64,000 bases of DNA, from contig OY282494.1 of the NCBI GenBank assembly GCA_958296385.1, positions 1,347,416 to 1,411,415 on the forward strand. Direction: 5' to 3'. The position numbers and the translations under genes were made by a program. Position 1 is the stretch's first letter; the number at the start of each line of letters is the position of its first letter. Shown here in pieces: positions 1 through 64,000 of the stretch. Origin of the DNA: an uncultured Dehalococcoidia bacterium (GTDB lineage Bacteria > Chloroflexota > Dehalococcoidia > Lucifugimonadales > UBA3495). The notes under the pieces were generated by a model. That model did no database searches, was not told the origin of the DNA, and saw nothing but the letters and a program-made list of their open reading frames with translations.

Positions 1-635
1 TGGACGGCCGGGACGCCTACCACGTTGGCACCAGCCGGGTCATCCAGCACCGCGATTCCACGTTCTCGTCGGTAGCGATCGCCCGCGGCGCGGCTTTGGG
101 CCGCAACGATTTTGGCGTAGTCCTCGCCGGCGCCGGCGCCCACTGCACGCTCAACGGCCTGTACCTGACCACCGGCCAGCAGCACATTGACAACTACATC
201 AACATTGACCACCCGGAACCCCACGGCACCAGCCGCCTGTTTTACAAGGGCATCCTGGATGGCCAGTCCCGGGCCGTGTTCGGCGGCAACGTCACCGTCC
301 GGGAGGGCGCGCAAAAAACCGACGCCCAGCAGACGGACAAAAACCTGCTGCTGTCCGAGCAGGCCGAGGTGGACAGCAAGCCCAGCCTGCTGATTTACGC
401 CGACGACGTAAAGTGCGGACACGGCGCCACCGCCGGCCATATTGACCTGGACACCGTATTTTATATGCGCAGCCGGGGACTCGACCTGCCCACCGTCAGC
501 CGCATCCTGATTCACGCCTTTGCCAGCGAGATTATCGACACCGTCGCCCTGGCGCCCCTGCGCGATTACCTGCACGACCAGTTCCGCAACGCCATCCCCG
601 ACGCCGACATCTCGCTGCCCATAGGAGGCCGCTAG
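1..635 (+). CDS. sufD: SufD, Fe-S cluster assembly scaffold protein (C-terminal part)
   Basis: The frame is open from the window edge, so the N-terminus lies outside. The visible ~210 residues are the SufD beta-helix and C-terminal helices: LNGLYLTTGQQHIDN, then ADDVKCGHGATAG and FYMRSRGL, all typical of SufB/SufD C-termini. SufD works with SufB and SufC as the scaffold on which Fe-S clusters are built in the cytoplasm. Its TAG stop shares one base with the GTG start of sufS, so the two are translationally coupled. The order sufD-sufS-sufU is the usual Gram-positive/Chloroflexota arrangement. SufB is similar in sequence, but the position just before sufS favours SufD. Confidence 0.9.
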   Translation, partial: DGRDAYHVGTSRVIQHRDSTFSSVAIARGAALGRNDFGVVLAGAGAHCTLNGLYLTTGQQHIDNYINIDHPEPHGTSRLFYKGILDGQSRAVFGGNVTVREGAQKTDAQQTDKNLLLSEQAEVDSKPSLLIYADDVKCGHGATAGHIDLDTVFYMRSRGLDLPTVSRILIHAFASEIIDTVALAPLRDYLHDQFRNAIPDADISLPIGGR

Positions 636-1903
636 TGACCACTGCGACAGGACAAAACCCGGCCGCCCTGGCCGATGGCCTGAACGCCATTGACGCCCAC
701 CGCCTGCGCCGGGATTTTCCCATCCTCAATCAGGAAATCAACGGCCAGCCGCTGGTGTACCTGGACAGCGCGGCAACCACCCAAAAACCCCAGGTAGTCA
801 TTGACGCCATCGTTGACTACTACACCCGCAACAACGCCAACGTGCATCGGGGCGTCCACACCCTCAGCCAGCGCGCCACCGACGATTACGAGCGGGCCCG
901 CGAGGCGGTGCGCCGTTTCATCAACGCCCCGGAGTCCTGCGAAGTCATCTACGTGCGCGGCACCACCGAGGGCCTGAACCTCGTCGCCAGCAGCTACGGG
1001 CGCAAGTATTTCAAGCCCGGCGATGAAGTCATCGTCACCGGAATGGAGCATCATTCCAACATCGTCCCCTGGCAGATTCTCGGCAAGGAAATCGGCGTCA
1101 AACTGCGCGTCGTGCCGTTCAACGACGACGGCGAATTGCTGCTTGACCAGTTTGAGTCCATGCTTGGCGACCGCACCCGCATGGTGTCGGTAGTCCACCA
1201 GTCCAACGCCCTGGGCACCGTGAACCCGGTCAAGACCATGGCCAGCCTGGCCCACGCCCGGGGCGTTCCGGTGATGCTCGACGCCGCCCAGTCCATACCC
1301 CATATGCCCATTGACGTGCAAGACCTGGGCGCGGATTTCGTAGCGTTCTCCGGGCATAAGATGTACGGCCCCACCGGCATCGGCGTGCTGTGGGGGCGGG
1401 CCGAACTCCTCGACGCAATGCCCCCCTACCAGTCGGGCGGTGAGATGATTCGCTCGGTTACCTTTGAGGAAACCATCTACAACGACCTCCCCGCCAAGTT
1501 TGAGGCCGGCACCCCGGACATCGCCGGCGCCATCGGCCTGGGCGCCGCCGTAGAGTACCTCGAGGCCATCGGCATGGCCCGCATCGCCCGCTACGAACAC
1601 GCCCTGATGCGCTACGGCGCCGAGCGTCTGGGCAGCATCGCCGGCGTGCGCCTCGTCGGAACCGCTGCCAACAAGGGCGGCGTTCTGTCCTTCATAATGG
1701 ACGCCGCCCACGCCCACGACATCGGCACCATCCTGGACGCCGCCGGCATCGCAGTACGCACCGGCCATCACTGCGCCCAGCCCGTAATGGCCCGCTACGA
1801 AATATCGGCAACCGCCCGCGCCTCGCTGGGCCTGTACAACACCACCGACGACATTGACGCCCTGGTAAAGGCGATTGACCGCGTGATTGAGGTATTTGGC
1901 TAA
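635..1903 (+). CDS. sufS: SufS-type group II cysteine desulfurase
   Basis: PLP enzyme of 422 aa that takes sulfur from cysteine (leaving alanine) and hands it to SufU for Fe-S cluster assembly. Visible residues: the GMEHHSN motif near residue 137, the PLP-binding lysine K242 in SGHKMYGPTG, and the catalytic persulfide Cys C380 in RTGHHCAQP. The GTG start at 635 is chosen because AGGAGG lies 6 bases upstream and the codon overlaps the sufD stop. The gene ends in TAATG, sharing one base with the start of sufU. Length and motifs are those of full-length SufS. Confidence 0.96.
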   Translation: MTTATGQNPAALADGLNAIDAHRLRRDFPILNQEINGQPLVYLDSAATTQKPQVVIDAIVDYYTRNNANVHRGVHTLSQRATDDYERAREAVRRFINAPESCEVIYVRGTTEGLNLVASSYGRKYFKPGDEVIVTGMEHHSNIVPWQILGKEIGVKLRVVPFNDDGELLLDQFESMLGDRTRMVSVVHQSNALGTVNPVKTMASLAHARGVPVMLDAAQSIPHMPIDVQDLGADFVAFSGHKMYGPTGIGVLWGRAELLDAMPPYQSGGEMIRSVTFEETIYNDLPAKFEAGTPDIAGAIGLGAAVEYLEAIGMARIARYEHALMRYGAERLGSIAGVRLVGTAANKGGVLSFIMDAAHAHDIGTILDAAGIAVRTGHHCAQPVMARYEISATARASLGLYNTTDDIDALVKAIDRVIEVFG

Positions 1904-2358
1904 TGACATCGGACTTGAGCGACCTTTACCAGGAGATTTTGCTGGAACACAACCGGCGCCCCCGCAACTTCCGCACGGTGGACGGCGCAACCCACCAGGC
2001 CGACGGTTTCAACCCCCTCTGCGGCGACCAGATTTCCCTCCAGCTAAAGGTGAACGGCGCTACCGGCCATATTGATGACGTCGGCTTTCAGGGACACGGC
2101 TGCGCCATCAGCCGCGCGTCAGCCTCGCTGTTGACGCAGACCATAAAAGGCGCCTCGGGAACCGACGTCGCCACATTGTTCGACGAGTTCCACCGGATGC
2201 TCACCGAACCCGACGCCGAGCTTGATTTAGACTTGCTGGGAGACCTGGAAATGCTGTCGGGAGTCATCGCCTACCCCACCCGCATTAAGTGCGCTATCCT
2301 GGCCTGGCACACCCTGAAAGCCGCCCTGGATGGCGACGGAACCGCTACCACCGAATAG
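1903..2358 (+). CDS. sufU: SufU, zinc-dependent sulfur transfer protein
   Basis: 151 aa protein of the SufU/IscU fold. SufU accepts persulfide sulfur from SufS through a Zn-site Cys exchange and passes it to the SufBCD scaffold. The ligand set is present: C40 and D42 in NPLCGD, C67 in GHGCAIS, and C130 in RIKCAILAW. The insertion between the second and third Cys that marks SufU rather than IscU is present. Translationally coupled to sufS by a one-base overlap. A second family member follows 26 bases downstream. Confidence 0.94.
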   Translation: MTSDLSDLYQEILLEHNRRPRNFRTVDGATHQADGFNPLCGDQISLQLKVNGATGHIDDVGFQGHGCAISRASASLLTQTIKGASGTDVATLFDEFHRMLTEPDAELDLDLLGDLEMLSGVIAYPTRIKCAILAWHTLKAALDGDGTATTE

Positions 2359-2384
2359 CGGCCGCCCCGAGCGCAAGCATCCCT

Positions 2385-2846
2385 ATGTCCCCGGCGTCCG
2401 ACCAATCCGACGCGCTGTATGGCGACGTCATCATGGCCCACTACCGCAACCCCCGGCGCCGGGCGCGGCTGGCCTGCCCCGACGTGGAAACCGAGGAGTT
2501 CAACCCCTTTTGCGGCGACCGGGCCAACCTGCAACTCCGCCTGGCCCGCAGCGACGACGCGGCGGCAACCGTCCAGGACGTCAGCGCAGTAGCCGAGGGT
2601 TGCAGCATCATCCAGGCGTCCGCGTCCCTGCTGGCCGACCAGGTGTGCGGCCGCACGCTGGAACAGGCAGCCGACTTGTCCCAGCTGTTCCGCGACTTGA
2701 TGCAGGGCAAGCCCCTGCCGCCGGTGGCCGTAGCGGAACTAGGCGCGCTGGAGGCGCTGGCCGTAGTGCGCCGCTATCCGGTGCGCATCAAATGCGCCCT
2801 TTTGCCCTGGGTAGCATTAGAGGAAGGACTCCGCCGCCTTCGCTAA
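2385..2846 (+). CDS. Second SufU/NifU N-terminal-like protein
   Basis: 153 aa paralogue of the preceding SufU. It keeps every metal/sulfur ligand (C43 and D45 in NPFCGD, C73 in EGCSIIQAS, C137 in RIKCALLPW) and has an extra C88. It lacks the His before the middle Cys (AEGCS instead of GHGCA). The start at ATG 2385 is preferred over an upstream in-frame ATG inside sufU because the family alignment begins here. It is the last gene of the suf operon and its stop abuts the convergent lipoprotein gene. It could be a specialised sulfur acceptor or a divergent duplicate; the conserved ligands suggest it is functional. Confidence 0.85.
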   Translation: MSPASDQSDALYGDVIMAHYRNPRRRARLACPDVETEEFNPFCGDRANLQLRLARSDDAAATVQDVSAVAEGCSIIQASASLLADQVCGRTLEQAADLSQLFRDLMQGKPLPPVAVAELGALEALAVVRRYPVRIKCALLPWVALEEGLRRLR

Positions 2847-3299
2847 CTAACCGCCGGCCGCCGTTTTGGAAATGATTTCCAGCAGCCGGTAGCCGTGGCT
2901 GGCGGCGTCCGCCGGCGGCTCGGCCTGCCCCGGCCAGGCATCGTACCGCTCAATACGCAGCCGGTACTCGTACCCCGGCTCATGCTCAAACCCCTCAATC
3001 TCCGAGTAAAACAGCAGGCCGTCCACCACCAGGCACCGCTGCGGCGCCACCCCCTGGCACTCCACCCGCTCCGGCCCAACGGTTACTTCCTGAACCATGC
3101 CATCGGTAACCGTGCCATCAATAGGCGTTGCGCCCGGCGCAGCGGTTGCCTCCGGAGCCGGGGTGTTGCTGGCCGGTGTGCTGGCAACCGGGATGCTCGT
3201 AGCCGGTATGCCGGCGTCCGTTCCGCAGCCGCCAAAAACAGCAACGCCGGTGGCGAGAAAAACGATTGCGGCCATAATCTTGACGGCAAAGGGCAGCAT
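2847..3299 (-). CDS. DUF4377-type lipoprotein
   Basis: About 150 aa. A hydrophobic signal segment ends in a lipobox (VFGGC, lipid-attached Cys at residue 25), followed by a Pro/Thr/Ala-rich linker to about residue 65. The C-terminal domain resembles DUF4377: CQGVAPQRCLVV, then FYSEIEGFEHEPGYEYRLRI. The ATG at 3299 is chosen over an upstream TTG because AAGGTGA sits 8 bases before it. Likely anchored on the outside of the cytoplasmic membrane; function unknown. Its stop abuts the convergent suf operon. Confidence 0.75.
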   Translation of the reverse strand: MLPFAVKIMAAIVFLATGVAVFGGCGTDAGIPATSIPVASTPASNTPAPEATAAPGATPIDGTVTDGMVQEVTVGPERVECQGVAPQRCLVVDGLLFYSEIEGFEHEPGYEYRLRIERYDAWPGQAEPPADAASHGYRLLEIISKTAAGG

Positions 3300-3325
3300 C
3301 AGGGGTTCACCTTTCCCCGGCAATT

Positions 3326-3826
3326 CTACTTGCCCTGCAACCCGCGCAGGTATGCGATGTGGCCCACGTGCTGGTACATCTCGCCGATTATCTGGCGGAA
3401 CATTGCCCCCAGCGACATTTCCGGCCGCCGCTCCCGGGGCACGGTTGCCATATCATCCGGGGACAGCGTGTTGAGATAGGCCAGCGTTTGCGCGCGCACG
3501 GCGGCCCGGTATTCCAGAAACCCGGCCAAATCCAGTCGCGGGAAGTTGGCTACCTGCTCGGCGGTATGCCCAAACCCGTTGTCGCGAGTAGGCAGCCCAA
3601 ACCGCTCGTGCCAGCCGTCCTGCTCCCAAAGCTCCGCCTGAAACTGGGCAAAGAACTGTATCCACATATCCTCCACCCGCACCATGTGCCACAAAATCCA
3701 GCCGATGGAATTGGCGTCGGGCGCCGGCTGCCACGCCAACTCGTCCGGCGTCAGCCCGTCCAGCGCCTCCAGCAGAAACCCGTTCTCTTTCTCCAGAGCG
3801 TCCGCGATAAATTCGTTCAGCGTCAT
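3326..3826 (-). CDS. DinB superfamily protein
   Basis: 166 aa four-helix DinB-fold protein. The putative metal-binding His triad is visible: H47 in WILWHMVRVED and H153/H156 in QHVGHIAYLRG. Family members are often thiol-dependent transferases or damage-inducible proteins of unknown substrate. It lies between a lipoprotein and a ferritin gene on the same strand with short gaps. The substrate cannot be read from sequence. A second, fused DinB domain occurs at 32083..32862. Confidence 0.85.
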   Translation of the reverse strand: MTLNEFIADALEKENGFLLEALDGLTPDELAWQPAPDANSIGWILWHMVRVEDMWIQFFAQFQAELWEQDGWHERFGLPTRDNGFGHTAEQVANFPRLDLAGFLEYRAAVRAQTLAYLNTLSPDDMATVPRERRPEMSLGAMFRQIIGEMYQHVGHIAYLRGLQGK

Positions 3827-3856
3827 GATTAGAACTCCGTCAAATCGAGAACTCCG

Positions 3857-4366
3857 TTAAGCGGCCGGCGCGCCGGCGGTGCGGGCGCCCATGTCCCGGT
3901 CCAGCAGCAGCAGAGCATCCGAATGTCCCTGCACCATCCGCAGCGCGGCGATAACGTCCCGCGCCGTCTTTTCCTCCTCCACCTGCTCGTTGACAAACCA
4001 CTGCAACATCACCTGCGTAGCAAAGTCGCCGTCCTGCGCCGCCAGCGCGTAAAGCCCGTTGATAAGGTCGGATACGTGCCGCTCGTGGGCCAGCGTCGCC
4101 TCCATAACCTGCTCCACCGAGTCAAACTCGATGGGCGGCTGCTCCACCGGCAGCAGCGCAACCCGCCCATCCCGGTCCTGCACGTAGTCCAGCAGCCGGA
4201 TGGCGTGGTCGTATTCCTCCCGGCTCTGCACCCGCATCCAGTGGGCAAAGCCGGGCAAGTCTATGGAGTCGCAAAAAGCGGACATTGACAGGTATAGGTA
4301 CGACGAATAGAACTCGGCGTTGATGTGCCGGTTGATGGCGTCGCACATGGTATCGCTGATTGACAT
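3857..4366 (-). CDS. ftnA: Non-haem ferritin
   Basis: 169 aa, the normal length of a bacterial FtnA-type ferritin, which oxidises Fe(II) and stores iron in a 24-subunit shell. Ferroxidase residues match the family: E18 (NAEFYSSYLYLSMS), E51 and H54 (REEYDHA), E95 (HERHVSDL), Q128 (NEQVEEEK). There is no haem-binding Met pattern of bacterioferritin. Placement near the suf operon fits iron homeostasis, though it is on the opposite strand. Confidence 0.92.
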   Translation of the reverse strand: MSISDTMCDAINRHINAEFYSSYLYLSMSAFCDSIDLPGFAHWMRVQSREEYDHAIRLLDYVQDRDGRVALLPVEQPPIEFDSVEQVMEATLAHERHVSDLINGLYALAAQDGDFATQVMLQWFVNEQVEEEKTARDVIAALRMVQGHSDALLLLDRDMGARTAGAPAA

Positions 4367-4396
4367 GGCTAATTTCCTGTAATGATTGCGGATTGG

Positions 4397-5191
4397 CTAG
4401 CTGCCGAGAAAGCCCGTTACACTGTCGTGAAACTCGTCGGGCCGTTCCAGCTGCGGAATGTGGCCGCACTGCGGAATGACGGTAACCGTTGCGTTGGCGA
4501 GCAGGTCGCCAAAAGCGGCGGCGTATTCCGGCGGTATCACCCGGTCCGAATCGCCCCACAGCACCAGGGTTGGCATTGCGATGCGATGCGCGCGCTTGGT
4601 GAGGCCCCGTTCCGGGATTGGCCAGGTGAACTTGGCCACGGATTGCAGCGTTTGCAGCCGGTCCAGCGTATGCTCCATCCGTTCCTCAATGCCCTCCGGC
4701 GCGGCCACGTAAGCGCGGGCCAGCTCGCTCTCCGGGTCGTGCCACAGCATTTCCCGCCGTTCGTCGGGCGTCAGGATAAAGAAATCCGCCACCGGATGCT
4801 CTGGCAGCCACAGCCCCAGCGAGTTCACCAGCGCCAGCTTGGACACCCGTTCCGGACGATGGGCGGCCAGCTCAGCGGCGCAGAACCCGCCGTAGGAATG
4901 GCCCACCAGATAGCAGCTCTGAACCCCCAAAGCATCCAGCAGCTCCTCGTAGAACTGCACCAAATCCCACAGGTCATCCAGCTGATTCAACCCCGTTGAC
5001 TCCGCCACGCCGGGGTGCGCGGGCGCGTACACGTGATACTTTTCCGCCAGCCGGTCCAGATAATCCGGCCAGCCAACATACCCCCCCGCGCCGTGCAGAA
5101 ACACCAGCGGATGCCCCGTACCGCCCTCCGCCACCTGCACGCTGAACATACCGCCGCGAACCGACACCATCCGCTCACTGTGAGCAACCAT
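4397..5191 (-). CDS. Alpha/beta hydrolase
   Basis: 264 aa alpha/beta-hydrolase fold. Oxyanion region FLHGAGGYVG, nucleophile S99 in GHSYGG, acid D216 in WGDSDRVIP and H244 in CGHIPQLE form a complete catalytic triad. The start is set at ATG 5191 because AGAGGTGA lies just upstream, although the frame is open further. It resembles meta-cleavage-product hydrolases and other general esterases; the substrate is unknown. Confidence 0.85.
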   Translation of the reverse strand: MVAHSERMVSVRGGMFSVQVAEGGTGHPLVFLHGAGGYVGWPDYLDRLAEKYHVYAPAHPGVAESTGLNQLDDLWDLVQFYEELLDALGVQSCYLVGHSYGGFCAAELAAHRPERVSKLALVNSLGLWLPEHPVADFFILTPDERREMLWHDPESELARAYVAAPEGIEERMEHTLDRLQTLQSVAKFTWPIPERGLTKRAHRIAMPTLVLWGDSDRVIPPEYAAAFGDLLANATVTVIPQCGHIPQLERPDEFHDSVTGFLGS

Positions 5192-5302
5192 ACGAGAGTT
5201 CACCTCTAAAATTGTAGGCAAAGCCGGCGCCCAGCACCGCAAGCCGCTAACTACCATACCACAGTAGCACCCCCCTTGCCCCCAATAATACACCGAGGGG
5301 GT

Positions 5303-5325
5303 CTGGGGGAAATCATTTCCCCCAG
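5303..5325. repeat. Perfect 11+1+11 palindrome in repeat copy 1
   Basis: CTGGGGGAAAT, a single central C, and ATTTCCCCCAG form a perfect inverted repeat. The identical palindrome occurs in the second repeat copy at 22496..22518. It could fold as a hairpin or bind a dimeric protein. Confidence 0.85.
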
Positions 5326-5522
5326 CGTCACCCCCTTACCCCCCAAACGCACACCCCCCCGTCAAATCCCCCGCCAAATCCCAAGATCAGCGACCCCAAC
5401 CTCTTGCAACCGCACATCGGTTCGTGTAAGATACATCTATCGGGCAAATCAACCAACCCCGCTACCAGCCGTTTCTCATATAGAGGGCGCACCTGGGAAT
5501 CGGGGACACCGCTAGCACCATC

Positions 5523-5735
5523 GTCGGAGATTCAAGTCAAAACGGCCAGTCAGCAAAAATCGCAATCGGCAAGGGTAGTCCCATCCCCGCTTACACGGCG
5601 TGGGCTGCCTCCGCAGGGTATCGAGCTTCAGCCCGCGTGCTGCCTCTCATTAGGGCAGGACACGTAAAATGAAGGTCCAAAATAGTTGCGTACCCACCTC
5701 CGGCCGTAGGGCTGACAACGACTTGAATCTCCGAC
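5523..5735. mobile_element. MITE-like core of the dispersed repeat, copy 1
   Basis: A ~213 bp unit bounded by a perfect 16-base terminal inverted repeat: GTCGGAGATTCAAGTC on the left and its reverse complement on the right (5720..5735). Nearly identical to 22124..22338 in inverted orientation, with only scattered mismatches and 1-base indels by eye. No open reading frame of note. Short, non-coding and with terminal inverted repeats, it has the form of a miniature inverted-repeat element; no target-site duplication could be assigned. Confidence 0.7.
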
Positions 5736-5884
5736 ACCAACATCAACCAACCAAACCCACCGCCCGATAAACGCCCGATACCGCACCGCCCGATACCGCC
5801 AACCGCAACCCACTCTCACAGGATGACCTATCATGACTTGACCAAACCCCCTGCAACGCAGCGCTGTCTCATTTTGAGCGTTAT

Positions 5885-5914
5885 TTGACACCGCAGAAAA
5901 TATCTGATTATAAT
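5885..5914 (+). promoter_or_regulatory. Consensus sigma-70-type promoter for pyrG
   Basis: TTGACA at 5885..5890, an 18-base spacer, and TATAAT at 5909..5914: both hexamers are perfect consensus. Transcription would begin near 5921, leaving a leader of about 230 bases before pyrG. Confidence 0.8.
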
Positions 5915-6152
5915 GCCACCCGTCATCCGCGTGCATTGGTGCGCTGGATACGTAGTGTAGTGGGGCGTGGTTTGCGTCCGGGTTCTCCCGTCGGTTCCGC
6001 CTTTTTTGTGCCGCCCCCTTTCAGTTATCTACTTTTGCTGCGGCGTTGCGGCGCATCGCCTGTCGCCGTCGGTTGTAGCTGTTGGCGATAGATAATTCCT
6101 GTTGCCCGCAGGTCTTTGAGCCCGGTTCGTAACCGGCGGCAAGCCAGGTAAA

Positions 6153-7799
6153 ATGGCCACCAAGTACATCTTCGTAACCGGGGGCGTCGTTAGCTCCATT
6201 GGCAAGGGGATTTGCGTTGCCTCCATTGGCCGCATCCTCAAAAGCCAGGGCCTTTCGGTCACCGTCGTCAAGCTCGACCCCTACCTCAACGTTGACCCGG
6301 GCACCATGTCCCCTTACCAGCACGGCGAAGTTTTCGTCACCGGAGACGGCGGCGAAACCGACCTTGACCTGGGGCATTACGAACGGTTCATTGACATTGA
6401 ACTAACCCGGGAAAGCAACGTAACCGCCGGCCAAGCCTACCTGACCCTCATTACCCAGGAGCGCCGGGGCGATTTTCTCGGCGGCACCATCCAGACCGTC
6501 CCCCATCTCACCAACGAAATCAAAAGCCGATTAACCGGCCTGGCCCAAAAGTCAAACGCCGACGTCGTCGTAGTTGAAGTCGGCGGCACGGTCGGCGACA
6601 TTGAGGGCCTGCCGTTCCTTGAAGCCATCCGGCAGATGCGCAACGAAGTCGGCCGCAGCAACGTCTTTTACATCCATCTGACGCTGCTGCCCTACATATC
6701 GGCCTCCGAGGAATTAAAGACCAAGCCCACGCAGCACAGCGTCAAGGAACTCCGCAGCATCGGTATTCAGCCCGACGCGCTGATTTGCCGCAGCGACACC
6801 GAAGTTACCCGCAGCATCCGGGATAAACTTTCCCTGTTTTGCGACGTTGACCCGGCGGCGGTTTTCCCCATGCCTACGGTGGGCAACGTGTACGAAGTCC
6901 CCCTCATCATGGAGGACTACGGCGTCAGCCGCATCCTCTCGCAAACGCTGGGGCTGGACGGCAGCTGCGAGCTGAGCGACTGGAGCCAACTCGTAGCGCA
7001 AATGAACGCCGCCGAGCATGAAATCCCCATCGCCATCGTGGGCAAGTACGTTGAGTATCCCGATTCCTATATGTCGGTGCGCGAAGCCCTGCGCCACGCC
7101 GCCGCCTCCTGCGGCCTGAAAGCCGACGTGCGTTGGGTACACTCCGAAGCCGTGGAGCGCGACGGCCCCGATGCCCACCTCAAAGGCGTCAGCGGCATCG
7201 TCGTGCCCGGCGGTTTCGGCCCCCGCGGCGTTGAGGGCATGGTGGACGCCAGCCGCTACGCCCGCGACCGCCAGGTGCCTTACCTCGGCCTCTGCCTCGG
7301 TATGCAGGTAATGGTCATCGACTGGGCCCGGGACGTTGCCGGCCTGCGCTGCGCCAATTCCTCCGAACTTGACCCCGATAGCCCCCATCCCGTCATCGAC
7401 ATCATGCACGGGCAGAAAGGCGTCACCGACCTCGGCGGCACCATGCGGCTGGGGCAGTACCCCTGCCGCCCCCAGGCCAACACGCACACCGCCCGGATTT
7501 ACAATCAGCCCCAGGTAATGGAGCGCCACCGCCACCGCTACGAAGTGAACAACCGCTACCGGGAATCGCTGGAATCGTCCGGCCTGGTAATGAGCGGCCT
7601 GTCCCCCGATGGCGAACTGGTGGAGACGGCGGAAGTCCCCGGCCACCCCTTTATGGTCGGGGTGCAGTTCCACCCGGAGTTTCAATCCCGGCCCAACCGG
7701 CCGCACCCCCTGTTCAGCGCCCTGCTCGGCCAGGCGCGCAACACCGTCCGCGAAGGCAGTCAGCTGCCTTTCCGCCGCTCAAAGTCGTGGTCTTTCTAG
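6153..7799 (+). CDS. pyrG: CTP synthase
   Basis: 548 aa, full length. Makes CTP from UTP, ATP and glutamine. The N-terminal synthetase domain opens with KYIFVTGGVVSSIGKG, a P-loop-like ATP site; the C-terminal class I glutaminase has nucleophile C381 in GLCLGMQ and H507/E509 in VQFHPEF. A consensus promoter lies 240 bases upstream, with a long leader that could carry regulation. The transaldolase and rho genes follow on the same strand. Confidence 0.97.
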   Translation: MATKYIFVTGGVVSSIGKGICVASIGRILKSQGLSVTVVKLDPYLNVDPGTMSPYQHGEVFVTGDGGETDLDLGHYERFIDIELTRESNVTAGQAYLTLITQERRGDFLGGTIQTVPHLTNEIKSRLTGLAQKSNADVVVVEVGGTVGDIEGLPFLEAIRQMRNEVGRSNVFYIHLTLLPYISASEELKTKPTQHSVKELRSIGIQPDALICRSDTEVTRSIRDKLSLFCDVDPAAVFPMPTVGNVYEVPLIMEDYGVSRILSQTLGLDGSCELSDWSQLVAQMNAAEHEIPIAIVGKYVEYPDSYMSVREALRHAAASCGLKADVRWVHSEAVERDGPDAHLKGVSGIVVPGGFGPRGVEGMVDASRYARDRQVPYLGLCLGMQVMVIDWARDVAGLRCANSSELDPDSPHPVIDIMHGQKGVTDLGGTMRLGQYPCRPQANTHTARIYNQPQVMERHRHRYEVNNRYRESLESSGLVMSGLSPDGELVETAEVPGHPFMVGVQFHPEFQSRPNRPHPLFSALLGQARNTVREGSQLPFRRSKSWSF

Positions 7800-7940
7800 T
7801 ATGTACTACCGCCGGGCGCCCCGTAACTTTGACCCGGTTAAAATTATTCCGTTCCCACAACTGCCCCGGCAAGCCTGCGCCGCCCCCCCTTTCCGGACGG
7901 CGCGTTCCGGCCCCATTGCCGGGCCACCGGAGGATGACGC

Positions 7941-8600
7941 GTGCAACTGTTTCTGGACACGGCCAACATTGACGAGATTCGGCAGGGCGCCGAGTTGGGC
8001 GTTATATCGGGAGTAACCACTAACCCCTCGCTGGCCGCCCAGGAGGGTATCGGCGCCGCCGCCGGCTACCGCGCTGCGGTTCAGGAAATCGCCGACATCA
8101 TTGACGGCCCCATATCCGTAGAAGTCGTCAGCACCGACGCCGCCGGCATGATTGCCGAGGGGCGCGACATCGCCGAGTGGATTCCCAACCCCTGGGTCAA
8201 AATCCCCAGCACTGCGGAGGGTTTCAAGGCCATCGCGGCCCTGGCCCGGGACGGCATCCGCGTCAATCAGACCCTCGTCTTCTCGGTCAACCAGGCCCTG
8301 CTCGGCGCCAACGCCGGCAGCACGGTAGTCAGCCCCTTCGTCGGTCGTCTCGACGACATCGGCCAGGACGGTATCGCGCTGGTTGCCGACATCGTGGCCG
8401 TTTATCAAAAACAGAACGTTGCCACCCAGGTTATGGCCGCCAGCATCCGGGGGCCGCGGCACTGCGTACTGGCCGCCCAGGCCGGCGCCCCCATATCCAC
8501 CATCCCCTACAACGTGTTGACGCAAATGATTAAGCACCCACTTACCGATGCCGGTTTGGCGCGTTTCCTGCAAGACTGGCAACAAGCATCCGGAGGCTAA
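7941..8600 (+). CDS. tal: Transaldolase, small (TalC/FSA-like) type
   Basis: 219 aa, the length of the short transaldolase/fructose-6-phosphate aldolase family. MQLFLDTANIDEI opens the first strand of the TIM barrel, VTTNPSL is a signature, and the Schiff-base lysine is K87 in WVKIPST. The GTG start is supported by CGGAGG 9 bases upstream. It acts in the non-oxidative pentose phosphate pathway. The rho start is only 4 bases after its stop, so the two are probably co-transcribed. Confidence 0.92.
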   Translation: MQLFLDTANIDEIRQGAELGVISGVTTNPSLAAQEGIGAAAGYRAAVQEIADIIDGPISVEVVSTDAAGMIAEGRDIAEWIPNPWVKIPSTAEGFKAIAALARDGIRVNQTLVFSVNQALLGANAGSTVVSPFVGRLDDIGQDGIALVADIVAVYQKQNVATQVMAASIRGPRHCVLAAQAGAPISTIPYNVLTQMIKHPLTDAGLARFLQDWQQASGG

Positions 8601-8604
8601 CGAA

Positions 8605-10074
8605 ATGGTGCGCGCCCGCCCTGCTACACCCACCACACCCCCCCGCCGCCGCCGACGCCCGGCCCCCAATCCCAACGAGAACGGCGCCGCAACCGCCGTC
8701 GCCGAACCCGGCGCCGAACCCGGTTCCGCCGACGCCGACGGCCCCCGCGGCTATCCCAACCCCAACGGCGCCAAAACAACGCTGCCGGAACGCCTGCTTG
8801 ACGTCACCGAACTGACGGCCATGCCCTACGACCAGCTGCTTGACCTGGCCCCCGAAGTGGGCTTTCGGGATGAAACCGCCCTTACCGAACTGGGCCGGGA
8901 TGCCCTGCTGCAAAAAATCCGGCAGGCCGCCGCCAACCGCAATATGCTCACCGCCTCCGGCGTGCTGGAAGTGATGGACGCCGGTCACGGCCTCCTCCGC
9001 TCCCTGCAATACCCCCCGGTGGATGGCGACGTCTTTGTGAGCCGGGCTCATATCAACCGCTTCAACCTGAAAACCGGCGATACGGTAACCACGCTGGTGC
9101 GCCCCCCCAAAGACGGCGAACGCCGCTACGGATTCACCCGCGCCATCAGCATCAACCTGCTTGACCCCGACTTGCAAAAGCCCGGCACCCGGCGGCAGTT
9201 CGAGTCGCTAACCCCCATCTTTCCCAACGACCACATCGTCCTGGAACACGACGGCGGCGGCATATCCACCCGGATGATTGACCTTTTCGCGCCCATCGGA
9301 CTAGGGCAGCGCGGATTGGTAGTATCGCCTCCCAAGGCCGGCAAGACCACCGTGCTGCGCCAGATTGCAGCGGCCGTTTCGGATAACCGCCCCGACGTCG
9401 CCCTGATGGTAGTGCTTATCGGCGAACGCCCTGAGGAAGTAACCGAGATGCGCCGGGCGGTGCACGGCGACGTGTTCGCCTCCACTTTTGACGAGTCGGT
9501 AGAGGAACAATGCCGGGTAGCAGAGCTGGCCGTCGAGCGGGCCAAGCGGCTGGTAGAAACCGGCCGGGACGTGGTAATCCTGCTGGACAGCATCACCCGC
9601 CTCACCCGCGCCTACAACCTGGCCCTGCCCACCTCCGGCCGCACCCTCTCCGGCGGCATTGACCCGGCCGCCCTCTATCCCGCCAAGCGCTTTATCGGCG
9701 CCGCGCGCAACCTGGAAGAAGGCGGTTCCCTCACGATTATCGCCACCTGCCTGCTGGACACCGGCAGCCGGATGGACGAGGTTATCTACGAGGAATTCAA
9801 GGGCACCGGCAACATGGAACTGCACCTTGACCGCCGCCTCGCCGACCAGCGTTATTTCCCCGCCATCGACGTGGTACGCAGCGGCACCCGGCGCGAGGAA
9901 CTGCTTTACGACTCCGAAACCGTACCCCAAATCTGGCTGCTGCGCCGCATGGTAACCCTAGCCTCCGGCGGCGACCAGGCCAACATGGGCGATGCCACCA
10001 AGCGCGTCCTGGAACGCCTGTCGCGCACCCGCAAAAACTCCGAGTTCCTGGCCAACCTGACCAAAGACGCCTAA
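8605..10074 (+). CDS. rho: Transcription termination factor Rho
   Basis: 489 aa hexameric RNA helicase that ends transcription. A basic, Pro/Ala-rich N-terminal extension (residues 1-55) precedes the Rho N-terminal and cold-shock-like RNA-binding domains. The ATPase domain has Walker A PPKAGKTT (K247), the LIGERPEEV and [13 protein letters not shown] motifs, and the secondary RNA-binding Q-loop [10 protein letters not shown]. The start at ATG 8605 has CGGAGG 8 bases upstream; an in-frame upstream ATG lies inside the transaldolase gene. Confidence 0.96.
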
Positions 10075-10236
10075 CGCCGGCCGGGGCCCAGGCATCCCCC
10101 GGCGGCTGGCGTTTCAGCTCCGCCGGCCGGCCGGTTATCCCGGAACTGGCCGGCGCATTACCGACGGCCCGGCAAATCGGCTATGCTAAAATTGGATTTG
10201 ACGGCCCAAACCGGGCCCTCGACTTGGACTATCGCC

Positions 10237-11019
10237 ATGCCGTCGCCATCCGGGAACATACTCATTGTTGATGACGAAGCAACGTCGGCCATCGTGCGGG
10301 CGGTGTGCCGCCGCTTGGAGGATGAGGGCTGGGGCACCCAGGTGGTGAGCAAAGAGGAACACGGCTCCGCCGACGATATGCTGTGGGCCGCCCTGCAAGC
10401 CATCGCCGACCACCGTCCCGACGGCGTAATTCTGGACGTGCGCTTGGGCGATTACCGGGATGACCAGTTCAAGGGCCTGGACATCCTCAAGCGCATCGTC
10501 GGCGAACACCCCCGCCTGCCGGTGCTGATGTTCACCCAATACAGCCACGGCGTGGAGCGGGATACCGTCGCCCGCAGCGCCTTGCAGGTCAACGCCCCCG
10601 TCGAGTTCATCGACAAGCTGGCCTCCCCGGAGGAAGTGGCCCTGCGAGTGCGCCGGCTGGTGGGCGCCGATACGCGCACCATCGCCATCGGCGAGCGCAT
10701 CGTCATTGACAGCGACGCCGAGTCGGTTATGGTGCGCCGTGATGACGGCCGGCTGGCCCCGGTTCAGGACGTCGGCGGGCGCCGTTTCCAGATACTGCTC
10801 GAACTGGCCCAAGCCTGGTATCGCAGCCCCGGCAACCTGGTATCGTTTGACCGGCTGGAACGCTACCTGGATGGCGATGACACCCGGGCCTCGTTGCGGG
10901 TTCGCATCCGGGAAATCAAAGTAGCAGTGGGCCACGCTCTCGGTATCCCCCTGGGCGCCAACGATTTTATCGTCAGCGTCCGCGACCGGGGCTACCGCCT
11001 GCTGCCGCCGCGCGAGTAG
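10237..11019 (+). CDS. OmpR/PhoB-type response regulator
   Basis: 260 aa. Receiver domain (residues 7-140) with acidic pair D12/D13, phospho-acceptor D67 in VILDVRLGD, T100 and K127. The C-terminal winged-helix domain ends in FIVSVRDRGYRLLPP, the wing of OmpR-type DNA-binding domains. An upstream in-frame ATG (10183) lies in sequence that looks like a -10 element (TATGCTAAAAT), so ATG 10237 is preferred. The sensor kinase gene follows 9 bases after the stop; together they form a two-component system. Confidence 0.88.
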   Translation: MPSPSGNILIVDDEATSAIVRAVCRRLEDEGWGTQVVSKEEHGSADDMLWAALQAIADHRPDGVILDVRLGDYRDDQFKGLDILKRIVGEHPRLPVLMFTQYSHGVERDTVARSALQVNAPVEFIDKLASPEEVALRVRRLVGADTRTIAIGERIVIDSDAESVMVRRDDGRLAPVQDVGGRRFQILLELAQAWYRSPGNLVSFDRLERYLDGDDTRASLRVRIREIKVAVGHALGIPLGANDFIVSVRDRGYRLLPPRE

Positions 11020-11028
11020 GGTTCCATC

Positions 11029-12015
11029 ATGGCAATCGTGGCCGAGCGACGCATCACGGCGTACCCCTGGCCGGCCCTGCTGGGCATGGCCATCGCCCTG
11101 CTGGGCCTGCTGGCGATGGTTGTCGCCGTGTTCTATCCGGCCGAGTTCCTGTTCCCCCAGCTGTGGAGCGTCCAGCCGCTGGCCTACGTCGGCATGGCGG
11201 CGGTGGTGCTGGGCCTGGGCCTGGCGGTGGGCGTGTACGCCGTTGCCCAGGTGCGCCACCGCAACGGCAACGGCTACGGCGGCGCCGACGACTGGAGCCG
11301 CCTTACCGAGCAGCAGTTCGAGACTTTCCAGCACGACTTGGGCCGCCCCATGCGCCGTATTCTGGGCAAGTGCCGCGAAGTGCGCGGCGTGCTGGCCACC
11401 ACCGGCGAGGACGTGTCCATAGTAGTGCACGAGCTGCTTGACGAGATTGAGGAGCAGGCGCCGTCGTTCCGGCTGATGATGGCCAATATGCAGGTAATGA
11501 TTAACCTGGAAATCCCCGACGCCCCGCTGGACACCTACCCCGTAGAGCCATCCGCGGTGGTCAGCCGCATCGTAGAACGCTACACCGGGCAAGCCTCGGA
11601 GCAAGGCAAAGACATCGTTTGGTGGGCGGAACCCGAACAGTTCGGACTGGTCTATTCCGATGCGGCGGTGCTGGAGCACATCATCGCCAATCTGGTGGAC
11701 AACGCCCTGCGCTACGGCGGCGATGAAGTTGAGATTAACGTAACCCGCAGCCCCGCCAACTTTATGGTCAAGGTTACCGACAACGGGACGGGGATTCCGG
11801 CCCACTACCGCACGCACCTGTTCACGCGCGGCTGGACGCCGGAGATGGGGCGCAGCGAGGAAAAAACCTCATCGGGGCTGGGCCTGTACATCAGCCGCAC
11901 GCTGGCCCGCCGCTACGGGGGCGATTTGTCGGTAGCATCGGCCCTGGCCCCCGCCGATGGCCACCACACCACGTTCACCTTGACGCTGCCGGTAGGTTCC
12001 CCGGTTGCCCACTAG
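11029..12015 (+). CDS. Membrane sensor histidine kinase
   Basis: 328 aa. Two transmembrane segments (about residues 14-36 and 50-73) with a very short loop, so there is almost no extracellular sensor. The H-box is FQHDLGRPMRRI (H102). The HATPase domain has the N-box IIANLVDNALRYGG, G1 DNGTGIP and G2 SSGLGLYISR. Presumed partner of the response regulator just upstream. The lack of a large sensing domain suggests it senses a membrane state or a partner protein. Confidence 0.88.
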   Translation: MAIVAERRITAYPWPALLGMAIALLGLLAMVVAVFYPAEFLFPQLWSVQPLAYVGMAAVVLGLGLAVGVYAVAQVRHRNGNGYGGADDWSRLTEQQFETFQHDLGRPMRRILGKCREVRGVLATTGEDVSIVVHELLDEIEEQAPSFRLMMANMQVMINLEIPDAPLDTYPVEPSAVVSRIVERYTGQASEQGKDIVWWAEPEQFGLVYSDAAVLEHIIANLVDNALRYGGDEVEINVTRSPANFMVKVTDNGTGIPAHYRTHLFTRGWTPEMGRSEEKTSSGLGLYISRTLARRYGGDLSVASALAPADGHHTTFTLTLPVGSPVAH

Positions 12016-12060
12016 GGCCGACCGGGCCGCTGGCAAACCCCACTGCATCCAATCAGCGTT

Positions 12061-12903
12061 TTGCGTCAAGAGATAATAGTCATCGCCATCATTGCGCTGC
12101 TGGGGCTGGCGTTCCTGGCCGCGTGGGCAACGTCCTTGCAGCTCACGCCGGGCGTCCGTCCGGTGGCCCGCGCTACCGCCATGCCGCCGCCCACCCTGCC
12201 GCCGCCCACGCTAACGCCCACCCCGCCGCCAGCGCCCACGCTAACGCCCACCCCGCCGCCAGCGCCCACGCCGGCGCCCACGCCCACGCCGGCGCCCACG
12301 CCAACAATCGCGCCGCCGCCGACACCGACGCCAGCGCCGACGCCAATGCCGGGCCCCAAACTATTCGTGGAACTAGTGTATCCGTCTTACGGCCAGATTA
12401 TTTACGCCGAGCCGAAATTGGAAGTATCCGGCCGGACGCTGCCCTGGTCGTTCGTTGACATCTCTCATGATAGCCCCAGGAAAATGCAGGGTGCGGTGCA
12501 CCTGACGAATACCCGTGCCGACGGCAACGGCGTATTTTCCTTCGACGTCACGCTGGATGAGGGTGACAACGTGCTGACCGTCATCAGCAACCCCATCACC
12601 CCCGGACCACAAGAGCGCGGATGGCTGCTAGTCATTTACGACCCTGAGCCTCCGGATCTGACCATCAGCATCAACGAACCGGCCGACGGCGCCCGCGTGG
12701 CGGACAGCGCGCTGCTGGTGAGCGGCGTCACTTTGCCCAACGCTGAGGTGGTGGTGGACGGCATAATCCTCCTGACAGCGGATGATGCAGGCGAATGGCA
12801 AACCCGCATCCGGCTGCAACCGGGGGCGAAAATCATCACGGCGACGGCATCGCTGGACGGTCAAACCGCCACTGCGTCCCTCACCATAACCTACACCCCA
12901 TAA
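12061..12903 (+). CDS. Exported Pro/Thr-rich protein with Ig-like domains
   Basis: 280 aa. A hydrophobic N-terminal segment (residues 5-25) acts as signal or anchor, followed by a Pro/Thr/Ala linker to about residue 98, then two bacterial Ig-like beta-sandwich modules (VELVYPSYGQIIYAEPKLEVSG; SINEPADGARVADSALLVSG). The start is a TTG at 12061 with no clear ribosome-binding site and is uncertain. The linker DNA holds an exact 30-bp tandem duplication (12211..12270). It follows the two-component pair by 45 bases and could be in the same transcript. Probably a cell-surface or adhesion protein. Confidence 0.7.
   Translation: MRQEIIVIAIIALLGLAFLAAWATSLQLTPGVRPVARATAMPPPTLPPPTLTPTPPPAPTLTPTPPPAPTPAPTPTPAPTPTIAPPPTPTPAPTPMPGPKLFVELVYPSYGQIIYAEPKLEVSGRTLPWSFVDISHDSPRKMQGAVHLTNTRADGNGVFSFDVTLDEGDNVLTVISNPITPGPQERGWLLVIYDPEPPDLTISINEPADGARVADSALLVSGVTLPNAEVVVDGIILLTADDAGEWQTRIRLQPGAKIITATASLDGQTATASLTITYTP
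12211..12270 (+). repeat. Exact 30-bp tandem duplication in Pro/Thr linker
   Basis: Bases 12211..12240 and 12241..12270 are identical and in frame, each coding LTPTPPPAPT. Such units can change copy number by slippage and alter linker length. Confidence 0.9.
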
Positions 12904-13016
12904 CCTACACCCCCGACGGTTAGCGCTGGTTCTCTATATCCCCCTAAAATGGAACGCTATCCAAAACCCCGCTATAATACGCCGCACCGTGTCCCGCCAA
13001 GTTCCAGAGGTTCAGC

Positions 13017-13799
13017 ATGACTGCTACTACCATTGACAGCATCGCCATCGCTGCCAAAGCGCCGCCAGCGCCACCGCTCGCTCCGGGCCGTTTCCGGTTC
13101 CCGGACCCGCCCCAACGTGAGCCTGATGAGATGACCAACTACATACAACTGCACCAGACGGGTAACAGCTATCACCTAATCCAGTACCTGGGCAACCCGG
13201 AGACTACTCTGGTAACCGCCGATTTTTGGCTGGCCCAAGGCCCGCGCCCCGGCACTACCGGCCTGCGCCGTCCCGATTTGCTCATCGCTTTTGACGTGAA
13301 TCCGGCCGCGTACAAGGCCACCCGGGGCTATCTAATCACGGAGCAGGGCAAGCCGCCGGATTTTGTGATGGAGGTTGCCTCGGAGAGTACGGCCAGCGTT
13401 GACGTAGTGCAAAAGCGGGCGGAATATGCGGCGTTGGGCATCCCGGAGTACTGGCGTGTTGATGAAACGGGGGAGTTTCACGGTGAACGGCTAGCCGGTG
13501 ACCGGCTGGTTGATGGCAAGTACGAGCCCATCCCCATTGCGGAATTGCCTGATGGCTCTTTGCAGGGTTACAGCGCCGTGCTGAATCTGTACCTCCGGTG
13601 GGAGCGCGTGCAGGGGGATGAGGGCCTGTTGGGCTGGTACGACCCGGATACCGGCCAGCACATCCCAACCCTTATCGATGAGCGGGAGGCCCGCCTCCAG
13701 GAGCGGGAGGCCCGCCTCAGGGCGGAGGCCCGCGCCGATAGCGCTGAGACCCGTAATCGAGAGTTGGAGGCGGAGTTGCGGCGGTTGCGTGGTGATTAG
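13017..13799 (+). CDS. Uma2 (DUF820) family protein with C-terminal coiled coil
   Basis: 260 aa. The central region is the Uma2 PD-(D/E)XK-like fold: RRPDLLIAFDV, then PPDFVMEVASEST and KRAEYAALGIPEYWRVD. The C-terminal ~45 residues are charged heptad-like repeats (EREARLQEREARLRAEARAD), probably a coiled coil. Uma2 proteins are common, often multicopy, and of unclear role, though related to nucleases. A -10-like TATAAT lies near 12972. Confidence 0.85.
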   Translation: MTATTIDSIAIAAKAPPAPPLAPGRFRFPDPPQREPDEMTNYIQLHQTGNSYHLIQYLGNPETTLVTADFWLAQGPRPGTTGLRRPDLLIAFDVNPAAYKATRGYLITEQGKPPDFVMEVASESTASVDVVQKRAEYAALGIPEYWRVDETGEFHGERLAGDRLVDGKYEPIPIAELPDGSLQGYSAVLNLYLRWERVQGDEGLLGWYDPDTGQHIPTLIDEREARLQEREARLRAEARADSAETRNRELEAELRRLRGD

Positions 13800-13915
13800 G
13801 GTAGCGCCGCCGCCGTCCGTCGCATCCTTTGGCCCGCTGTGCTATACTAGGTTTGGCCTATTGTATCTATGCGGATTACCCGGTTGTGTGAGCGCTGCAA
13901 TGAGTTCTACCCAGT

Positions 13916-14155
13916 ATGACCGTTCTTATTACGGTTGCTGGCATTACGGCGATGCTGGCGACATCTACCCGGTTCCGCCGGGCGATACTTGGCAGTGCGG
14001 CGATGATTTCGTTGGTAGGTTTAGGCTTGACCTCTAACGCCGCCGCCGTTGCCGGGATGCGGTTTATCGGCGCCGAGTTGCACCCACGCTGGTTGGCCAA
14101 TGCTATTCAAGATGTAGCGTCCGTGTTGGGCGTTACGCCGCACCGCGTTAGCTGA
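13916..14155 (+). CDS. Possible small membrane protein
   Basis: 79-codon frame in the ~390-base gap before dnaG. It codes two hydrophobic stretches (residues 1-15 and 24-48). A TATACT element lies about 65 bases upstream. There is no clear ribosome-binding site and no recognised family, and an overlapping frame is also open, so this may not be a gene. Apart from this frame nothing else is seen in the gap. Confidence 0.3.
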   Translation: MTVLITVAGITAMLATSTRFRRAILGSAAMISLVGLGLTSNAAAVAGMRFIGAELHPRWLANAIQDVASVLGVTPHRVS

Positions 14156-14191
14156 TTCCTGCTGTAATCAGCGTTCACAATACTGGAGCAC

Positions 14192-16021
14192 ATGACACAA
14201 ATCGACGACGTCAAGAGCCGGCTGGATATTGTCGAACTGGTCGGCGGCTACGTCAACCTGCAACGTTCCGGGTCGTCGTTTAAGGCCGTCTGCCCCTTTC
14301 ACCAGGAACGGACGCCCTCGTTCTACGTGTTCCCCGATCGCCAGTCGTGGCGGTGCTTTGGGGCTTGCGCTGAGGGTGGGGATGCGCTGTCGTTCGTGAT
14401 GAAAGCGGAACGGCTGGATTTTCGGGATGCGCTGCACCGGCTGGCCGCCCGCGTTGGCGTTACGATTACCGAGCGGAACAACTCCGGGCAGTCAACGGAG
14501 CTTTACGAAATCAACGAGGCGGCCCGCCGGTTCTACCAACAGGAATTGTTGTCCCCGCAAGCGCAGTTCGTCCGGGAGTATCTGGTGGAGCGGGAACTTG
14601 CGGAGCGCACCGTGCAAACCTTTGAGCTGGGCTACAGCCCGCCCCGGGATAACCGGCTGCTGTCCCACCTTACCGCCGCCGGCTACACATCTGCAAAGGT
14701 CGTGGAGGCCGGCCTGGCCCGCGAAACCGACGATGGCCGCTATTACGATTTGTTCCGGGGACGGCTGATAATCCCCATCCGGGAATGGTCGGGCCGGGTG
14801 GCCGGTTTCGGCAGCCGCGCGCTGGACGACGCCGACGTTGCCAAGTACATCAACACCCCCCGCACCCCCATCTTTGATAAATCGCGCATCCTGTACGCCA
14901 TGCACCTGGCCAAAGAGCCGGTGCGTCAAAAGGGCGTGGTCATCGTAGAGGGCTACATGGACGCCATAATGGCCCACCAGCACGGCTACGATAACGTGGT
15001 GGCCTCTATGGGCACGGCGGTTACGGAGCAACAGGTGGCGCAGGTGCGGCGCCTCACCAGCCACGTTACGATGGCGCTGGACGGCGACGCCGCCGGCCGC
15101 AACGCTACCCTGCGCAGCCTGGAATCATCCTGGGGCGTTTTCCAGCAGCGCGATGCCCGTTCCGCCCCGCGCTCCGACGGCTCCGTGCTGCAACCGCCGG
15201 CGGCCCTGGAGCTGCTGGTAGCGGAACTGCCGGCCGGCCAGGACCCGGACGACCTCATCCGGCAATCGCCCATTGCGTGGCCCGATTTCATAGCATCCGC
15301 GCCGCCGCTGTTTGACTACCTGCTGGATTCGCTAACCGCCCGCGCAGACATGGCATCGGCAGACGGCCGGGCGTGGGTAGCGCGGGCCATGCTGCGGTTT
15401 ATCGCTCAGATACCGGACCGGATACGCCGGGACATCCATCTGGATGAACTGGCTGATAAACTGGGGGTAAGCGTTGACACGCTGCACGCCTCCATGCCCG
15501 TTGCCGCCGGGCCGCCGGCCGCCCGGCGCGGGCGCCCCGCTCCGGCCACTGCCGACGAAAGTATGCCCGCGCCAATGCGGAGCGAAAGCGCCGCCGAGGA
15601 GTATTGCCTGTCCCTGCTGTTGCAGCATTGGGACGAACTCGGCATTCCCGCCGCCGTCGAAATAGAGGACGACTGGTTCAACCGTTCCGAGAACAAGGAA
15701 ATCTACCGCCGTATTATGGATGCGGCCTACACCGCCGACGATGCCGACGCGCCGCCCGATGTGGAAGCCCCGCCCGAACTGGAATCCCATCTCAATCTGC
15801 TGAAAACCCGCGAACTCCGCCTCGCCGGCCCCGCCAAACCCGAACGGGCCTGGCGCCAAATCCGGCTGGGCATTGAGAAGGAATATCTGAATAACGAAAT
15901 CTCGCAGCTGCTTACCGTCCTCGAGGATGACGCCGATTGGGATTCGCCCGTTGCCATCCAGGTGCAGGCGGGTAAAGAGCGCGTGCGCGAGATTAATCAG
16001 GAATTGACCGGCGCCATCTAG
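14192..16021 (+). CDS. dnaG: DNA primase
   Basis: 609 aa, full length. N-terminal CHC2 zinc-binding domain with C34, H37, C55 and C59 ([18 protein letters not shown]). The catalytic core contains the YFNTP-like YINTPRTP motif, then the TOPRIM domain [11 protein letters not shown] (about residue 250) with ALDGDAAG (about 297). The C-terminal region would bind the helicase. Makes RNA primers at the replication fork. Followed 49 bases later by the primary sigma gene, the classical dnaG-rpoD neighbourhood. Confidence 0.96.
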
Positions 16022-16070
16022 CCGTTCCCTGCGGAAACGCAGTCGCAGCCCAACCAATAGCGGAGGGAAT

Positions 16071-17852
16071 ATGACCATAATCAACAGCCGTCGCACCGTA
16101 ATCGTAGATGACGAAGCGGAATACGAAAGCAGTGGCACGGTAGTCATCGCTGACGACGATGACGAGGAGACTTACGCCCGGGGCCGCACCGCCGTTGCCG
16201 TGGCGGATGACGATGAAGAAGAGACGGCAGACGAGGAGGAAAGCGACTCGGAGGACATCGACGCGCCGGCCGGGGCTGCGGAAGACCCGGATTCTACCGA
16301 TGACGAGTGGCAAATCCGGCGGGTGGCCGCGGCGCGCACCGTGCTGCCCGAACTGGACGGCCCGTCGGCCCGGGACATCGAGCGGGAAGAGCGGGATTGG
16401 GCCAACGTGGATACCAACGATGGCAACGACGCCCTGGATGACCCGGTGCGGATGTATCTGCGGGAGATTGGCCGGGTTGACTTGCTGACCTCGGCCGACG
16501 AGCGCCGCTTGGCCCGCCAGCTGGAGGGGCTCAATCATCTGAACAAGATGGAGAAAGAACTGGCCGAGCAGCCGGCGCCGGCCGATGCGGTGTCGGTACT
16601 GACCGCCGCCGATGAGTTGCCGGTGGAAAGCATGGCCTGGGAAGCGGCGATGCTGCTGCTGGTGCGCATCGCCAACGCCGCCCCGCTGGTGCGCTCGCTG
16701 GCCCGCTACCTGGCGCTGAACCCCAGCCTGCCCTTGCAGGAAGTCAAGGACTCGGCGCCCCTGCGCGGGGCGATTGACGCCGAGATTGCCCCGGCAATGG
16801 TGGAGCAAGTCGCCCGCGACCTGGACATCTCGGAGGACGTAGCCTACCAGCGCATCGTGCAGCTCTCGCTGGACACGTGGGTGCTGCCGCCGCGCATGAT
16901 TGACGTTGCCGCCACCTACGTGCCGATTTGGGCCGAGCTGCATCCCGACGGGGTGGAGGGCTGCTACGTGCCGGAGCAGGGACTGGACGTGTCGCCGCTT
17001 TACGCCGACGACAACGCCTGCTCGCTGCTGCTGCTGTCCCAGCTGATTCGGAATCCGGGGTTGAGCGACATGGTGGAGATGGAGAACTTTGACGCCGCCA
17101 TGCACTTTGACCGCATCAAGCGGACGGGCGAGCGGGCGCAGACGCATCTCACCGAGGCCAACCTGCGCCTGGTGGTGAGCGTGGCCAAGAAGTACATCGG
17201 GCGGGGGATGGCCCTGCTGGATATGATTCAGGAGGGCAACATCGGCCTCATCCGGGCGGTGGAGAAGTTTGACTACCGCAAGGGGTACAAGTTCAGCACC
17301 TACGCCACCTGGTGGATTCGCCAGGCCATCACGCGGGCCATCGCCGACCAGGCGCGCACCATCCGCATACCCGTGCACATGGTGGAAACCATCAACAAGC
17401 TGATGCGGCACCACCGGCGGCTGTTGCAGGAAAAGGGGCGCGAACCCACCACCGAGGAACTGGCCGAGGCGATGGAGATGACGCCCGAAAAGGTGGAGGA
17501 GATTCAGAAAATCTCGCAGGAGCCGGTCTCGCTGGAAACGCCCATCGGAGAGGAAGAGGATTCTTTCCTGGGCGATTTCATCGAAGACCGCACCACGCTG
17601 GCGCCGGCCGACGCCGCATCCGCCCAACTGCTGCGGGAACAGGTGCAGGACGTGCTTAACTCGCTGACCGAACGGGAGAGCCGGGTGCTCAAGCTGCGGT
17701 TCGGGCTGGAAGACGGGCGCACGCGCACGCTGGAAGAGGTGGGCCGGGAGTTTGGCGTAACCCGCGAACGCATCCGGCAGATTGAGGCGAAAGCCATCCG
17801 CAAACTGCGGCACCCCTCCCGCTCCAAAAAGCTGCGCGACTACCTGGAATAA
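16071..17852 (+). CDS. rpoD: Primary sigma-70 factor RpoD/SigA
   Basis: 593 aa. The N-terminus is very acidic (residues 1-85). Region 1.2 is [17 protein letters not shown], followed by a long non-conserved region (about residues 145-340). Region 2 has [31 protein letters not shown] and [13 protein letters not shown]; region 3 follows; region 4 has [12 protein letters not shown] and [18 protein letters not shown]. All are hallmarks of the housekeeping sigma factor. The ribosome-binding site is GCGGAGGG. An intrinsic terminator follows at 17888. Confidence 0.95.
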
Positions 17853-17887
17853 ACGGCGCCGGGGTATCCGGCATCGGGCTATTGCGA

Positions 17888-17914
17888 GGGGCAGCCGTTT
17901 GGTTGCCCCTTTTG
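17888..17914 (+). terminator. Intrinsic terminator after rpoD
   Basis: GGGGCAGCC, a 4-base loop and GGTTGCCCC form a 9-bp stem with one G-T pair, followed by TTTT. It lies 36 bases after the rpoD stop and closes the dnaG-rpoD unit. Confidence 0.8.
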
Positions 17915-18040
17915 CGTTTGCCGGCGGGGTTTGTGAAACTGCGAAACTTTGCTTGCGGATGTTCGGGCAGGGTTGGCGGGGTGGTCACTATACTCGGCAG
18001 GGATTACCCGGCAGGCGTCGGGTTGAGGGAGGTGAGTTTG

Positions 18041-18235
18041 GTGGCAGCTATGGAAATGCCGATTTGCCAACAATGCAATACGGGTTCGCTGGTGCCGTTG
18101 TCGGATTACGGCGCGCAGGGTTCCTCGGTTCATTACAAAGCCTGGACGTGCACTAATCCGTCCTGCGGCTACAACATCAAAATCCGCAACGGCGATATTT
18201 TCGTCAACGAGCCAATCCGAACCGGCCGGCACTGA
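18041..18235 (+). CDS. Small zinc-ribbon protein
   Basis: 64 aa with two Cys pairs, C9/C12 (CQQC) and C37/C42 (CTNPSC), forming a probable zinc ribbon. The GTG at 18041 is chosen since GGAGGTG lies 6 bases upstream; ATG 18050 is an alternative. A TATACT element is at 17989. The end NGDIFVNEPI follows the ribbon. The role is unknown; such proteins often bind nucleic acid or act as adaptors. Confidence 0.65.
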   Translation: MAAMEMPICQQCNTGSLVPLSDYGAQGSSVHYKAWTCTNPSCGYNIKIRNGDIFVNEPIRTGRH

Positions 18236-18358
18236 ACCGGCGCGGCGCCGGCCAATCGGCTGGCCGCCGGTGTTGGCCGCTAGTCTCAAATAACCGGCTC
18301 CGTCGGCTGGGCAACCGGCGCGGTTCCCCTTGCGGGCCGGGCATTATCAGGGTGCAAT

Positions 18359-19126
18359 ATGGAGATTGGACTGGATTATATGCATATGCGCAGCCGGGCG
18401 CAGCACGCACTGCTGCGCTGGGCGGGCATTGTCGTTTTGCTGATTGGGATTGGCCTGGTTCTGTCCGGCGGCGCGTATTACGGCTACATATACTTGCTGC
18501 GGTCTGACCTGGAGCGTTTTACGGTGCAGCGGGATGGCTTGCAGAACATTCCGGCTACGGCGGCAACGGCAGAGGCCGGGAGCGGAGGCGTTACGATAAC
18601 TCCGCTGGCCCTTTCCGATCCGGCTTATCTGGAGCAGGGCGATGAGCTGGGGTTTGTGCCGGTGCGCAGCGACTGGGCCGCCGCGCCGGGGACGCAGCCG
18701 CCGATTACCAGGGTCTCCGTATCCGACCTGGGCATTGACCGCAAGCTGGATGCGGATAGCGTTATCGGCATCTCAAGCACTGACTACGCATCCGGCGTTG
18801 ACCTGACCGCCGCCGCCGCAATATCGGTGAATCCGGGAGAACGGGGCGCGTCGTGGGTGTTCGGCGAATCCTCCCAAGCGATAGACGGGTTTGGTGGCCT
18901 GACCGACGCGCCGGGCCTGCTGTCGGACGGAGAGGAAGTGTTTATCGTGGTGAGCAACGGGTCGCGGGAATACCTTTACCTGGGTACGCACACCGACGTT
19001 ATTCACAAGACAAAACTGCAACTTTCCAGCGGGAACCGGGCGACGGTGCATCTGGTGACGCCGGTGCCGCCCGGACTGAACGACCACTTTCTGGTGTTGA
19101 GCGGGGAACTGGTGGGGATGCGGTAG
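18359..19126 (+). CDS. Membrane-anchored sortase-like protein lacking catalytic Cys and His
   Basis: Up to 255 aa. A transmembrane segment at about residues 20-48 is followed by a linker and a C-terminal domain with the strand order of class D/E-like sortases: RVSVSDLGIDRKL, GASWVFGESSQAID, LSDGEEVFIVV, TVHLVTPVPPGLNDHFLV. Where sortases have the GH motif this has GE, and where they have TC it has TP; the protein contains no Cys at all. It therefore cannot be a normal transpeptidase. An internal ATG at 18386 may be the true start, since GGAG precedes it. A strong terminator follows. Confidence 0.6.
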   Translation: MEIGLDYMHMRSRAQHALLRWAGIVVLLIGIGLVLSGGAYYGYIYLLRSDLERFTVQRDGLQNIPATAATAEAGSGGVTITPLALSDPAYLEQGDELGFVPVRSDWAAAPGTQPPITRVSVSDLGIDRKLDADSVIGISSTDYASGVDLTAAAAISVNPGERGASWVFGESSQAIDGFGGLTDAPGLLSDGEEVFIVVSNGSREYLYLGTHTDVIHKTKLQLSSGNRATVHLVTPVPPGLNDHFLVLSGELVGMR

Positions 19127-19174
19127 GCGATGGGAATACGGGCGCAGCGTTGCGTCCGACAAAACGCTGGCAGG

Positions 19175-19209
19175 GAAAGCGCTCCGGAGGGTAAGCCGGG
19201 GCGCTTTTC
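19175..19209. terminator. Terminator between convergent genes
   Basis: AAAGCGCTCCGG, an 8-base loop and CCGGGGCGCTTTT make a 12-bp stem with one wobble pair and a T run. It lies between the sortase-like gene (plus) and the CBS-domain gene (minus) and may serve both strands. Confidence 0.8.
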
Positions 19210-20472
19210 TTATGGCTGGCCGGCGGCGGTATCCGGGGCGGCGTCGCTGCGGCGGACGCGGAGTTGCTGGATGCGGCGGCCGCTTACTTGCGTTACTTCG
19301 ATGGTGATGTTGCCGGATTGTACTATGTTGCCTACCTCCGGCATCCGGCCCAGCTGGGTATAGACGTAGCCGCCGATGGTGTTGACTTCGCCGTAGTCCA
19401 GGGCGATGCCGACGGTTTTGGCTACGTCCTCAATGGGCAGGGTGGCGTTCACCAGCCAGGAACCATCGCCGGCGTCGGTGGATTCGTCGGGTTCGGCGTC
19501 GGTGAATTCGTCCTCAATTTCGCCGACTATCTCCTCGAGGACATCCTCCAGAGTTACGATGCCCTCAACGCCGCCGTATTCGTCGACTACGATGCCCATT
19601 TGGAGGGACTTGCGGCGCATCAGGCGGAGCAGGTCGTCCAGGGCCATGTTCTCGGCGATGAACTCGGGCTCGCGCATGATGGCGTGCAGGGGGGCGCCTT
19701 GCGCGCCGGCGGACAGGGATTCTAGGACGTCGCTGATGTGGACGATGCCGACTACGTTGTCGATGGTGTCCTGATAGACGGGGAGGCGGGTGTGCTTGCT
19801 GGCGACGAGGACGGCAACCACCGTGTCCATTGACGAGGATATTTCTACGGCGTCAACGTCGAGGCGGGGCACCATGATGTGCAGGGCGTCGCGGTCGTCC
19901 ATGCGGCTGATGGAGCGAACCATGTTGATGTCGTCCTGGTCCAGGTTGAACAGTTCGCCGGTGGCCAGTGGGGAATTGATGAACAGGTTGGCTTCGGTTT
20001 CATCCTCGCCGGATTCCGGGCCGTGGTTGTTGCCGGCGGTTCCGTTGCCGTTGGCGTGGGGCGCAGTCAGCGCGCTGCCGAGCCAGCGGCGGGGGCCGGC
20101 GAGGCGGATGGCAAGTTCGGGAAAGGCTTTGGCCAGGCGTCTGATGGACAGGTCAACGCCGGCCAGCAGTACGGTGGACACGGCGGCGGCCGCGGCAATC
20201 AGGGCGACGATGTTCCAGGCGGCGCCGAGGCCGGCGGACTGGAGGCCGTTGGTCAGGGAGAATCCGAATGCGACGGCGCTGATGCCGGTGAGGGCCATGG
20301 CGCCGAACCGCAGGACGCGCACCAGCAGGGGTTGGCCCGTTGCGCCTACCGCCACCATGCGGATGATGGCAGTTGGCGAGCTGTGGGCCGCGATGACGAT
20401 GCTGGTCCAGCCGAACGCCAGCAGTGAGGCGGCCAGAAATAATAACGGTGGTAAGCTACTGTCAGTATCCAA
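19210..20472 (-). CDS. CNNM/HlyC-CorC family membrane protein with CBS pair
   Basis: 420 aa. N-terminal membrane region with about three helices (residues 8-112; shorter than a full CNNM domain), then two CBS domains (MVPRLDVDAVE ... LPVYQDTIDNVVGIVHISDVL; VVDEYGGVEGIVTLEDVLEEIVGEI) and the C-terminal CorC/HlyC domain (ATLPIEDVAKTVGIAL ... TIGGYVYTQLGRMP). Related proteins act in Mg/Co ion transport or its control. The start is a TTG with GAGGG upstream; no ATG is available. glmU lies 43 bases upstream on the same strand. Confidence 0.85.
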   Translation of the reverse strand: MDTDSSLPPLLFLAASLLAFGWTSIVIAAHSSPTAIIRMVAVGATGQPLLVRVLRFGAMALTGISAVAFGFSLTNGLQSAGLGAAWNIVALIAAAAAVSTVLLAGVDLSIRRLAKAFPELAIRLAGPRRWLGSALTAPHANGNGTAGNNHGPESGEDETEANLFINSPLATGELFNLDQDDINMVRSISRMDDRDALHIMVPRLDVDAVEISSSMDTVVAVLVASKHTRLPVYQDTIDNVVGIVHISDVLESLSAGAQGAPLHAIMREPEFIAENMALDDLLRLMRRKSLQMGIVVDEYGGVEGIVTLEDVLEEIVGEIEDEFTDAEPDESTDAGDGSWLVNATLPIEDVAKTVGIALDYGEVNTIGGYVYTQLGRMPEVGNIVQSGNITIEVTQVSGRRIQQLRVRRSDAAPDTAAGQP

Positions 20473-20515
20473 ACCGGCGACCCTCTACAAAAAAGCCCGC
20501 GCTGCGTCGGAGGGG

Positions 20516-21925
20516 TCAGTTGCTCTCCCTATCCTTATCTTTGCGTGGCACTAGTCTAGCAGGAATTCCGACGGCCCGTCTAGCGTCGGGGACGTCATTT
20601 GTGACGACTGCGCCGGCGCCGGTGGCAGCGCCGGCGCCGACGTGAACGGGGGCGATGAGCATAGTATCGCTGCCGATAAAGGCGCCATCGCCGATGCTGG
20701 TTACGTGCTTGTCAACGCCGTCGTAGTTGCAGGTTACCGTGCCGGCGCCGATGTTGACGCCGGCGCCGATGCTGGAATCGCCCAAGTAGCAGAAATGGCC
20801 GGCGGCGGTGCCGGAGCCGAGCGTGCTGTTTTTGACTTCGACGAAATTGCCGAGATGCACGCCGGCGCCAATGCTGGCGTCGGGGCGCAGGTGGCTGTAC
20901 GGGCCGACGGTTACATCCGATGACAGCTGCGCGCCCTCGAGGAAGGAGGCGGCTACCCGGCAGCGGTCGGCGATGCGGGAGTCGGCGATGACGGAGTAGG
21001 GGCCGATGCGGCAATCCTCGCCGATGGCGGTCTGGCCGGACAGGATTACGCCGGGCAGCAGCACGGTGTCCATGCCGATGGATACGTCGCCGTCAATGTA
21101 AGTGGTAGCCGGGTCGGAGATGGTGACGCCGTTAGCCATCCAATGGCGGTTGATGCGGTCGCGGAGTACGGTTTCGACGGCGGAAAGCTGCTCGCGGTTG
21201 TTGACGCCAATGGCCTCGTCGGCCAGGGCGATGGGGATGGCGGCTACGTCGTCGCCACGGTCGGCGGCGCGGGCGGCCAGGGCGGTTAGGTAGAGTTCGC
21301 CCGACGGGGCGGGGGTTATGCTGCCGACGTGTTCGGCCAGCCAGGGGCCGCTGAAACAATAAACGCCGGTGTTCACTTCGGCGGGGCCGTGGGCAAAGCC
21401 GGGGCGGGATGCGGCCTCTACGATTGCGCTTACCGCGCCAACGCGTCCGTCGCTGGTTACGCTGGCGCGCTCGATTCGGCCCAGGTCGTCGGCGAACACG
21501 TCGGGAGCGGACAGGATGGTCATACGGCGGCCCGGAACGGAGGTATGCTCGTTGATGAGATTGCGCACGGATTCGGCGCGCACCAGGGGGGTATCGCCGG
21601 CCATTACCACCAGCAGGGGCGGCGGTTCGGGCAGCTGAGCCAGGGCGCAGGCAACGGCGTCGGCAGTGCCTTTGGGTTCGGGCTGACCGGCGTAGGTGAC
21701 GCGGTCATCCAGAACGGAGGCGATGGCGTCGGCGTTGTCGGGGCCGGTTACGACCACCGTGCGGGTGATACCGCAGGCGGCCAGCAGGTCAACAGGGAAT
21801 CTGATTAGCTCCATACCGGCGGCCCGGTGCAGGGGTTTCGGAGTGCGGGAACGCATCCGACTGCCCCGGCCGGCGGCGAGGATTACCGCGACGGCATCAG
21901 TAATTGGTGCGGTGTGATTTGCCAT
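20516..21925 (-). CDS. glmU: Bifunctional UDP-GlcNAc pyrophosphorylase/GlcN-1-P acetyltransferase
   Basis: 469 aa. The N-terminal nucleotidyltransferase has LAAGRGSRMRS and K30 in TPKPLH; the C-terminal left-handed beta helix has the repeated hexads of acetyltransferases (IGADVNIGAG-like turns) and the NYDGVDKH loop that contacts substrate. It makes UDP-GlcNAc for peptidoglycan and other glycans. The CBS-domain gene follows in the same direction. Upstream lies repeat copy 2. Confidence 0.93.
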   Translation of the reverse strand: MANHTAPITDAVAVILAAGRGSRMRSRTPKPLHRAAGMELIRFPVDLLAACGITRTVVVTGPDNADAIASVLDDRVTYAGQPEPKGTADAVACALAQLPEPPPLLVVMAGDTPLVRAESVRNLINEHTSVPGRRMTILSAPDVFADDLGRIERASVTSDGRVGAVSAIVEAASRPGFAHGPAEVNTGVYCFSGPWLAEHVGSITPAPSGELYLTALAARAADRGDDVAAIPIALADEAIGVNNREQLSAVETVLRDRINRHWMANGVTISDPATTYIDGDVSIGMDTVLLPGVILSGQTAIGEDCRIGPYSVIADSRIADRCRVAASFLEGAQLSSDVTVGPYSHLRPDASIGAGVHLGNFVEVKNSTLGSGTAAGHFCYLGDSSIGAGVNIGAGTVTCNYDGVDKHVTSIGDGAFIGSDTMLIAPVHVGAGAATGAGAVVTNDVPDARRAVGIPARLVPRKDKDRESN

Positions 21926-22123
21926 AGCTCAACTCCCCCCGGAAACATTGGCCCTGAGTGAACGGGCCGGTTGCGGGGATTATAACAAGAGGGCCAGCGT
22001 CCGGCTGACGGAGCAAGGGGGGAGGGGCGCGGTCTGACGGTGGCATGATAGCGTCTCCAAGTTGTATCGGGCGGGTGTGGTATCGGACTATCGGTATCGG
22101 GCGGTTCGGTTGGTTGGTTTGGT

Positions 22124-22338
22124 GTCGGAGATTCAAGTCGTTGTCAGCCCTACGGCCGGAGGTTGGTACGCAACTATTTTGTACCTTCATTTTACGTGGC
22201 CTATCCCTAATGAGAGGACAGCACGCGGGCTGAAGCTCGATACCCTGCGGAGGCAGCCCGCGCCGTGAAAGCGGGGTCGGGACTACCCTTGCCGATTGCG
22301 ATTTTTTGCTGACTGGCCGTTTTTGACTTGAATCTCCG
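22124..22338. mobile_element. MITE-like core of the dispersed repeat, copy 2
   Basis: About 215 bp. The left end GTCGGAGATTCAAGTC is identical to the copy 1 terminal repeat; the right end is GACTTGAATCTCCGG with one change. Near-identical to the reverse complement of 5523..5735. Non-coding. Confidence 0.7.
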
Positions 22339-22495
22339 GCGGTTGTGCTAGCGGTGTGATGGCCCCGATTCCCCAAGAGCGTCCTCTGGCTGGGAGCGAG
22401 GGTTGCTTGATTTGCCCGATAGATGTATAGTAGCGAACGCGAGTGCTGATTGGCAAGAGGGTAGCGTCATTGATTTTTTGGATTTGGGGGTGACG

Positions 22496-22518
22496 CTGGG
22501 GGAAATCATTTCCCCCAG
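22496..22518. repeat. Perfect 11+1+11 palindrome in repeat copy 2
   Basis: The same 23 bases as at 5303..5325, while neighbouring bases differ between copies, so the palindrome itself appears conserved. Confidence 0.85.
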
Positions 22519-22666
22519 ACCCCCTCGGTGTGTCTTTGGGGGGCAGGGTGATATTGGGAGGTGGGACGGTGACGGTGTTCGGGTTGACAATGCCGGGTGG
22601 CACGGCGACAATTGCGCCGCGTGACGGGGTGGTTTGGGGGTTCTGTTTTGTGCGGGAGGTTTTGCG

Positions 22667-22870
22667 ATGGCGGATTTGACTGACGGGGACGTGCTGGCTT
22701 TGGCGCGGGCTTCGGGGATTGAGATTCCGGCGGATTTGGCGCCGGAGGTTCGGGAATCTTTGAACGGGCTGCTGGAGGCTCTGGCGGCGATTACGGAGCC
22801 GGACCTGGCAGCGGTGGAGCCGCTGCCGATTATCGTTTCGGCTACGGCGCGACAGCAGGAGGGGCCGTAA
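22667..22870 (+). CDS. GatC/AtzG-like small amidase subunit
   Basis: 67 aa. The pattern DLTDGDVLALARASGIEI, a Leu-rich helix, then EPDLAAVEPLPII is that of GatC and the AtzG-type small partners (DUF4089-like), which wrap around and stabilise an amidase. The start at ATG 22667 has GGGAGG upstream. Its stop overlaps the amidase start by one base (TAATG), supporting a subunit role for the following enzyme rather than true tRNA amidotransferase, since no gatB is adjacent. Confidence 0.65.
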   Translation: MADLTDGDVLALARASGIEIPADLAPEVRESLNGLLEALAAITEPDLAAVEPLPIIVSATARQQEGP

Positions 22871-24291
22871 TGCCTAACGACGACCTTTGCTATCTCTCCG
22901 CTACGGAACTGGGCGGGCGCATTGCCGCCGGCGAGGTTTCAGCGGCGGATGCTACGGACGCCTATCTGGGCCGCATCGCTGAGCTGGATGGCAACTATGC
23001 TTCCTATATTACGGTTACGGCGGAACGGGCCCGGGAGGATGCGCGGCGGGCGGATGCTGAAATCGCGTCGGGACAACGGCGGGGGCCGCTGCATGGCGTG
23101 CCGGTGGCAGTAAAAGACCAGTTCAATACGGCCGGCATCGTCACTACCAACGGCTCTACCATCCTGGGGGAGAACGTGCCGGACGCCGATGCGACGGTGA
23201 TGGAGCGGCTGCGGGCGGCCGGCACCGTGCTGCTGGGCAAGCTTAATATGAGTGAGTACGCCAGCGGCGACGCTTTTCGGCATCCTTACGGGCGGCCGCG
23301 CAATCCGTGGGACACCGGGCGCAATCCCGGCACCAGCAGCAGCGGCTCCGGCGCGGCGACGGCGGCGTTTCTGTGCGCTACGTCGCTGGGCGAGGACACG
23401 GGCGGCAGCATCCGGGGGCCGGCGGCGTTCTGCGGGCTGGTGGGCATCCGGCCTACTTTCGGGCGGGTCAGCCGGCACGGGGTGTTTGGCGCCAGCTGGT
23501 CGATGGATACGGTGGGGCCAATCTCGCGGACGGTTACCGACTGCGCCCATACGCTGGCGGCCATCGCCGGGTACGACCCGAGGGACGGGCAGACCTGGGA
23601 CGTGCCGGTTCCGGATTATGCCGCCGGGCTGGACGGGAATATCAGTGGGCTGAAAGTGGGGCTGGTGTCCGAACGGGTGCATACCGACGCCAACGACCCG
23701 GAGGTTCGGGATGCGGTCATCGCGGCGGCCGGCGTGCTGTCCGGTCTGGGGGCCGAGGTGCGGGAGGTGTCGCTGCCGCTGATTGTGCACTCGTCGGAAA
23801 TATCCTACGGCATCATCAGCAGCGATGCGGCGATGCTGAACTGGGACATCATATCTACGGAGCGGCTGCGGGAGCTGGACCACAACAACCAGGTGCGGCT
23901 GCTGATGGGCAGTATTCTGCCGGCCAAGATTTATCAGAAAGCCGCGCGTTTGCGGGAATTGCTGCGGCGGCAAATACTGGCGGCGCTGGACGAGGTGGAC
24001 GTGCTGGTGATGCCGGCGTCATCGGTGCCGGCGACGCCGATACCAAGTTCGGCCGGGCTGGGGACGAAAGCGGACGTGGTGGCGGGGTTCAAGGGGCGGC
24101 GGGGATTTACGGCGCCGTTCAACCTGGCAAACCTGCCGGCGCTGTCAATCAACTGCGGGTTCACGGGGTCGGGGCTGCCGATTGGATTGCAGATTGCCGG
24201 GCGGGCCTTTGACGAGTCAACGTTGTTCCGGGCCGCCTACGCCTACGAACAGGCGACGGACTGGGGGGAACGGCGTCCGCCTGGTGTTTAG
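22870..24291 (+). CDS. Amidase (amidase-signature family), first copy
   Basis: 473 aa with a complete Ser-cisSer-Lys triad: K82 in VAVKDQF, S156 in GTSSSGSG and S180 in DTGGSIRGPA. The AtzF/GatA-like fold hydrolyses amide bonds in the cytoplasm. The C-terminal segment FNLANLPALSINCGF with GLPIGLQI is typical of the family. Coupled to the small subunit gene upstream; a second amidase follows 42 bases later. The substrate is unknown; GatA proper is possible but unlikely without gatB beside it. Confidence 0.88.
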   Translation: MPNDDLCYLSATELGGRIAAGEVSAADATDAYLGRIAELDGNYASYITVTAERAREDARRADAEIASGQRRGPLHGVPVAVKDQFNTAGIVTTNGSTILGENVPDADATVMERLRAAGTVLLGKLNMSEYASGDAFRHPYGRPRNPWDTGRNPGTSSSGSGAATAAFLCATSLGEDTGGSIRGPAAFCGLVGIRPTFGRVSRHGVFGASWSMDTVGPISRTVTDCAHTLAAIAGYDPRDGQTWDVPVPDYAAGLDGNISGLKVGLVSERVHTDANDPEVRDAVIAAAGVLSGLGAEVREVSLPLIVHSSEISYGIISSDAAMLNWDIISTERLRELDHNNQVRLLMGSILPAKIYQKAARLRELLRRQILAALDEVDVLVMPASSVPATPIPSSAGLGTKADVVAGFKGRRGFTAPFNLANLPALSINCGFTGSGLPIGLQIAGRAFDESTLFRAAYAYEQATDWGERRPPGV

Positions 24292-24333
24292 CCGGGGAGT
24301 ACAGCCGGGGCGTATCAGGGGAGAGGTCAAGCG

Positions 24334-25683
24334 ATGCCTAATCCTAACGAACTTACCGTTACGCAGGCGGCGGCGGCGATCGCCGAGGGCAGTCTTGCGG
24401 CGTCCGGGCTGGCGGAGGCGTGTCTGAATCGGATTGACGCGCTGGACGATGGGCTCAAGGCGTGGGTCTATGTGGACCGGGATACGGTGCTGGCGGACGC
24501 GCAAGCCGCCGATGCCGCCGTGTCGGAGGGGCGCCCGCTGGGGCCGCTGCACGGGGTGCCGGTGGGCCTGAAGGACATTTACTATACGGCCAACATACCG
24601 ACGCGGGCGGGCAGTGCGGTGTACCGGGATTTTGTGCCGGATTACGATGCGGCGACGCTGACGCTGCTGAAACGGGCGGGGGCGGTGATGCTGGGCAAGG
24701 CGGTTACGACGGAGTTTGCGTGCCTGGACCCGTCGCCGACGCGCAACCCCTGGAACGCAGCGCATACGCCCGGCGGCAGCAGCAGCGGCTCGGCGGTGGC
24801 GGTGGCAGCGCGGATGTGTCCGGCGGCGATGGGTTCGCAGACGGTGGGTTCGGTGCTGCGACCGGCGGCGTACAACGGCGTGGTGGGTTTCAAGCCGACT
24901 TTCGGGCGGGTGAGCCGCTACGGGGTGGTGCCGGTGAGCTGGAACCTGGACACGGTGGGCTGGCTGGTGCGGACGGTAGCGGACGCGGCGCTGCTGTTGC
25001 AAGTGATGTCGGGGCCGGACGGCAACGACCCGGTGTCGGCCAATGAACCTGTTGGGGATTACATATCGGCCATCGCTGAGCCGCGGGCGCCGCGCATCGG
25101 CGTTTTGCGGCGGTATTTCTACGAGGGGGCCGATGCGGAGACGCGTCAGCATTTTGATGGCGTCGTTGAGCAGTTGGCGCAAGCCGGCGCGGAGATTGTC
25201 GAGCTGGCGATGCCGGACAGCATCGAGACGGCTTACGACGACCAGCGGTTGATAATGGCGGTGGAGGCGGCAGCGTTTCACGAGCCGATGTATCGCCGGC
25301 AGGCCGAGGACTACCAGCCCAAGCTGCGGGCGATGCTGGCGCACGGGCTGGCGGTGGACGGCATCGCGTACTCGCGCGCGCTGGAAAGCCGGCGGCGGTT
25401 CACCACCGACATGGAGCAACTGGCCCAACAGTGCGACGCGCTGCTGACGCCGGCCACGCCAGCGCCGCCGCAGGCCGATGTTACGAACACCGGGGATCCG
25501 GCGTTTCAGGGGCCATGGACATCTTGCGGGCTGCCGGCGATTGCGTTGCCGTCGGGGATGGCGGAATCCGGGGTGCCTTTGGGCATACAGCTGGTGGCAG
25601 CGCCCTTTGCAGAGGCGCGGCTGCTGGCGGCGGCGGCGTGGTGCGAAGGGGCGCTGGGGGTGACGTTGTACCCGCCAGTGTGA
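24334..25683 (+). CDS. Amidase (amidase-signature family), second copy
   Basis: 449 aa paralogue of the preceding amidase. Triad K80 (VGLKDIYYT), S149 (PGGSSSGSA) and S173 (TVGSVLRPA) is intact, although the usual DTGGS is QTVGS, a change seen in some aliphatic and aryl amidases. It is divergent enough from the first copy to suggest a different substrate. It probably shares an operon with the small subunit and first amidase. Confidence 0.87.
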   Translation: MPNPNELTVTQAAAAIAEGSLAASGLAEACLNRIDALDDGLKAWVYVDRDTVLADAQAADAAVSEGRPLGPLHGVPVGLKDIYYTANIPTRAGSAVYRDFVPDYDAATLTLLKRAGAVMLGKAVTTEFACLDPSPTRNPWNAAHTPGGSSSGSAVAVAARMCPAAMGSQTVGSVLRPAAYNGVVGFKPTFGRVSRYGVVPVSWNLDTVGWLVRTVADAALLLQVMSGPDGNDPVSANEPVGDYISAIAEPRAPRIGVLRRYFYEGADAETRQHFDGVVEQLAQAGAEIVELAMPDSIETAYDDQRLIMAVEAAAFHEPMYRRQAEDYQPKLRAMLAHGLAVDGIAYSRALESRRRFTTDMEQLAQQCDALLTPATPAPPQADVTNTGDPAFQGPWTSCGLPAIALPSGMAESGVPLGIQLVAAPFAEARLLAAAAWCEGALGVTLYPPV

Positions 25684-25743
25684 TGGTGATATTGTGGGGG
25701 AGGTGAAGGCAGCGTTGCAATCGTAAGATAAAAGGGGGATGAA

Positions 25744-26157
25744 ATGGCTCGGGAAGATGAAATTGTGCTCTATGCTGACCGCGATGTGTTCGTATCGCAA
25801 CATCGTATAGTGCCACCGGACGGGTGGAGTTACTCTGTGGAGTCAATCAGTTCTGCTAGATTTGTACAGAAAGAAAGACAAATCGGTACAGCACTCACGC
25901 GCAGCGTAGCCATTTTTGGCGTTCTGTTGGTGCCAGGAAGTTTTATAATATCACCCAACCCTATAATATGGATAGCTGCGCTATTTATTATTTTCCTGGG
26001 TCGGGCAATACGGCCTAAGGTCAAGCAATATGATGTGAATTACGTCATGAATAAGACGGTTCACACCATAAATTGTCGAGATGACGGTCAAAAAGCACAG
26101 AAAATTGTAGATGCTATAAACCAAGCGATAGCTGGTCGTGAAAACGTTCCGGAATGA
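25744..26157 (+). CDS. Two-TM protein resembling DUF6232
   Basis: 137 aa. An N-terminal beta-rich part (IVLYADRDVFVSQHRIVPP; YSVESISSARFV), two hydrophobic helices (about residues 52-88) and a short C-terminal helix. The arrangement resembles DUF6232 proteins; the function is unknown. A good ribosome-binding site (AGGGGG) precedes the ATG. Its codon use is clearly more AT-rich than neighbours, and it sits at the edge of a transposase graveyard, suggesting acquisition by transfer. Confidence 0.65.
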   Translation: MAREDEIVLYADRDVFVSQHRIVPPDGWSYSVESISSARFVQKERQIGTALTRSVAIFGVLLVPGSFIISPNPIIWIAALFIIFLGRAIRPKVKQYDVNYVMNKTVHTINCRDDGQKAQKIVDAINQAIAGRENVPE

Positions 26158-26200
26158 CACGCGTTTTCAGGGTGCTACTTCACTTGGTTTGGAGGCGGAG

Positions 26201-26555
26201 CTAGTCGTCGTCCGGCGGGCTGGCGATGGCGATGAAAGTTACTTCTTGCTGCCGGGCGGACAGGCGGGCGTCGTCGTCAATGTCGGTTCCGATTACGGCG
26301 GGGATGGTTGTTTGGCCGGTGGAGCGGTTTAGGATGCCGGCGCGGGTTAGCGCCCGGATGACGTCGGGTTCCTGGACGGTGACGGATATTTTGGCGACTA
26401 CGTAGGCGGATTGGCCGGCGTCGTTTTGCACGCTTACTACCAGGTCGACGAGGCTGAGGTTAGTAGCTTCGTCTTCGGTGATGTCGTCGGAGTTGGTGGC
26501 AAAGTTGAGGGCGCTGCTGGGCTGCCAGGCGAGATGGATGATTTCGGCTTCGGTG
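26201..26555 (-). pseudogene. Headless gene fragment of unknown family
   Basis: An open frame of about 117 codons on the minus strand, with the string HLAWQPSSALNFATN and a beta-rich central part, but it begins just after a stop and has no ATG in a sensible place. It looks like the 3' part of a broken gene. No family recognised. Confidence 0.35.
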
Positions 26556-26583
26556 CATTACAGCAGGCGGCTGATGTACCGGG

Positions 26584-27355
26584 TTGCTATGCGGGCAACG
26601 TGACGTTCGTAGGGAGAGCCGTGAGGACGCAAAATTTTTTGGAGTTGAGGAGTTTTGCTGCGGTGCGTGTCGCCGGATGGCCAGCGGCGCCGACCTGCTG
26701 GGCGCAGAGGAACGTTGTCAAAGGTACTCAAAAAACCGCGGTTTAGGCATCAAACTGGCGGCGCCGGGGTTGAGTTACGCTCAAAGCGGGCGGCGGTTCG
26801 GGTTCGCCAAAAGCACTTTGTGCCGTTGGCTACGGAATTGAAGGTAATCCGGGATGAAAGCGGCGTGGTTCTGGGGTCGTTGGTGGTTGGGAAAAGGGTG
26901 ATTGACCAGGCTTGGCAGTAGGGGCGGTTCTGCTGGCGCATCTGGTGTGCGACGGGGATGCGGTCGTCGTAGCGGGCATCCAGATGGTCTATGGCCGGCA
27001 AGCGCCGCATTAACTTTGCCATTTCACCTGCTGCGGGATTACCGACGGAACATCGGGGAGGACGGGCTGGCCGGCGGCGCGGCGGTTGCTGGCGTCGTCC
27101 AGCTTGATGGAGGCCAAGTTTCACGCGGCGCGGGTGATAGCGTTGACCGGAGGACAGGGGACGTACTGGTGTCGGAAAGCCCTGCGGGAAGGGCTGCGTC
27201 ATTTGGCCACGGGGCAGGCGCGGTACAAGACAACCGCCCGTTTGGAACGGCACAACCGGGAGCTGCGGCGTCGGGAAAAGCTTGGCACGGTATGGACACC
27301 TCACAACATGCTGGTACTACTCCAAAATCGGGAACTCATAAACCAAACCACCTAA
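26584..27355 (+). pseudogene. Decayed transposase (mutator/IS256-like)
   Basis: Pieces of a transposase in different frames. At 26584..26841 there is an HTH-like stretch, GLSYAQSGRRFGFAKSTLCRWL. Near 27020 comes FHLLRDYRRNIGED. At 27086..27355 the C-terminus has KTTARLERHNRELRRREKLG and the end LLQNRELINQTT, which resembles the C-termini of mutator-type transposases. Frameshifts and stops separate the parts, so the element is dead. No terminal repeats could be placed. Confidence 0.5.
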
Positions 27356-27477
27356 AACGCAACGCTACCGTTGCTGATTTTTGGATTGGCTGGGAATCGC
27401 GGTGGGGACGCAAGCTTTGGGAGTAAGGGTGCTGCGGCGGCGGCGAGATTCTTCGCTGCGCTCAGAATGGTGTTGGG
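27339..27477. repeat. Degenerate copy of the GAGCGCAGCGAAGAATC repeat family
   Basis: Contains AAACCACCTAAAACGCAACGC, matching the outer arm of the element at 29944..30153, and CGAGATTCTTCGCTGCGCTC, one half of its inner palindrome. The other half is missing. It follows directly on the transposase remnant. Confidence 0.6.
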
Positions 27478-27559
27478 GGTAAGAGGGGTAGGGGCGGAAT
27501 GATGCTGGGGGGTGGTTGAACCGGCGGAAAGGGGGCGGCGCTGTAAAAGCCGGGTTGCG

Positions 27560-27589
27560 TTGACACTGCTGCCGTTTGCGCCGTACACT
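27560..27589 (+). promoter_or_regulatory. Promoter for the small gene at 27675
   Basis: TTGACA at 27560..27565, an 18-base spacer and TACACT at 27584..27589. It lies about 85 bases before the next start codon. Confidence 0.55.
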
Positions 27590-27674
27590 GCGCTAGCGTT
27601 CTCCAACCTAATTTGAACCGGGCGGCGCTCCGTTCACAACTTGGGGCGGAGCAGCCGGAGCAGGAGGTAATCTG

Positions 27675-27914
27675 ATGAGTTTTGAGCAGTTTGAGGCGGG
27701 GATGAAGGTGGAGGCGGTGGCTGATTTTGAGGTGCGGGAGGTTATGGCGTCTCCGGTGGGGTCGTCGGTCCGCAGCATTTCTACCGGGGACGTTGGCGAG
27801 GTGCGCGAGAAGCGGACTATCGGGCCGGCGACGTGGCTGATTGTGTATTTTGACAGCGTCAAGCGGCAGATTAACGTTGACCAGACCAACATTGAGAACA
27901 TCAAGCCGGCCTGA
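27675..27914 (+). CDS. Small conserved-looking protein of unknown function
   Basis: 79 aa, rich in short beta strands (GMKVEAVADFEV; GDVGEVREKRTIG; TWLIVYFDSVKRQI), as in a small SH3-like barrel. A GGAGG ribosome-binding site and an upstream promoter support it as real. No family recognised with certainty. The HAD dehalogenase gene follows 43 bases later. Confidence 0.6.
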   Translation: MSFEQFEAGMKVEAVADFEVREVMASPVGSSVRSISTGDVGEVREKRTIGPATWLIVYFDSVKRQINVDQTNIENIKPA

Positions 27915-27957
27915 ATCCTGAACTGAATCTCCTACCTGAACTCGCAGAGGCAGACCA

Positions 27958-28668
27958 ATGGCCGTAGAGCAGCTTGCCCGGGTTGATACCCTTACTTTTG
28001 ACATTTTTGGCACCGTACTGGACTTGGGCGGCAGTTTGGCCGAACCGGCGGGGCGGTTTATTGCGGAACGGGGGTCTGCCGTGTCGGGCCAGCAGTTCTG
28101 GAAGGATTGGCGGGACCGGCAGCGTATTGAGCAGTATCAGGACAACCTGTTTATGCTCGGACACAGCGGGTATCGGGAAACTTGCCGGCGGGCGTTTATT
28201 TACTGCCTGCGTTTGCACGGCGTGGATTTTGAGTACGCGGACGTGGCGAGCTTTATGGCGATTTACGATGAGCTGCGCCCTTACGACGATGCCGTGTCCG
28301 GGCTGCGGCGTCTGGCCGACGACGGGCGTTATCAGTTGGTGGCGTTGTCTAATGGCGAGCAATCCTATCTGGAAAAGCTGGCGCAGGACAACATCGGTAT
28401 TCCTTTCGCGCACGTCATCTCGGTGCAAAACGCCGGGGCTTTCAAGCCGCATCCGGCCGTCTATCGCACGGCCGCCCGGATGATGGGCCGGGAAGCAGCT
28501 CAGATATTGATGGTGGCTGCTCATTCTTTTGACATTACCGGGGCGAGGGCGTGCGGCTACCGGGCGGCTTACGTGAACCGCTACAATTTGCCCCGGGAGG
28601 AATCGCCGTACCAGGCCGATTTTGAGGTTGCCGACTTTCATCAACTCGCGGAACGGCTGCTGAATTGA
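27958..28668 (+). CDS. HAD-superfamily hydrolase, type II haloacid dehalogenase-like
   Basis: 236 aa. Nucleophile D15 in TFDIFGTVLD, Ser in VALSNGE, Lys in AGAFKPHPAVYR, and HSFDITGARACGYRAAYVNR as the last motif: all HAD motifs are present. The FWKDWRDRQ helix in the cap matches the substrate Arg region of L-2-haloacid dehalogenases. It would remove halide from 2-haloacids, though a phosphatase activity cannot be excluded. The MFS gene starts 19 bases downstream. Confidence 0.85.
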   Translation: MAVEQLARVDTLTFDIFGTVLDLGGSLAEPAGRFIAERGSAVSGQQFWKDWRDRQRIEQYQDNLFMLGHSGYRETCRRAFIYCLRLHGVDFEYADVASFMAIYDELRPYDDAVSGLRRLADDGRYQLVALSNGEQSYLEKLAQDNIGIPFAHVISVQNAGAFKPHPAVYRTAARMMGREAAQILMVAAHSFDITGARACGYRAAYVNRYNLPREESPYQADFEVADFHQLAERLLN

Positions 28669-28687
28669 TGGCGGGGCGTATTCTGCA

Positions 28688-29926
28688 ATGGCGGTGACCC
28701 GTCGGGCCTCCGGCCGGTTCAATACCTTCTCGGCGCTGCGCCATCGGAACTTCCGGTGGTTTTTCCTCAACATCGGGATGCAGTCCTTTGGGCAGGGGAT
28801 ACAGTTCTTTGGCATCGGCTGGCTCATCCTGGACATCACCGGGCAGAAAACGGACCTGGGGCTGGCCGTTACCATCTTTGGCATCGCCAATCTGTTCTTT
28901 ACATTCGTTGGCGGCGTGCTGGCTGACCGGGTGGAGCGGCGGCTGTTTCTGATTGTCTGCGTGTTCGGCATCGGCACGGTTACCGTGGGGCTGGGGGCGC
29001 TGGCGCTGCTTGGGCTGGCGCAGATGTGGCACGTGTTCCTGACGGTGTTCCTGCTGGGGGGGCTGAGCGCGATGCAGATGCCGGCGCGGTTTGCGCTGGC
29101 CGCCGACCTGGTGCCGCGCGAGGACATGATGAACGCGGTGGCGCTGCATACGTCGGTCGGGCAGGTGGGCAATATGATTGCGCCGCTGATTGGGGGGTTC
29201 GTCATCCGGTTCGCCGGCACCGGGTCGGCCATCATCCTGACCGGCGCGAGTATGCTGCTGGGGATAGTGTTCCTGCTGGCGATGTCAAACGTGCCGCCAA
29301 CCCGTCGCACCGGCGCATCGCCGATGGCGGACTTGGTGAGCGGGTTCTCCCACGCGATACGCACGCCGATGGCGGCGGTGCTAATCATAATGTCGGCGTC
29401 ATTCGGGTTTTTTGGGATGGCGTATATGCAGGTGATTACCGGATTTGCGCAGGAGTATTTGCAGCTGAATGAGGTGCAGACGGGCATTTTGATGACGTTT
29501 CGCGGCGCCGGGGCGTTCCTGGGTTCAATGGTGGTGGCCAGTTGGGGAAACAGGCAGAACAAGGGGCGGCTGATGTATATGGAGGTTACGGCCTGCTGCG
29601 TGGCGCTGATTGCGATGGCGTGGGCGCCCTGGTTCTGGACGGCCTGCGTGCTGGTTGCGCTGGTGGGATCGACGAGCATTGGGGGTTTCTGGCCGGTGTC
29701 GAGCTCGCTGATGCAGCTGACGACCGAGCCGCAGATGCGGGGGCGGATGATGGCGATGATGCAGATGGCGCCGGTGTTTCACTTTCTGGGAGCCTGGCCG
29801 CTGACCTGGCTGGCGCAAGTGTACAGCTGGTCGCTGGCGATTAGCAGCGGCGCCGTGGTGCTGCTGGTAATATCAGTGGCCGGCTGGCTCAACCGGCCGA
29901 TGGTGCGGCGGATGAACCAGGTGTGA
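28688..29926 (+). CDS. MFS transporter (EntS/MFS_3-like)
   Basis: 412 aa with about 12 transmembrane helices. The opening FSALRHRNFRWFFLNI and the GVLADRVERR loop between helices 2 and 3 are typical of the exporter-type MFS_3 group. Likely an efflux pump for a small molecule. It starts 19 bases after the HAD gene and may share its transcript. The ATG at 28688 has a weak ribosome-binding site. Confidence 0.85.
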   Translation: MAVTRRASGRFNTFSALRHRNFRWFFLNIGMQSFGQGIQFFGIGWLILDITGQKTDLGLAVTIFGIANLFFTFVGGVLADRVERRLFLIVCVFGIGTVTVGLGALALLGLAQMWHVFLTVFLLGGLSAMQMPARFALAADLVPREDMMNAVALHTSVGQVGNMIAPLIGGFVIRFAGTGSAIILTGASMLLGIVFLLAMSNVPPTRRTGASPMADLVSGFSHAIRTPMAAVLIIMSASFGFFGMAYMQVITGFAQEYLQLNEVQTGILMTFRGAGAFLGSMVVASWGNRQNKGRLMYMEVTACCVALIAMAWAPWFWTACVLVALVGSTSIGGFWPVSSSLMQLTTEPQMRGRMMAMMQMAPVFHFLGAWPLTWLAQVYSWSLAISSGAVVLLVISVAGWLNRPMVRRMNQV

Positions 29927-29943
29927 GGCGCTAGGGGGATGAG

Positions 29944-30153
29944 GGTAGCGTTCCGTTTCAGGTGGTTTAGTTTCCCTAAAATGTCATTCTGAGCGCAGCG
30001 AAGAATCTCGATGACGTAGGGCACACTTTGGGGCAACGCCGTTGCTACGCTTTCGAGATTCTTCGCTGCGCTCAGAATGACATTGGGGGAAAGGGCGCTC
30101 AGAATGACATTAGGGGGGAGGGCTATTAATCCACCTGAAACGAAACGCTATCC
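29944..30153. mobile_element. Palindromic MITE-like element, full copy
   Basis: Outer inverted arms GGTAGCGTTCCGTTTCAGG (from 29944) and CCTGAAACGAAACGCTATCC (to 30153) enclose an inner palindrome (29980..30084) with ~32-base arms (ATTCTGAGCGCAGCGAAGAA and complement) and a 41-base loop, followed by a two-unit tail of AGAATGACATTNGGGG. Non-coding. Related sequences occur at 27339, 50464 and 56973. Confidence 0.75.
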
Positions 30154-30236
30154 CCGGAGTTGCCCCATTGCCCATAGCAAGGCCAATGTGCCATACTGAC
30201 GGCGTTAGCCCATCCATTCGCGAAAGGGCCGCCATT

Positions 30237-30446
30237 ATGGACACGATTACAACCGCAGATTACATCCGGTACGGCTTTCTGGCCTTTATGTGCCTGTTGC
30301 TGGTAATCGCCAACATACAGGTATGGTTGCTATCCCATTACATCAGAGGTCTGAATCGCGAACTCAGAGGCACCAACCGCCGCCTTGACAAACGCAACGC
30401 GCGGATGAACAGGTTCCTGAATCGCGCGGAAATTGCCGCTGATTAA
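30237..30446 (+). CDS. Small single-TM basic protein
   Basis: 69 aa from ATG 30237: one hydrophobic helix (about residues 10-28) and a basic, Arg-rich helical tail (ELRGTNRRLDKRNARM). No family recognised. The ribosome-binding site is weak, so its reality is uncertain; an upstream in-frame ATG exists at 30168. Confidence 0.45.
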   Translation: MDTITTADYIRYGFLAFMCLLLVIANIQVWLLSHYIRGLNRELRGTNRRLDKRNARMNRFLNRAEIAAD

Positions 30447-30474
30447 TTCTTTTGGCGTCTGATTGGCGGCTTTC

Positions 30475-30503
30475 TTGCCCGGCGGCGGGAACTGTCGTAT
30501 AGT
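30475..30503 (+). promoter_or_regulatory. Promoter for VOC gene
   Basis: TTGCCC at 30475..30480, a 17-base spacer and TATAGT at 30498..30503, about 47 bases before the VOC start. Confidence 0.5.
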
Positions 30504-30549
30504 ACGGTTTAACAGGCGCCCATCCGACTGCCAGCGAAGGAGGAGAATT

Positions 30550-30999
30550 ATGGTAAAGCCCAAGCAAGTAGGCCATCTGGTTATCAACGTTACCGACGTT
30601 GACGCTTCTACGAAGTTTTACACCGACATTCTCGGCTTTGAGGTTGCCGTGCAGCGCCCCGGCGCTACGTTCCTCACCTGCGGGGAGATTCACCATGACC
30701 TGGCGCTGTTTCAGGCGGCTGACGACGCGGCGCCCGTGCGCAAGGGCAACGTGGGGCTGAACCACTTTGCGGTGCAGGTTGAGGACCACGATTCGCTGCG
30801 CGACCTTTATCACACGCTGCTGGAGCACGACGTTAAGGTGGATCGCACCACCGACCACGGGATGACCGGCAGCGTTTATTTTGAGGACCCGGACGGCAAC
30901 GGCATCGAGTTTTACTACGACAAGTTTGAGACGCCGGAGGAAGGACTGGCCGAGATGCGCCGCCCCGGTCGTCAAAACACGGCGCTGGCCATCGACTGA
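30550..30999 (+). CDS. VOC-family protein (glyoxalase/extradiol dioxygenase fold)
   Basis: 149 aa, two beta-alpha-beta-beta-beta modules. The metal ligands of the family are visible: H9 (GHLVINV), H72 (LNHFAVQV) and E120 (GIEFYYD), as in extradiol dioxygenases and related enzymes. The ATG at 30550 has AAGGAGGAG just upstream. A promoter precedes and a strong terminator follows, so it is a single-gene unit. The substrate is unknown. Confidence 0.87.
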   Translation: MVKPKQVGHLVINVTDVDASTKFYTDILGFEVAVQRPGATFLTCGEIHHDLALFQAADDAAPVRKGNVGLNHFAVQVEDHDSLRDLYHTLLEHDVKVDRTTDHGMTGSVYFEDPDGNGIEFYYDKFETPEEGLAEMRRPGRQNTALAID

Positions 31000-31032
31000 C
31001 GCGGGGGGATGCTCCATCCGCTGAAACAAGGC

Positions 31033-31067
31033 AACGGCCCCGGCTGCACTTGCGCCGGGGCCGTTCT
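31033..31067. terminator. Strong terminator between convergent genes
   Basis: AACGGCCCCGGC, a 9-base loop and GCCGGGGCCGTT make a perfect 12-bp stem; the T run on the plus strand is short (TTCTT). It separates the VOC gene from the minus-strand PAC2 gene. Confidence 0.75.
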
Positions 31068-31092
31068 TATGCCGGTGGTTAGCAGGGCTAAA

Positions 31093-32061
31093 TCAGGTTG
31101 TGGGCGTTTCGTCCGCTTCGTCCGAACCCAGGTTGAGCCGGCCCAGAATATCGGCCAGCGTGCCCTCCATGCCTGGGGTCAACTCTACCGGCTCTTCAAA
31201 TTCCTGGAATCGGTACTCGTTGCGCACCCGGTCGATGTAGCGTCTGGCCTCTTCGTTGCGTCCGGCTACCCGGTCGAGGGATTCTTGCAGGCGCGCGGCC
31301 TCTTCTTCGTATCGGGGGCGCAAGTCGGCCAAGTCTATGTCCAGGGAGTACAGGGCGCGCAGGCGACGCATTATGTCGTAGAAGGCGCGGTGGTCGGTGG
31401 TGATACCGAGCTGGCCGCCGCTGCTGCCGCTGAACGGGAACATGGGGGCCATTGCGCCGACCCGCACCATTTCCACGTCGGGGTGCTGGTAGTGGGCGAG
31501 GCTGACCAGGGCCATTCCGATGGTAGGGCCCTGGCGCTGCTGGGAGCCGTAGCTGGAGAACAGCATACCGTGTTCGCGCAGCGTGTCGGCCATGGCGGCC
31601 TTGCTGTACACGCAGGAGATGCGGCGTTCCAGCTCCGGCGGCGCCGGGCCGTTGTAGCCCTCAACGGCGGCGATTTTGGGGTTGCCCAGGGCGGCCACCG
31701 CCTCAAAGAACGCCTGGCCGTACAAGTCAATGCGATACCAGGGTTCGATGCCGAGGAAAATAACCACGCCGTCGCCGGCGTCCCAAAAGCCGTTGTCCCA
31801 CTGCATGGGACGGCTGGGCAATCCATCCTCAAAGGCGGCCCGGGGACGATAGACGTCGTGGGTGCCGGCGACCTGAAACGGGAAGCACATACGGGAGACT
31901 TCCTCGCTCATGCGGCCGATGCGCCGGGCCGACAGCTTGTCAATTAACCAGCGCGGCATCCCGCTGGAGATGTTTCCCCCATCGGACCACTGCCGTCGCC
32001 AGCCCGCGAGGAGTACGCGGGCCGACGGCGTTTCGTCCAGTGCAATCAGCGATTCCGCCAT
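31093..32061 (-). CDS. PAC2-family protein
   Basis: 322 aa. The opening VLLAGWRRQWSDGGNISSGMPRWLI is characteristic of the PAC2 (proteasome-assembly-chaperone-like) family found in archaea, actinobacteria and Chloroflexota. A central Gly/Ser-rich loop (FPFSGSSGGQLGI) and a C-terminal coiled-coil-like charged region (residues 240-300) follow. Biochemical role unknown in bacteria. It starts 21 bases after the glutaredoxin-DinB gene on the same strand, so co-transcription is likely. Confidence 0.8.
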   Translation of the reverse strand: MAESLIALDETPSARVLLAGWRRQWSDGGNISSGMPRWLIDKLSARRIGRMSEEVSRMCFPFQVAGTHDVYRPRAAFEDGLPSRPMQWDNGFWDAGDGVVIFLGIEPWYRIDLYGQAFFEAVAALGNPKIAAVEGYNGPAPPELERRISCVYSKAAMADTLREHGMLFSSYGSQQRQGPTIGMALVSLAHYQHPDVEMVRVGAMAPMFPFSGSSGGQLGITTDHRAFYDIMRRLRALYSLDIDLADLRPRYEEEAARLQESLDRVAGRNEEARRYIDRVRNEYRFQEFEEPVELTPGMEGTLADILGRLNLGSDEADETPTT

Positions 32062-32082
32062 GTTGGTTCCCCTGCGCCGGCG

Positions 32083-32862
32083 CTAGATTAGCTGGGAGGG
32101 CGTAAAGATGCCCTCCATGTCCGCAGCGGTGGCCGGCGTAGTGGCCGGCTGCTTCAGCTGGTCGTCCATGTACCAATAGACCTGTTTCAGGTGGTGCGTG
32201 CTGTGGCTGAGGATGATGTTGAGCAGCTCCAGCACGGTTACCTCGCCGCCGTAGTGCGCCGGCACAACCCGGTCAAAGCCCTCGGTATCGCCGCTGTTCA
32301 GGAATGTTGCGATTCCATCAATTACGCCCTGCGCGTAGTCGGCGATTTCGTCCGGCTTGACCAGATGGGCCAGGCTTTCCCGGCAGGCGCGCATATCCTC
32401 GGAGCTCATTGAGCCGCGGGTGCGGCTGGTGTAGGCCAGTTCCGGGAAGGACACGATGTGCACCAGGGTATCGCGGAGCAGCTCCGGGCGCCATTGGACG
32501 GGCTGGGCCAGCTGTTCTGCGCTGAGTTCGCAGGTGGCTCGGATGGCGGCGCCCAGGATGATGCGGTACTTGTCGGCCAGCCACGCGGTGCGGCCGGACA
32601 GGTCAATGGGCGCATCCTCCAGCCCCAGGGCCGGTATCAGCTTTTTGGGGTAGTAGCCGATTATCACCTCGGAGCCGTCAATGATGGTTACGGGAGCGGA
32701 CAGGACGCCGCGGGCTTTCAAGTCCGCGCGGGCGGCTTCGTCGGTCAGCAAGTCGTGGTGTTCATACTGAACACCGTTGGACGCGAGGAATTCCTCCAGC
32801 GTCCGGCAGCTGAATCAACCAGGGTTGGTATAAACGTGTACTGAGCGCACTGCGGTTGTCAT
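32083..32862 (-). CDS. Probable selenoprotein: glutaredoxin (UxxC) fused to DinB domain
   Basis: 259 codons with a single in-frame UGA at codon 16 (32815..32817). Read through it, residues 1-85 form a glutaredoxin: VHVYTNPG-U-FSC-RTLEEFL, cis-Pro loop LSAPVTIIDG, then VIIGYYPKKLI. UGA takes the place of the nucleophilic Cys of CxxC. Residues 90-255 are a DinB domain (RIILGAAIRATCEL; LLNIILSHSTHHLKQVYWYM). The ATG has AAGGGAGA upstream. A stem-loop lies 10 bases after the UGA. Without readthrough only a 222-aa frame from an internal in-frame start would be called. GMC oxidoreductase upstream and PAC2 downstream are on the same strand. An assembly error or a Cys-to-stop mutation is the alternative. 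Confidence 0.8.
32779..32804 (-). promoter_or_regulatory. Candidate bacterial SECIS hairpin
   Basis: In the transcript: GGACGC, a 2-base UG bulge, GAGG, loop AAUU, CCUC, GCGUCC. That is a 10-bp stem starting 10 bases after the UGA and with its loop 22 bases after it, within the known bSECIS spacing. The flush tetraloop lacks the G that SelB usually reads unless the top G-C pair opens (loop GAAUUC). The hairpin is coding sequence as well. Confidence 0.6.
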
Positions 32863-32921
32863 TGCGTGTCTCCCTTTTGAGTCCGGGTTTCCGGTCTGGC
32901 CGAGTTTCCAGTCCGGTGGAT

Positions 32922-34460
32922 TTACTTGCCGGCGCGGAACCAGTCCGACTTGCGCTCGGCAATCATTATGGTGGTGCAGTTGGTGTTGGCGCGGATGCAG
33001 TCGGGCATTACCGACGCATCGGCGACGTGGAGATTCTCCAGGCCGTGGACGTGGCAATGCTGGTCAACTACGGCCATGGGGTCGTCGGCGGCGCCCATTT
33101 TGCAGGTGCCGGAAATGTGCTGCGACGTGCTGACGGTGCGCTTGAGCCAGTCGTTCAGCGCCGCATCGCTTTCCAGGTCGGCGGGCAGCGGGTCGAGCAG
33201 CTCATCGGCCACGTCCTGGTAGTGTTCGCTGTCCAGCAGGTTGATGCACAGGCGCACGGCCTCGCGCATTCGCGACAGGTCAAACTCATCCTGGAAGTAG
33301 TTGTAGTTGAGAGCGGGCTGCTCGCCGGGGTCGGTGCTGGCCAGTTGCAGATGGCCTGACCCGACGGCCAGCTCCAGGATGCAGGTGAAACGGATGCCCT
33401 CGGCCTCCAATGGGTCGCCGGCGATGGGCGATGAGAAGGACGACTGCATAATCTGGATGTCGTTGCGCAGATGGCTGCCGGAGGCGGTGTAGCGCAGGCA
33501 AACCTGCGTGCGGGGCGCCTGCGCGTCCAGCGGGAAATCGTCTTTCACCTTTACGGGCACCCGGATGTTGGGGTGGTCGCGGAGATTCTGGCCGACGCCG
33601 GGGAGTTCGTGAATGACGGGAATACCCATCTCGCGCAGATGGGCGGCCGGGCCGACGCCGGAGAGGAGCAGCAGCTGGGGCGAACCGATGGCGCCGGAGC
33701 TGAGGATGATGTCGTCGGCATCAACGGTGAATACTTCGCCGCCGCTTTCAACCTCAACGCCAATTGCTTGCTTGCCCTCAAACACGATGCGACGGCACGT
33801 AACGTTGGGGCGAATCGTCAGGTTGAGGCGGTGCCGGGCCTCGCGGAGGTAGGTCAGGGAAGTGCTCATGCGCACGCCGTTGGGGTTGTTCATCGGCACC
33901 GGGCCGACGCCGCCGGAATCGGGGTGGTTCATGTCCGGGTCGTGGGGGTGGCCGGCGTTGCGGCAGGCGTTCCAAAAGGCGACCTGGGCGGGCAGCCAGT
34001 CCTCCTGCCGGTGGCGGCGCACGGGGATTGGCCCGGTGTTGCCGTGGAAGTCATCGGAGATGTCGGTGTCGGTTTCCAGCTTGCGGAAGTAGGGCAGGCA
34101 GTCGGTGAACTTCCACTCGTCGTTGCCCAGCGCGGCCCAGGCGTCGTAGTCCTCCGGCACGCCCCGGAGCAGTACCTGGCCGTTGATGGCCGAGGAACCG
34201 CCGACTACCCGGCCCCGGGGCACCGGCATCTGCTGCTCCTGCCCCGGATTCTGGGCCCAGAAAGTCCAGTTGTGCGGGGCGTCGATGGCGGAGGCCGTCT
34301 GGTCGTAGCCGTATTTGAGATCGTCCGGGTACAGTTCGAAATCGGGGTAGTCCGGCCCGGCCTCCAGCACCAGCACCGAGCGGTCGGGGTCTTCCGACAG
34401 CCGGGCGGCCATCGTGCAGCCGGCGGAGCCGGCGCCGATGATTATAACGTCGTACTTCAT
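32922..34460 (-). CDS. GMC-family FAD oxidoreductase
   Basis: 512 aa. N-terminal FAD-binding GAGSAGCTMAARL (residues 9-21) and VLEAGPDYP; GMC signature 1 RGRVVGGSSAINGQ; signature 2 SSGAIGSPQLLLLSG; active-site His in STSQHISGTCKMG and the C-terminal ANTNCTTIMIAER. It resembles choline and alcohol dehydrogenases of the group. It oxidises an alcohol with FAD and an unknown acceptor. AGGAGG precedes the ATG. The glutaredoxin-DinB gene follows 59 bases later. Confidence 0.9.
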   Translation of the reverse strand: MKYDVIIIGAGSAGCTMAARLSEDPDRSVLVLEAGPDYPDFELYPDDLKYGYDQTASAIDAPHNWTFWAQNPGQEQQMPVPRGRVVGGSSAINGQVLLRGVPEDYDAWAALGNDEWKFTDCLPYFRKLETDTDISDDFHGNTGPIPVRRHRQEDWLPAQVAFWNACRNAGHPHDPDMNHPDSGGVGPVPMNNPNGVRMSTSLTYLREARHRLNLTIRPNVTCRRIVFEGKQAIGVEVESGGEVFTVDADDIILSSGAIGSPQLLLLSGVGPAAHLREMGIPVIHELPGVGQNLRDHPNIRVPVKVKDDFPLDAQAPRTQVCLRYTASGSHLRNDIQIMQSSFSSPIAGDPLEAEGIRFTCILELAVGSGHLQLASTDPGEQPALNYNYFQDEFDLSRMREAVRLCINLLDSEHYQDVADELLDPLPADLESDAALNDWLKRTVSTSQHISGTCKMGAADDPMAVVDQHCHVHGLENLHVADASVMPDCIRANTNCTTIMIAERKSDWFRAGK

Positions 34461-34645
34461 TGCGATACGCCTCCTGATGGACGCTGGAATAGTTTAGCTA
34501 TGCGCCGGATTATCGCCGCAAACGCCGCCGCCGGCAAGGGCCCGCAGGCTTTTGCGGAAAATTGCGCAAGCCGAATCCGGCAATGGTGCGCTATAATGAC
34601 GGCAGTTGCAATCCCCGGCGGGGCTTGCCATGGGCCGTTATCTCA

Positions 34646-35206
34646 ATGATTAACAAGTTGCGAGGTCTGACGGGCAAAGTTAAGGAACTGTTCGTTCGCT
34701 TGCTGATTTTCTCCGCGCAAACTATTCCGGAAAACCGCGAAGCAATCTGGAGTGTTCCGACACCGCTCAAAACCGCCTACTTTGTCGTTGCCATCCTGCT
34801 GTGGCTGCCCGTTCTAGTTGACATCGCAGCTGAAAACATGGCCGCGGCGACGGGCAATCACTGGCAGCGGATAGTCGGCACAGTAGTGAGGGAGTCGGCA
34901 ACGGAGTTTGCGCCCGCTGGCATAGGCATCGCCATCGCCGCGCTGGTAATCGTACAAGGAGGCTTTTTAATCATGTCGCTATACCACGCCATAGTGAACC
35001 GATTCGTGTTGCCTGTAATCGCAGAGCACAAAGCAGCCGGCCGCGCCGAGGGCCAAGCCGAGGCCCGTGCCGAGGGCCGGGCTGAGGGTCGCGCCGAGGG
35101 TCGCGCGGAAAATAATCAGGAATGGCTGGATTGGCTGCGACGACGTGCCGATGCCGAGGCGAAAGGTGAACCTTTCGACGAACCGCCGCCCAGCGATGGA
35201 GCATAG
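34646..35206 (+). CDS. Two-TM protein with C-terminal EG-repeat module (copy 1 of 3)
   Basis: 186 aa. Two hydrophobic helices (residues 43-63 and 90-112), then the module MSLYHAIVNRFVLPVIAEH, an Ala-Glu-Gly repeat region (RAEG units) and the tail EWLDWLRRRADAEAKGEPFD. The module starts at an internal ATG (34973) with its own AAGGAGG, so it may also be made separately. The same module recurs twice downstream without the membrane part. A TATAAT is at 34592. Function unknown; the repeat region may form a helix or coiled coil. Confidence 0.65.
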   Translation: MINKLRGLTGKVKELFVRLLIFSAQTIPENREAIWSVPTPLKTAYFVVAILLWLPVLVDIAAENMAAATGNHWQRIVGTVVRESATEFAPAGIGIAIAALVIVQGGFLIMSLYHAIVNRFVLPVIAEHKAAGRAEGQAEARAEGRAEGRAEGRAENNQEWLDWLRRRADAEAKGEPFDEPPPSDGA

Positions 35207-35240
35207 CCACTGAACATCGCTCCATACCGGAGAATCCTCT

Positions 35241-35450
35241 ATGTCGCTATACCACGCCATCGTGAACCGATTCGTGCTGCCTGTAATCGCAGAGCACAAA
35301 GCAACCGGCCTCGCCGAAGGTCGTGCCGAGGTCCAAGCCGATGCCCGCGCGGCAAATAATCAGGAATGGCGGGATTGGCTGCAACGACGTGCTGATGCCG
35401 AGGCGAAAGGTGAACCTTTTGACGAACCGCCGCCCGGCGATGAAGTATAG
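35241..35450 (+). CDS. EG-repeat module protein (copy 2 of 3)
   Basis: 69 aa: MSLYHAIVNRFVLPVIAEH, a short repeat (GLAEGRAEVQADARA) and EWRDWLQRRADAEAKGEPFD. It is nearly identical to the C-terminal module of the preceding gene and lacks its membrane helices. The 34 bases before the start are repeated before copy 3. A product of tandem duplication. Confidence 0.65.
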   Translation: MSLYHAIVNRFVLPVIAEHKATGLAEGRAEVQADARAANNQEWRDWLQRRADAEAKGEPFDEPPPGDEV

Positions 35451-35484
35451 CCGCTGAGCATCGCTCCATACCGGAGAATCCGCT

Positions 35485-35754
35485 ATGTCGCTATACCACG
35501 CCATTGTGAACCGATTCGTGCTGCCCGTCATCGCAGAGCACGAAGCAAAGGGTTATGCCATAGGCTATGTTGAAGGCCGCGCCGAGGGTTACGCTGAGGG
35601 TTACGCCCAGGGTTATGCCCAGGGTTATGCCCAGGGTTATGCCCAGGGCCTTGCCGAGGCTCGTCAGGAATGGCGGGATTGGCTGCAACGACGTACCGAT
35701 GCCGAGGCCAGGGGTGAACCTTTTGACGAACCGCCGCCTGGGGATGGCGTCTGA
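35485..35754 (+). CDS. EG-repeat module protein (copy 3 of 3)
   Basis: 89 aa. The same ends as copy 2, but the middle is expanded to GY-x-EG and YAQG repeats (four QGYA units in a row, each 12 bases). Copy-number change of this in-frame unit explains the length difference. A partial fourth junction (ACATCGCTCTATACCGGAGA) follows at 35761, suggesting another copy was lost. Confidence 0.65.
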   Translation: MSLYHAIVNRFVLPVIAEHEAKGYAIGYVEGRAEGYAEGYAQGYAQGYAQGYAQGLAEARQEWRDWLQRRTDAEARGEPFDEPPPGDGV

Positions 35755-35965
35755 TTGCAGGACATCGCTCTATACCGGAGAATCCTTGCGGGGGTGCTTG
35801 CGAAACTTTGGCCGAGTCTTTTTGTATCGCCAAGCGGGGGTTATTGGGTTATACTGCCGGGTGTCGGCGCCACGGCGCGATTGACGTTGTTTCCCGCGCG
35901 GGTGGTTCGGATTCCGACTTGGAAACGTCAGACGCCGCGAAAATCAGCCGCAGAGGAGTGCTATT

Positions 35966-37147
35966 ATGCAGTTTGGCCTGCTTTATGAGTGCCAACGACC
36001 TTTCCAGGGCACTGAGATTGACTGGAATGCCCTGTACAAAGAGACGCTGGAACAGTGCGAACTGGCGGACCAGGTTGGCTTCAATAACCTTTGGTTCGTT
36101 GAGCATCACTTCCTGACCGGCTTCTCCGGCTCGCCGGCGCAGGATGCCATCTTTGGCGCCCTCAGCCGCATCACCAAGCAGATTCGCATTGGCTACGGCG
36201 TCTGCATCCTGCCTTATCATCATCCCGTCCGCGTTGCGGAGCGAGTGGCTTTGCTGGACCAGCTTACCGACGGGCGCATTGAGGTTGGCACCGGGCGCTC
36301 TAACGCTTACGAGCAAACCGGCCTGGGCGTTGACCCGCGGGATACGCGCAGCCTGTGGAACGAGTCCATTAATATGCTGCCCAAAATCTGGACATCCGAC
36401 GAGTACGAGTACGAGGGGGAGCATTGGAGCGTACCCAAGCGGCGCGTGCTGCCCAAGCCCTTTCAGCAGCCGCACCCCCGTATGTACCTGGCCTGCACAT
36501 CGGAGGACAGCTTCCGGCTGGCCGCGCAAAAAGGCATCGGCGTGCTGTCGTCGGCGTCTTACGCGGTGGAAGTTCTGAAAGAGAAAGTGCAGATCTACCG
36601 GGACGCGCTCAAGGATTGCGAGCCGGTGGGTGAGTTCATTACCGAGTTCTGGGGCAACAACGTGCACGGCTTTTGCGACGACGATGACGACTACGCCAAG
36701 GAACTGGCCGCCGAGTCGATGAAGACTTTCTTTGGGCCGGACAAGCCGTACATCGCCGGGCGGATTGGCGCTTACGAGGAATTGCTGGAGGCGTGGGGCG
36801 GCGTGCCGGACCACCTGTCGGCTGACTTCAGCCGCTGGCTCCGGCAGTCCGACGAGGAGCACCAGCAGCTGGCGGCGGACGTGGGGCTGTCGCTGGACGC
36901 CGGGCCCGGCGCGGCACGGGCCGCTATCGCGCAGCTGGACGGCAAAACGCTGTCCGACCGGGGCGTCATCATTGCCGGCAATCCCGAATCCTGCATCAAG
37001 ACTTGCCAGATGTACGAAGACATTGGCGTTGACCAGGTTATGCTCATCATGCAGACGGAAACCATTCCGCACGAGAAGGTGATGCGCTCAATCGAGAAGT
37101 TCGGCAAAGAGGTTATACCGGCTTTCCAGGGCAACGGCGCCAAGTAA
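35966..37147 (+). CDS. Luciferase-like (LLM class) flavin monooxygenase, first
   Basis: 393 aa TIM-barrel flavoprotein. MQFGLLYECQRPF, then GFNNLWFVEHHFLTGFSGSP, RIGYGVCILPYHHPVRVAE and RIEVGTGRSN are bacterial-luciferase-type motifs with the EHH loop near the flavin. It probably uses FMNH2 (or F420H2) and O2 to oxidise an organic substrate. The ATG is preceded by AGAGGAG; a TATACT lies at 35850. A second family member follows 88 bases downstream. Confidence 0.88.
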   Translation: MQFGLLYECQRPFQGTEIDWNALYKETLEQCELADQVGFNNLWFVEHHFLTGFSGSPAQDAIFGALSRITKQIRIGYGVCILPYHHPVRVAERVALLDQLTDGRIEVGTGRSNAYEQTGLGVDPRDTRSLWNESINMLPKIWTSDEYEYEGEHWSVPKRRVLPKPFQQPHPRMYLACTSEDSFRLAAQKGIGVLSSASYAVEVLKEKVQIYRDALKDCEPVGEFITEFWGNNVHGFCDDDDDYAKELAAESMKTFFGPDKPYIAGRIGAYEELLEAWGGVPDHLSADFSRWLRQSDEEHQQLAADVGLSLDAGPGAARAAIAQLDGKTLSDRGVIIAGNPESCIKTCQMYEDIGVDQVMLIMQTETIPHEKVMRSIEKFGKEVIPAFQGNGAK

Positions 37148-37235
37148 GCGCAGCGCTGTGGTCAGCGCATGATGCGCCGGACGGTAACGCAGGGGCGGGT
37201 CGGATACCCGCCCTGATGCGTGGGGGTGGACACCG

Positions 37236-38216
37236 ATGGTTAGTCAATTGGCTAGTCAATCCGGCGGGCCGCATCTGAAATTCAACGTCCGCGTCAATCA
37301 AACCCGGTACGGCTATGCCGAGTTGCGGCGCATCTGGCGGGAGGCCGACGGGTTGGGGTATTACTCGGCCAGCCTGTATGACTTGCTGAACGCCGATGCG
37401 CTGGAGTGCTGGACTACGCTGACGGCGCTGCTGGCGCAGACGGAGCGGATTCGGGCGGTGCCGATGGTACTGGCCAATCCGTATCGCCATCCGGCGCTCA
37501 CTGCCAAGATGGCCGCTACGCTGGACGTAATCAGCGGCGGGCGCGTCACGCTGGGCATCGGAGCCGGCGGCAGCCGCAGGGATACTCTGGCCAGCGGGCT
37601 GCCCTTCCCGTCAACGCGGGTGCGCTGCGAGATGCTGGAGGAGGCGGTGGCGCTGATACGGCTGCTGTGGACGGAGGCTGCGGTTGACTATCGCGGGCGG
37701 CATTACGCCGTGGCGGGGGCGTCGGTGCAGCCCAAGCCGGCGCAACGTCCGGGGCCGCCGATTCTGGTGGGCGGACACGGTGAGCGCTACGTGCTGCCGG
37801 CGATTGGCCGCATTGCCGACATCTGCAACGCCGGCTCTAACAGCACCGTCGGAGAGCACCGGCGTTGGCGGGACATCGTGGAGCGGGCCGCCATCGCCGT
37901 GGGCCGGGAACCGTCGGAAATTGAAATTACGCACAACGCCAACGTGGTCATCGCGCCTACGGAGCGGGAGTTTGAGCGGCTGGTGGAGCAGCTGGCAAAT
38001 CAGGCCGGAATGACGGCGGCGCAGTACCGGGAGCGGCGGCTGGCGAACACTATCTCCGGTACGCCGGAGCAGTGCGCCGAACGCATCGCCGAGTACGTGG
38101 ACGCCGGAATCTATTACTTCTTTATCGTATTTCCGGACCCGGCGCCGTCGGAAATGCTGGCCCTGTTCGCCGGGGAGGTGATGAGCCGGTTTCGGACTTT
38201 GCCCGGCCCGGCGTGA
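37236..38216 (+). CDS. Luciferase-like (LLM class) oxidoreductase, second
   Basis: 326 aa, only distantly similar to the preceding gene. VRVNQTRYGYAELRRIWREADGLGY, AVPMVLANPYRHPALTAKMAATLD and RVTLGIGAGGSRRD follow the F420/FMN-dependent LLM pattern, with PPILVGGHGERYVLPAIGRIADICN later. Such pairs often act on the same catabolic route. It uses a reduced flavin or F420; the substrate is unknown. Confidence 0.87.
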   Translation: MVSQLASQSGGPHLKFNVRVNQTRYGYAELRRIWREADGLGYYSASLYDLLNADALECWTTLTALLAQTERIRAVPMVLANPYRHPALTAKMAATLDVISGGRVTLGIGAGGSRRDTLASGLPFPSTRVRCEMLEEAVALIRLLWTEAAVDYRGRHYAVAGASVQPKPAQRPGPPILVGGHGERYVLPAIGRIADICNAGSNSTVGEHRRWRDIVERAAIAVGREPSEIEITHNANVVIAPTEREFERLVEQLANQAGMTAAQYRERRLANTISGTPEQCAERIAEYVDAGIYYFFIVFPDPAPSEMLALFAGEVMSRFRTLPGPA

Positions 38217-38242
38217 TGCAGACCGGCGTAATTCAGGCGCTA

Positions 38243-39628
38243 TCAGTCGCCGCTGGCGGCGGTGGTGGCGCCGCGGGTTACCAGTCGCTGTACGTCGGCG
38301 CGGCGGCGCTGGGCGGGGGACAGGCGGGGGTTGCCCAGCAGCAGGAACATTACCGAGCCGACGGCGCTGACCAGGGCGATGGTGGCGAAGGGGTAGGTGT
38401 AGCTGAAGGTTACGGAGTCTTTCATCCAGGCGATGTACGGCACTACGATGATGAACATGATGTTCATTGGGATCATTGATATGCCGGTGATGGTGGCAAA
38501 GTTGCTCCGGCCAAAGTACACGCCGCGGATGGACGTGGTTAGCGGCGTGCGCCCGCCGAATCCAATGCCCATCAGTATTGCGAACAGGTAAAAGACGGGC
38601 ATAGTTTGGGCGAAGAGCAGCACCGTGATTGCCAGGGATTGCAGGAATGAGAACCCGAATATGGCCATTCGGATGGGCACCCGGTCGCCGACGTAGCCGC
38701 CGACGAGCATGAAGGCGGTTGATACGCCGGTTTGCACCGCTACAATCAGGCCGACTTCCACCAGGGAGAAGCCGCGCTCTACCATCAGCAATCCGAGGTA
38801 GGTCATTACGCTGATGATGATGATGGACGAGCTGGCGTGGCCCATGGTGATTAGCCAGAAAGCCCGCGTCTTGATGGCCTCTTTCCAGTTGTAATCGGGC
38901 ACGATGGACGCATCTGCGATGGAGCGGCGGGTTTCGCCGGCGGGCGGGGGGGCCGGCGCGATGCCGTCGGGATGCTGCCCGTAATCCTCGGGGCGGTTGC
39001 GCACCAGCAGACCCATGGGCACGGCCATGACCAGGCCGACAACGCCGACGACCAGGGCGACGTTTTGCCAGCCCAGCCGGCCCGGTATCTCCATTGCGGT
39101 TTGGGCGTCCCAGCCCATGGCCCAGGCCATCAGCGGCACGATGGCGACGCCGCCGACGCCGAAACCCAGCATGGGTATGGACATTGCCGTGGAGCGGCGG
39201 GCGCGGAACCAGTTGTTCAAGGCTCCGTTGGCCGGCAGCCAGGAACCCAAGCCGGCGCCGAGGCTGACTATCACGAAGGACACGTAGAACATCCAGAGGC
39301 TGTCGGTGCGGCTGAACAGCAGGAATCCGATGCCAAAGATGAGCAGGCCGATGATGACCATTTTGCGGGGGCCCAGCTTATCGACGCCCCAACCGGCCAG
39401 GGGGCCCATCACGGTGCCTTCTACTCTGGTGAGGGTGAAAGCCCAGGCGAGCTGGGTGGTGGTCCAGCCGAAGTTTTGCGCCAGCACGGGCATCCACAGG
39501 GACAGGGCCTGGAACAGCGGCACGGTGCCGATTACCATGATGGCGGCGCCGATTACCGCCAGCCACCAGCCGTAAAAGACGCCGCGGGCCAGTCGTACCG
39601 GGTTGGGTAAAGCGCGGGCTGGCAGCAA
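38243..39628 (-). CDS. MFS transporter, FYGWW (oxalate/formate-antiporter-like) type
   Basis: 461 aa, about 12 transmembrane helices. The opening FYGWWLAVIGAAIMV and the GWGVDKLGPRKMVI loop mark the OFA/monocarboxylate-type MFS group. Convergent with the LLM genes (26 bases apart). A similar FYGWW transporter is at 51082. It may import an organic acid used by the nearby oxidoreductases; this is inference from position. Confidence 0.86.
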   Translation of the reverse strand: MLPARALPNPVRLARGVFYGWWLAVIGAAIMVIGTVPLFQALSLWMPVLAQNFGWTTTQLAWAFTLTRVEGTVMGPLAGWGVDKLGPRKMVIIGLLIFGIGFLLFSRTDSLWMFYVSFVIVSLGAGLGSWLPANGALNNWFRARRSTAMSIPMLGFGVGGVAIVPLMAWAMGWDAQTAMEIPGRLGWQNVALVVGVVGLVMAVPMGLLVRNRPEDYGQHPDGIAPAPPPAGETRRSIADASIVPDYNWKEAIKTRAFWLITMGHASSSIIIISVMTYLGLLMVERGFSLVEVGLIVAVQTGVSTAFMLVGGYVGDRVPIRMAIFGFSFLQSLAITVLLFAQTMPVFYLFAILMGIGFGGRTPLTTSIRGVYFGRSNFATITGISMIPMNIMFIIVVPYIAWMKDSVTFSYTYPFATIALVSAVGSVMFLLLGNPRLSPAQRRRADVQRLVTRGATTAASGD

Positions 39629-39666
39629 GGGATGCTCCGGTTAGATTCCGATTAACGTAAAAAGTT

Positions 39667-39700
39667 TTGCCGTTTCAGCAAAACAACGGCAAACATTATA
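39667..39700 (-). promoter_or_regulatory. Promoter -10 with overlapping operator-like palindrome
   Basis: On the minus strand a TATAAT (39695..39700) is followed at once by a perfect 8-base inverted repeat TTGCCGTT-N10-AACGGCAA (39667..39692). A shorter competing hairpin (GTTTTGC/GCAAAAC, 39664..39684) overlaps it. The position near the start of transcription of the MFS gene fits a repressor site. No good -35 was found. Confidence 0.5.
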
Positions 39701-39776
39701 CCCGATTCGCCGGGCAACGCACTTTCCCGCTATGACGGGGCGGCGATGGCACGGCATGGGTTAAAACGAGAATATC

Positions 39777-39804
39777 AAAACCCCCATCGTGGTGACAGGG
39801 GTTT
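39777..39804 (-). terminator. Terminator of the ABC operon
   Basis: On the minus strand, AAACCCC, a 13-base loop and GGGGTTTT, 33 bases after the OppF-type stop. Confidence 0.6.
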
Positions 39805-39836
39805 GCTGCGCCGTGATTCGGGCGAAACGGCGGGGG

Positions 39837-40867
<1,031 letters not shown>

Positions 40868-40868
<1 letters not shown>

Positions 40869-41833
40869 TATTCGGCCCTCCAGCAGCGTGAGGAGTGGCC
40901 CGGGGCCAGCATGAACTCCGGCGGGTATTCTTGGCAGCGTTCCCAGGCGTAGGGGCAGCGGGGCTCAAAGGAACAGCCCACCGGCAAGGCGTCCAGCGAC
41001 GGCGGCTGTCCCTCAATGGACGGCAGCGTGTCCACGTCGGTGTCCAGGTCGGGAACCGACTTCAACAGGGCCTCGGTGTAGGGGTGGCCCGGATTGTCGA
41101 ACATATCCTCAACGTCGGACTGCTCGACGATGCGGCCGGCGTACATTACGGCCACGCGGTCGCACATACGGGCGACGATGCCGAAGTCGTGGGTGATAAA
41201 GATGATGGCGGCGCCGGTCTGTTCCTGGATGTCTTTGAGCAGGCGCAGGTATTGCAGCTGGATGGTGGCGTCCAGGGAGGTGGTGGGTTCGTCGGCGATG
41301 AGGAGGTTTGGCTCGCGGGAGATGGAGATGGCGCCGACGACGCGCTGGCGCATACCGCCGCTCATCTGGTGGGGGTAGTTGATTAGCCGGTCCTCCGGGG
41401 CCGGGATGCGGACGTTGGCGAGGAGCCGGATGGCGCGCTGGCGCAGGGAGCGCCGGGGTTCGTTGTACTCCAGGCGGAGGGTTTCCATCAGCTGGTCGCC
41501 GATGGTGAACACCGGGTTTAGCGAGGTGAGGGGGTCTTGCATTACCATGCAGATGCCGGAGCCGCGGATGTCGCGCATCTCGCCGGCGCTTTTCTCCAGC
41601 AGGTTCTCGCCGAGGTACTCGATGCTGCCGCCGATGGTGCGTCCGGGATGGGGCACCATGCCGAGGATGGACCAGGCGGTCATGCTTTTGCCGGAGCCGG
41701 ATTCGCCGACGATGCCGAGGGTTTCGCCGCGCCGGAGTTCGAAGCTGATGCCGTCCACGGCTTTTACTACGCCGGTGCGGGTGAAGAAGTGGGTTTGAAG
41801 GTCTTGCACCTTCAGGATAACGTCATTTGTCAT
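40868..41833 (-). CDS. Peptide-type ABC transporter ATPase, OppD/DppD-like
   Basis: 321 aa. Walker A GESGSGKSM (residues 43-51), signature MSGGMRQRV, Walker B LLIADEPTTSLD and C-terminal GCSFEPRCPYAWERC. Forms a heterodimer with the following ATPase. It lies 19 bases after the first-set DppC permease. Only one D/F ATPase pair is present for two permease sets. Confidence 0.92.
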
Positions 41834-41852
41834 TAATACACGTTGCCGTAGG

Positions 41853-42752
41853 TTAGCCCGCCCGTCTCAACTTGGGGTCGAGATAGTCGCGGAGCCAGTC
41901 TCCAAAGAAGTTCATTGACATCACCACGATGGTGATGGCCAGGCCGGGGAACAGGGCGAGCCACCAGATTTCGAAAATCTGGTCGCGCCCCTCCGACACC
42001 ATAACGCCCCAGGCGGGGTCGCCCGGCGGCACGCCAACCCCCAGGAAACTGAGGGACGCCTCCAGCAGGATGGTTTGGCCGACCAGCAGGCTGGCGACGA
42101 TTTGGACGGTGTTGATAACGTTGGGGAAGATGTGCCGCCACATTATGACCGGGGCGGAGACCCCGGCGATGTGGGCCAGCGTAACGAAATCGCGCTCTTT
42201 GATGCTTAATACTTCGCCCCGGGCCTGGCGGGCAAAGCGGGCCCAGACGGTGGCGGCCACCGCGATAATCACGTTGCCAACGCCGGCGCCGCCGGCGATT
42301 GAAACGATAATGAGGGCTAAAAGCACGGTGGGGAAGCCCAGCACGGCATCCACGAGGCGCATCAGGCCCACGTCAAGGCGGCCGCCGTAGTAGCCGGAGA
42401 CGATGCCGATGGCGGTGCCGACGATGGCGCCAGTGCCGAGGGCAACCAGGCTGATAAAGACGGAGGTGCGCGCGCCGTAGATGATGCGGCTGAGGATGTC
42501 TTTGCCGGACTTGTCGGTGCCGAGCAGGAACTTGCTGGTGGTAAAGGGGGCAACTTCCCGGTCGCGCTTGTTCAGCTGGCCGGGGTCGTGGGGGGCCAGC
42601 AGGGGGGCGAAGATGGCCGAAACCAGCAGCAGTACCAATACGACGATGGGAATCCAGGGCAGCTTGGCTTCGCGGGCTTTCTGAAAAGTCCGCGCTACTG
42701 CGCCGGTGGGCGCGGCCGGCGCGCCGCCGGGGGCCAAGTCTTGCGTTGCCAC
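41853..42752 (-). CDS. Peptide-type ABC permease, DppC-like (set 1)
   Basis: 299 aa with about six transmembrane helices. LAPHDPGQLNKRDRE in the first loop and the EAA motif region EASLSFLGVGVPPGDPAWGVMVSEG are family signatures; it ends in GDWLRDYLDPKLRRAG. Pairs with the DppB-like permease upstream. About 60 bases separate the two. Confidence 0.92.
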   Translation of the reverse strand: MATQDLAPGGAPAAPTGAVARTFQKAREAKLPWIPIVVLVLLLVSAIFAPLLAPHDPGQLNKRDREVAPFTTSKFLLGTDKSGKDILSRIIYGARTSVFISLVALGTGAIVGTAIGIVSGYYGGRLDVGLMRLVDAVLGFPTVLLALIIVSIAGGAGVGNVIIAVAATVWARFARQARGEVLSIKERDFVTLAHIAGVSAPVIMWRHIFPNVINTVQIVASLLVGQTILLEASLSFLGVGVPPGDPAWGVMVSEGRDQIFEIWWLALFPGLAITIVVMSMNFFGDWLRDYLDPKLRRAG

Positions 42753-42813
42753 TTTTTACTCGCTCCTCAAAATAGGCAGCGTTGCCGCTGTTATTCGAAC
42801 CGCAGGGGTCATC

Positions 42814-43737
42814 CTAACCGTACCGGATGCGGGGGTCAACATAGGCGTAGGCAATGTCAACGATGGTTGACATCAGGACGTAAAGGAATCCGGAAACCAG
42901 AATGGTGGCCTCAATGATGGGGACGTCTCTGGTGCGGATGCCCTCCAGCATCAGCTGGCCCAGGCCGGGCCAGGAAAAAATGACTTCAACTACGATGGAA
43001 CCGTTGAGCAGGCCGGCAAAGCTGATGCCGCCAAAAGTCAATACCGGGATGACGGCGTTTTTGAGGGCGTGCTTAAAGATGACCAGGTATTCGGACATTC
43101 CCTTCATTCTGGCGAATTTGATGTACTCGCTGTCCAGCACTTCCAGCATGGCGGAACGGGTGAGGCGCATAAAGCCGGCCATGGTGAAAACGGCGATGGA
43201 GAAAGCCGGGATGACGAAATAGCGGGGGTCTAATCCCTCTTTGCCAAAAGTGGGCAGCAAGTTGAGATAAACGGCGAATACCCACATCAGGATGATGGCG
43301 AGCCAGAATTGGGGCATTGACATTCCCAGAATGGCGACGGTCTTGCCAATTTTATCCAGAATGCCATCCCGTTTTACGGCGGACATTACCCCCAGGGGGA
43401 TGCCGATGAGCAGGGCGATTAATAAGGCGGAGAACGCTAATTGCACAGTGTTAGGTATGCGCTCGGCGACTAAATCAAAGGCGGGGAGGCGCTTGCTGTA
43501 GGAACGGCCAAAATCGCCGACAAAGATGCCGCCCAGGTAGTCGAAATAGCGGATTATGGCCGGCCGGTCGAGGCCGAGGTTCCGGCGTATCTGTTCAATT
43601 TCAGCGGGGCGGGCGTCGCCGGGGGCCATGGCCAGGGCGGCGTCGCCGGTGAGGTCGGTGCCGAAGAAGACCGCCGCGCTGAGCACCACCAGGGTGGCGA
43701 CGGCTTGCACGATACGGAATAAGATGAACTGAACCAT
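42814..43737 (-). CDS. Peptide-type ABC permease, DppB-like (set 1)
   Basis: 307 aa, six predicted helices. MVQFILFRIVQAVATLVVLS at the N-terminus, GIPLGVMSAVKRDGILDKIGK and ALKNAVIPVLTFGGISFAGLLNGSIVVE are typical of DppB. It ends AYVDPRIRYG. It forms the pore with the DppC-like gene downstream. Confidence 0.92.
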   Translation of the reverse strand: MVQFILFRIVQAVATLVVLSAAVFFGTDLTGDAALAMAPGDARPAEIEQIRRNLGLDRPAIIRYFDYLGGIFVGDFGRSYSKRLPAFDLVAERIPNTVQLAFSALLIALLIGIPLGVMSAVKRDGILDKIGKTVAILGMSMPQFWLAIILMWVFAVYLNLLPTFGKEGLDPRYFVIPAFSIAVFTMAGFMRLTRSAMLEVLDSEYIKFARMKGMSEYLVIFKHALKNAVIPVLTFGGISFAGLLNGSIVVEVIFSWPGLGQLMLEGIRTRDVPIIEATILVSGFLYVLMSTIVDIAYAYVDPRIRYG

Positions 43738-43856
43738 CTTGCTGCTCCAACACGACTCGGCGGGCGGTGTTTATCAGCGTAAGCGCAGCGCCGACTGATG
43801 CAACTGATGCAGTCAGTCAGCACCGCGCTTGCGAAGTTCTGCCGTCGGTCAGGCCG

Positions 43857-45818
43857 TTACTCGGCCCAAACTATGGTCCACAGCGCGCTGGGCGAGGGGC
43901 GCAGCGCGCGGGGGCGCCAGTCGGCGATGCGCTCGCCGATGACGTAAGGGGCGTCAAGGTAGCCGGGGGCAAAGTCCCAGTGTCCATCGTGGGCCTGGGC
44001 CAGAGCGGCGTAGTACGCCTGCTCGCGCTCCTCCTCGGAGACGGCGGCCAATGCCGCATCTACCAGGGGATGCACCAGCGGGTCGTAGCTGATGTAAGAC
44101 CCGTCGGGGCTGGCAAAGCGTCCGACCAGCTTGGAGGCTACGTCGTACTCGTGCTCGTTGGAGCGAACGAGGTACTGGCCGGGGATTTCGCCGCCGTACT
44201 GCCGGTCTTTAATCGCGGCTTCCTCGCCGACGTTGACCTTGCAGGTCAGGCCCAGGTAGGTTTTCCAGTCGTCGCAGACGAACTCAACAATCTGCAACAT
44301 CTTGGGTACGGTGGCGCCGGCTTCCCAGGTCCACACGTTCCATTCGTCGCCGCCGCCGGCATAGACGGGCTCTTTCAGGTTGGTAACGGCCTCAAAGGTG
44401 CCGCCGTCGGGGTTGGGGGCTTCGGGAACGTTGTAGCCGGCGTCCACGAACAGCTGGCGGGCTTGGGCCGGGTCAAAGGGGAAGGGGTCGAGGCCGGCGT
44501 TGGGGCGATAGCCGATGCCGGAGGGCGATGCGGCGGCGGTGCCGGCGATGTGGAAGACCTCGGGGCCGCCAACGAGTTCCTGGATGGCTTCCTTGTCGAT
44601 GGCGTAGTCCAGGGCGTGGCGGATGCGCTTGTCCTGGCACATCAGCGGGGTGCCCTGCGGGTCGCCAATGTAGGCGCCGTCGGCGTTCTGCTCCCGGCTC
44701 CTGTCGTAGCCCAGGTTCTGGGGAGCGTCCGGGCTGCAATTCCAGGCGTTAATCCAGATAACGGTGGATTCGGGGCCGAAACGGTACTGCATACCCTGGG
44801 CTTCCAGCTCCGAGCGGGAGTCCAGGTCGATGGGGGAGATGTCGGCGGCGCCGGATTGCAGGGCGGCCTTGCGGGTTGCGGCTTCGGCTACCAGGCGGAT
44901 TTCCAGCTCGTCAAAGGGATAGGGGCGCTGGGCCAGGATGAAGTGGTCGTCCCGCTTGGTGTACACAATCTTGGTGCCGGACTCAAACTCGGTGAGGTCA
45001 AAGGGGCCGGCGGCGCCGGGGTTGGGGTTCGCAATCAGGTTGTCGGAGCGTTCCTGTTCGGTGCTGCCCAGGCTATCGAAGTGGGCCTTGGACATGATGG
45101 CGCCGCCGGTGCCGCCGTTGGACTCGCTGACGCTGGAGAAGAAGTTGAGGGTGGGCTGCTTAAAGGAGATGGCGATTTCGTTGGGGCCGGTAACTTTGGC
45201 CTGGCCTTCCTTTATCCGGTCGGTGTTCTCGCCGGAGTAGGCAGCGTTGTCCTCATTGGCCTGAATCAGGTTCCAGATGCGGACGCGTACCACGGAACGG
45301 GCGTTGTCGTCCCAGATGTAGCCGAGATACCAGGCGGCGTCCTCGGCGGTAATCGGGTCACCGTTGTGGAAAACGGCGTCCTCACGCAGGGTCCAGGACA
45401 GGGTAAGGCCGTCGTCGGAGATGCTCCAGTCGGTGGCCAGGCCGTCCTTGGTGAACTTGAGGTCGTCGCTGGTGGTAATCATGTGGGAGTGCAGGGGGAA
45501 GTGCCAGAGGTGCTTGTCGCCGCTCTCGAACTTGGGGTCCCACACTTCGTTGCCAAAGGATTCGGTCAACACGACGAGGCGACGTCCTTCGCCGGACTGG
45601 TCGGACTCGACGGGGGCGGCGGTGGGCAGCGGGGTTGCGGTGGCGCCGACGGGGGCCTGCGCGCCCGTAGCGGGGGCAACAGTATTCGCCGGGGCGGGGG
45701 CGCTGCTGGCGGCGGGTTCCTCGGCGCCGGCGCAGGCAATACCGACAACCAACGCCACGAGCAGCGCCGGAATCAGCAGGTATCCAGAACGCAGTCTTAG
45801 TTTAGGCAATCTACTCAT
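43857..45818 (-). CDS. Peptide-type ABC substrate-binding lipoprotein (set 1)
   Basis: 653 aa of SBP family 5. Signal peptide with lipobox VGIAC (lipid Cys C29), a Pro/Ala/Thr-rich linker to about residue 75, then the family fold (WSISDDGLTLSWTLREDAVFHNGDPITAED). AGGAGGAG precedes the ATG. First gene of the complete set: SBP, DppB, DppC, DppD, DppF. The substrate could be peptides, glycosides or other small organics; sequence alone does not tell. Confidence 0.9.
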   Translation of the reverse strand: MSRLPKLRLRSGYLLIPALLVALVVGIACAGAEEPAASSAPAPANTVAPATGAQAPVGATATPLPTAAPVESDQSGEGRRLVVLTESFGNEVWDPKFESGDKHLWHFPLHSHMITTSDDLKFTKDGLATDWSISDDGLTLSWTLREDAVFHNGDPITAEDAAWYLGYIWDDNARSVVRVRIWNLIQANEDNAAYSGENTDRIKEGQAKVTGPNEIAISFKQPTLNFFSSVSESNGGTGGAIMSKAHFDSLGSTEQERSDNLIANPNPGAAGPFDLTEFESGTKIVYTKRDDHFILAQRPYPFDELEIRLVAEAATRKAALQSGAADISPIDLDSRSELEAQGMQYRFGPESTVIWINAWNCSPDAPQNLGYDRSREQNADGAYIGDPQGTPLMCQDKRIRHALDYAIDKEAIQELVGGPEVFHIAGTAAASPSGIGYRPNAGLDPFPFDPAQARQLFVDAGYNVPEAPNPDGGTFEAVTNLKEPVYAGGGDEWNVWTWEAGATVPKMLQIVEFVCDDWKTYLGLTCKVNVGEEAAIKDRQYGGEIPGQYLVRSNEHEYDVASKLVGRFASPDGSYISYDPLVHPLVDAALAAVSEEEREQAYYAALAQAHDGHWDFAPGYLDAPYVIGERIADWRPRALRPSPSALWTIVWAE

Positions 45819-45998
45819 CAGATCAGATTCTCCTCCTCGTGTATTGAGAGCGCGCCAAGCGCAACTCGCAGTCCGGGCAGTTTAGCCCTGCGGCATTGTA
45901 AGCGGGTAGTTCCGGCGTGTCAATGCTGCGTTGTCAGTGACGTCGGGACGGGGCGGGACGGCGGGGCGATGGCGTTGCGAATGGCGGCGGGCGGCGGT

Positions 45999-46029
45999 AA
46001 AAAATCCCCGCTGGGGGGGCAGCGGGGAT
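45999..46029 (-). terminator. Intrinsic terminator after permease set 2
   Basis: On the minus strand ATCCCCGCTG, a C-rich loop and CAGCGGGGAT form a perfect 10-bp stem followed by T6. It lies 30 bases after the DppC-like stop and separates set 2 from set 1. Confidence 0.85.
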
Positions 46030-46058
46030 GGGAAGGGGTGTCGTTAGTCGGGGGGTTG

Positions 46059-46964
46059 TTAGCCGGAGCGGCGGAGGCGGGGGTCGAGGTAGTCGCGGAG
46101 CCAATCGCCGAAGAAGTTGAAGGCCATTACTACGATGGTGATGATGAGGCCGGGGAAGAGGGCAATCCACCAGGCTTGGGTGAGAAATTCGCGGCCCTCG
46201 GCGACTAGTATTCCCCAGGCCGGGTCGCCGGGGGCGAGGCCGAGGCCGAGGAAGCTGAGGGAGGCTTCCAGCAGGATGACCTGGCCGACGCTGACGCTGG
46301 TTAGTACCATGAGGGTGTTGATGACGTTGGGGAAGAGGTGGCGCCAGACAATCATGCCGGAGGATACGCCGTAGATTTGGGCGAGGATGACGAAATCGCG
46401 GTCGCGCACGGAGAGGACTTCGCCGCGAATCATGCGGGCGAAACGGGCCCACTGGGTGGCGGCAATGGCAATCATGACGTTCCAGACGCCGGTGCCGAGG
46501 TAGGTTACGATGAGCAGGGCGACGAGGATTGAGGGGAAGCCGAGCACGGCGTCGGTAATCCGCATCAGGAAAGAGTCAACCCAGCGGCCGGAGTAGCCGG
46601 AGACGAGGCCGACGACGGTGCCGGCGAGGATGGCGACGACGATGGAGGGGGCGGTGACCTGCAACATGGTGCGGGCGCCGAAAATGAGGCGGCTCAGCAT
46701 ATCCTTGCCCAGGCGGTCGGTGCCGAGGACGTGGGAGCCGTCGCTGAACGGGGGCTGGAGTTTGTTGACTACGTCGTTATCGCGGGGGTCGTGGGGCGCA
46801 ATCAGGTTGGCGAATATCGCGCAGAACAGGATCAGGGCGAGAACGGCCAGGGGAATCCAGGGGAGGCGGGCATCCCGGAGACGCTGGCGCAGACTGAGCG
46901 GGGGGCGCACCCCAAGGAGCGTGGTGGTACTGTCGGCGGCCAAGTTAATCCTCCGTCGTTCCAA
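46059..46964 (-). CDS. Peptide-type ABC permease, DppC-like (set 2)
   Basis: 301 aa, six helices, similar to the set 1 DppC-like protein in the same motifs (LIAPHDPRDNDVVN; EASLSFLGLGLAPGDPAWGILVAEG; GDWLRDYLDPRLRRSG). It follows the set 2 DppB-like gene by 36 bases. No ATPase gene follows; a terminator does. Confidence 0.92.
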   Translation of the reverse strand: MERRRINLAADSTTTLLGVRPPLSLRQRLRDARLPWIPLAVLALILFCAIFANLIAPHDPRDNDVVNKLQPPFSDGSHVLGTDRLGKDMLSRLIFGARTMLQVTAPSIVVAILAGTVVGLVSGYSGRWVDSFLMRITDAVLGFPSILVALLIVTYLGTGVWNVMIAIAATQWARFARMIRGEVLSVRDRDFVILAQIYGVSSGMIVWRHLFPNVINTLMVLTSVSVGQVILLEASLSFLGLGLAPGDPAWGILVAEGREFLTQAWWIALFPGLIITIVVMAFNFFGDWLRDYLDPRLRRSG

Positions 46965-47000
46965 TCAATCAGTCAGTCGAGCCGTATCAGTTGCGCCGGG

Positions 47001-47966
47001 CTAGTTGAGCCGGACCCGGGGGTCGGTGTAGCCGTAGAGGATGTCGACGACCAGGGCGGTGAGGATGTAGGCGGCGCCGGATACCATGATGGCACCCTCA
47101 ACCTGGGGGAAGTTGTTGGAAAGCACGCCCTCGAGGAGCATCAGGCCGACGCCGGGCCAGGCGAACACGACTTCGACGACGACGGAACCGTTGAGCAGGC
47201 CGGCCAGGCTGATGCCGCCAAAGGTGATGACGGGAATCAGGGCGTTGCGGGCGGCGTGCTTCCAGATGACCATGCGATCGCCCAGGCCCTTGACCTGGGC
47301 GAACTTCACGTAGTCGGTGTCGAGGACTTCCAGCATGGCGGAGCGGGCCAGGCGCATGATGGCGGCGATGACGGCCAGGGCCAGCACGAAGGCGGGGAGG
47401 ATCAGATGGGCGATCATATCGGGGATTTGCGACCATTCGGGGAACCAGCCGGTCATATCGCCGCGCCCAAAGGCGGGGAGCCAGCCCCAATAGCCGGCCA
47501 GCAGGATGATTAGCATGATGGCAACCCAGAATTGGGGGGCGGCCATGCCGAAAATGGCGAATGCCTTGCAGACTTTATCGAGGATGGTATCGCGCTTGAC
47601 GGCGGAAATGATGCCTAAAGGTACGCCGATGCCGATGGCGAGAATCATGCCGGCGAGGGCCAGATGGACGGTGGCGGGGATGCGTTCCAGCAGGATGTCG
47701 CGCACCGGGCGGCGGGCGGTGAATGAGTTGCCGAAGTCCAGGCGGACGGCTTTGACGAGGAAGTTGCCGTACTGGACGATGAAAGGCTTGTCGAGGCCGT
47801 AGGCTTTCTTTTGGGCTTCGTACACGGCCTCATCGTGGTCGTTGGAGATGGGCAGCAGGAAACGGGCCGGGTCGCCGGTCAGGTGGACGCTGCCGAAAAC
47901 GACGAAGCTCAGGGCAATCAGGGTAACGATGCCCTCCAGTAAGCGTCGGGCGATGTATCGGGTCAT
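47001..47966 (-). CDS. Peptide-type ABC permease, DppB-like (set 2)
   Basis: 321 aa, six helices. MTRYIARRLLEGIVTLIALS, PLGIISAVKRDTILDKVCK and LAGLLNGSVVVEVVFAWPGVGLM are DppB motifs. A hairpin and a TATAAT on the minus strand (48031..48036) lie upstream, between this gene and its binding-protein gene. Confidence 0.92.
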   Translation of the reverse strand: MTRYIARRLLEGIVTLIALSFVVFGSVHLTGDPARFLLPISNDHDEAVYEAQKKAYGLDKPFIVQYGNFLVKAVRLDFGNSFTARRPVRDILLERIPATVHLALAGMILAIGIGVPLGIISAVKRDTILDKVCKAFAIFGMAAPQFWVAIMLIILLAGYWGWLPAFGRGDMTGWFPEWSQIPDMIAHLILPAFVLALAVIAAIMRLARSAMLEVLDTDYVKFAQVKGLGDRMVIWKHAARNALIPVITFGGISLAGLLNGSVVVEVVFAWPGVGLMLLEGVLSNNFPQVEGAIMVSGAAYILTALVVDILYGYTDPRVRLN

Positions 47967-48045
47967 GGCGTGCAGTCCGTTGGCTGATCAGGCGGTCAGG
48001 GGATTAGGATAGGAATAGAATAGATTTGAGATTATAGCGTAAAAC

Positions 48046-48086
48046 CGCCTCGGCGGGGGACGCGGTGGCGTCGTCCCGCCGAGGCG
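48046..48086 (-). terminator. Long hairpin between SBP and permease genes (set 2)
   Basis: CGCCTCGGCGGG and CCCGCCGAGGCG form a perfect 12-bp stem with an inner GACG/CGTC helix; on the minus strand TTTT follows closely. It may partly end transcription or protect the SBP mRNA so that binding protein exceeds permease, as in many such operons. Confidence 0.65.
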
Positions 48087-48111
48087 AATGGGGGCCGCTG
48101 GATGGGGGCGC

Positions 48112-49911
48112 TTACTTCAGGCGCAGCGTCCAGATGGCGGTGACGTAAGGCACCAGGCTCCAGGGTTCGTAGGATGCCACGTCGGAGCCGAGGCCCCAGG
48201 GTACGTTGGTGTTGAAACCGTCGCCCCAGTAAGCCTGCTCGCGGAGGTACTCGTACATTGCGTTGTACGAGGCGGCGCGGGTGTCGGGGTTCAGGTCGGA
48301 CAGGCCCTTTTCCACTACCGGGGTAGTGGTGCTGGCCCAGGGTTCGTTCTCATAATTGTCCACGGCGCGCCAGGCGATGGCCGGGTTGAGATAGCCGCCC
48401 TGGGTGATGGAGGTGCCATCATAGCGGCCTTCGTTGGTGCGTACCAGGACATCGCCGGGGAACTCGCGGTTGTTCCACTGCTGACGGGTGGATGAGGCAT
48501 CGCCGACCACGACGTCAACGTCCCAGCCCAGGCCCTCGGTCCAGAAGTCTTTGTAGAGCTGGGCCAGGTCGGGCAGACCGGGGAGGTCGCCGGCTTCCCA
48601 GGTGTAGATGGTGAAAGAGATTTGCTCGCCGTTGGCGTCGGTGCCGTCGGCGCCGTCGGCGCCGCCGTAGCCGATGGACTGGAGCAGGCTGCGGGCGGTG
48701 TCAACGTTGAACTCGCGGGGGCGCAGGTTCTCGCCCCAGCCGAGGGAGTTGGGGGTTACGTGGGACCAGCTGTCGGCGTTGACCGATTCGGGGGTGTAGA
48801 GGCCGTTGACGATGGCGGACTTGTCGATGGCGTGTTCGGCAGCCTGGCGGGCCGCGGCGGGGAAGCACCAGAGTTCCTCTTTCCAGCAGTCCACGTACAC
48901 GACCCAGTTGTAGGAGGATTCCTTTTGCCAGGCAACGCTGGCGCCGTCGATGCTCTGAATATCGCCGACCATGTTGATGTTGGCCTCGATGAGCTGGGCA
49001 TCGCCGCTGCGGAGGGCGGCGAGACGGGCGGCGGGTTCGGGGACGATTTCCATGGTGAGGGAGTCAAAGGTTACGCTGCGGTCTTCGGAGTAGCCGTTGG
49101 CGGGCGTCCAGAAGAAGTCGTCAAACTTCTCGAAGGAGTAGCGCTGTTCGTGCACGAAGTCGGTAACCATCATGGGGCCGATGCCGATGGGCTTGTCCTC
49201 GTAGCCCTCAAAGCCGGTGGCGCCGGCGCTGGCGCGCATGGCGGCTTCGGGAACAATCATGGCGTCGGCGCCCTGGGCGTTCTCGGACCAGTTGAAGGCA
49301 AAGTCCAGGCGGACGGTGTTGAAAACGACCTGCACCTGGTCAGCGTTGGGGCCTTTGAGTACCTGTTCAACGCGCTGGGCAAAAGCGACGTCGCGGGGTT
49401 CGTAGTAGGTGGAAGCCAGCAGCGCGGCGGCTTCCTCGCCCATGCGACTGTCCAGGTTAAAGAAGACATCGTCGCGGGTGATGGTGCTGCCGTCGTGGGC
49501 CTTGATGGTGCCGTCGTTGACGGTGAAAGTCCAGGTAAGGCCGTCGTCGCTGACGGACCAGTCTTTGGCCACAGCGGGGGTCAGGACGCTGCCGCCGCCG
49601 CCGCCGACCATGGAGACCTGGAACATCCGCTGGAACTTGAGGTCTTCGCCCTCGGTAAGGAAGGGGTCAAACTTGCCGTTGCCGATGTTGGTTACCAGCA
49701 GGTTGACGTGGCCGCCGGCTTCCTCGGCCATAGCCGGGGCAGTGGTGGCCTGCGGGGCTGCGGTGGCGGTGTCGCTGCTGCCGGAGCTGGGCGCGGCCGG
49801 GGCCGGCGCTGCTGGCGCATCGGAGGTGCCGCAGGCTACTGCGCCAATCAATCCGGCGGCCAGGCCCAGTGCCAAAAGCAGCCTGAGGTTCAATAATCGT
49901 CTCAATCCCAT
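48112..49911 (-). CDS. Peptide-type ABC substrate-binding lipoprotein (set 2)
   Basis: 599 aa of SBP family 5. Signal peptide with lipobox GAVAC (C27), an Ala/Pro/Ser-rich linker, then the binding fold (WSVSDDGLTWTFTVNDGTIKAHDGSTITRDD). The ATG at 49911 is preferred to an upstream in-frame ATG because AGGAGGG lies 11 bases before it and the signal peptide starts there. Only modestly similar to set 1, so probably a different ligand. Confidence 0.9.
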   Translation of the reverse strand: MGLRRLLNLRLLLALGLAAGLIGAVACGTSDAPAAPAPAAPSSGSSDTATAAPQATTAPAMAEEAGGHVNLLVTNIGNGKFDPFLTEGEDLKFQRMFQVSMVGGGGGSVLTPAVAKDWSVSDDGLTWTFTVNDGTIKAHDGSTITRDDVFFNLDSRMGEEAAALLASTYYEPRDVAFAQRVEQVLKGPNADQVQVVFNTVRLDFAFNWSENAQGADAMIVPEAAMRASAGATGFEGYEDKPIGIGPMMVTDFVHEQRYSFEKFDDFFWTPANGYSEDRSVTFDSLTMEIVPEPAARLAALRSGDAQLIEANINMVGDIQSIDGASVAWQKESSYNWVVYVDCWKEELWCFPAAARQAAEHAIDKSAIVNGLYTPESVNADSWSHVTPNSLGWGENLRPREFNVDTARSLLQSIGYGGADGADGTDANGEQISFTIYTWEAGDLPGLPDLAQLYKDFWTEGLGWDVDVVVGDASSTRQQWNNREFPGDVLVRTNEGRYDGTSITQGGYLNPAIAWRAVDNYENEPWASTTTPVVEKGLSDLNPDTRAASYNAMYEYLREQAYWGDGFNTNVPWGLGSDVASYEPWSLVPYVTAIWTLRLK

Positions 49912-49991
49912 TGTGTGAACAGCCCTCCTGTAGGTTACAGTGGCAGCGCGGAATCGGTAGCGGCGTGCCAACTCGTTAATGATAGGGTAGG

Positions 49992-50021
49992 ATTAAAACC
50001 CTTGACGGCGGTTTTTGTCAA
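49992..50021 (-). promoter_or_regulatory. Promoter of the second binding-protein gene
   Basis: Minus strand TTGACA (50016..50021), an 18-base spacer and TTTAAT (49992..49997), about 80 bases before the start codon. Confidence 0.65.
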
Positions 50022-50112
50022 CCGAACGCGGTCATAAGAACGCCGGGAAATTGATGCGCGCGGCGTGCGGATTGAGTATTATGCGGACGAAGTATCATTT
50101 GGATTGAGAATT

Positions 50113-50430
50113 ATGCTGACGCCGACCAGGATTTTTTACGTGGTGTGCGCCGCCATTGGCGGGACGGCGGCCGGGGGGTACGTGGCCTGGGCGATTGCGT
50201 CCCGGTTCATCTTTATTGCCGGGCTGAACGACCGGGCGGAGCCGGAGGCGCACGTGCTGGTGGTGCTGTGCGCGGCCGGGGGGATGCTGGCGTTTCCGCT
50301 GGGCGCGGCGGCCGGGCTGTTCGTGGCCGTGGTGGCCAACCGGGTGGTGGAGTACGTGCGGCGTGCGCGGAGCGGGGGGGAATCAGCCGGCGCATCGTGG
50401 GTGACGCGGCGGGAACGGGATGACGGGTGA
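50113..50430 (+). CDS. Small two-TM membrane protein
   Basis: 105 aa from ATG 50113, with hydrophobic helices at about residues 8-35 and 50-82 and a basic tail. The frame is open upstream to a GTG at 50065. No family recognised. Divergent from the ABC cluster. Confidence 0.5.
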   Translation: MLTPTRIFYVVCAAIGGTAAGGYVAWAIASRFIFIAGLNDRAEPEAHVLVVLCAAGGMLAFPLGAAAGLFVAVVANRVVEYVRRARSGGESAGASWVTRRERDDG

Positions 50431-50463
50431 CAGCGCTATGATTGCGAAACGTTGTCCTGTCCC

Positions 50464-50569
50464 AATGTCATTCTGAGCGCAGCGAAGAATCTCGATGGCG
50501 TAGGGTACACTTTGGGGGCAACGCCGCTGCTACGTCGTCGAGATTCTTCGCTGCGCTCAGAATGACATT
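50464..50569. mobile_element. Palindromic repeat family, copy B
   Basis: Arms ATTCTGAGCGCAGCGAAGAA (left) and its complement (right) with a ~42-base loop; nearly the same as 29980..30084, including GCGTAGGGTACACTTTGGGG in the loop. Non-coding. Confidence 0.75.
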
Positions 50570-50638
50570 GTAGGGAAAGTGCTCCGAATGACATTGCAGG
50601 GGAAGTGCTCCGTAAGTCATTGCAGGGAAAGTGCTCCG
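50559..50638 (+). repeat. Tandem ~26-bp repeat tail of copy B
   Basis: Three units of the form GAATGACATTGYAGGGRAAG-TGCTCC follow the right arm of the palindrome, with a fourth broken one (GAATTACAT). Similar tails occur after the other copies. Confidence 0.7.
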
Positions 50639-50682
50639 AATTACATCGGGGGAATCCGACTCAACATGGAGGGTAATAGCAG

Positions 50683-51051
50683 ATGCCGCAATTTGTACGG
50701 GTTTATAGCGGGGGGGACGGGCAGTCTCACCTGGAGCATTACGAGCCGCCTTTTGAGGATTTTGTGGACACGGAGGGGGCTTACGGGCGGGGGACGCCGC
50801 TGGAGGCGGTTGCGGGGCTGACGATACGGGTATCGCCGCCGGATTATTTTCTGGACTTTCACTGCGCGCCGCGCAAGCAGTACACGGTGACGCTGGCGGG
50901 GCAGGCGGAAATCGGTTTGGGCGACGGCTCGACGTACCGGGTGGGGCCGGGGGACGTGCTGCTGGCGGAGGACTTGACCGGGCAGGGGCATACGACGCGG
51001 GTCGTGGGGGGTGAGGAGCGGGTTTATCTGGTGATTCCGGTGGGCGATTAG
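50683..51051 (+). CDS. Cupin-fold protein
   Basis: 122 aa. A conserved beta-barrel pattern with DFHCAPRKQYTVTLAGQAEI and GPGDVLLAEDLTGQGHTTRV: cupin motifs 1 and 2, with His in place. Possibly binds a metal, function unknown. It is followed after 30 bases by an MFS transporter on the same strand, perhaps an operon. Confidence 0.75.
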   Translation: MPQFVRVYSGGDGQSHLEHYEPPFEDFVDTEGAYGRGTPLEAVAGLTIRVSPPDYFLDFHCAPRKQYTVTLAGQAEIGLGDGSTYRVGPGDVLLAEDLTGQGHTTRVVGGEERVYLVIPVGD

Positions 51052-51081
51052 GCGGGGCGGGCCGGTTTCGGGCCGACGGTT

Positions 51082-52413
51082 TTGTCTGCACTGCGGCGGG
51101 TCAACCCGTGGCAATCCGCCGCACCCGCCGGGGGTAGCGGCGGAATCTTTTACGGCTGGTGGGTGCTGGCGGCGACGGCCGGCCTGGGGTTCTTTGCGTT
51201 CGGCGTGATTATTCCGGGGTTTCTGGCGTTCTCGGTTCCGATACGAACCGAGCTGGGGCTGACCTCAGCGCAGGCGGCGTTCGTGGTGGGGGCGGCGTGG
51301 GGCGTTGGGGATATTACGTCGCTGGCGGCGGGCTGGCTGGCGGACCGCTACGGGGCGCGGCGGCTGATTCTGGCGGGGGTGCTGCTGGCCGGGGCCGGCT
51401 TTGCGCTGATGGGGCTGGCCAATTCATTCTGGACTATCCTGATTGCGTACTCGGTAGCGGGGGCGATTGGGCGGGGGCTGGGCGTGTTTCCGACGCCGAT
51501 GGTTTGCGTTAATCAATGGTTTGAGCGGCGCAAGGCGCTGGCCATTGCGGTGCTGAACACGGCGGTAACGGCGGGGGCGGCGGCGCTGTTGCCGGCGATG
51601 AACCTGGTGGCCGCGCTGGCGGGCTGGCGGTATGCGGCCTTTGGGTTTGGGGCGCTGATGTGCGTTTTGACGCTGCCGGCGGTGGCAGTCATCCGGAGCC
51701 GTCCGGAGGATATGGGGTTGCAGCCCTACGGGGGAACCCGGGCCGGCCGGGCGCAGGGGGAGGCCGGGGGCACGGCGGCGGCGGGCCGTGATTCAGTCCG
51801 CGACCATACGGCCCGCGACCATACGGCGATTGAGGCGATAACGACTTTATCGTTTTGCACGCTGGCGGTGGGGGCGATACTGCGGACGGTGGCATCGGAC
51901 GTGCTGGTTATCAATCAGATACCGATACTAATCTGGAGCGGGGTGGAGCCGGAACGGGCGGCGTATTACCTGTCGCTGACGTACATCGCCATCCTGCCGT
52001 TCCGGTTTTTTATGGGGGTGGCAGCGACGTGGATACCGCCGCGCCTGATACTGACGGGCAGTATGCTGGCGGTAGCGGGATGCTCGGCGGCAACGCTGCT
52101 GGTCTCCGGCGAGAACGTGGCGTGGTTTCTGATTGCGGCGTCGGGGATTGGGCAGGGGGTTAGCACGGTGGCATGGCTGACGGTGGGCGAGTACTTCGGG
52201 CGGCGGAGTTTTGGCACGCTGATTGGGATGATGACGGTGTTTTACGGCATCAGCGGGCTGATAATGCCGGCGCTGGCGGGGTCAATCTTTGACCGGACGG
52301 GCAGTTTTATTCCGGTGCTGGCGGTTGTAGCGCTGCTGCAACTAATCTCGGCCGGGTCGTTCACGCTGTCCCGGCGGCCGCGCCCGCTGCTGGCGGAGGC
52401 CGGGGCGGGTTAG
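51082..52413 (+). CDS. MFS transporter, FYGWW type
   Basis: 443 aa, about 12 helices. IFYGWWVLAATAGLGFF and GWLADRYGARRLILAG match the same subgroup as the transporter at 38243. The start is a TTG with no clear ribosome-binding site, so the N-terminus is uncertain. It overlaps the convergent TIM-barrel gene by 4 bases. Confidence 0.83.
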   Translation: MSALRRVNPWQSAAPAGGSGGIFYGWWVLAATAGLGFFAFGVIIPGFLAFSVPIRTELGLTSAQAAFVVGAAWGVGDITSLAAGWLADRYGARRLILAGVLLAGAGFALMGLANSFWTILIAYSVAGAIGRGLGVFPTPMVCVNQWFERRKALAIAVLNTAVTAGAAALLPAMNLVAALAGWRYAAFGFGALMCVLTLPAVAVIRSRPEDMGLQPYGGTRAGRAQGEAGGTAAAGRDSVRDHTARDHTAIEAITTLSFCTLAVGAILRTVASDVLVINQIPILIWSGVEPERAAYYLSLTYIAILPFRFFMGVAATWIPPRLILTGSMLAVAGCSAATLLVSGENVAWFLIAASGIGQGVSTVAWLTVGEYFGRRSFGTLIGMMTVFYGISGLIMPALAGSIFDRTGSFIPVLAVVALLQLISAGSFTLSRRPRPLLAEAGAG

Positions 52414-53222
52414 AGCGGATAGCCGGCGAATAGCGCGCGGGCGGCCAGTTTGTCGTCGAGGGAGCCAAAGGCCATGGTGTAAAAGCCGGCGTAGCCGGCG
52501 GTTTCCAGCCGCTGGAACATGGATTGAAAGTTGATGTTGCCCTGGCCGGGGGGCAGATGGACTTCAACGGCGCCGGTGTTGTCGGCGAGGCGGACTTCGC
52601 CGATGCGGTTGACGCCGAAAGCGTCGATGAAACCGTCGATGCCCTCGGGCACGAGGTTGGCGTGATTGACGGTGAAAGCCCAGCCGAAACGGTGGGATGG
52701 GATGGCGTCAAAGAAGTAGCGACATTCGGCGACGTTGTGGCCGAGGTAATGGACTTCGGCGGCGTCGGGTTCGCGGTTCAGGTTCTCAAAGAATAAGGAT
52801 ACGCCGCTGTTCTCGGCGTAGTCGGCGGCGCGGGCCAGGCGGTCGCGGGCGGCGGCCATCCGGTCGTCAATGGCAGAGCTGAAGTGCATACCGGCGTGGA
52901 CGACGACACCGTGGGCGTCAAGGCGGCGGGCCAGGTCAATGTTGCCGCGGAGGTAGGCGTCAACGGCGTCGGCAACGTGGGGGGCGAACTCGGCGACGTT
53001 GACGGAGGATGCGGTGTGGACGGTTGCGGTGACTTGATGGCGTTCCATGAGGGTGCGGACGGCGCGGAGGCGGTCGTCGGGCCACTGGTCGAGGCGGTTG
53101 GGGCCGGTGTCGGCGGAGAAATCGAGGTAGTGGAAATCGTGCTGGGCCGCCGTGTCCAGGGAATCCTCGAGGCGGGCGGCGCCGGAGTCGTAGCCGATGC
53201 GGTCGATCAAGGGCAGGGTCAT
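52410..53222 (-). CDS. Sugar phosphate isomerase/epimerase-like TIM-barrel protein
   Basis: 270 aa of the xylose-isomerase-like/AP-endonuclease-2 TIM-barrel fold: VTATVHTASSVN, GVVVHAGMHFSSA, LFFENLNREPD and FTVNHANLV carry the metal-type His/Glu/Asn positions. A cytoplasmic isomerase or epimerase of unknown substrate. The alpha/beta hydrolase gene lies 31 bases upstream on the same strand. Confidence 0.8.
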   Translation of the reverse strand: MTLPLIDRIGYDSGAARLEDSLDTAAQHDFHYLDFSADTGPNRLDQWPDDRLRAVRTLMERHQVTATVHTASSVNVAEFAPHVADAVDAYLRGNIDLARRLDAHGVVVHAGMHFSSAIDDRMAAARDRLARAADYAENSGVSLFFENLNREPDAAEVHYLGHNVAECRYFFDAIPSHRFGWAFTVNHANLVPEGIDGFIDAFGVNRIGEVRLADNTGAVEVHLPPGQGNINFQSMFQRLETAGYAGFYTMAFGSLDDKLAARALFAGYPL

Positions 53223-53253
53223 TGAATCATCTCGGTGGGGAGGCGTGGCCGTG

Positions 53254-53970
53254 TCATATAGCGGCGGCGGCTTCGGAGAGGCGGGCGGGTATCCACTGGC
53301 GGAGCAAGTCGGCCAGTTCCTGGCGGCACTCGTCGAGACGGTGTTCGGCGTTCTCGTAAAGGACTAGCTCTTTGGGGTCTTTGGCCCAATGATGGATGGC
53401 GACGGCGCAGGAAAAGGGGAGGCGGGTGTCGGCTTTGCCGTGCACTACGAGCAGCGGGGCGGGGGCAATCCAGCCGGCGCCCTGGGCGCCGTAGGTTTGG
53501 GGGGACAGGGACACTACGCCGGCGACGTGGTCGCTGACGCTGCCGGCGGCGATTACGACGGCGCCGCCAAAGGAATGGCCGACGATGACGGCGGGGCCGT
53601 AGTCGAGGGCGCGGAGGTAGTTGACGCCGGCCAGCAGGTCGAGGGCGCACTCCTGGATGTTGTTGGGGTAGCGGTAGTCCATCCGGAGGGAGGTGATGCC
53701 GGCGGCGGTGAGTTCGTGGGCAAGTTCGGCGTAGAGTCCGCTGGCGGGGCCGCCGAACCCGCCGCGCGCGCCGCAAACCCAGACGACGGCACGGGCAGAA
53801 TCGGGGGCGGCGTGCTGGATGGCGGGGATGTCGCCGCGGGTGGTACGCAGGATGATGCCATCTCCGGCGTCGCCCTCGTGGGGCGGGCCGATGAGAACCT
53901 GCTCAATACGCATACCAACGCGGGCGTCGGCATCGTCAAGGGGGTTGACGGAATCCGGGTTGAAAGCCAT
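53254..53970 (-). CDS. Alpha/beta hydrolase (dienelactone-hydrolase-like)
   Basis: 238 aa. Nucleophile Ser in VIVGHSFGGAVV, Asp in HGKADTRLPF and His in ENAEHRLDECR complete the triad. No signal peptide, so cytoplasmic. Likely in one transcript with the TIM-barrel gene downstream. Confidence 0.82.
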   Translation of the reverse strand: MAFNPDSVNPLDDADARVGMRIEQVLIGPPHEGDAGDGIILRTTRGDIPAIQHAAPDSARAVVWVCGARGGFGGPASGLYAELAHELTAAGITSLRMDYRYPNNIQECALDLLAGVNYLRALDYGPAVIVGHSFGGAVVIAAGSVSDHVAGVVSLSPQTYGAQGAGWIAPAPLLVVHGKADTRLPFSCAVAIHHWAKDPKELVLYENAEHRLDECRQELADLLRQWIPARLSEAAAAI

Positions 53971-54089
53971 GAGTTAGTCCGGTTGGTGAGCTGAGTTTTT
54001 TATGTTATGCCGGTCGGGCCGTGTAGGCCGGGTGGGGGACAATATAGAGGGATTGCCGGCGGGTGTCCATACGGCGGGGGTGCGCCGGG

Positions 54090-55016
54090 TTAGGGGGCGC
54101 CGGCGGCGTGGGGTTTGAGGGCGGCGTAGATCAGGTCGTTGATGGGGGTTGGGGAGTTGGCGGCCTGGCCGGCGCGGACTACGGCGCCGTTCAGGGCTTC
54201 CAGCTCGAGGGGGCGGCCAGCGGTCAGGTCGGCGTGCATTGAGGCGCGCATTGCGCCTTTGGACTGGTCCATGTAGTTGAAGGTGCTTTCTACTACGTCG
54301 GGGGCCAGGTTGATGCCGGAGGCTTGGGCGGTGGTTTCTATTTCACGCAGGCAGGACATTACTACTTTGCGCCATTCGGGGCGGATTAGCAGCTCGGCGA
54401 GGAACTCGCGGGCCAGTGAGGTTACGCCGGCCATGGTGGAGATGAACAGGAACTTGGTCCAGAGGGTTACGGCGATGTCGTCCTCGGCGTCGGCTTGCAC
54501 TCCGGCGGCGCGGAAGTCGGCGCAGATTTGCCGGGCGCGCTGGGCGTGGGCCGGCGGGCTGCTGCGGATGGGGCCGGTGGCGATGCGGACGACGCGGCCG
54601 GCCTGCTGCACTACGCCGGGGGCGAGGCGGTTGGCTTCGATGTAGGCGGCGCCGGGGAGTACGACGGCGGCGGGGAACTGCTCAATGACCGGGAGGTAGG
54701 AATCGATGCCGTTTTGGAGGGACAGTACGGCGGTGTCGGGGCCGATGAGGGGGGACATTGCGGGGACGGCGTTGACGTTGTGGTAGGTTTTGGTGGACAG
54801 CAGCACGAGGTCAACGGGGCCGACGTCAGCGGGGGCGTCGGTGGCATGGCAGCGGGCGGTGAAAGGGCCGGCGGTGGTCTCAACGCGCAGGCCGTCGCGC
54901 CGGATGGCGGCCAGGTTATCGCCCCGGGCAATCAGCGTAACGTCGTGTCCGGCCTGGGACAGCATACCGCCAAAATAGCCGCCAATACTGCCGGCGCCCA
55001 TCACACCTACTTTCAT
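54090..55016 (-). CDS. panE: 2-Dehydropantoate 2-reductase family protein
   Basis: 308 aa. The N-terminal Rossmann motif GAGSIGGYFGGML (residues 7-19) binds NADPH, followed by LSLQNGID with N102 and the catalytic lysine K188 in LWTKFLFIS. Family members reduce ketopantoate to pantoate for coenzyme A, but many catabolic paralogues exist, so the symbol is tentative. It stands alone between the hydrolase genes and the duplicated region. Confidence 0.8.
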   Translation of the reverse strand: MKVGVMGAGSIGGYFGGMLSQAGHDVTLIARGDNLAAIRRDGLRVETTAGPFTARCHATDAPADVGPVDLVLLSTKTYHNVNAVPAMSPLIGPDTAVLSLQNGIDSYLPVIEQFPAAVVLPGAAYIEANRLAPGVVQQAGRVVRIATGPIRSSPPAHAQRARQICADFRAAGVQADAEDDIAVTLWTKFLFISTMAGVTSLAREFLAELLIRPEWRKVVMSCLREIETTAQASGINLAPDVVESTFNYMDQSKGAMRASMHADLTAGRPLELEALNGAVVRAGQAANSPTPINDLIYAALKPHAAGAP

Positions 55017-55135
55017 ATTTGGCCTCGCTTGGTTGTTGGATTGGGTTTGCGGGATTTGTTGAACGGAATGATAGCACCGGATTTTAGCAAATTGGGAAAC
55101 GGGGGCTGGGGTGGGCAGCGTATTGTATTGTACGG

Positions 55136-55164
55136 TTGCATTGCAGGGCGCCGGTTGATATACA
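55136..55164 (+). promoter_or_regulatory. Promoter of duplication unit 1
   Basis: TTGCAT (55136..55141), a 17-base spacer and TATACA (55159..55164). Confidence 0.6.
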
Positions 55165-55211
55165 ATTGGGGTACGAGCATTGTGACGCTACACGCGCGCA
55201 TCGGGGGAACT

Positions 55212-55511
55212 ATGGCAGATATTAAAACGTTCACGCATCCGTTCACTGAGCAGGTGAAGGCGTACCACCGCTTGCGGGAGGAACTTGAGAGCGCTTACCT
55301 GGGGCGCTGGGTAATTATCAGCGATTTGCAGTGCGTGGGAGATTACGGGTCTTTCCGCGAGGCCTTGACTGGAGCAGAGGACATGGGGATAGACGTGCTG
55401 AACTGCTATATCCGGCAAGTGGGCGTAGAGCCGCCCATCATCATACCCACGGGATTAGGGCCGCCTATCATCATATCCTATGGACGACAGGGTGAGCCCG
55501 GGGATAGTTGA
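55212..55511 (+). CDS. DUF5678-like small protein (copy 1)
   Basis: 99 aa. LGRWVIISDLQCVGDYGSFREAL and AEDMGIDVLNCYIRQVGVE follow the DUF5678 pattern (a short domain often found beside aspartic-protease genes). The C-terminus has an internal duplication (PPIII-PTGLG-PPIII) and extends past the point where copy 2 stops. Function unknown. Confidence 0.6.
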   Translation: MADIKTFTHPFTEQVKAYHRLREELESAYLGRWVIISDLQCVGDYGSFREALTGAEDMGIDVLNCYIRQVGVEPPIIIPTGLGPPIIISYGRQGEPGDS

Positions 55512-55602
55512 ATACTACGTTAGTCCCGCGCGACTATCTGAGATTGGGCCGATCGTTCCAGTCTAAGTTGCCGGAAGGCGGTTTGCGGCTCTCCGGGACA
55601 CG
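55480..55602 (+). pseudogene. Truncated retropepsin-like protease remnant
   Basis: Begins MDDRVSPGIVEYYVSPARLS, matching the intact protease (MADRVRPGTAEYYVDPEQLA), but stops at 55566 after 28 codons. Homology continues out of frame (GTTGCCGGAAGGCGG) and ends where the next duplicate unit starts, before the active-site DTGA. Confidence 0.75.
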
Positions 55603-55668
55603 TGAAGGATAGCAGCGGATTTTAGCAAATTGGGAAACGGGGGTTGGGGGCGGCAGCGTATTGTACGG

Positions 55669-55697
55669 TTGCATTGCATGGGGCCGGTTGATATACA
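55669..55697 (+). promoter_or_regulatory. Promoter of duplication unit 2
   Basis: TTGCAT (55669..55674), a 17-base spacer and TATACA (55692..55697), preserved from unit 1. Confidence 0.6.
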
Positions 55698-55746
55698 ATT
55701 GAGGTACGAGAACTCTGACGCTGCACGCGCTGGCAACGGAGGAACC

Positions 55747-55995
55747 ATGGCATATTTTGAAACGTTCGCGAATCCGCGCACCGAGCAAGTGATGGCGTAT
55801 AAGGGCTTGCGGGAGGAATTGGAGAGAGCCTACACAGGGCGCTGGGTAATCATCCACGATTCGCAGTGCGTGGGAGATTATGGGTCTTTCCACGACGCCA
55901 TGGCCGAGGCGGAGAAAATGGGAATAGACGTGCTGGACTGCTATATCCGGCAAGTGGGCGTAGAAACGCCTATCATCATATCTTATGGCCGATAG
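55747..55995 (+). CDS. DUF5678-like small protein (copy 2)
   Basis: 82 aa, about two thirds identical to copy 1 by eye (TGRWVIIHDSQCVGDYGSF; GIDVLDCYIRQVGVETP). GGAGGA precedes the ATG. Its last 11 bases overlap the start of the intact aspartic protease gene, so the two are translationally coupled. Confidence 0.65.
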   Translation: MAYFETFANPRTEQVMAYKGLREELERAYTGRWVIIHDSQCVGDYGSFHDAMAEAEKMGIDVLDCYIRQVGVETPIIISYGR

Positions 55996-56392
55996 GGTGC
56001 GGCCGGGGACAGCTGAATACTACGTTGATCCCGAGCAACTAGCAGAGGATGGGCCGGGCATATCCGTTGTGGTTGCGGGAAGGCAGGTTTCGGCTCTCCT
56101 GGACACCGGAGCAGCCTTTTCAGGCATCGACATCACAACAGCCCGGCGTCTGGGATTGCCCGAAGCTGGGACACGGGATATTACCGGAGTTACGGGTGAG
56201 GGCACGTACCCTAATTTCAGAACTACTCTGGTTATCCCCATTTTAGGCACTACGGTTACACCGCCAATCACGGGTTTGCCCCTGCTTGACTACGGACTCC
56301 CGTGGGAGGCCATCATCGGGCGGGATGTGCTGTGTTCGTATGAGCTGACTATCAATGGGCGAACCGGGTTAATCCGGTTTGCCGAGGCGTAG
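55985..56392 (+). CDS. Retropepsin-like aspartic protease
   Basis: 135 aa, the size of a single-domain clan AA protease that works as a dimer. The active site is LLDTGAAFSGID, then GLPLLDYGLPWEAIIGRDVL is the conserved Ile-Gly-Arg-Asp region of the C-terminal half. No signal peptide. Coupled to the DUF5678-like gene. The target is unknown; bacterial pairs of this type may form a regulatory module. Confidence 0.8.
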   Translation: MADRVRPGTAEYYVDPEQLAEDGPGISVVVAGRQVSALLDTGAAFSGIDITTARRLGLPEAGTRDITGVTGEGTYPNFRTTLVIPILGTTVTPPITGLPLLDYGLPWEAIIGRDVLCSYELTINGRTGLIRFAEA

Positions 56393-56513
56393 TGCTCGCT
56401 CAGTTTTAGGATTGCGGGCGGCGGGTGGTTTGCGCTTGCGTGTTGGGGGGTTGGTGGTTATGCTGGTGGGGGCGTTGTTTGGGCAACGAATTGATTTTTG
56501 CAGGGGGTTTGAT

Positions 56514-56954
56514 ATGACGCAATCGGCTCCGGCGATTACTCCGCCGGCTCCACAGCCGGAATCGGATTTTTACTGGGAGAAGTGCAAGGCGGGGGAGCTT
56601 TGGATACGGCGCTGCACGGTTTGCAGCCGGGCTTATTTTTATCCCCGGGACATTTGCCCGTTTCCGGACTGTTTCGCGCGGGATACGGAGTGGGTGCAGG
56701 CCAGCGGGCGGGGGACGCTGCAAACTTTTGCCATCGTGCACCGGGCGCCGACGCCGGCGTTTCGGGACAAGGTGCCGTTTATCACGGCGGTGGTGGAGCT
56801 TGAGGAGGGGCCGCGGGTGCCGACCAATCTGGTGGGCATTGAGTTTGCCGAGGGGGAAATCCGGCCGGCGGCGGTGCAGTGCGGGATGGCGGTTGCGGTG
56901 ACGTTTGAGGAACTTACCGAGGACATCAGCCTGCCGATGTTCCGGCCGGCTTAG
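56514..56954 (+). CDS. Zn-ribbon OB-fold protein (DUF35, ChsH2-like)
   Basis: 146 aa. N-terminal rubredoxin-like ribbon with C34, C37, C48 and C53 (RRCTVCSRAYFYPRDICPF), then an OB-fold (GRGTLQTFAIVHRAPTPAF). These proteins accompany thiolases or acyl-CoA enzymes and help bind acyl-CoA. The start at ATG 56514 follows CAGGGGG. No thiolase gene is in this window, so the partner must be elsewhere. Confidence 0.85.
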   Translation: MTQSAPAITPPAPQPESDFYWEKCKAGELWIRRCTVCSRAYFYPRDICPFPDCFARDTEWVQASGRGTLQTFAIVHRAPTPAFRDKVPFITAVVELEEGPRVPTNLVGIEFAEGEIRPAAVQCGMAVAVTFEELTEDISLPMFRPA

Positions 56955-56972
56955 GTGCCGTCCGGGTTGGTA

Positions 56973-57076
56973 GTGTCATCCGAACGCGGTTGGGGAATCT
57001 TGACGGCGTAACGCATCTTTGGGGGCAACGCTGATGCTGCGTTATCGGGATTCATCGTTGCGCTCAGAATGACATT
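56973..57076. repeat. Palindromic repeat family, copy C (degenerate)
   Basis: Matches copies at 29980 and 50464 with many changes (GGGGAATCTTGACGGCGTAACGC; right arm GGGATTCATCGTTGCGCTCA). It is followed by 3-4 diverged ~25-bp tail units (AGAATGACATTGGGGGATATG and others) to about 57145. Confidence 0.65.
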
Positions 57077-57244
57077 GGGGGATATGTCCAGAATGGCGCA
57101 CGGGGGTATGCCCGGAATGGCACGATGGGATATGTCCGAAAGCGGCGGTCACGTTATGTCGCTGGCGGTAATCGTCAAAGCGCAGTTGCCGTCAAGTAAC
57201 AGTCATCATCCAATCAGACAATCAAATCAGATAAAGGAGTTATT

Positions 57245-57565
57245 ATGACGCAGCCGGCTGCTCGTACTGTGATGCAGGAAGTTTCGCCGAAGTTGGCGGA
57301 GCTTTCGGCGGATGTTTTGTTTGGGGACGTTTGGGAGCGTCCGGAGCTTTCCAAGCGGGACCGGAGCCTGATTACGGTGGCTACGCTGACTGCGCTGTAC
57401 CGCACTGACCAGCTGCGGGGGCATATCGGGCGCGCGCTGGACAATGGGGTTACGCGGTCGGAAATCTCGGAGGTTATCGCACACATGGCTTTTTACGCCG
57501 GCTGGCCCGTGGCGGCTAACGCGGTGCGCGTGGCCAAAGAGGTGTTTGACGAGCGGGGCGTTTAG
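57245..57565 (+). CDS. Carboxymuconolactone decarboxylase family protein
   Basis: 106 aa. ELSKRDRSLITVATLTALY and LRGHIGRALDNGVTRSEISEVIAHMAFYAG match the CMD fold; the CxxC of AhpD-type peroxidase partners is absent, favouring a decarboxylase-like role. A good AAAGGAG precedes the ATG. The gap to the next gene is ~180 bases and holds short direct repeats. Confidence 0.85.
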   Translation: MTQPAARTVMQEVSPKLAELSADVLFGDVWERPELSKRDRSLITVATLTALYRTDQLRGHIGRALDNGVTRSEISEVIAHMAFYAGWPVAANAVRVAKEVFDERGV

Positions 57566-57593
57566 CGTCGTGATTTAACGGCGTCATCTACAA

Positions 57594-57651
57594 TGACGTC
57601 CGTTATAGTGACGTCCGTATAGCGCTGTCCTGACGGCACGTCCGTGTAGCG
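57594..57651 (+). repeat. Short direct repeats upstream of the ThDP enzyme gene
   Basis: TGACGTCCGTTATAG, TGACGTCCGTATAG and GCACGTCCGTGTAG occur in a row within about 58 bases. Spaced in this way they may be binding sites for a regulator, or simple slippage products. Confidence 0.5.
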
Positions 57652-57748
57652 GGGCGCTGGCGTAAAGCGTTTTAGTCTGCAAGCGCGTTTTGCAAATCCT
57701 CAGTCCGGGCGTGGCGCGTCCGGGGCGGTTTTACCTGGAGGTATAGCG

Positions 57749-59419
57749 ATGCCAACGATGACGGGGGCCCGGTTTCTGGCCGAAACTTTGCGGGAGTACG
57801 GGGTTACGCACGTTTTCTTTGTGCCGGCCATCATCCGGCGGGCGCTGGTGGAGATGGAGGACGTGGGGATACAACGCATCATCAGCCACGGGGAGAAATC
57901 GGCGGCGTATATGGCGGATGCTTACGCGCGGGTTACGGGCAAGCCGGGGCTGTGTTTCGCGCAGTCGGTGGGGGCGGCGAACCTGGCGGCCGGGTTGCAG
58001 GATGCTTATTTAGGGGTATCGCCGGTCATCGCGATTACCGGGCACCGGCCGCCGATGCACCGGCATCGCAACTCGTATCAGGAGATTGAGCACGCGCGGC
58101 CGTTTGCGTCGGTTACCAAGTACAGCGCGGAGGTGGAGACGGTGGAGCAACTGCCGCATCTGCTGCGGCAGGCGTTTCGGGAGGTTACCAGCGGGCAGAC
58201 GTTGCCGGCGCATCTGGATTTCTCCGGCATATCCGGGGACGTGATTACGGACGGCGTATTGGATACGGACGTGATAGTTGAGGAGCCGTTCACGGCGCGG
58301 CCGGCGTTCCGTCCGGAGCCGGAACCGGAGCGGGTGCGGGAGGCGGCGCGCATATTGTCGCAGGCGGAGCGTCCGGTGATTATAGCCGGCGGCGGGGTAA
58401 CCGCATCCGGGGCGCAGGCTGAGGTGGTGCGGCTGGCGGAGATGCTGAACATTCCGGTGGCCACGGCGCTGAACGCCAAAGGGTGTATTCCGGAGAATCA
58501 CCCGCTGTCGGTGGGCGTGGTGGGCAGCTACTCCCGGCGGTCGGCAAACCGGGTGGTATCCGAGGCCGACCTGGTGCTGTTCATCGGCAGTCATACGGGC
58601 AGCCAGGTTACACTGGACTGGCGGCTGCCGGCGGTGGGTACGCCGGTGGTGCAGATTGACCTTGACGCAACGGAGCTGGGGCGGTCGTATCCGGGGACTT
58701 ACGGGCTGCTGGGGGACGCGCAGCGCACGCTGCAACGGCTGCTGGACGTGCTGGAACCTACCGGGGGCAACGCCGGCTGGGTGGCGCGGGCGCAGGAACA
58801 CGTGCAGGAATGGCGGGACGAAAATGCGCCGGCGCTGCACTCGGACGCCGTGCCGATACGCCCGGAACGGCTGTGCCAGGAATTGACGGACTTTCTGCCG
58901 TCGGACGCCGTGCTGATAGCCGACACCGGGCACGCCGGCATCTGGACGGGGAGTATGGTGGAGCTGCATCATCCGGGGCAATCGTACCTGCGGGCGGCCG
59001 GGTCGCTGGGGTGGGGGCTGCCGGCGGCGCTGGGGGCCAAGTGCGGGGCGCCGGAGCGTCCGGTGGTCTGTTGGACGGGTGACGGCGGGATGTGGTATCA
59101 TATTGGGGAGCTGGAAACCGCCGTGCGGTACGGCATCAACGCGGTGATTGTCGTACACAACAACGGTGGGCTGAACCAGGACCGGCGGGGCGACGAGGCG
59201 GCTTACGACGGGCGGGAGGGCAACTCCGGGGAGCTGTGGCGGTTCAACGACACCGACTTTGCGCAGATTGCCGAGTCAATGGGGGCGCTGGGCATCCGGG
59301 TAACGGACCCGAATCAGATTAACGCCGCGCTGGATCAAGCCGTCAGCGCCAACCGTCCGGCAGTGGTGGACATCGTAAGCGACGGAGATATTGCCGCCGA
59401 ACCGCCCTGGGGGCCGTAA
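57749..59419 (+). CDS. Thiamine-diphosphate enzyme (acetolactate synthase-like)
   Basis: 556 aa. The PYR domain has the catalytic Glu E49 in SHGEKSAAYMADAYAR; the central domain follows (PVIIAGGGVTASGA); the PP domain has the GDGG ... NN ThDP/Mg motif (TGDGGMWYHIGELETAVRYG, NAVIVVHNNGG). It could be an acetolactate synthase, oxalyl-CoA decarboxylase or another decarboxylase; no small ilvN-like subunit gene is adjacent, so a catabolic role is more likely. Confidence 0.87.
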   Translation: MPTMTGARFLAETLREYGVTHVFFVPAIIRRALVEMEDVGIQRIISHGEKSAAYMADAYARVTGKPGLCFAQSVGAANLAAGLQDAYLGVSPVIAITGHRPPMHRHRNSYQEIEHARPFASVTKYSAEVETVEQLPHLLRQAFREVTSGQTLPAHLDFSGISGDVITDGVLDTDVIVEEPFTARPAFRPEPEPERVREAARILSQAERPVIIAGGGVTASGAQAEVVRLAEMLNIPVATALNAKGCIPENHPLSVGVVGSYSRRSANRVVSEADLVLFIGSHTGSQVTLDWRLPAVGTPVVQIDLDATELGRSYPGTYGLLGDAQRTLQRLLDVLEPTGGNAGWVARAQEHVQEWRDENAPALHSDAVPIRPERLCQELTDFLPSDAVLIADTGHAGIWTGSMVELHHPGQSYLRAAGSLGWGLPAALGAKCGAPERPVVCWTGDGGMWYHIGELETAVRYGINAVIVVHNNGGLNQDRRGDEAAYDGREGNSGELWRFNDTDFAQIAESMGALGIRVTDPNQINAALDQAVSANRPAVVDIVSDGDIAAEPPWGP

Positions 59420-59442
59420 TTCGGCAATAATGGAGGCGTATG

Positions 59443-59631
59443 ATGCGAAAGCCGATGGTAATTGGCAGCCACGTGTTCGTATTCATCCTGGCCATCGCGG
59501 TATTCTGGGCGGGGCTGGCGCTGGGGCTGCAATACAACCCCACCTACGGCACCTTACTGTGGGCGGCAGCCCTGGCAATCGTGCTGGTCAACCTGGTGTG
59601 GATGCTCCGGTCGATGAAGCGGATGCGGTAG
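59443..59631 (+). CDS. Small two-TM membrane protein
   Basis: 62 aa (63 if the ATG at 59440 is used). Two hydrophobic helices (VFVFILAIAVFWAGLALGL; LLWAAALAIVLVNLVWML) joined by a short loop; ends basic (KRMR). GGAGG precedes the paired ATGs. Just downstream of the ThDP gene; function unknown. Confidence 0.55.
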   Translation: MRKPMVIGSHVFVFILAIAVFWAGLALGLQYNPTYGTLLWAAALAIVLVNLVWMLRSMKRMR

Positions 59632-59650
59632 GCAAGGGCGGGGCGGGCAT

Positions 59651-60271
59651 TTAGCCGGACAGGGTGCCTTTGGTGCTGGGGATTTGGCCGGGGGCGCGGG
59701 GGTCGGGTTCTACGGCGTCGCGGAGGGCGCGGGCGAGGGCTTTGCAGAGGGCCTCGGCTTTGTGGTGGGGGCTGACGCCGGCGAGGACTTTGGCGTGCAG
59801 GTTGATGCGGGCCTCAATGGCGAATGACTCGAGGAAGTGGGCGATTAAGTCGCCGGACAGGGTTTCTACCATGGTGTTGTCCAGGGTGGTATCTACTGCG
59901 GTGTAGGGGCGGCCGCTCCAATCTACCGCTACCATTACCAGCGTTTCGTCCAGGGGGACGATGGCGTGGCCCATGCGGCGGATGCCGCGGGGTTCGCCCA
60001 ACGCCTGGGCAAAGGCGCGTCCGAGCATAATTGCGGTGTCCTCGACCAGATGGTGCCAGCCGACGTGGGCATCGCCTTGGGCCTGGAGGTCGATGTCAAA
60101 GAGCCCGTGGCGGGATACCTGGCTCACCATGTGGTCGAGAAAGCCGTTGCCGGTGGCTACGTTGCAGCGGCCGGCGCCGTCGAGGTTGACGGAGACGGAG
60201 ATGCTGGTTTCGGCGGTGGCGCGCTCCAGGGTGGCGGTGCGGGGTGGGGATGCGGATTCGGGCAGGGTCAT
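59651..60271 (-). CDS. hisB: Imidazoleglycerol-phosphate dehydratase
   Basis: 206 aa, monofunctional HisB. Mn-binding motifs are present: GNGFLDHMVSQVSRHG, AHVGWHHLVEDTAIMLG and FESFAIEARINLHAKVLAG with SPHHKAEALCKALARAL. Sixth enzyme of histidine synthesis. Its start overlaps the hisC stop by one base. Confidence 0.95.
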   Translation of the reverse strand: MTLPESASPPRTATLERATAETSISVSVNLDGAGRCNVATGNGFLDHMVSQVSRHGLFDIDLQAQGDAHVGWHHLVEDTAIMLGRAFAQALGEPRGIRRMGHAIVPLDETLVMVAVDWSGRPYTAVDTTLDNTMVETLSGDLIAHFLESFAIEARINLHAKVLAGVSPHHKAEALCKALARALRDAVEPDPRAPGQIPSTKGTLSG

Positions 60272-61368
60272 TATGCCGCCTCCGCCAGGGCCGCGCGGAA
60301 TCCGGCGATTACGGCGTCGGTTTCCTCGGGCTTGCCAACGCTGACGCGGATGTAATCGCGCAGCAGGTCGTTGTCAAAGTAGCGGAGGAATACACCGCGC
60401 CGGCAGAGGCCCTCGTACACGGCTCGGCCCAGTCCATCGGGCATTTTGCAGAGGATGAAGTTGGCCTGGGAGGGCCAGGGCTCAATGCCGGGAATGTCGG
60501 AAAGCAGTTCGTAAAGGCGGGCGCGCTCGGCGACGATGGATTGTACCCGCGCCAGCAGGTTGGAGGTGTCGGCGAGGGAGGCCAGCAGGGCAATCTCGGC
60601 GGCCAGATTGACGTTGTAGGGGGGTTTCATGCCCATCATCGTGGCGGCAAGTTCGGTGTCCATCGCGCCGGCGCCGATGCGCAAGCCGGCGAGGCCGGCC
60701 CACTTGCTGAACGTGCGGAGGACGACGAGGTTGCGGTATTCGGGCAGCAGGGGCATCAGGGTTGCGCCGCAGAAATCGTAGTAGGCTTCATCGGCAACGA
60801 CGAGCAGGCCGGTATCCAGCAGGGCGCGGGTCTGGGCTGCGGTGACCAAGTTGCCGGTGGGGTTGTTCGGAGTGGGGAAAAAGATGGCTTTGGTGCGGGG
60901 CGTGATGGCCAGCCGGATGGCCTCAATGTCAATGTCAAAGTTGGCATCGCGGGGGACGGATACGGCGGTAGCGCCGGCGACGTCGGCAGAGAAGGAGTAC
61001 ATCCCGAAAGTGGGGACGGGGATGATGATTTCATCGCCGGGGGCCAGGAACATCCGCATCAGCAAGTCGATGATTTCATCGCTGCCGTTGCCGGCGACGA
61101 TGTTAGCGGCGGGCACGCCGAGGTAGTCGGAAAGGGCCGCGCGCAGCTTGCGCTGGGCCGGGTCGGGGTAATGGTTGTAATCGCGAAAGGCGCCCAACGC
61201 CTCGGCCACCTGGGGCGATGGGCCGTAGGGGTTCTCGTTGCCGTTGAGCCGGATGACGCGCTCCAGGGGGATGCCGGCTTCCTCGGCCAGGGTTTCGCTG
61301 GGGGAAACGCCCTGGTAGGTCTTGAGGCGGTAAATGTGGGGCAGCAAAAGGTTTTCAATGTTAGGCAT
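60271..61368 (-). CDS. hisC: Histidinol-phosphate aminotransferase
   Basis: 365 aa PLP enzyme. LNGNENPYGPSP near the N-terminus, VVADEAYYDF with D193/Y196, and the PLP lysine K222 in RTFSKWAGLAGLRIG. It transfers an amino group from glutamate to imidazole acetol phosphate. It lies 40 bases after hisD in the same operon. Confidence 0.95.
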   Translation of the reverse strand: MPNIENLLLPHIYRLKTYQGVSPSETLAEEAGIPLERVIRLNGNENPYGPSPQVAEALGAFRDYNHYPDPAQRKLRAALSDYLGVPAANIVAGNGSDEIIDLLMRMFLAPGDEIIIPVPTFGMYSFSADVAGATAVSVPRDANFDIDIEAIRLAITPRTKAIFFPTPNNPTGNLVTAAQTRALLDTGLLVVADEAYYDFCGATLMPLLPEYRNLVVLRTFSKWAGLAGLRIGAGAMDTELAATMMGMKPPYNVNLAAEIALLASLADTSNLLARVQSIVAERARLYELLSDIPGIEPWPSQANFILCKMPDGLGRAVYEGLCRRGVFLRYFDNDLLRDYIRVSVGKPEETDAVIAGFRAALAEAA

Positions 61369-61408
61369 TGGTCGTAATCCTAATCTGACGCCGGGCGGGT
61401 GTAGGGGT

Positions 61409-62770
61409 TTATCGGGTTGGTTGGCTGGCTGCGATGTGGTCGAGGCGGGCTTGTACTGCTTGGGCGTGGCCGGGCAGTCCTTCGGCCTGGGCGATTCTTA
61501 CGGCGGCCTGGCCCAAGTTTTGGAAATGCTGGGGGCTTAAGCCTACTACGGGCATGGTGCGCAGGAAGTGGTGGACGCTGAGGGCGGAGCTGAAACGGGC
61601 GGTGCCGCCGGTGGGCATTACGTGGGACGGGCCGGCGATGTAATCGCCCATTACTTCGGGGGAGAACTCGCCGAGGAACAGGCCGCCGGCGTTGCGGACT
61701 TTGCCGGCCCAGGCCCAGGGGTCGGCGGTCATCACGCAGAGATGCTCCGGGGCCAGGCGGTTGGCTACTGCGATGGCATCAGCGAAGTCGTCAACCAGCA
61801 CTACCTGGCCCTGGCGTTCCAGCGATTCGCGGATGGTGGACTGGCGGGGGTTGTTGGCAATCTGGACGTCAAGCTCGGACTCGACGGCTTTGACGAGATT
61901 GGGGGAGTCGGTTACCAGAATGGCGGTGGCCAGGGGGTCGTGTTCGGCCTGGGCGATGAGGTCGGCGGCGCAGAATACGGGGTTGGCGGTGTCGTCGGCC
62001 AGCACGATGGTTTCGGTGGGGCCGAACACGCCGTCGATGTCAACCTGGCCCTGCACCATCCGCTTGGCGTAGGCGACGAACACGTTGCCGGGGCCGCAGA
62101 TTTTGTCAACTTTGGGGATGGACTCGGTGCCGTAGGCGAGGGCTGCGATGGCGGGGACGCCGCCGACTTGATACACGGCGTCCACGCCGGCGATGCGGGC
62201 GGCGGCGAGGACGGTGGGGTTGAGGGGGCTGCTGCCGATGCGGGGGGTGACGAGGATGACTTCGCTGACGCCGGCGACGCGGGCGGGGATGGCGGTCATC
62301 AGGACGGTGGAGGGGTAGGCGGCGGTGCCGCCGGGGGCGTAGAGGCCGACGCGCTGCAAGGGGCGGATCAGTTCGCCGAGGCCGTCGCCGAGGTCAACCC
62401 AATCGCGGGGCAGCGTGGCCTGGTGAAAGCGGGTGATACGCTGGGCGGCCAGCTGCAAGGCGGCTTTGAGGTCGTCGGGGGTGCTGTCCCAGGCGGCGTC
62501 CAGTTCGGCGGCGGGCACTTGCAGGGTGTCTCGATCCGGGCCGAAGTCGGCGCCGTCGAGCAGCTTGGCGTAGCGGCGGACGGCGGCGTCACCCTCAGCG
62601 CGGACGTCGCGCAGCATTTGCAGGACGGCCGACTCCGGGGTAGCGTCCGGGCCAAAGGCGTCGCGGGTGCGTTGCAGGGCCGCCTCGGGCAGGGAGGTTA
62701 GGTCAAGGGGGTCGATGCGGGTCAGGACGGACTCGGCGGCGGCCAGTCCGCGAACCAGGTTAAGTTGCAC
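61409..62770 (-). CDS. hisD: Histidinol dehydrogenase
   Basis: 453 aa. The signatures are VGLYAPGGTAAYPS, ICGPGNVFVAYAKR, FCAADLIAQAEHDP and APEHLCVM. It oxidises L-histidinol to histidine with NAD and zinc. A GTG at 62770 with GGGA upstream is preferred over an ATG at 62830 because the latter lies well inside the upstream gene. The stop of that gene overlaps it by 11 bases. Confidence 0.93.
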   Translation of the reverse strand: MQLNLVRGLAAAESVLTRIDPLDLTSLPEAALQRTRDAFGPDATPESAVLQMLRDVRAEGDAAVRRYAKLLDGADFGPDRDTLQVPAAELDAAWDSTPDDLKAALQLAAQRITRFHQATLPRDWVDLGDGLGELIRPLQRVGLYAPGGTAAYPSTVLMTAIPARVAGVSEVILVTPRIGSSPLNPTVLAAARIAGVDAVYQVGGVPAIAALAYGTESIPKVDKICGPGNVFVAYAKRMVQGQVDIDGVFGPTETIVLADDTANPVFCAADLIAQAEHDPLATAILVTDSPNLVKAVESELDVQIANNPRQSTIRESLERQGQVVLVDDFADAIAVANRLAPEHLCVMTADPWAWAGKVRNAGGLFLGEFSPEVMGDYIAGPSHVMPTGGTARFSSALSVHHFLRTMPVVGLSPQHFQNLGQAAVRIAQAEGLPGHAQAVQARLDHIAASQPTR

Positions 62771-63521
62771 TGAGGTACTCCCGGGCGTGGGCTTTGGTTT
62801 CGTCAACGACACGACGGCGGTATGTATCAATCAAATCGCGGGGAATCCGGTCGTACACGCGGTCAAGGCTGGCGGGCATATCGGAGAGAAAGCCGTCAAC
62901 CACCAGCTGGACGTCGGCGTCATCGCGGTACATCCGATTGAGGGCGCGCTTGAGGCGTTCCCAGGTGAAATCCCAACCCAGCAGGCGGGCCACCCAGCCG
63001 CGCCATTCGTCGATGAGTTCATCCTGGAGGAATTCGAGGGCGGGCATATCAGCGACGGCGGCGATGGCGTCGTTCTGTGCGGTCAAGCCGCCGTTGGCGC
63101 TCAAAACGCGGTTGTCCATGTCAAGTTGCAGAGCTCTATCCCAGATGTGGGCCTCAACTTCGCTGTCGGTAACGCGGCCGGCGTCGGCGAAATGGGGGCG
63201 AAACATGGTGGTAATCCACACTTCGTCGGCAACGAGATGGCTGACGTAGCCGAGGAGGAACGCGCGGGTGTTGGGGGTTAGCGCGTTAGCGGAGCCGGCC
63301 AGATGGGGATGCAGCTCAAACATCCGGCGGACGCCGGCGCCGACTTCGCTGACGGATAAATCGGAGAAATGGGTGCGGGCGCGGTCCCACTTGGTCATGG
63401 CGCGGATGTCGGGGGTGGTGGAGCCGAGGTAGGCGGCGCCGGGGTGGTCGTGGGCGTAGCCCCAATCCAGCTCCTGGGCGACCTGCTGGCACAGGTAGAT
63501 GTGCATGGGCAGATTAGGCAT
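62760..63521 (-). CDS. Zinc-dependent phospholipase C-like protein in his operon
   Basis: 253 aa. PMHIYLCQQVA (H7), STTPDIRAMTKWDRARTHFSD (D38, H51) and LLGYVSHLVADEVWI (H95, D99) match the Zn-dependent PLC-like helical fold that binds metal ions. No signal peptide, so cytoplasmic. It is squeezed between hisG and hisD, overlapping both (8 and 11 bases), and must be translated with them. Its biochemical role in this setting is unknown. Confidence 0.8.
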   Translation of the reverse strand: MPNLPMHIYLCQQVAQELDWGYAHDHPGAAYLGSTTPDIRAMTKWDRARTHFSDLSVSEVGAGVRRMFELHPHLAGSANALTPNTRAFLLGYVSHLVADEVWITTMFRPHFADAGRVTDSEVEAHIWDRALQLDMDNRVLSANGGLTAQNDAIAAVADMPALEFLQDELIDEWRGWVARLLGWDFTWERLKRALNRMYRDDADVQLVVDGFLSDMPASLDRVYDRIPRDLIDTYRRRVVDETKAHAREYLSAT

Positions 63522-64000
63522 GGTGGGCAGGCTCTCCGGAGCGGACGGCGTCGGCCTGGTCAAGGAAATTGCGGAAAGCGACGGATTCACCCTTGAACAG
63601 GTACGAAAGCTGGGCAGCGGCGATGTCAACGCCGCCGCACTCGCGCAGGTGGGCAACGGCGTCAAGCAGGCGGTCTTTTTTAATCAGCAGGGAAACGGCG
63701 TACCAGTCCTCCTCGGCAAGGCTGAACACGCGGGCCACCGTGGGGCCGCGGATGCCGGCGACGTCGGGGCGGGCCAGAATCATGGCGCTGACGTCCTCGG
63801 CGGAACGGCCCTGGACGTTGGCGGTGATGCGGTAGTAGGGTTCGGCGCGGAGGTGGGCTTCGAGGGTTTCGGTGAGGGCCTGGGCCAGGCGGAGATGTTC
63901 GGCGCTGGCGGCGAGGGCGGCCGGGTTGGCGATGAGGCACGCCTGCGAGGTCAGGACGGTGCCGCCGTCGAGGGTTTTGAGGCGGTTCTCGCGCAGGGTG
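63514..64000 (-). CDS. hisG: ATP phosphoribosyltransferase (C-terminal part)
   Basis: Runs off the window, so the N-terminal catalytic part is missing. The visible frame has TLRENRLKTLDGGTVLTSQA, HLRAEPYYRITANVQG and LLDAVAHLRECGGVDIAA, the HisG C-terminal regulatory (ACT-like) domain of the long form, which gives histidine feedback control. First enzyme of histidine synthesis; the stop overlaps the next gene. Confidence 0.88.
   Translation of the reverse strand, partial: TLRENRLKTLDGGTVLTSQACLIANPAALAASAEHLRLAQALTETLEAHLRAEPYYRITANVQGRSAEDVSAMILARPDVAGIRGPTVARVFSLAEEDWYAVSLLIKKDRLLDAVAHLRECGGVDIAAAQLSYLFKGESVAFRNFLDQADAVRSGEPAHHA

Follow-up and report, generated by a model that had tools for sequence, protein, structure and literature searches.

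The question raised by this locus is whether a UGA codon near the start of a glutaredoxin-DinB fusion gene (Grx-DinB) ends translation or is read through as selenocysteine (Sec). The gene lies on the minus strand of a 64,000-nucleotide stretch of DNA from an uncultured Dehalococcoidia bacterium (the window, meaning the whole stretch that was analyzed). In our interpretation, it encodes a Sec-x-x-Cys Grx-DinB selenoprotein in which the UGA is decoded as Sec and the glutaredoxin domain serves a metal-dependent DinB site; we put the probability of this joint reading at roughly 80%.

Gene structure and domain composition

By direct check of the sequence, the frame comprises 259 codons from the ATG start (32862–32860) to the true stop TAG (32085–32083), and its sole in-frame stop is the UGA at codon 16 (32817–32815), embedded in the peptide VHVYTNPG-U-FSC. 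This bears out what the sequence-only reading had claimed for the gene: a single in-frame stop that sits exactly at the first Cys position of the glutaredoxin CxxC motif (here UxxC), and a start codon with a ribosome-binding site, the latter represented by a Shine-Dalgarno-like AGGGAG (32875–32870). The same reading had foreseen that standard gene callers would start internally and lose the redox domain. A conventional ORF call does begin at the internal TTG 32751 and drops residues 1–37 together with the redox site; standard annotation would mis-call Grx-DinB genes systematically.

Table 1 Features of the Grx-DinB locus, in window coordinates.
Feature	Position	Strand	Remarks
Grx-DinB selenoprotein gene (putative)	32083..32862	(-)	259 aa with UGA = Sec, stop TAG
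In-frame UGA (putative Sec16), first position of UxxC	32815..32817	(-)	Codon 16
Resolving Cys19 codon TGC	32806..32808	(-)	Invariant across subfamilies
Shine-Dalgarno-like AGGGAG	32870..32875	(-)	Upstream of ATG; basis: sequence
Glutaredoxin (thioredoxin-fold) domain, residues 8–80, cis-Pro57	32623..32841	(-)	Pfam PF00462; structure match 7c10
DinB four-helix domain, residues 89–242, His H135, H220, H224	32137..32598	(-)	Pfam PF12867/PF05163; 2p1a
Putative bacterial SECIS: outer helix GCUG/CGGU and apical hairpin GGACG...CGUCC (32779–32804)	32773..32810	(-)	
GMC-family flavin oxidoreductase, conserved upstream neighbour	32922..34460	(-)	59 nt gap
PAC2-domain protein, conserved downstream neighbour	31093..32061	(-)	

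Both domains are recognized by Pfam above the respective cut-offs, Glutaredoxin (PF00462) with 38.7 bits (cut-off 22.9) over residues 8–64 and DinB_2 with 31.1 bits (cut-off 24.8), with the DinB match lying within residues 112–233. The AlphaFold2 model (pLDDT 90, pTM 0.84) predicts two known domains. Its glutaredoxin part is most similar to cGrx1 (7c10/7c12; Z 13.9 and 1.0 Å over 75 residues for 7c10), and we take these two structures to be the Cys form of the Clostridium oremlandii Sec protein cGrx1. The best match of the modelled DinB part is 2p1a (Z 15.8, 2.6 Å over 150 residues); further matches are YfiT (1rxq, Z 13.5), mycothiol maleylpyruvate isomerase (2nsg, Z 12.9) and the M. tuberculosis mycothiol S-transferase (8f5v, Z 12.6). 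Whole glutathione S-transferases were also returned by Foldseek at 12–17 Å rmsd, and we do not count these rows as evidence for a GST-like domain arrangement.

Residues that do not vary among 26 sequences from every fusion subfamily include G15, U16, C19, P57, G69 and R125 as well as H135, H220, H224, Q227 and Y229. The N-terminal part can be assigned to the glutaredoxins by its Pfam score, UxxC motif, cis-Pro and fold, and the C-terminal part to the DinB superfamily by its Pfam score, four-helix fold and three conserved His. With Sec16, Cys19, cis-Pro57 and the three DinB His all invariant, the earlier description of two otherwise intact domains holds, and judging from sequence both active sites look intact.

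Conservation of the UGA codon

A scan of one genome per species (84,980 species) retrieved 42 loci with relatives that are 60–89% identical, nearly all of them from Dehalococcoidia/SAR202 MAGs (Chloroflexota). The codon at the site is TGA in 41/41 relatives that cover it, and their genes contain no further in-frame stop; these counts do not represent independent events, as the loci belong mostly to one GTDB family. One contig (L029) is binned as Mesorhizobium and carries a SAR202-type gene with flanks close to those of L041; it is probably misbinned.

In addition, a profile search covered 400 phylum and 250 order genomes, and 68/250 of the latter matched, almost always with exactly one internal TGA. 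All 20 divergent fusions that were read (about 25–35% identical) carry TGA at the first motif position: 18 come from the same order (L088–L105; motifs U-FTC or U-ATC), and the remaining two (L051, L052; motif U-SSC) belong to other families within the phylum. Two divergent fusions appear damaged, L092 by an extra in-frame TAG and L100 by a frameshift inside the DinB part, unless these are assembly errors. The profile search found no Cys form of the fusion among the 400 phylum and 250 order genomes, and Cys at the Sec position was seen only in single-domain glutaredoxins (L106, L053, L055). Other single-domain glutaredoxins (L107–L123, with U-GPC or U-HFC, and L054) have TGA at the same motif position. 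As a side observation, single-domain Sec glutaredoxins (U-GPC, U-HFC, U-LQC) are widespread in the same Chloroflexota order and carry a hairpin of the same design, and the starts of those listed here (L107–L123, L054) would be lost by gene callers.

Aligned with its homologues, the site that the sequence-only reading had proposed to inspect for Cys or UGA is therefore UGA in every fusion, close and divergent. A base-calling error is untenable because TGA occurs at this site in dozens of independent assemblies, and the same codon in 41/41 relatives and 20 divergent fusions rules out a sequencing error or a pseudogene. Kept without exception in the relatives, and with no Cys fusion found, Sec seems to be obligatory in Grx-DinB as far as the sequences tell.

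Sec machinery and the hairpin downstream of the UGA

The host genome (3.30 Mb, one contig, 99.95% complete) contains the complete set of selA, selB, selC and selD functions on which the Sec proposal had been made to depend: SelA (536.6 bits, cut-off 267.9), SelB (357 bits, cut-off 242), SelD (374.1 bits, cut-off 125) and a tRNA-Sec with UCA anticodon (66.4 bits, cut-off 47). SelD is itself encoded by a selenoprotein gene with an in-frame UGA (L124; genome C1, 1766127–1767047, minus strand). SelB scores above the cut-off in 36/43 carrier genomes and does not reach it in 7/43, and a strong tRNA-Sec match is absent in 8/43; several of these carriers are small fragmented MAGs. A search of the host genome for other genes combining GGTTGA with the divergent-subfamily hairpin gave no match and hence no further Sec client by this route.

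Downstream of the UGA, nested helices are predicted for the window sequence, and the apical stem begins 10 nt away, in line with the stem-loop described before at this distance. Taken alone, this fold is modestly better than shuffles (z −1.96), and the case for the hairpin is therefore carried by comparative evidence. In the window's subfamily, 95.7% of hairpin cells pair, compared with 34–53% when the partner strand is slid, and covariation is confined to one pair (columns 39–56; G-C in 19 sequences, U-A in 7). Divergent fusions and solo glutaredoxins form the stem [AG][CU]GAAAG / CUUUC[GA][UC], 15 nt after the UGA. Among distinct sequences, its first pair occurs as A-U (12) or G-C (12) and its second as C-G (20) or U-A (12). 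The covariation score of this group, 0.241, lies above the value for shuffles (0.144; 0/500) and above all slid versions (no more than 0.090). Furthermore, synonymous codon identity amounts to 0.69 over codons 17–36 and to 0.49 over codons 37–259.

According to published rules, a bacterial SECIS (bSECIS) has a loop of 3–9 nt with G in the first two positions, a stem of 4–16 bp, a distance of 16–37 nt from the UGA and an MFE ≤ −7.5 kcal/mol (PMC13188914); we applied these rules by hand. The divergent fusions fit them with a 7 bp stem and the loop AGUUU at 22 nt from the UGA, and in the divergent fusions and solo glutaredoxins the loops AGUUU and UGUAU both have G at position 2 at this distance. 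In the family register, the window hairpin fits as well (loop GGAAU, 20 nt, −12.5 kcal/mol), whereas in its own MFE register (−18.6 kcal/mol) the apical loop AAUU has no G and departs from the rule; a few relatives also have no loop G. Overall, the putative SECIS agrees with most of the rules, and both the compensatory changes and the slowed synonymous change support it, so that the stem-loop of the sequence-only reading stands as a conserved element. Along with the Sec machinery, the conserved hairpin supports the view that the UGA is under selection for readthrough at the catalytic position, and residue 16 is almost certainly selenocysteine.

Gene neighbourhood

A GMC gene adjoins Grx-DinB on the same strand in 30/42 loci, upstream in 10 (gaps of 29–123 nt) and downstream in 20 (gaps of 53–323 nt); in one further locus, it lies upstream on the opposite strand. 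The 11 GMC genes in the 3.3 Mb of the host genome correspond to about 0.04 expected by chance per 10.8-kb locus, a comparison to be read with the non-independence of the loci in mind. A PAC2-domain gene is found nearby in 17/42 loci. The divergent fusions L088–L105 lack this GMC gene nearby, and the GMC link thus belongs to the window's subfamily. The GMC neighbour in the window scores 424.5 bits against the NCBIfam model of the mycofactocin dehydrogenase MftG (cut-off 387.45). On the plus strand, ORFs 34562–35206 and 35485–35754 are related and have repetitive tails (AEGRAEGRAEG, AQGYAQGYAQG), the first of them without a Pfam match.

Alternative readings

Bacteria that read UGA as an amino acid do occur, and with this precedent the codon could be reassigned or suppressed as another residue, e.g. 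Trp or Gly. Within the window, however, TGA ends 10/42 long non-overlapping ORFs, the genome holds the full Sec machinery, and the site aligns with the catalytic Cys/Sec position. Given how often TGA serves as a stop in the window, and given the complete Sec machinery, we reject reassignment and consider it extremely improbable. The UGA might instead be a real stop, which would leave a conserved 15-codon leader ending in VHVYTNPG, followed by an internally started DinB ORF without an active redox site; the internal TTG indeed gives an ORF of 222 aa. Against this stands the nature of the leader, whose residues form beta-strand 1 of the glutaredoxin fold in the model and whose V8, V10, Y11 and T12 are conserved as amino acids while their third bases vary freely. 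Moreover, the frame with Cys19, cis-Pro57 and the UxxC motif runs on unbroken, residue 38 at the internal start is not conserved (L, I or V), and the stop codon at the Grx-DinB site is UGA in every case, never UAA or UAG. A genuine stop is therefore very unlikely.

The third alternative accepts Sec decoding and concerns the function: the protein could reduce disulfides or peroxides in general, with DinB as a mere docking or dimerization module and no S-transferase chemistry. The glutaredoxin domain holds the full set of catalytic residues, and solo Sec-glutaredoxin relatives exist within the same clade. On the other hand, the three His of the DinB domain and Q227 are among the few residues that stay invariant in deeply diverged fusions, which suggests a working metal site. 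We regard this reductase function as possible, but would not expect it.

Proposed mechanism and small-thiol partner

For the Sec-dependent Grx-DinB enzyme, SelB and tRNA-Sec would decode UGA codon 16 as selenocysteine, directed by the mRNA hairpin 10 nt downstream. The Sec16 selenolate would then attack, with Cys19 as the resolving thiol, while the three-His DinB site may bind a metal and activate a thiol or substrate. Thiol/selenol exchange by the tethered glutaredoxin could supply or recycle the nucleophile for an S-transferase- or isomerase-like DinB site. A likely task would be to clear electrophiles or oxidants that flavin enzymes produce, the neighbouring GMC oxidoreductase being one example; with flavin oxidases as the source, the targets would be aldehydes or oxidants. 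The earlier idea of a thiol transferase or reductase with a Sec nucleophile would fit this scheme.

The DinB enzymes whose activity is known work with GSH, BSH or MSH (PMC4360819). In five carrier genomes, neither BshC (bacillithiol) nor MshC (mycothiol) nor GCS2-type GshA (glutathione) was found above the cut-off; for glutathione, the search covered GCS2-type GshA only. The two MshC-like matches in the host genome were rejected, as both are cysteinyl-tRNA synthetases. A second cysteinyl-tRNA synthetase-like protein of the host is 783 aa long and extends at its C-terminus into a glycosyltransferase-like part (L129:668–3016, minus strand; genome C1, ~398–402 kb). Because the glutaredoxin domain resembles YruB and NrdH and none of these markers for the three small thiols was found, the enzyme would more likely be independent of glutathione and recharged by a thioredoxin-reductase-type system. 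Going further, Grx-DinB could work as a seleno counterpart of glutathione S-transferase, complete in itself and likewise built from a thioredoxin fold and a helical domain. The tethered Sec-glutaredoxin would then stand in for the missing small thiol and serve the metal-dependent DinB site as a covalent nucleophile or carrier, in bacteria that lack the known low-molecular-weight thiols; we consider this extension speculative and unlikely as it stands.

Relation to known systems

The closest solved structure, cGrx1, shares the UxxC motif and the glutaredoxin fold (38–39% identity over 73–75 residues, E 2.9e-13), but the solved chain is a single glutaredoxin domain of 84 residues without DinB. 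The C. oremlandii glutaredoxin was described as a selenoprotein, according to the mention of Kim et al. 2011 in PMC13188914. Uxx-star/YruB-type proteins (NCBIfam NF041212, NF041114, TIGR02196) likewise have the glutaredoxin fold, and in Uxx-star the Sec lies near the N-terminus; however, these models all match below their curated cut-offs, and none of them includes a DinB fusion. The best-scoring one is YruB with 53.6 bits (cut-off 88.55), and no NCBIfam model matches the Grx-DinB architecture above its cut-off.

The DinB thiol S-transferases (YfiT/BstA, Mst) and mycothiol maleylpyruvate isomerase resemble the second domain in their four-helix fold and three-His site, but the enzymes cited use a free thiol (BSH, MSH, GSH; PMC4360819), whereas Grx-DinB has a Sec-glutaredoxin in cis. 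Thioredoxin-fold selenoproteins joined to extra domains were also reported from ocean metagenomes (PMC2398784); those comprise Prx, Prx-like, UGSC and SelD proteins, and Grx-DinB is not among them. The 119 families of prokaryotic selenoproteins listed in 2026 (PMC13188914) include glutaredoxin and Uxx-star entries but no DinB fusion. The literature search combining DinB with selenoprotein or selenocysteine returned a single match, an E. coli mercury transcriptomics paper; as subscription literature lay partly outside this search, an earlier description is possible. Sec glutaredoxins and fusions of thioredoxin-fold selenoproteins are already known, and the new part seems to be the domain architecture with its seemingly obligatory Sec.

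Altogether, Grx-DinB looks like a hitherto undescribed family of selenoproteins in uncultured marine bacteria, one that directly connects Sec chemistry with the thiol-transferase fold of DinB. Sec machinery was reported to be enriched in sponge symbionts (PMC5649159), and Grx-DinB is a candidate client for it. The family also makes the replacement of glutathione-type thiols in carrier bacteria testable.
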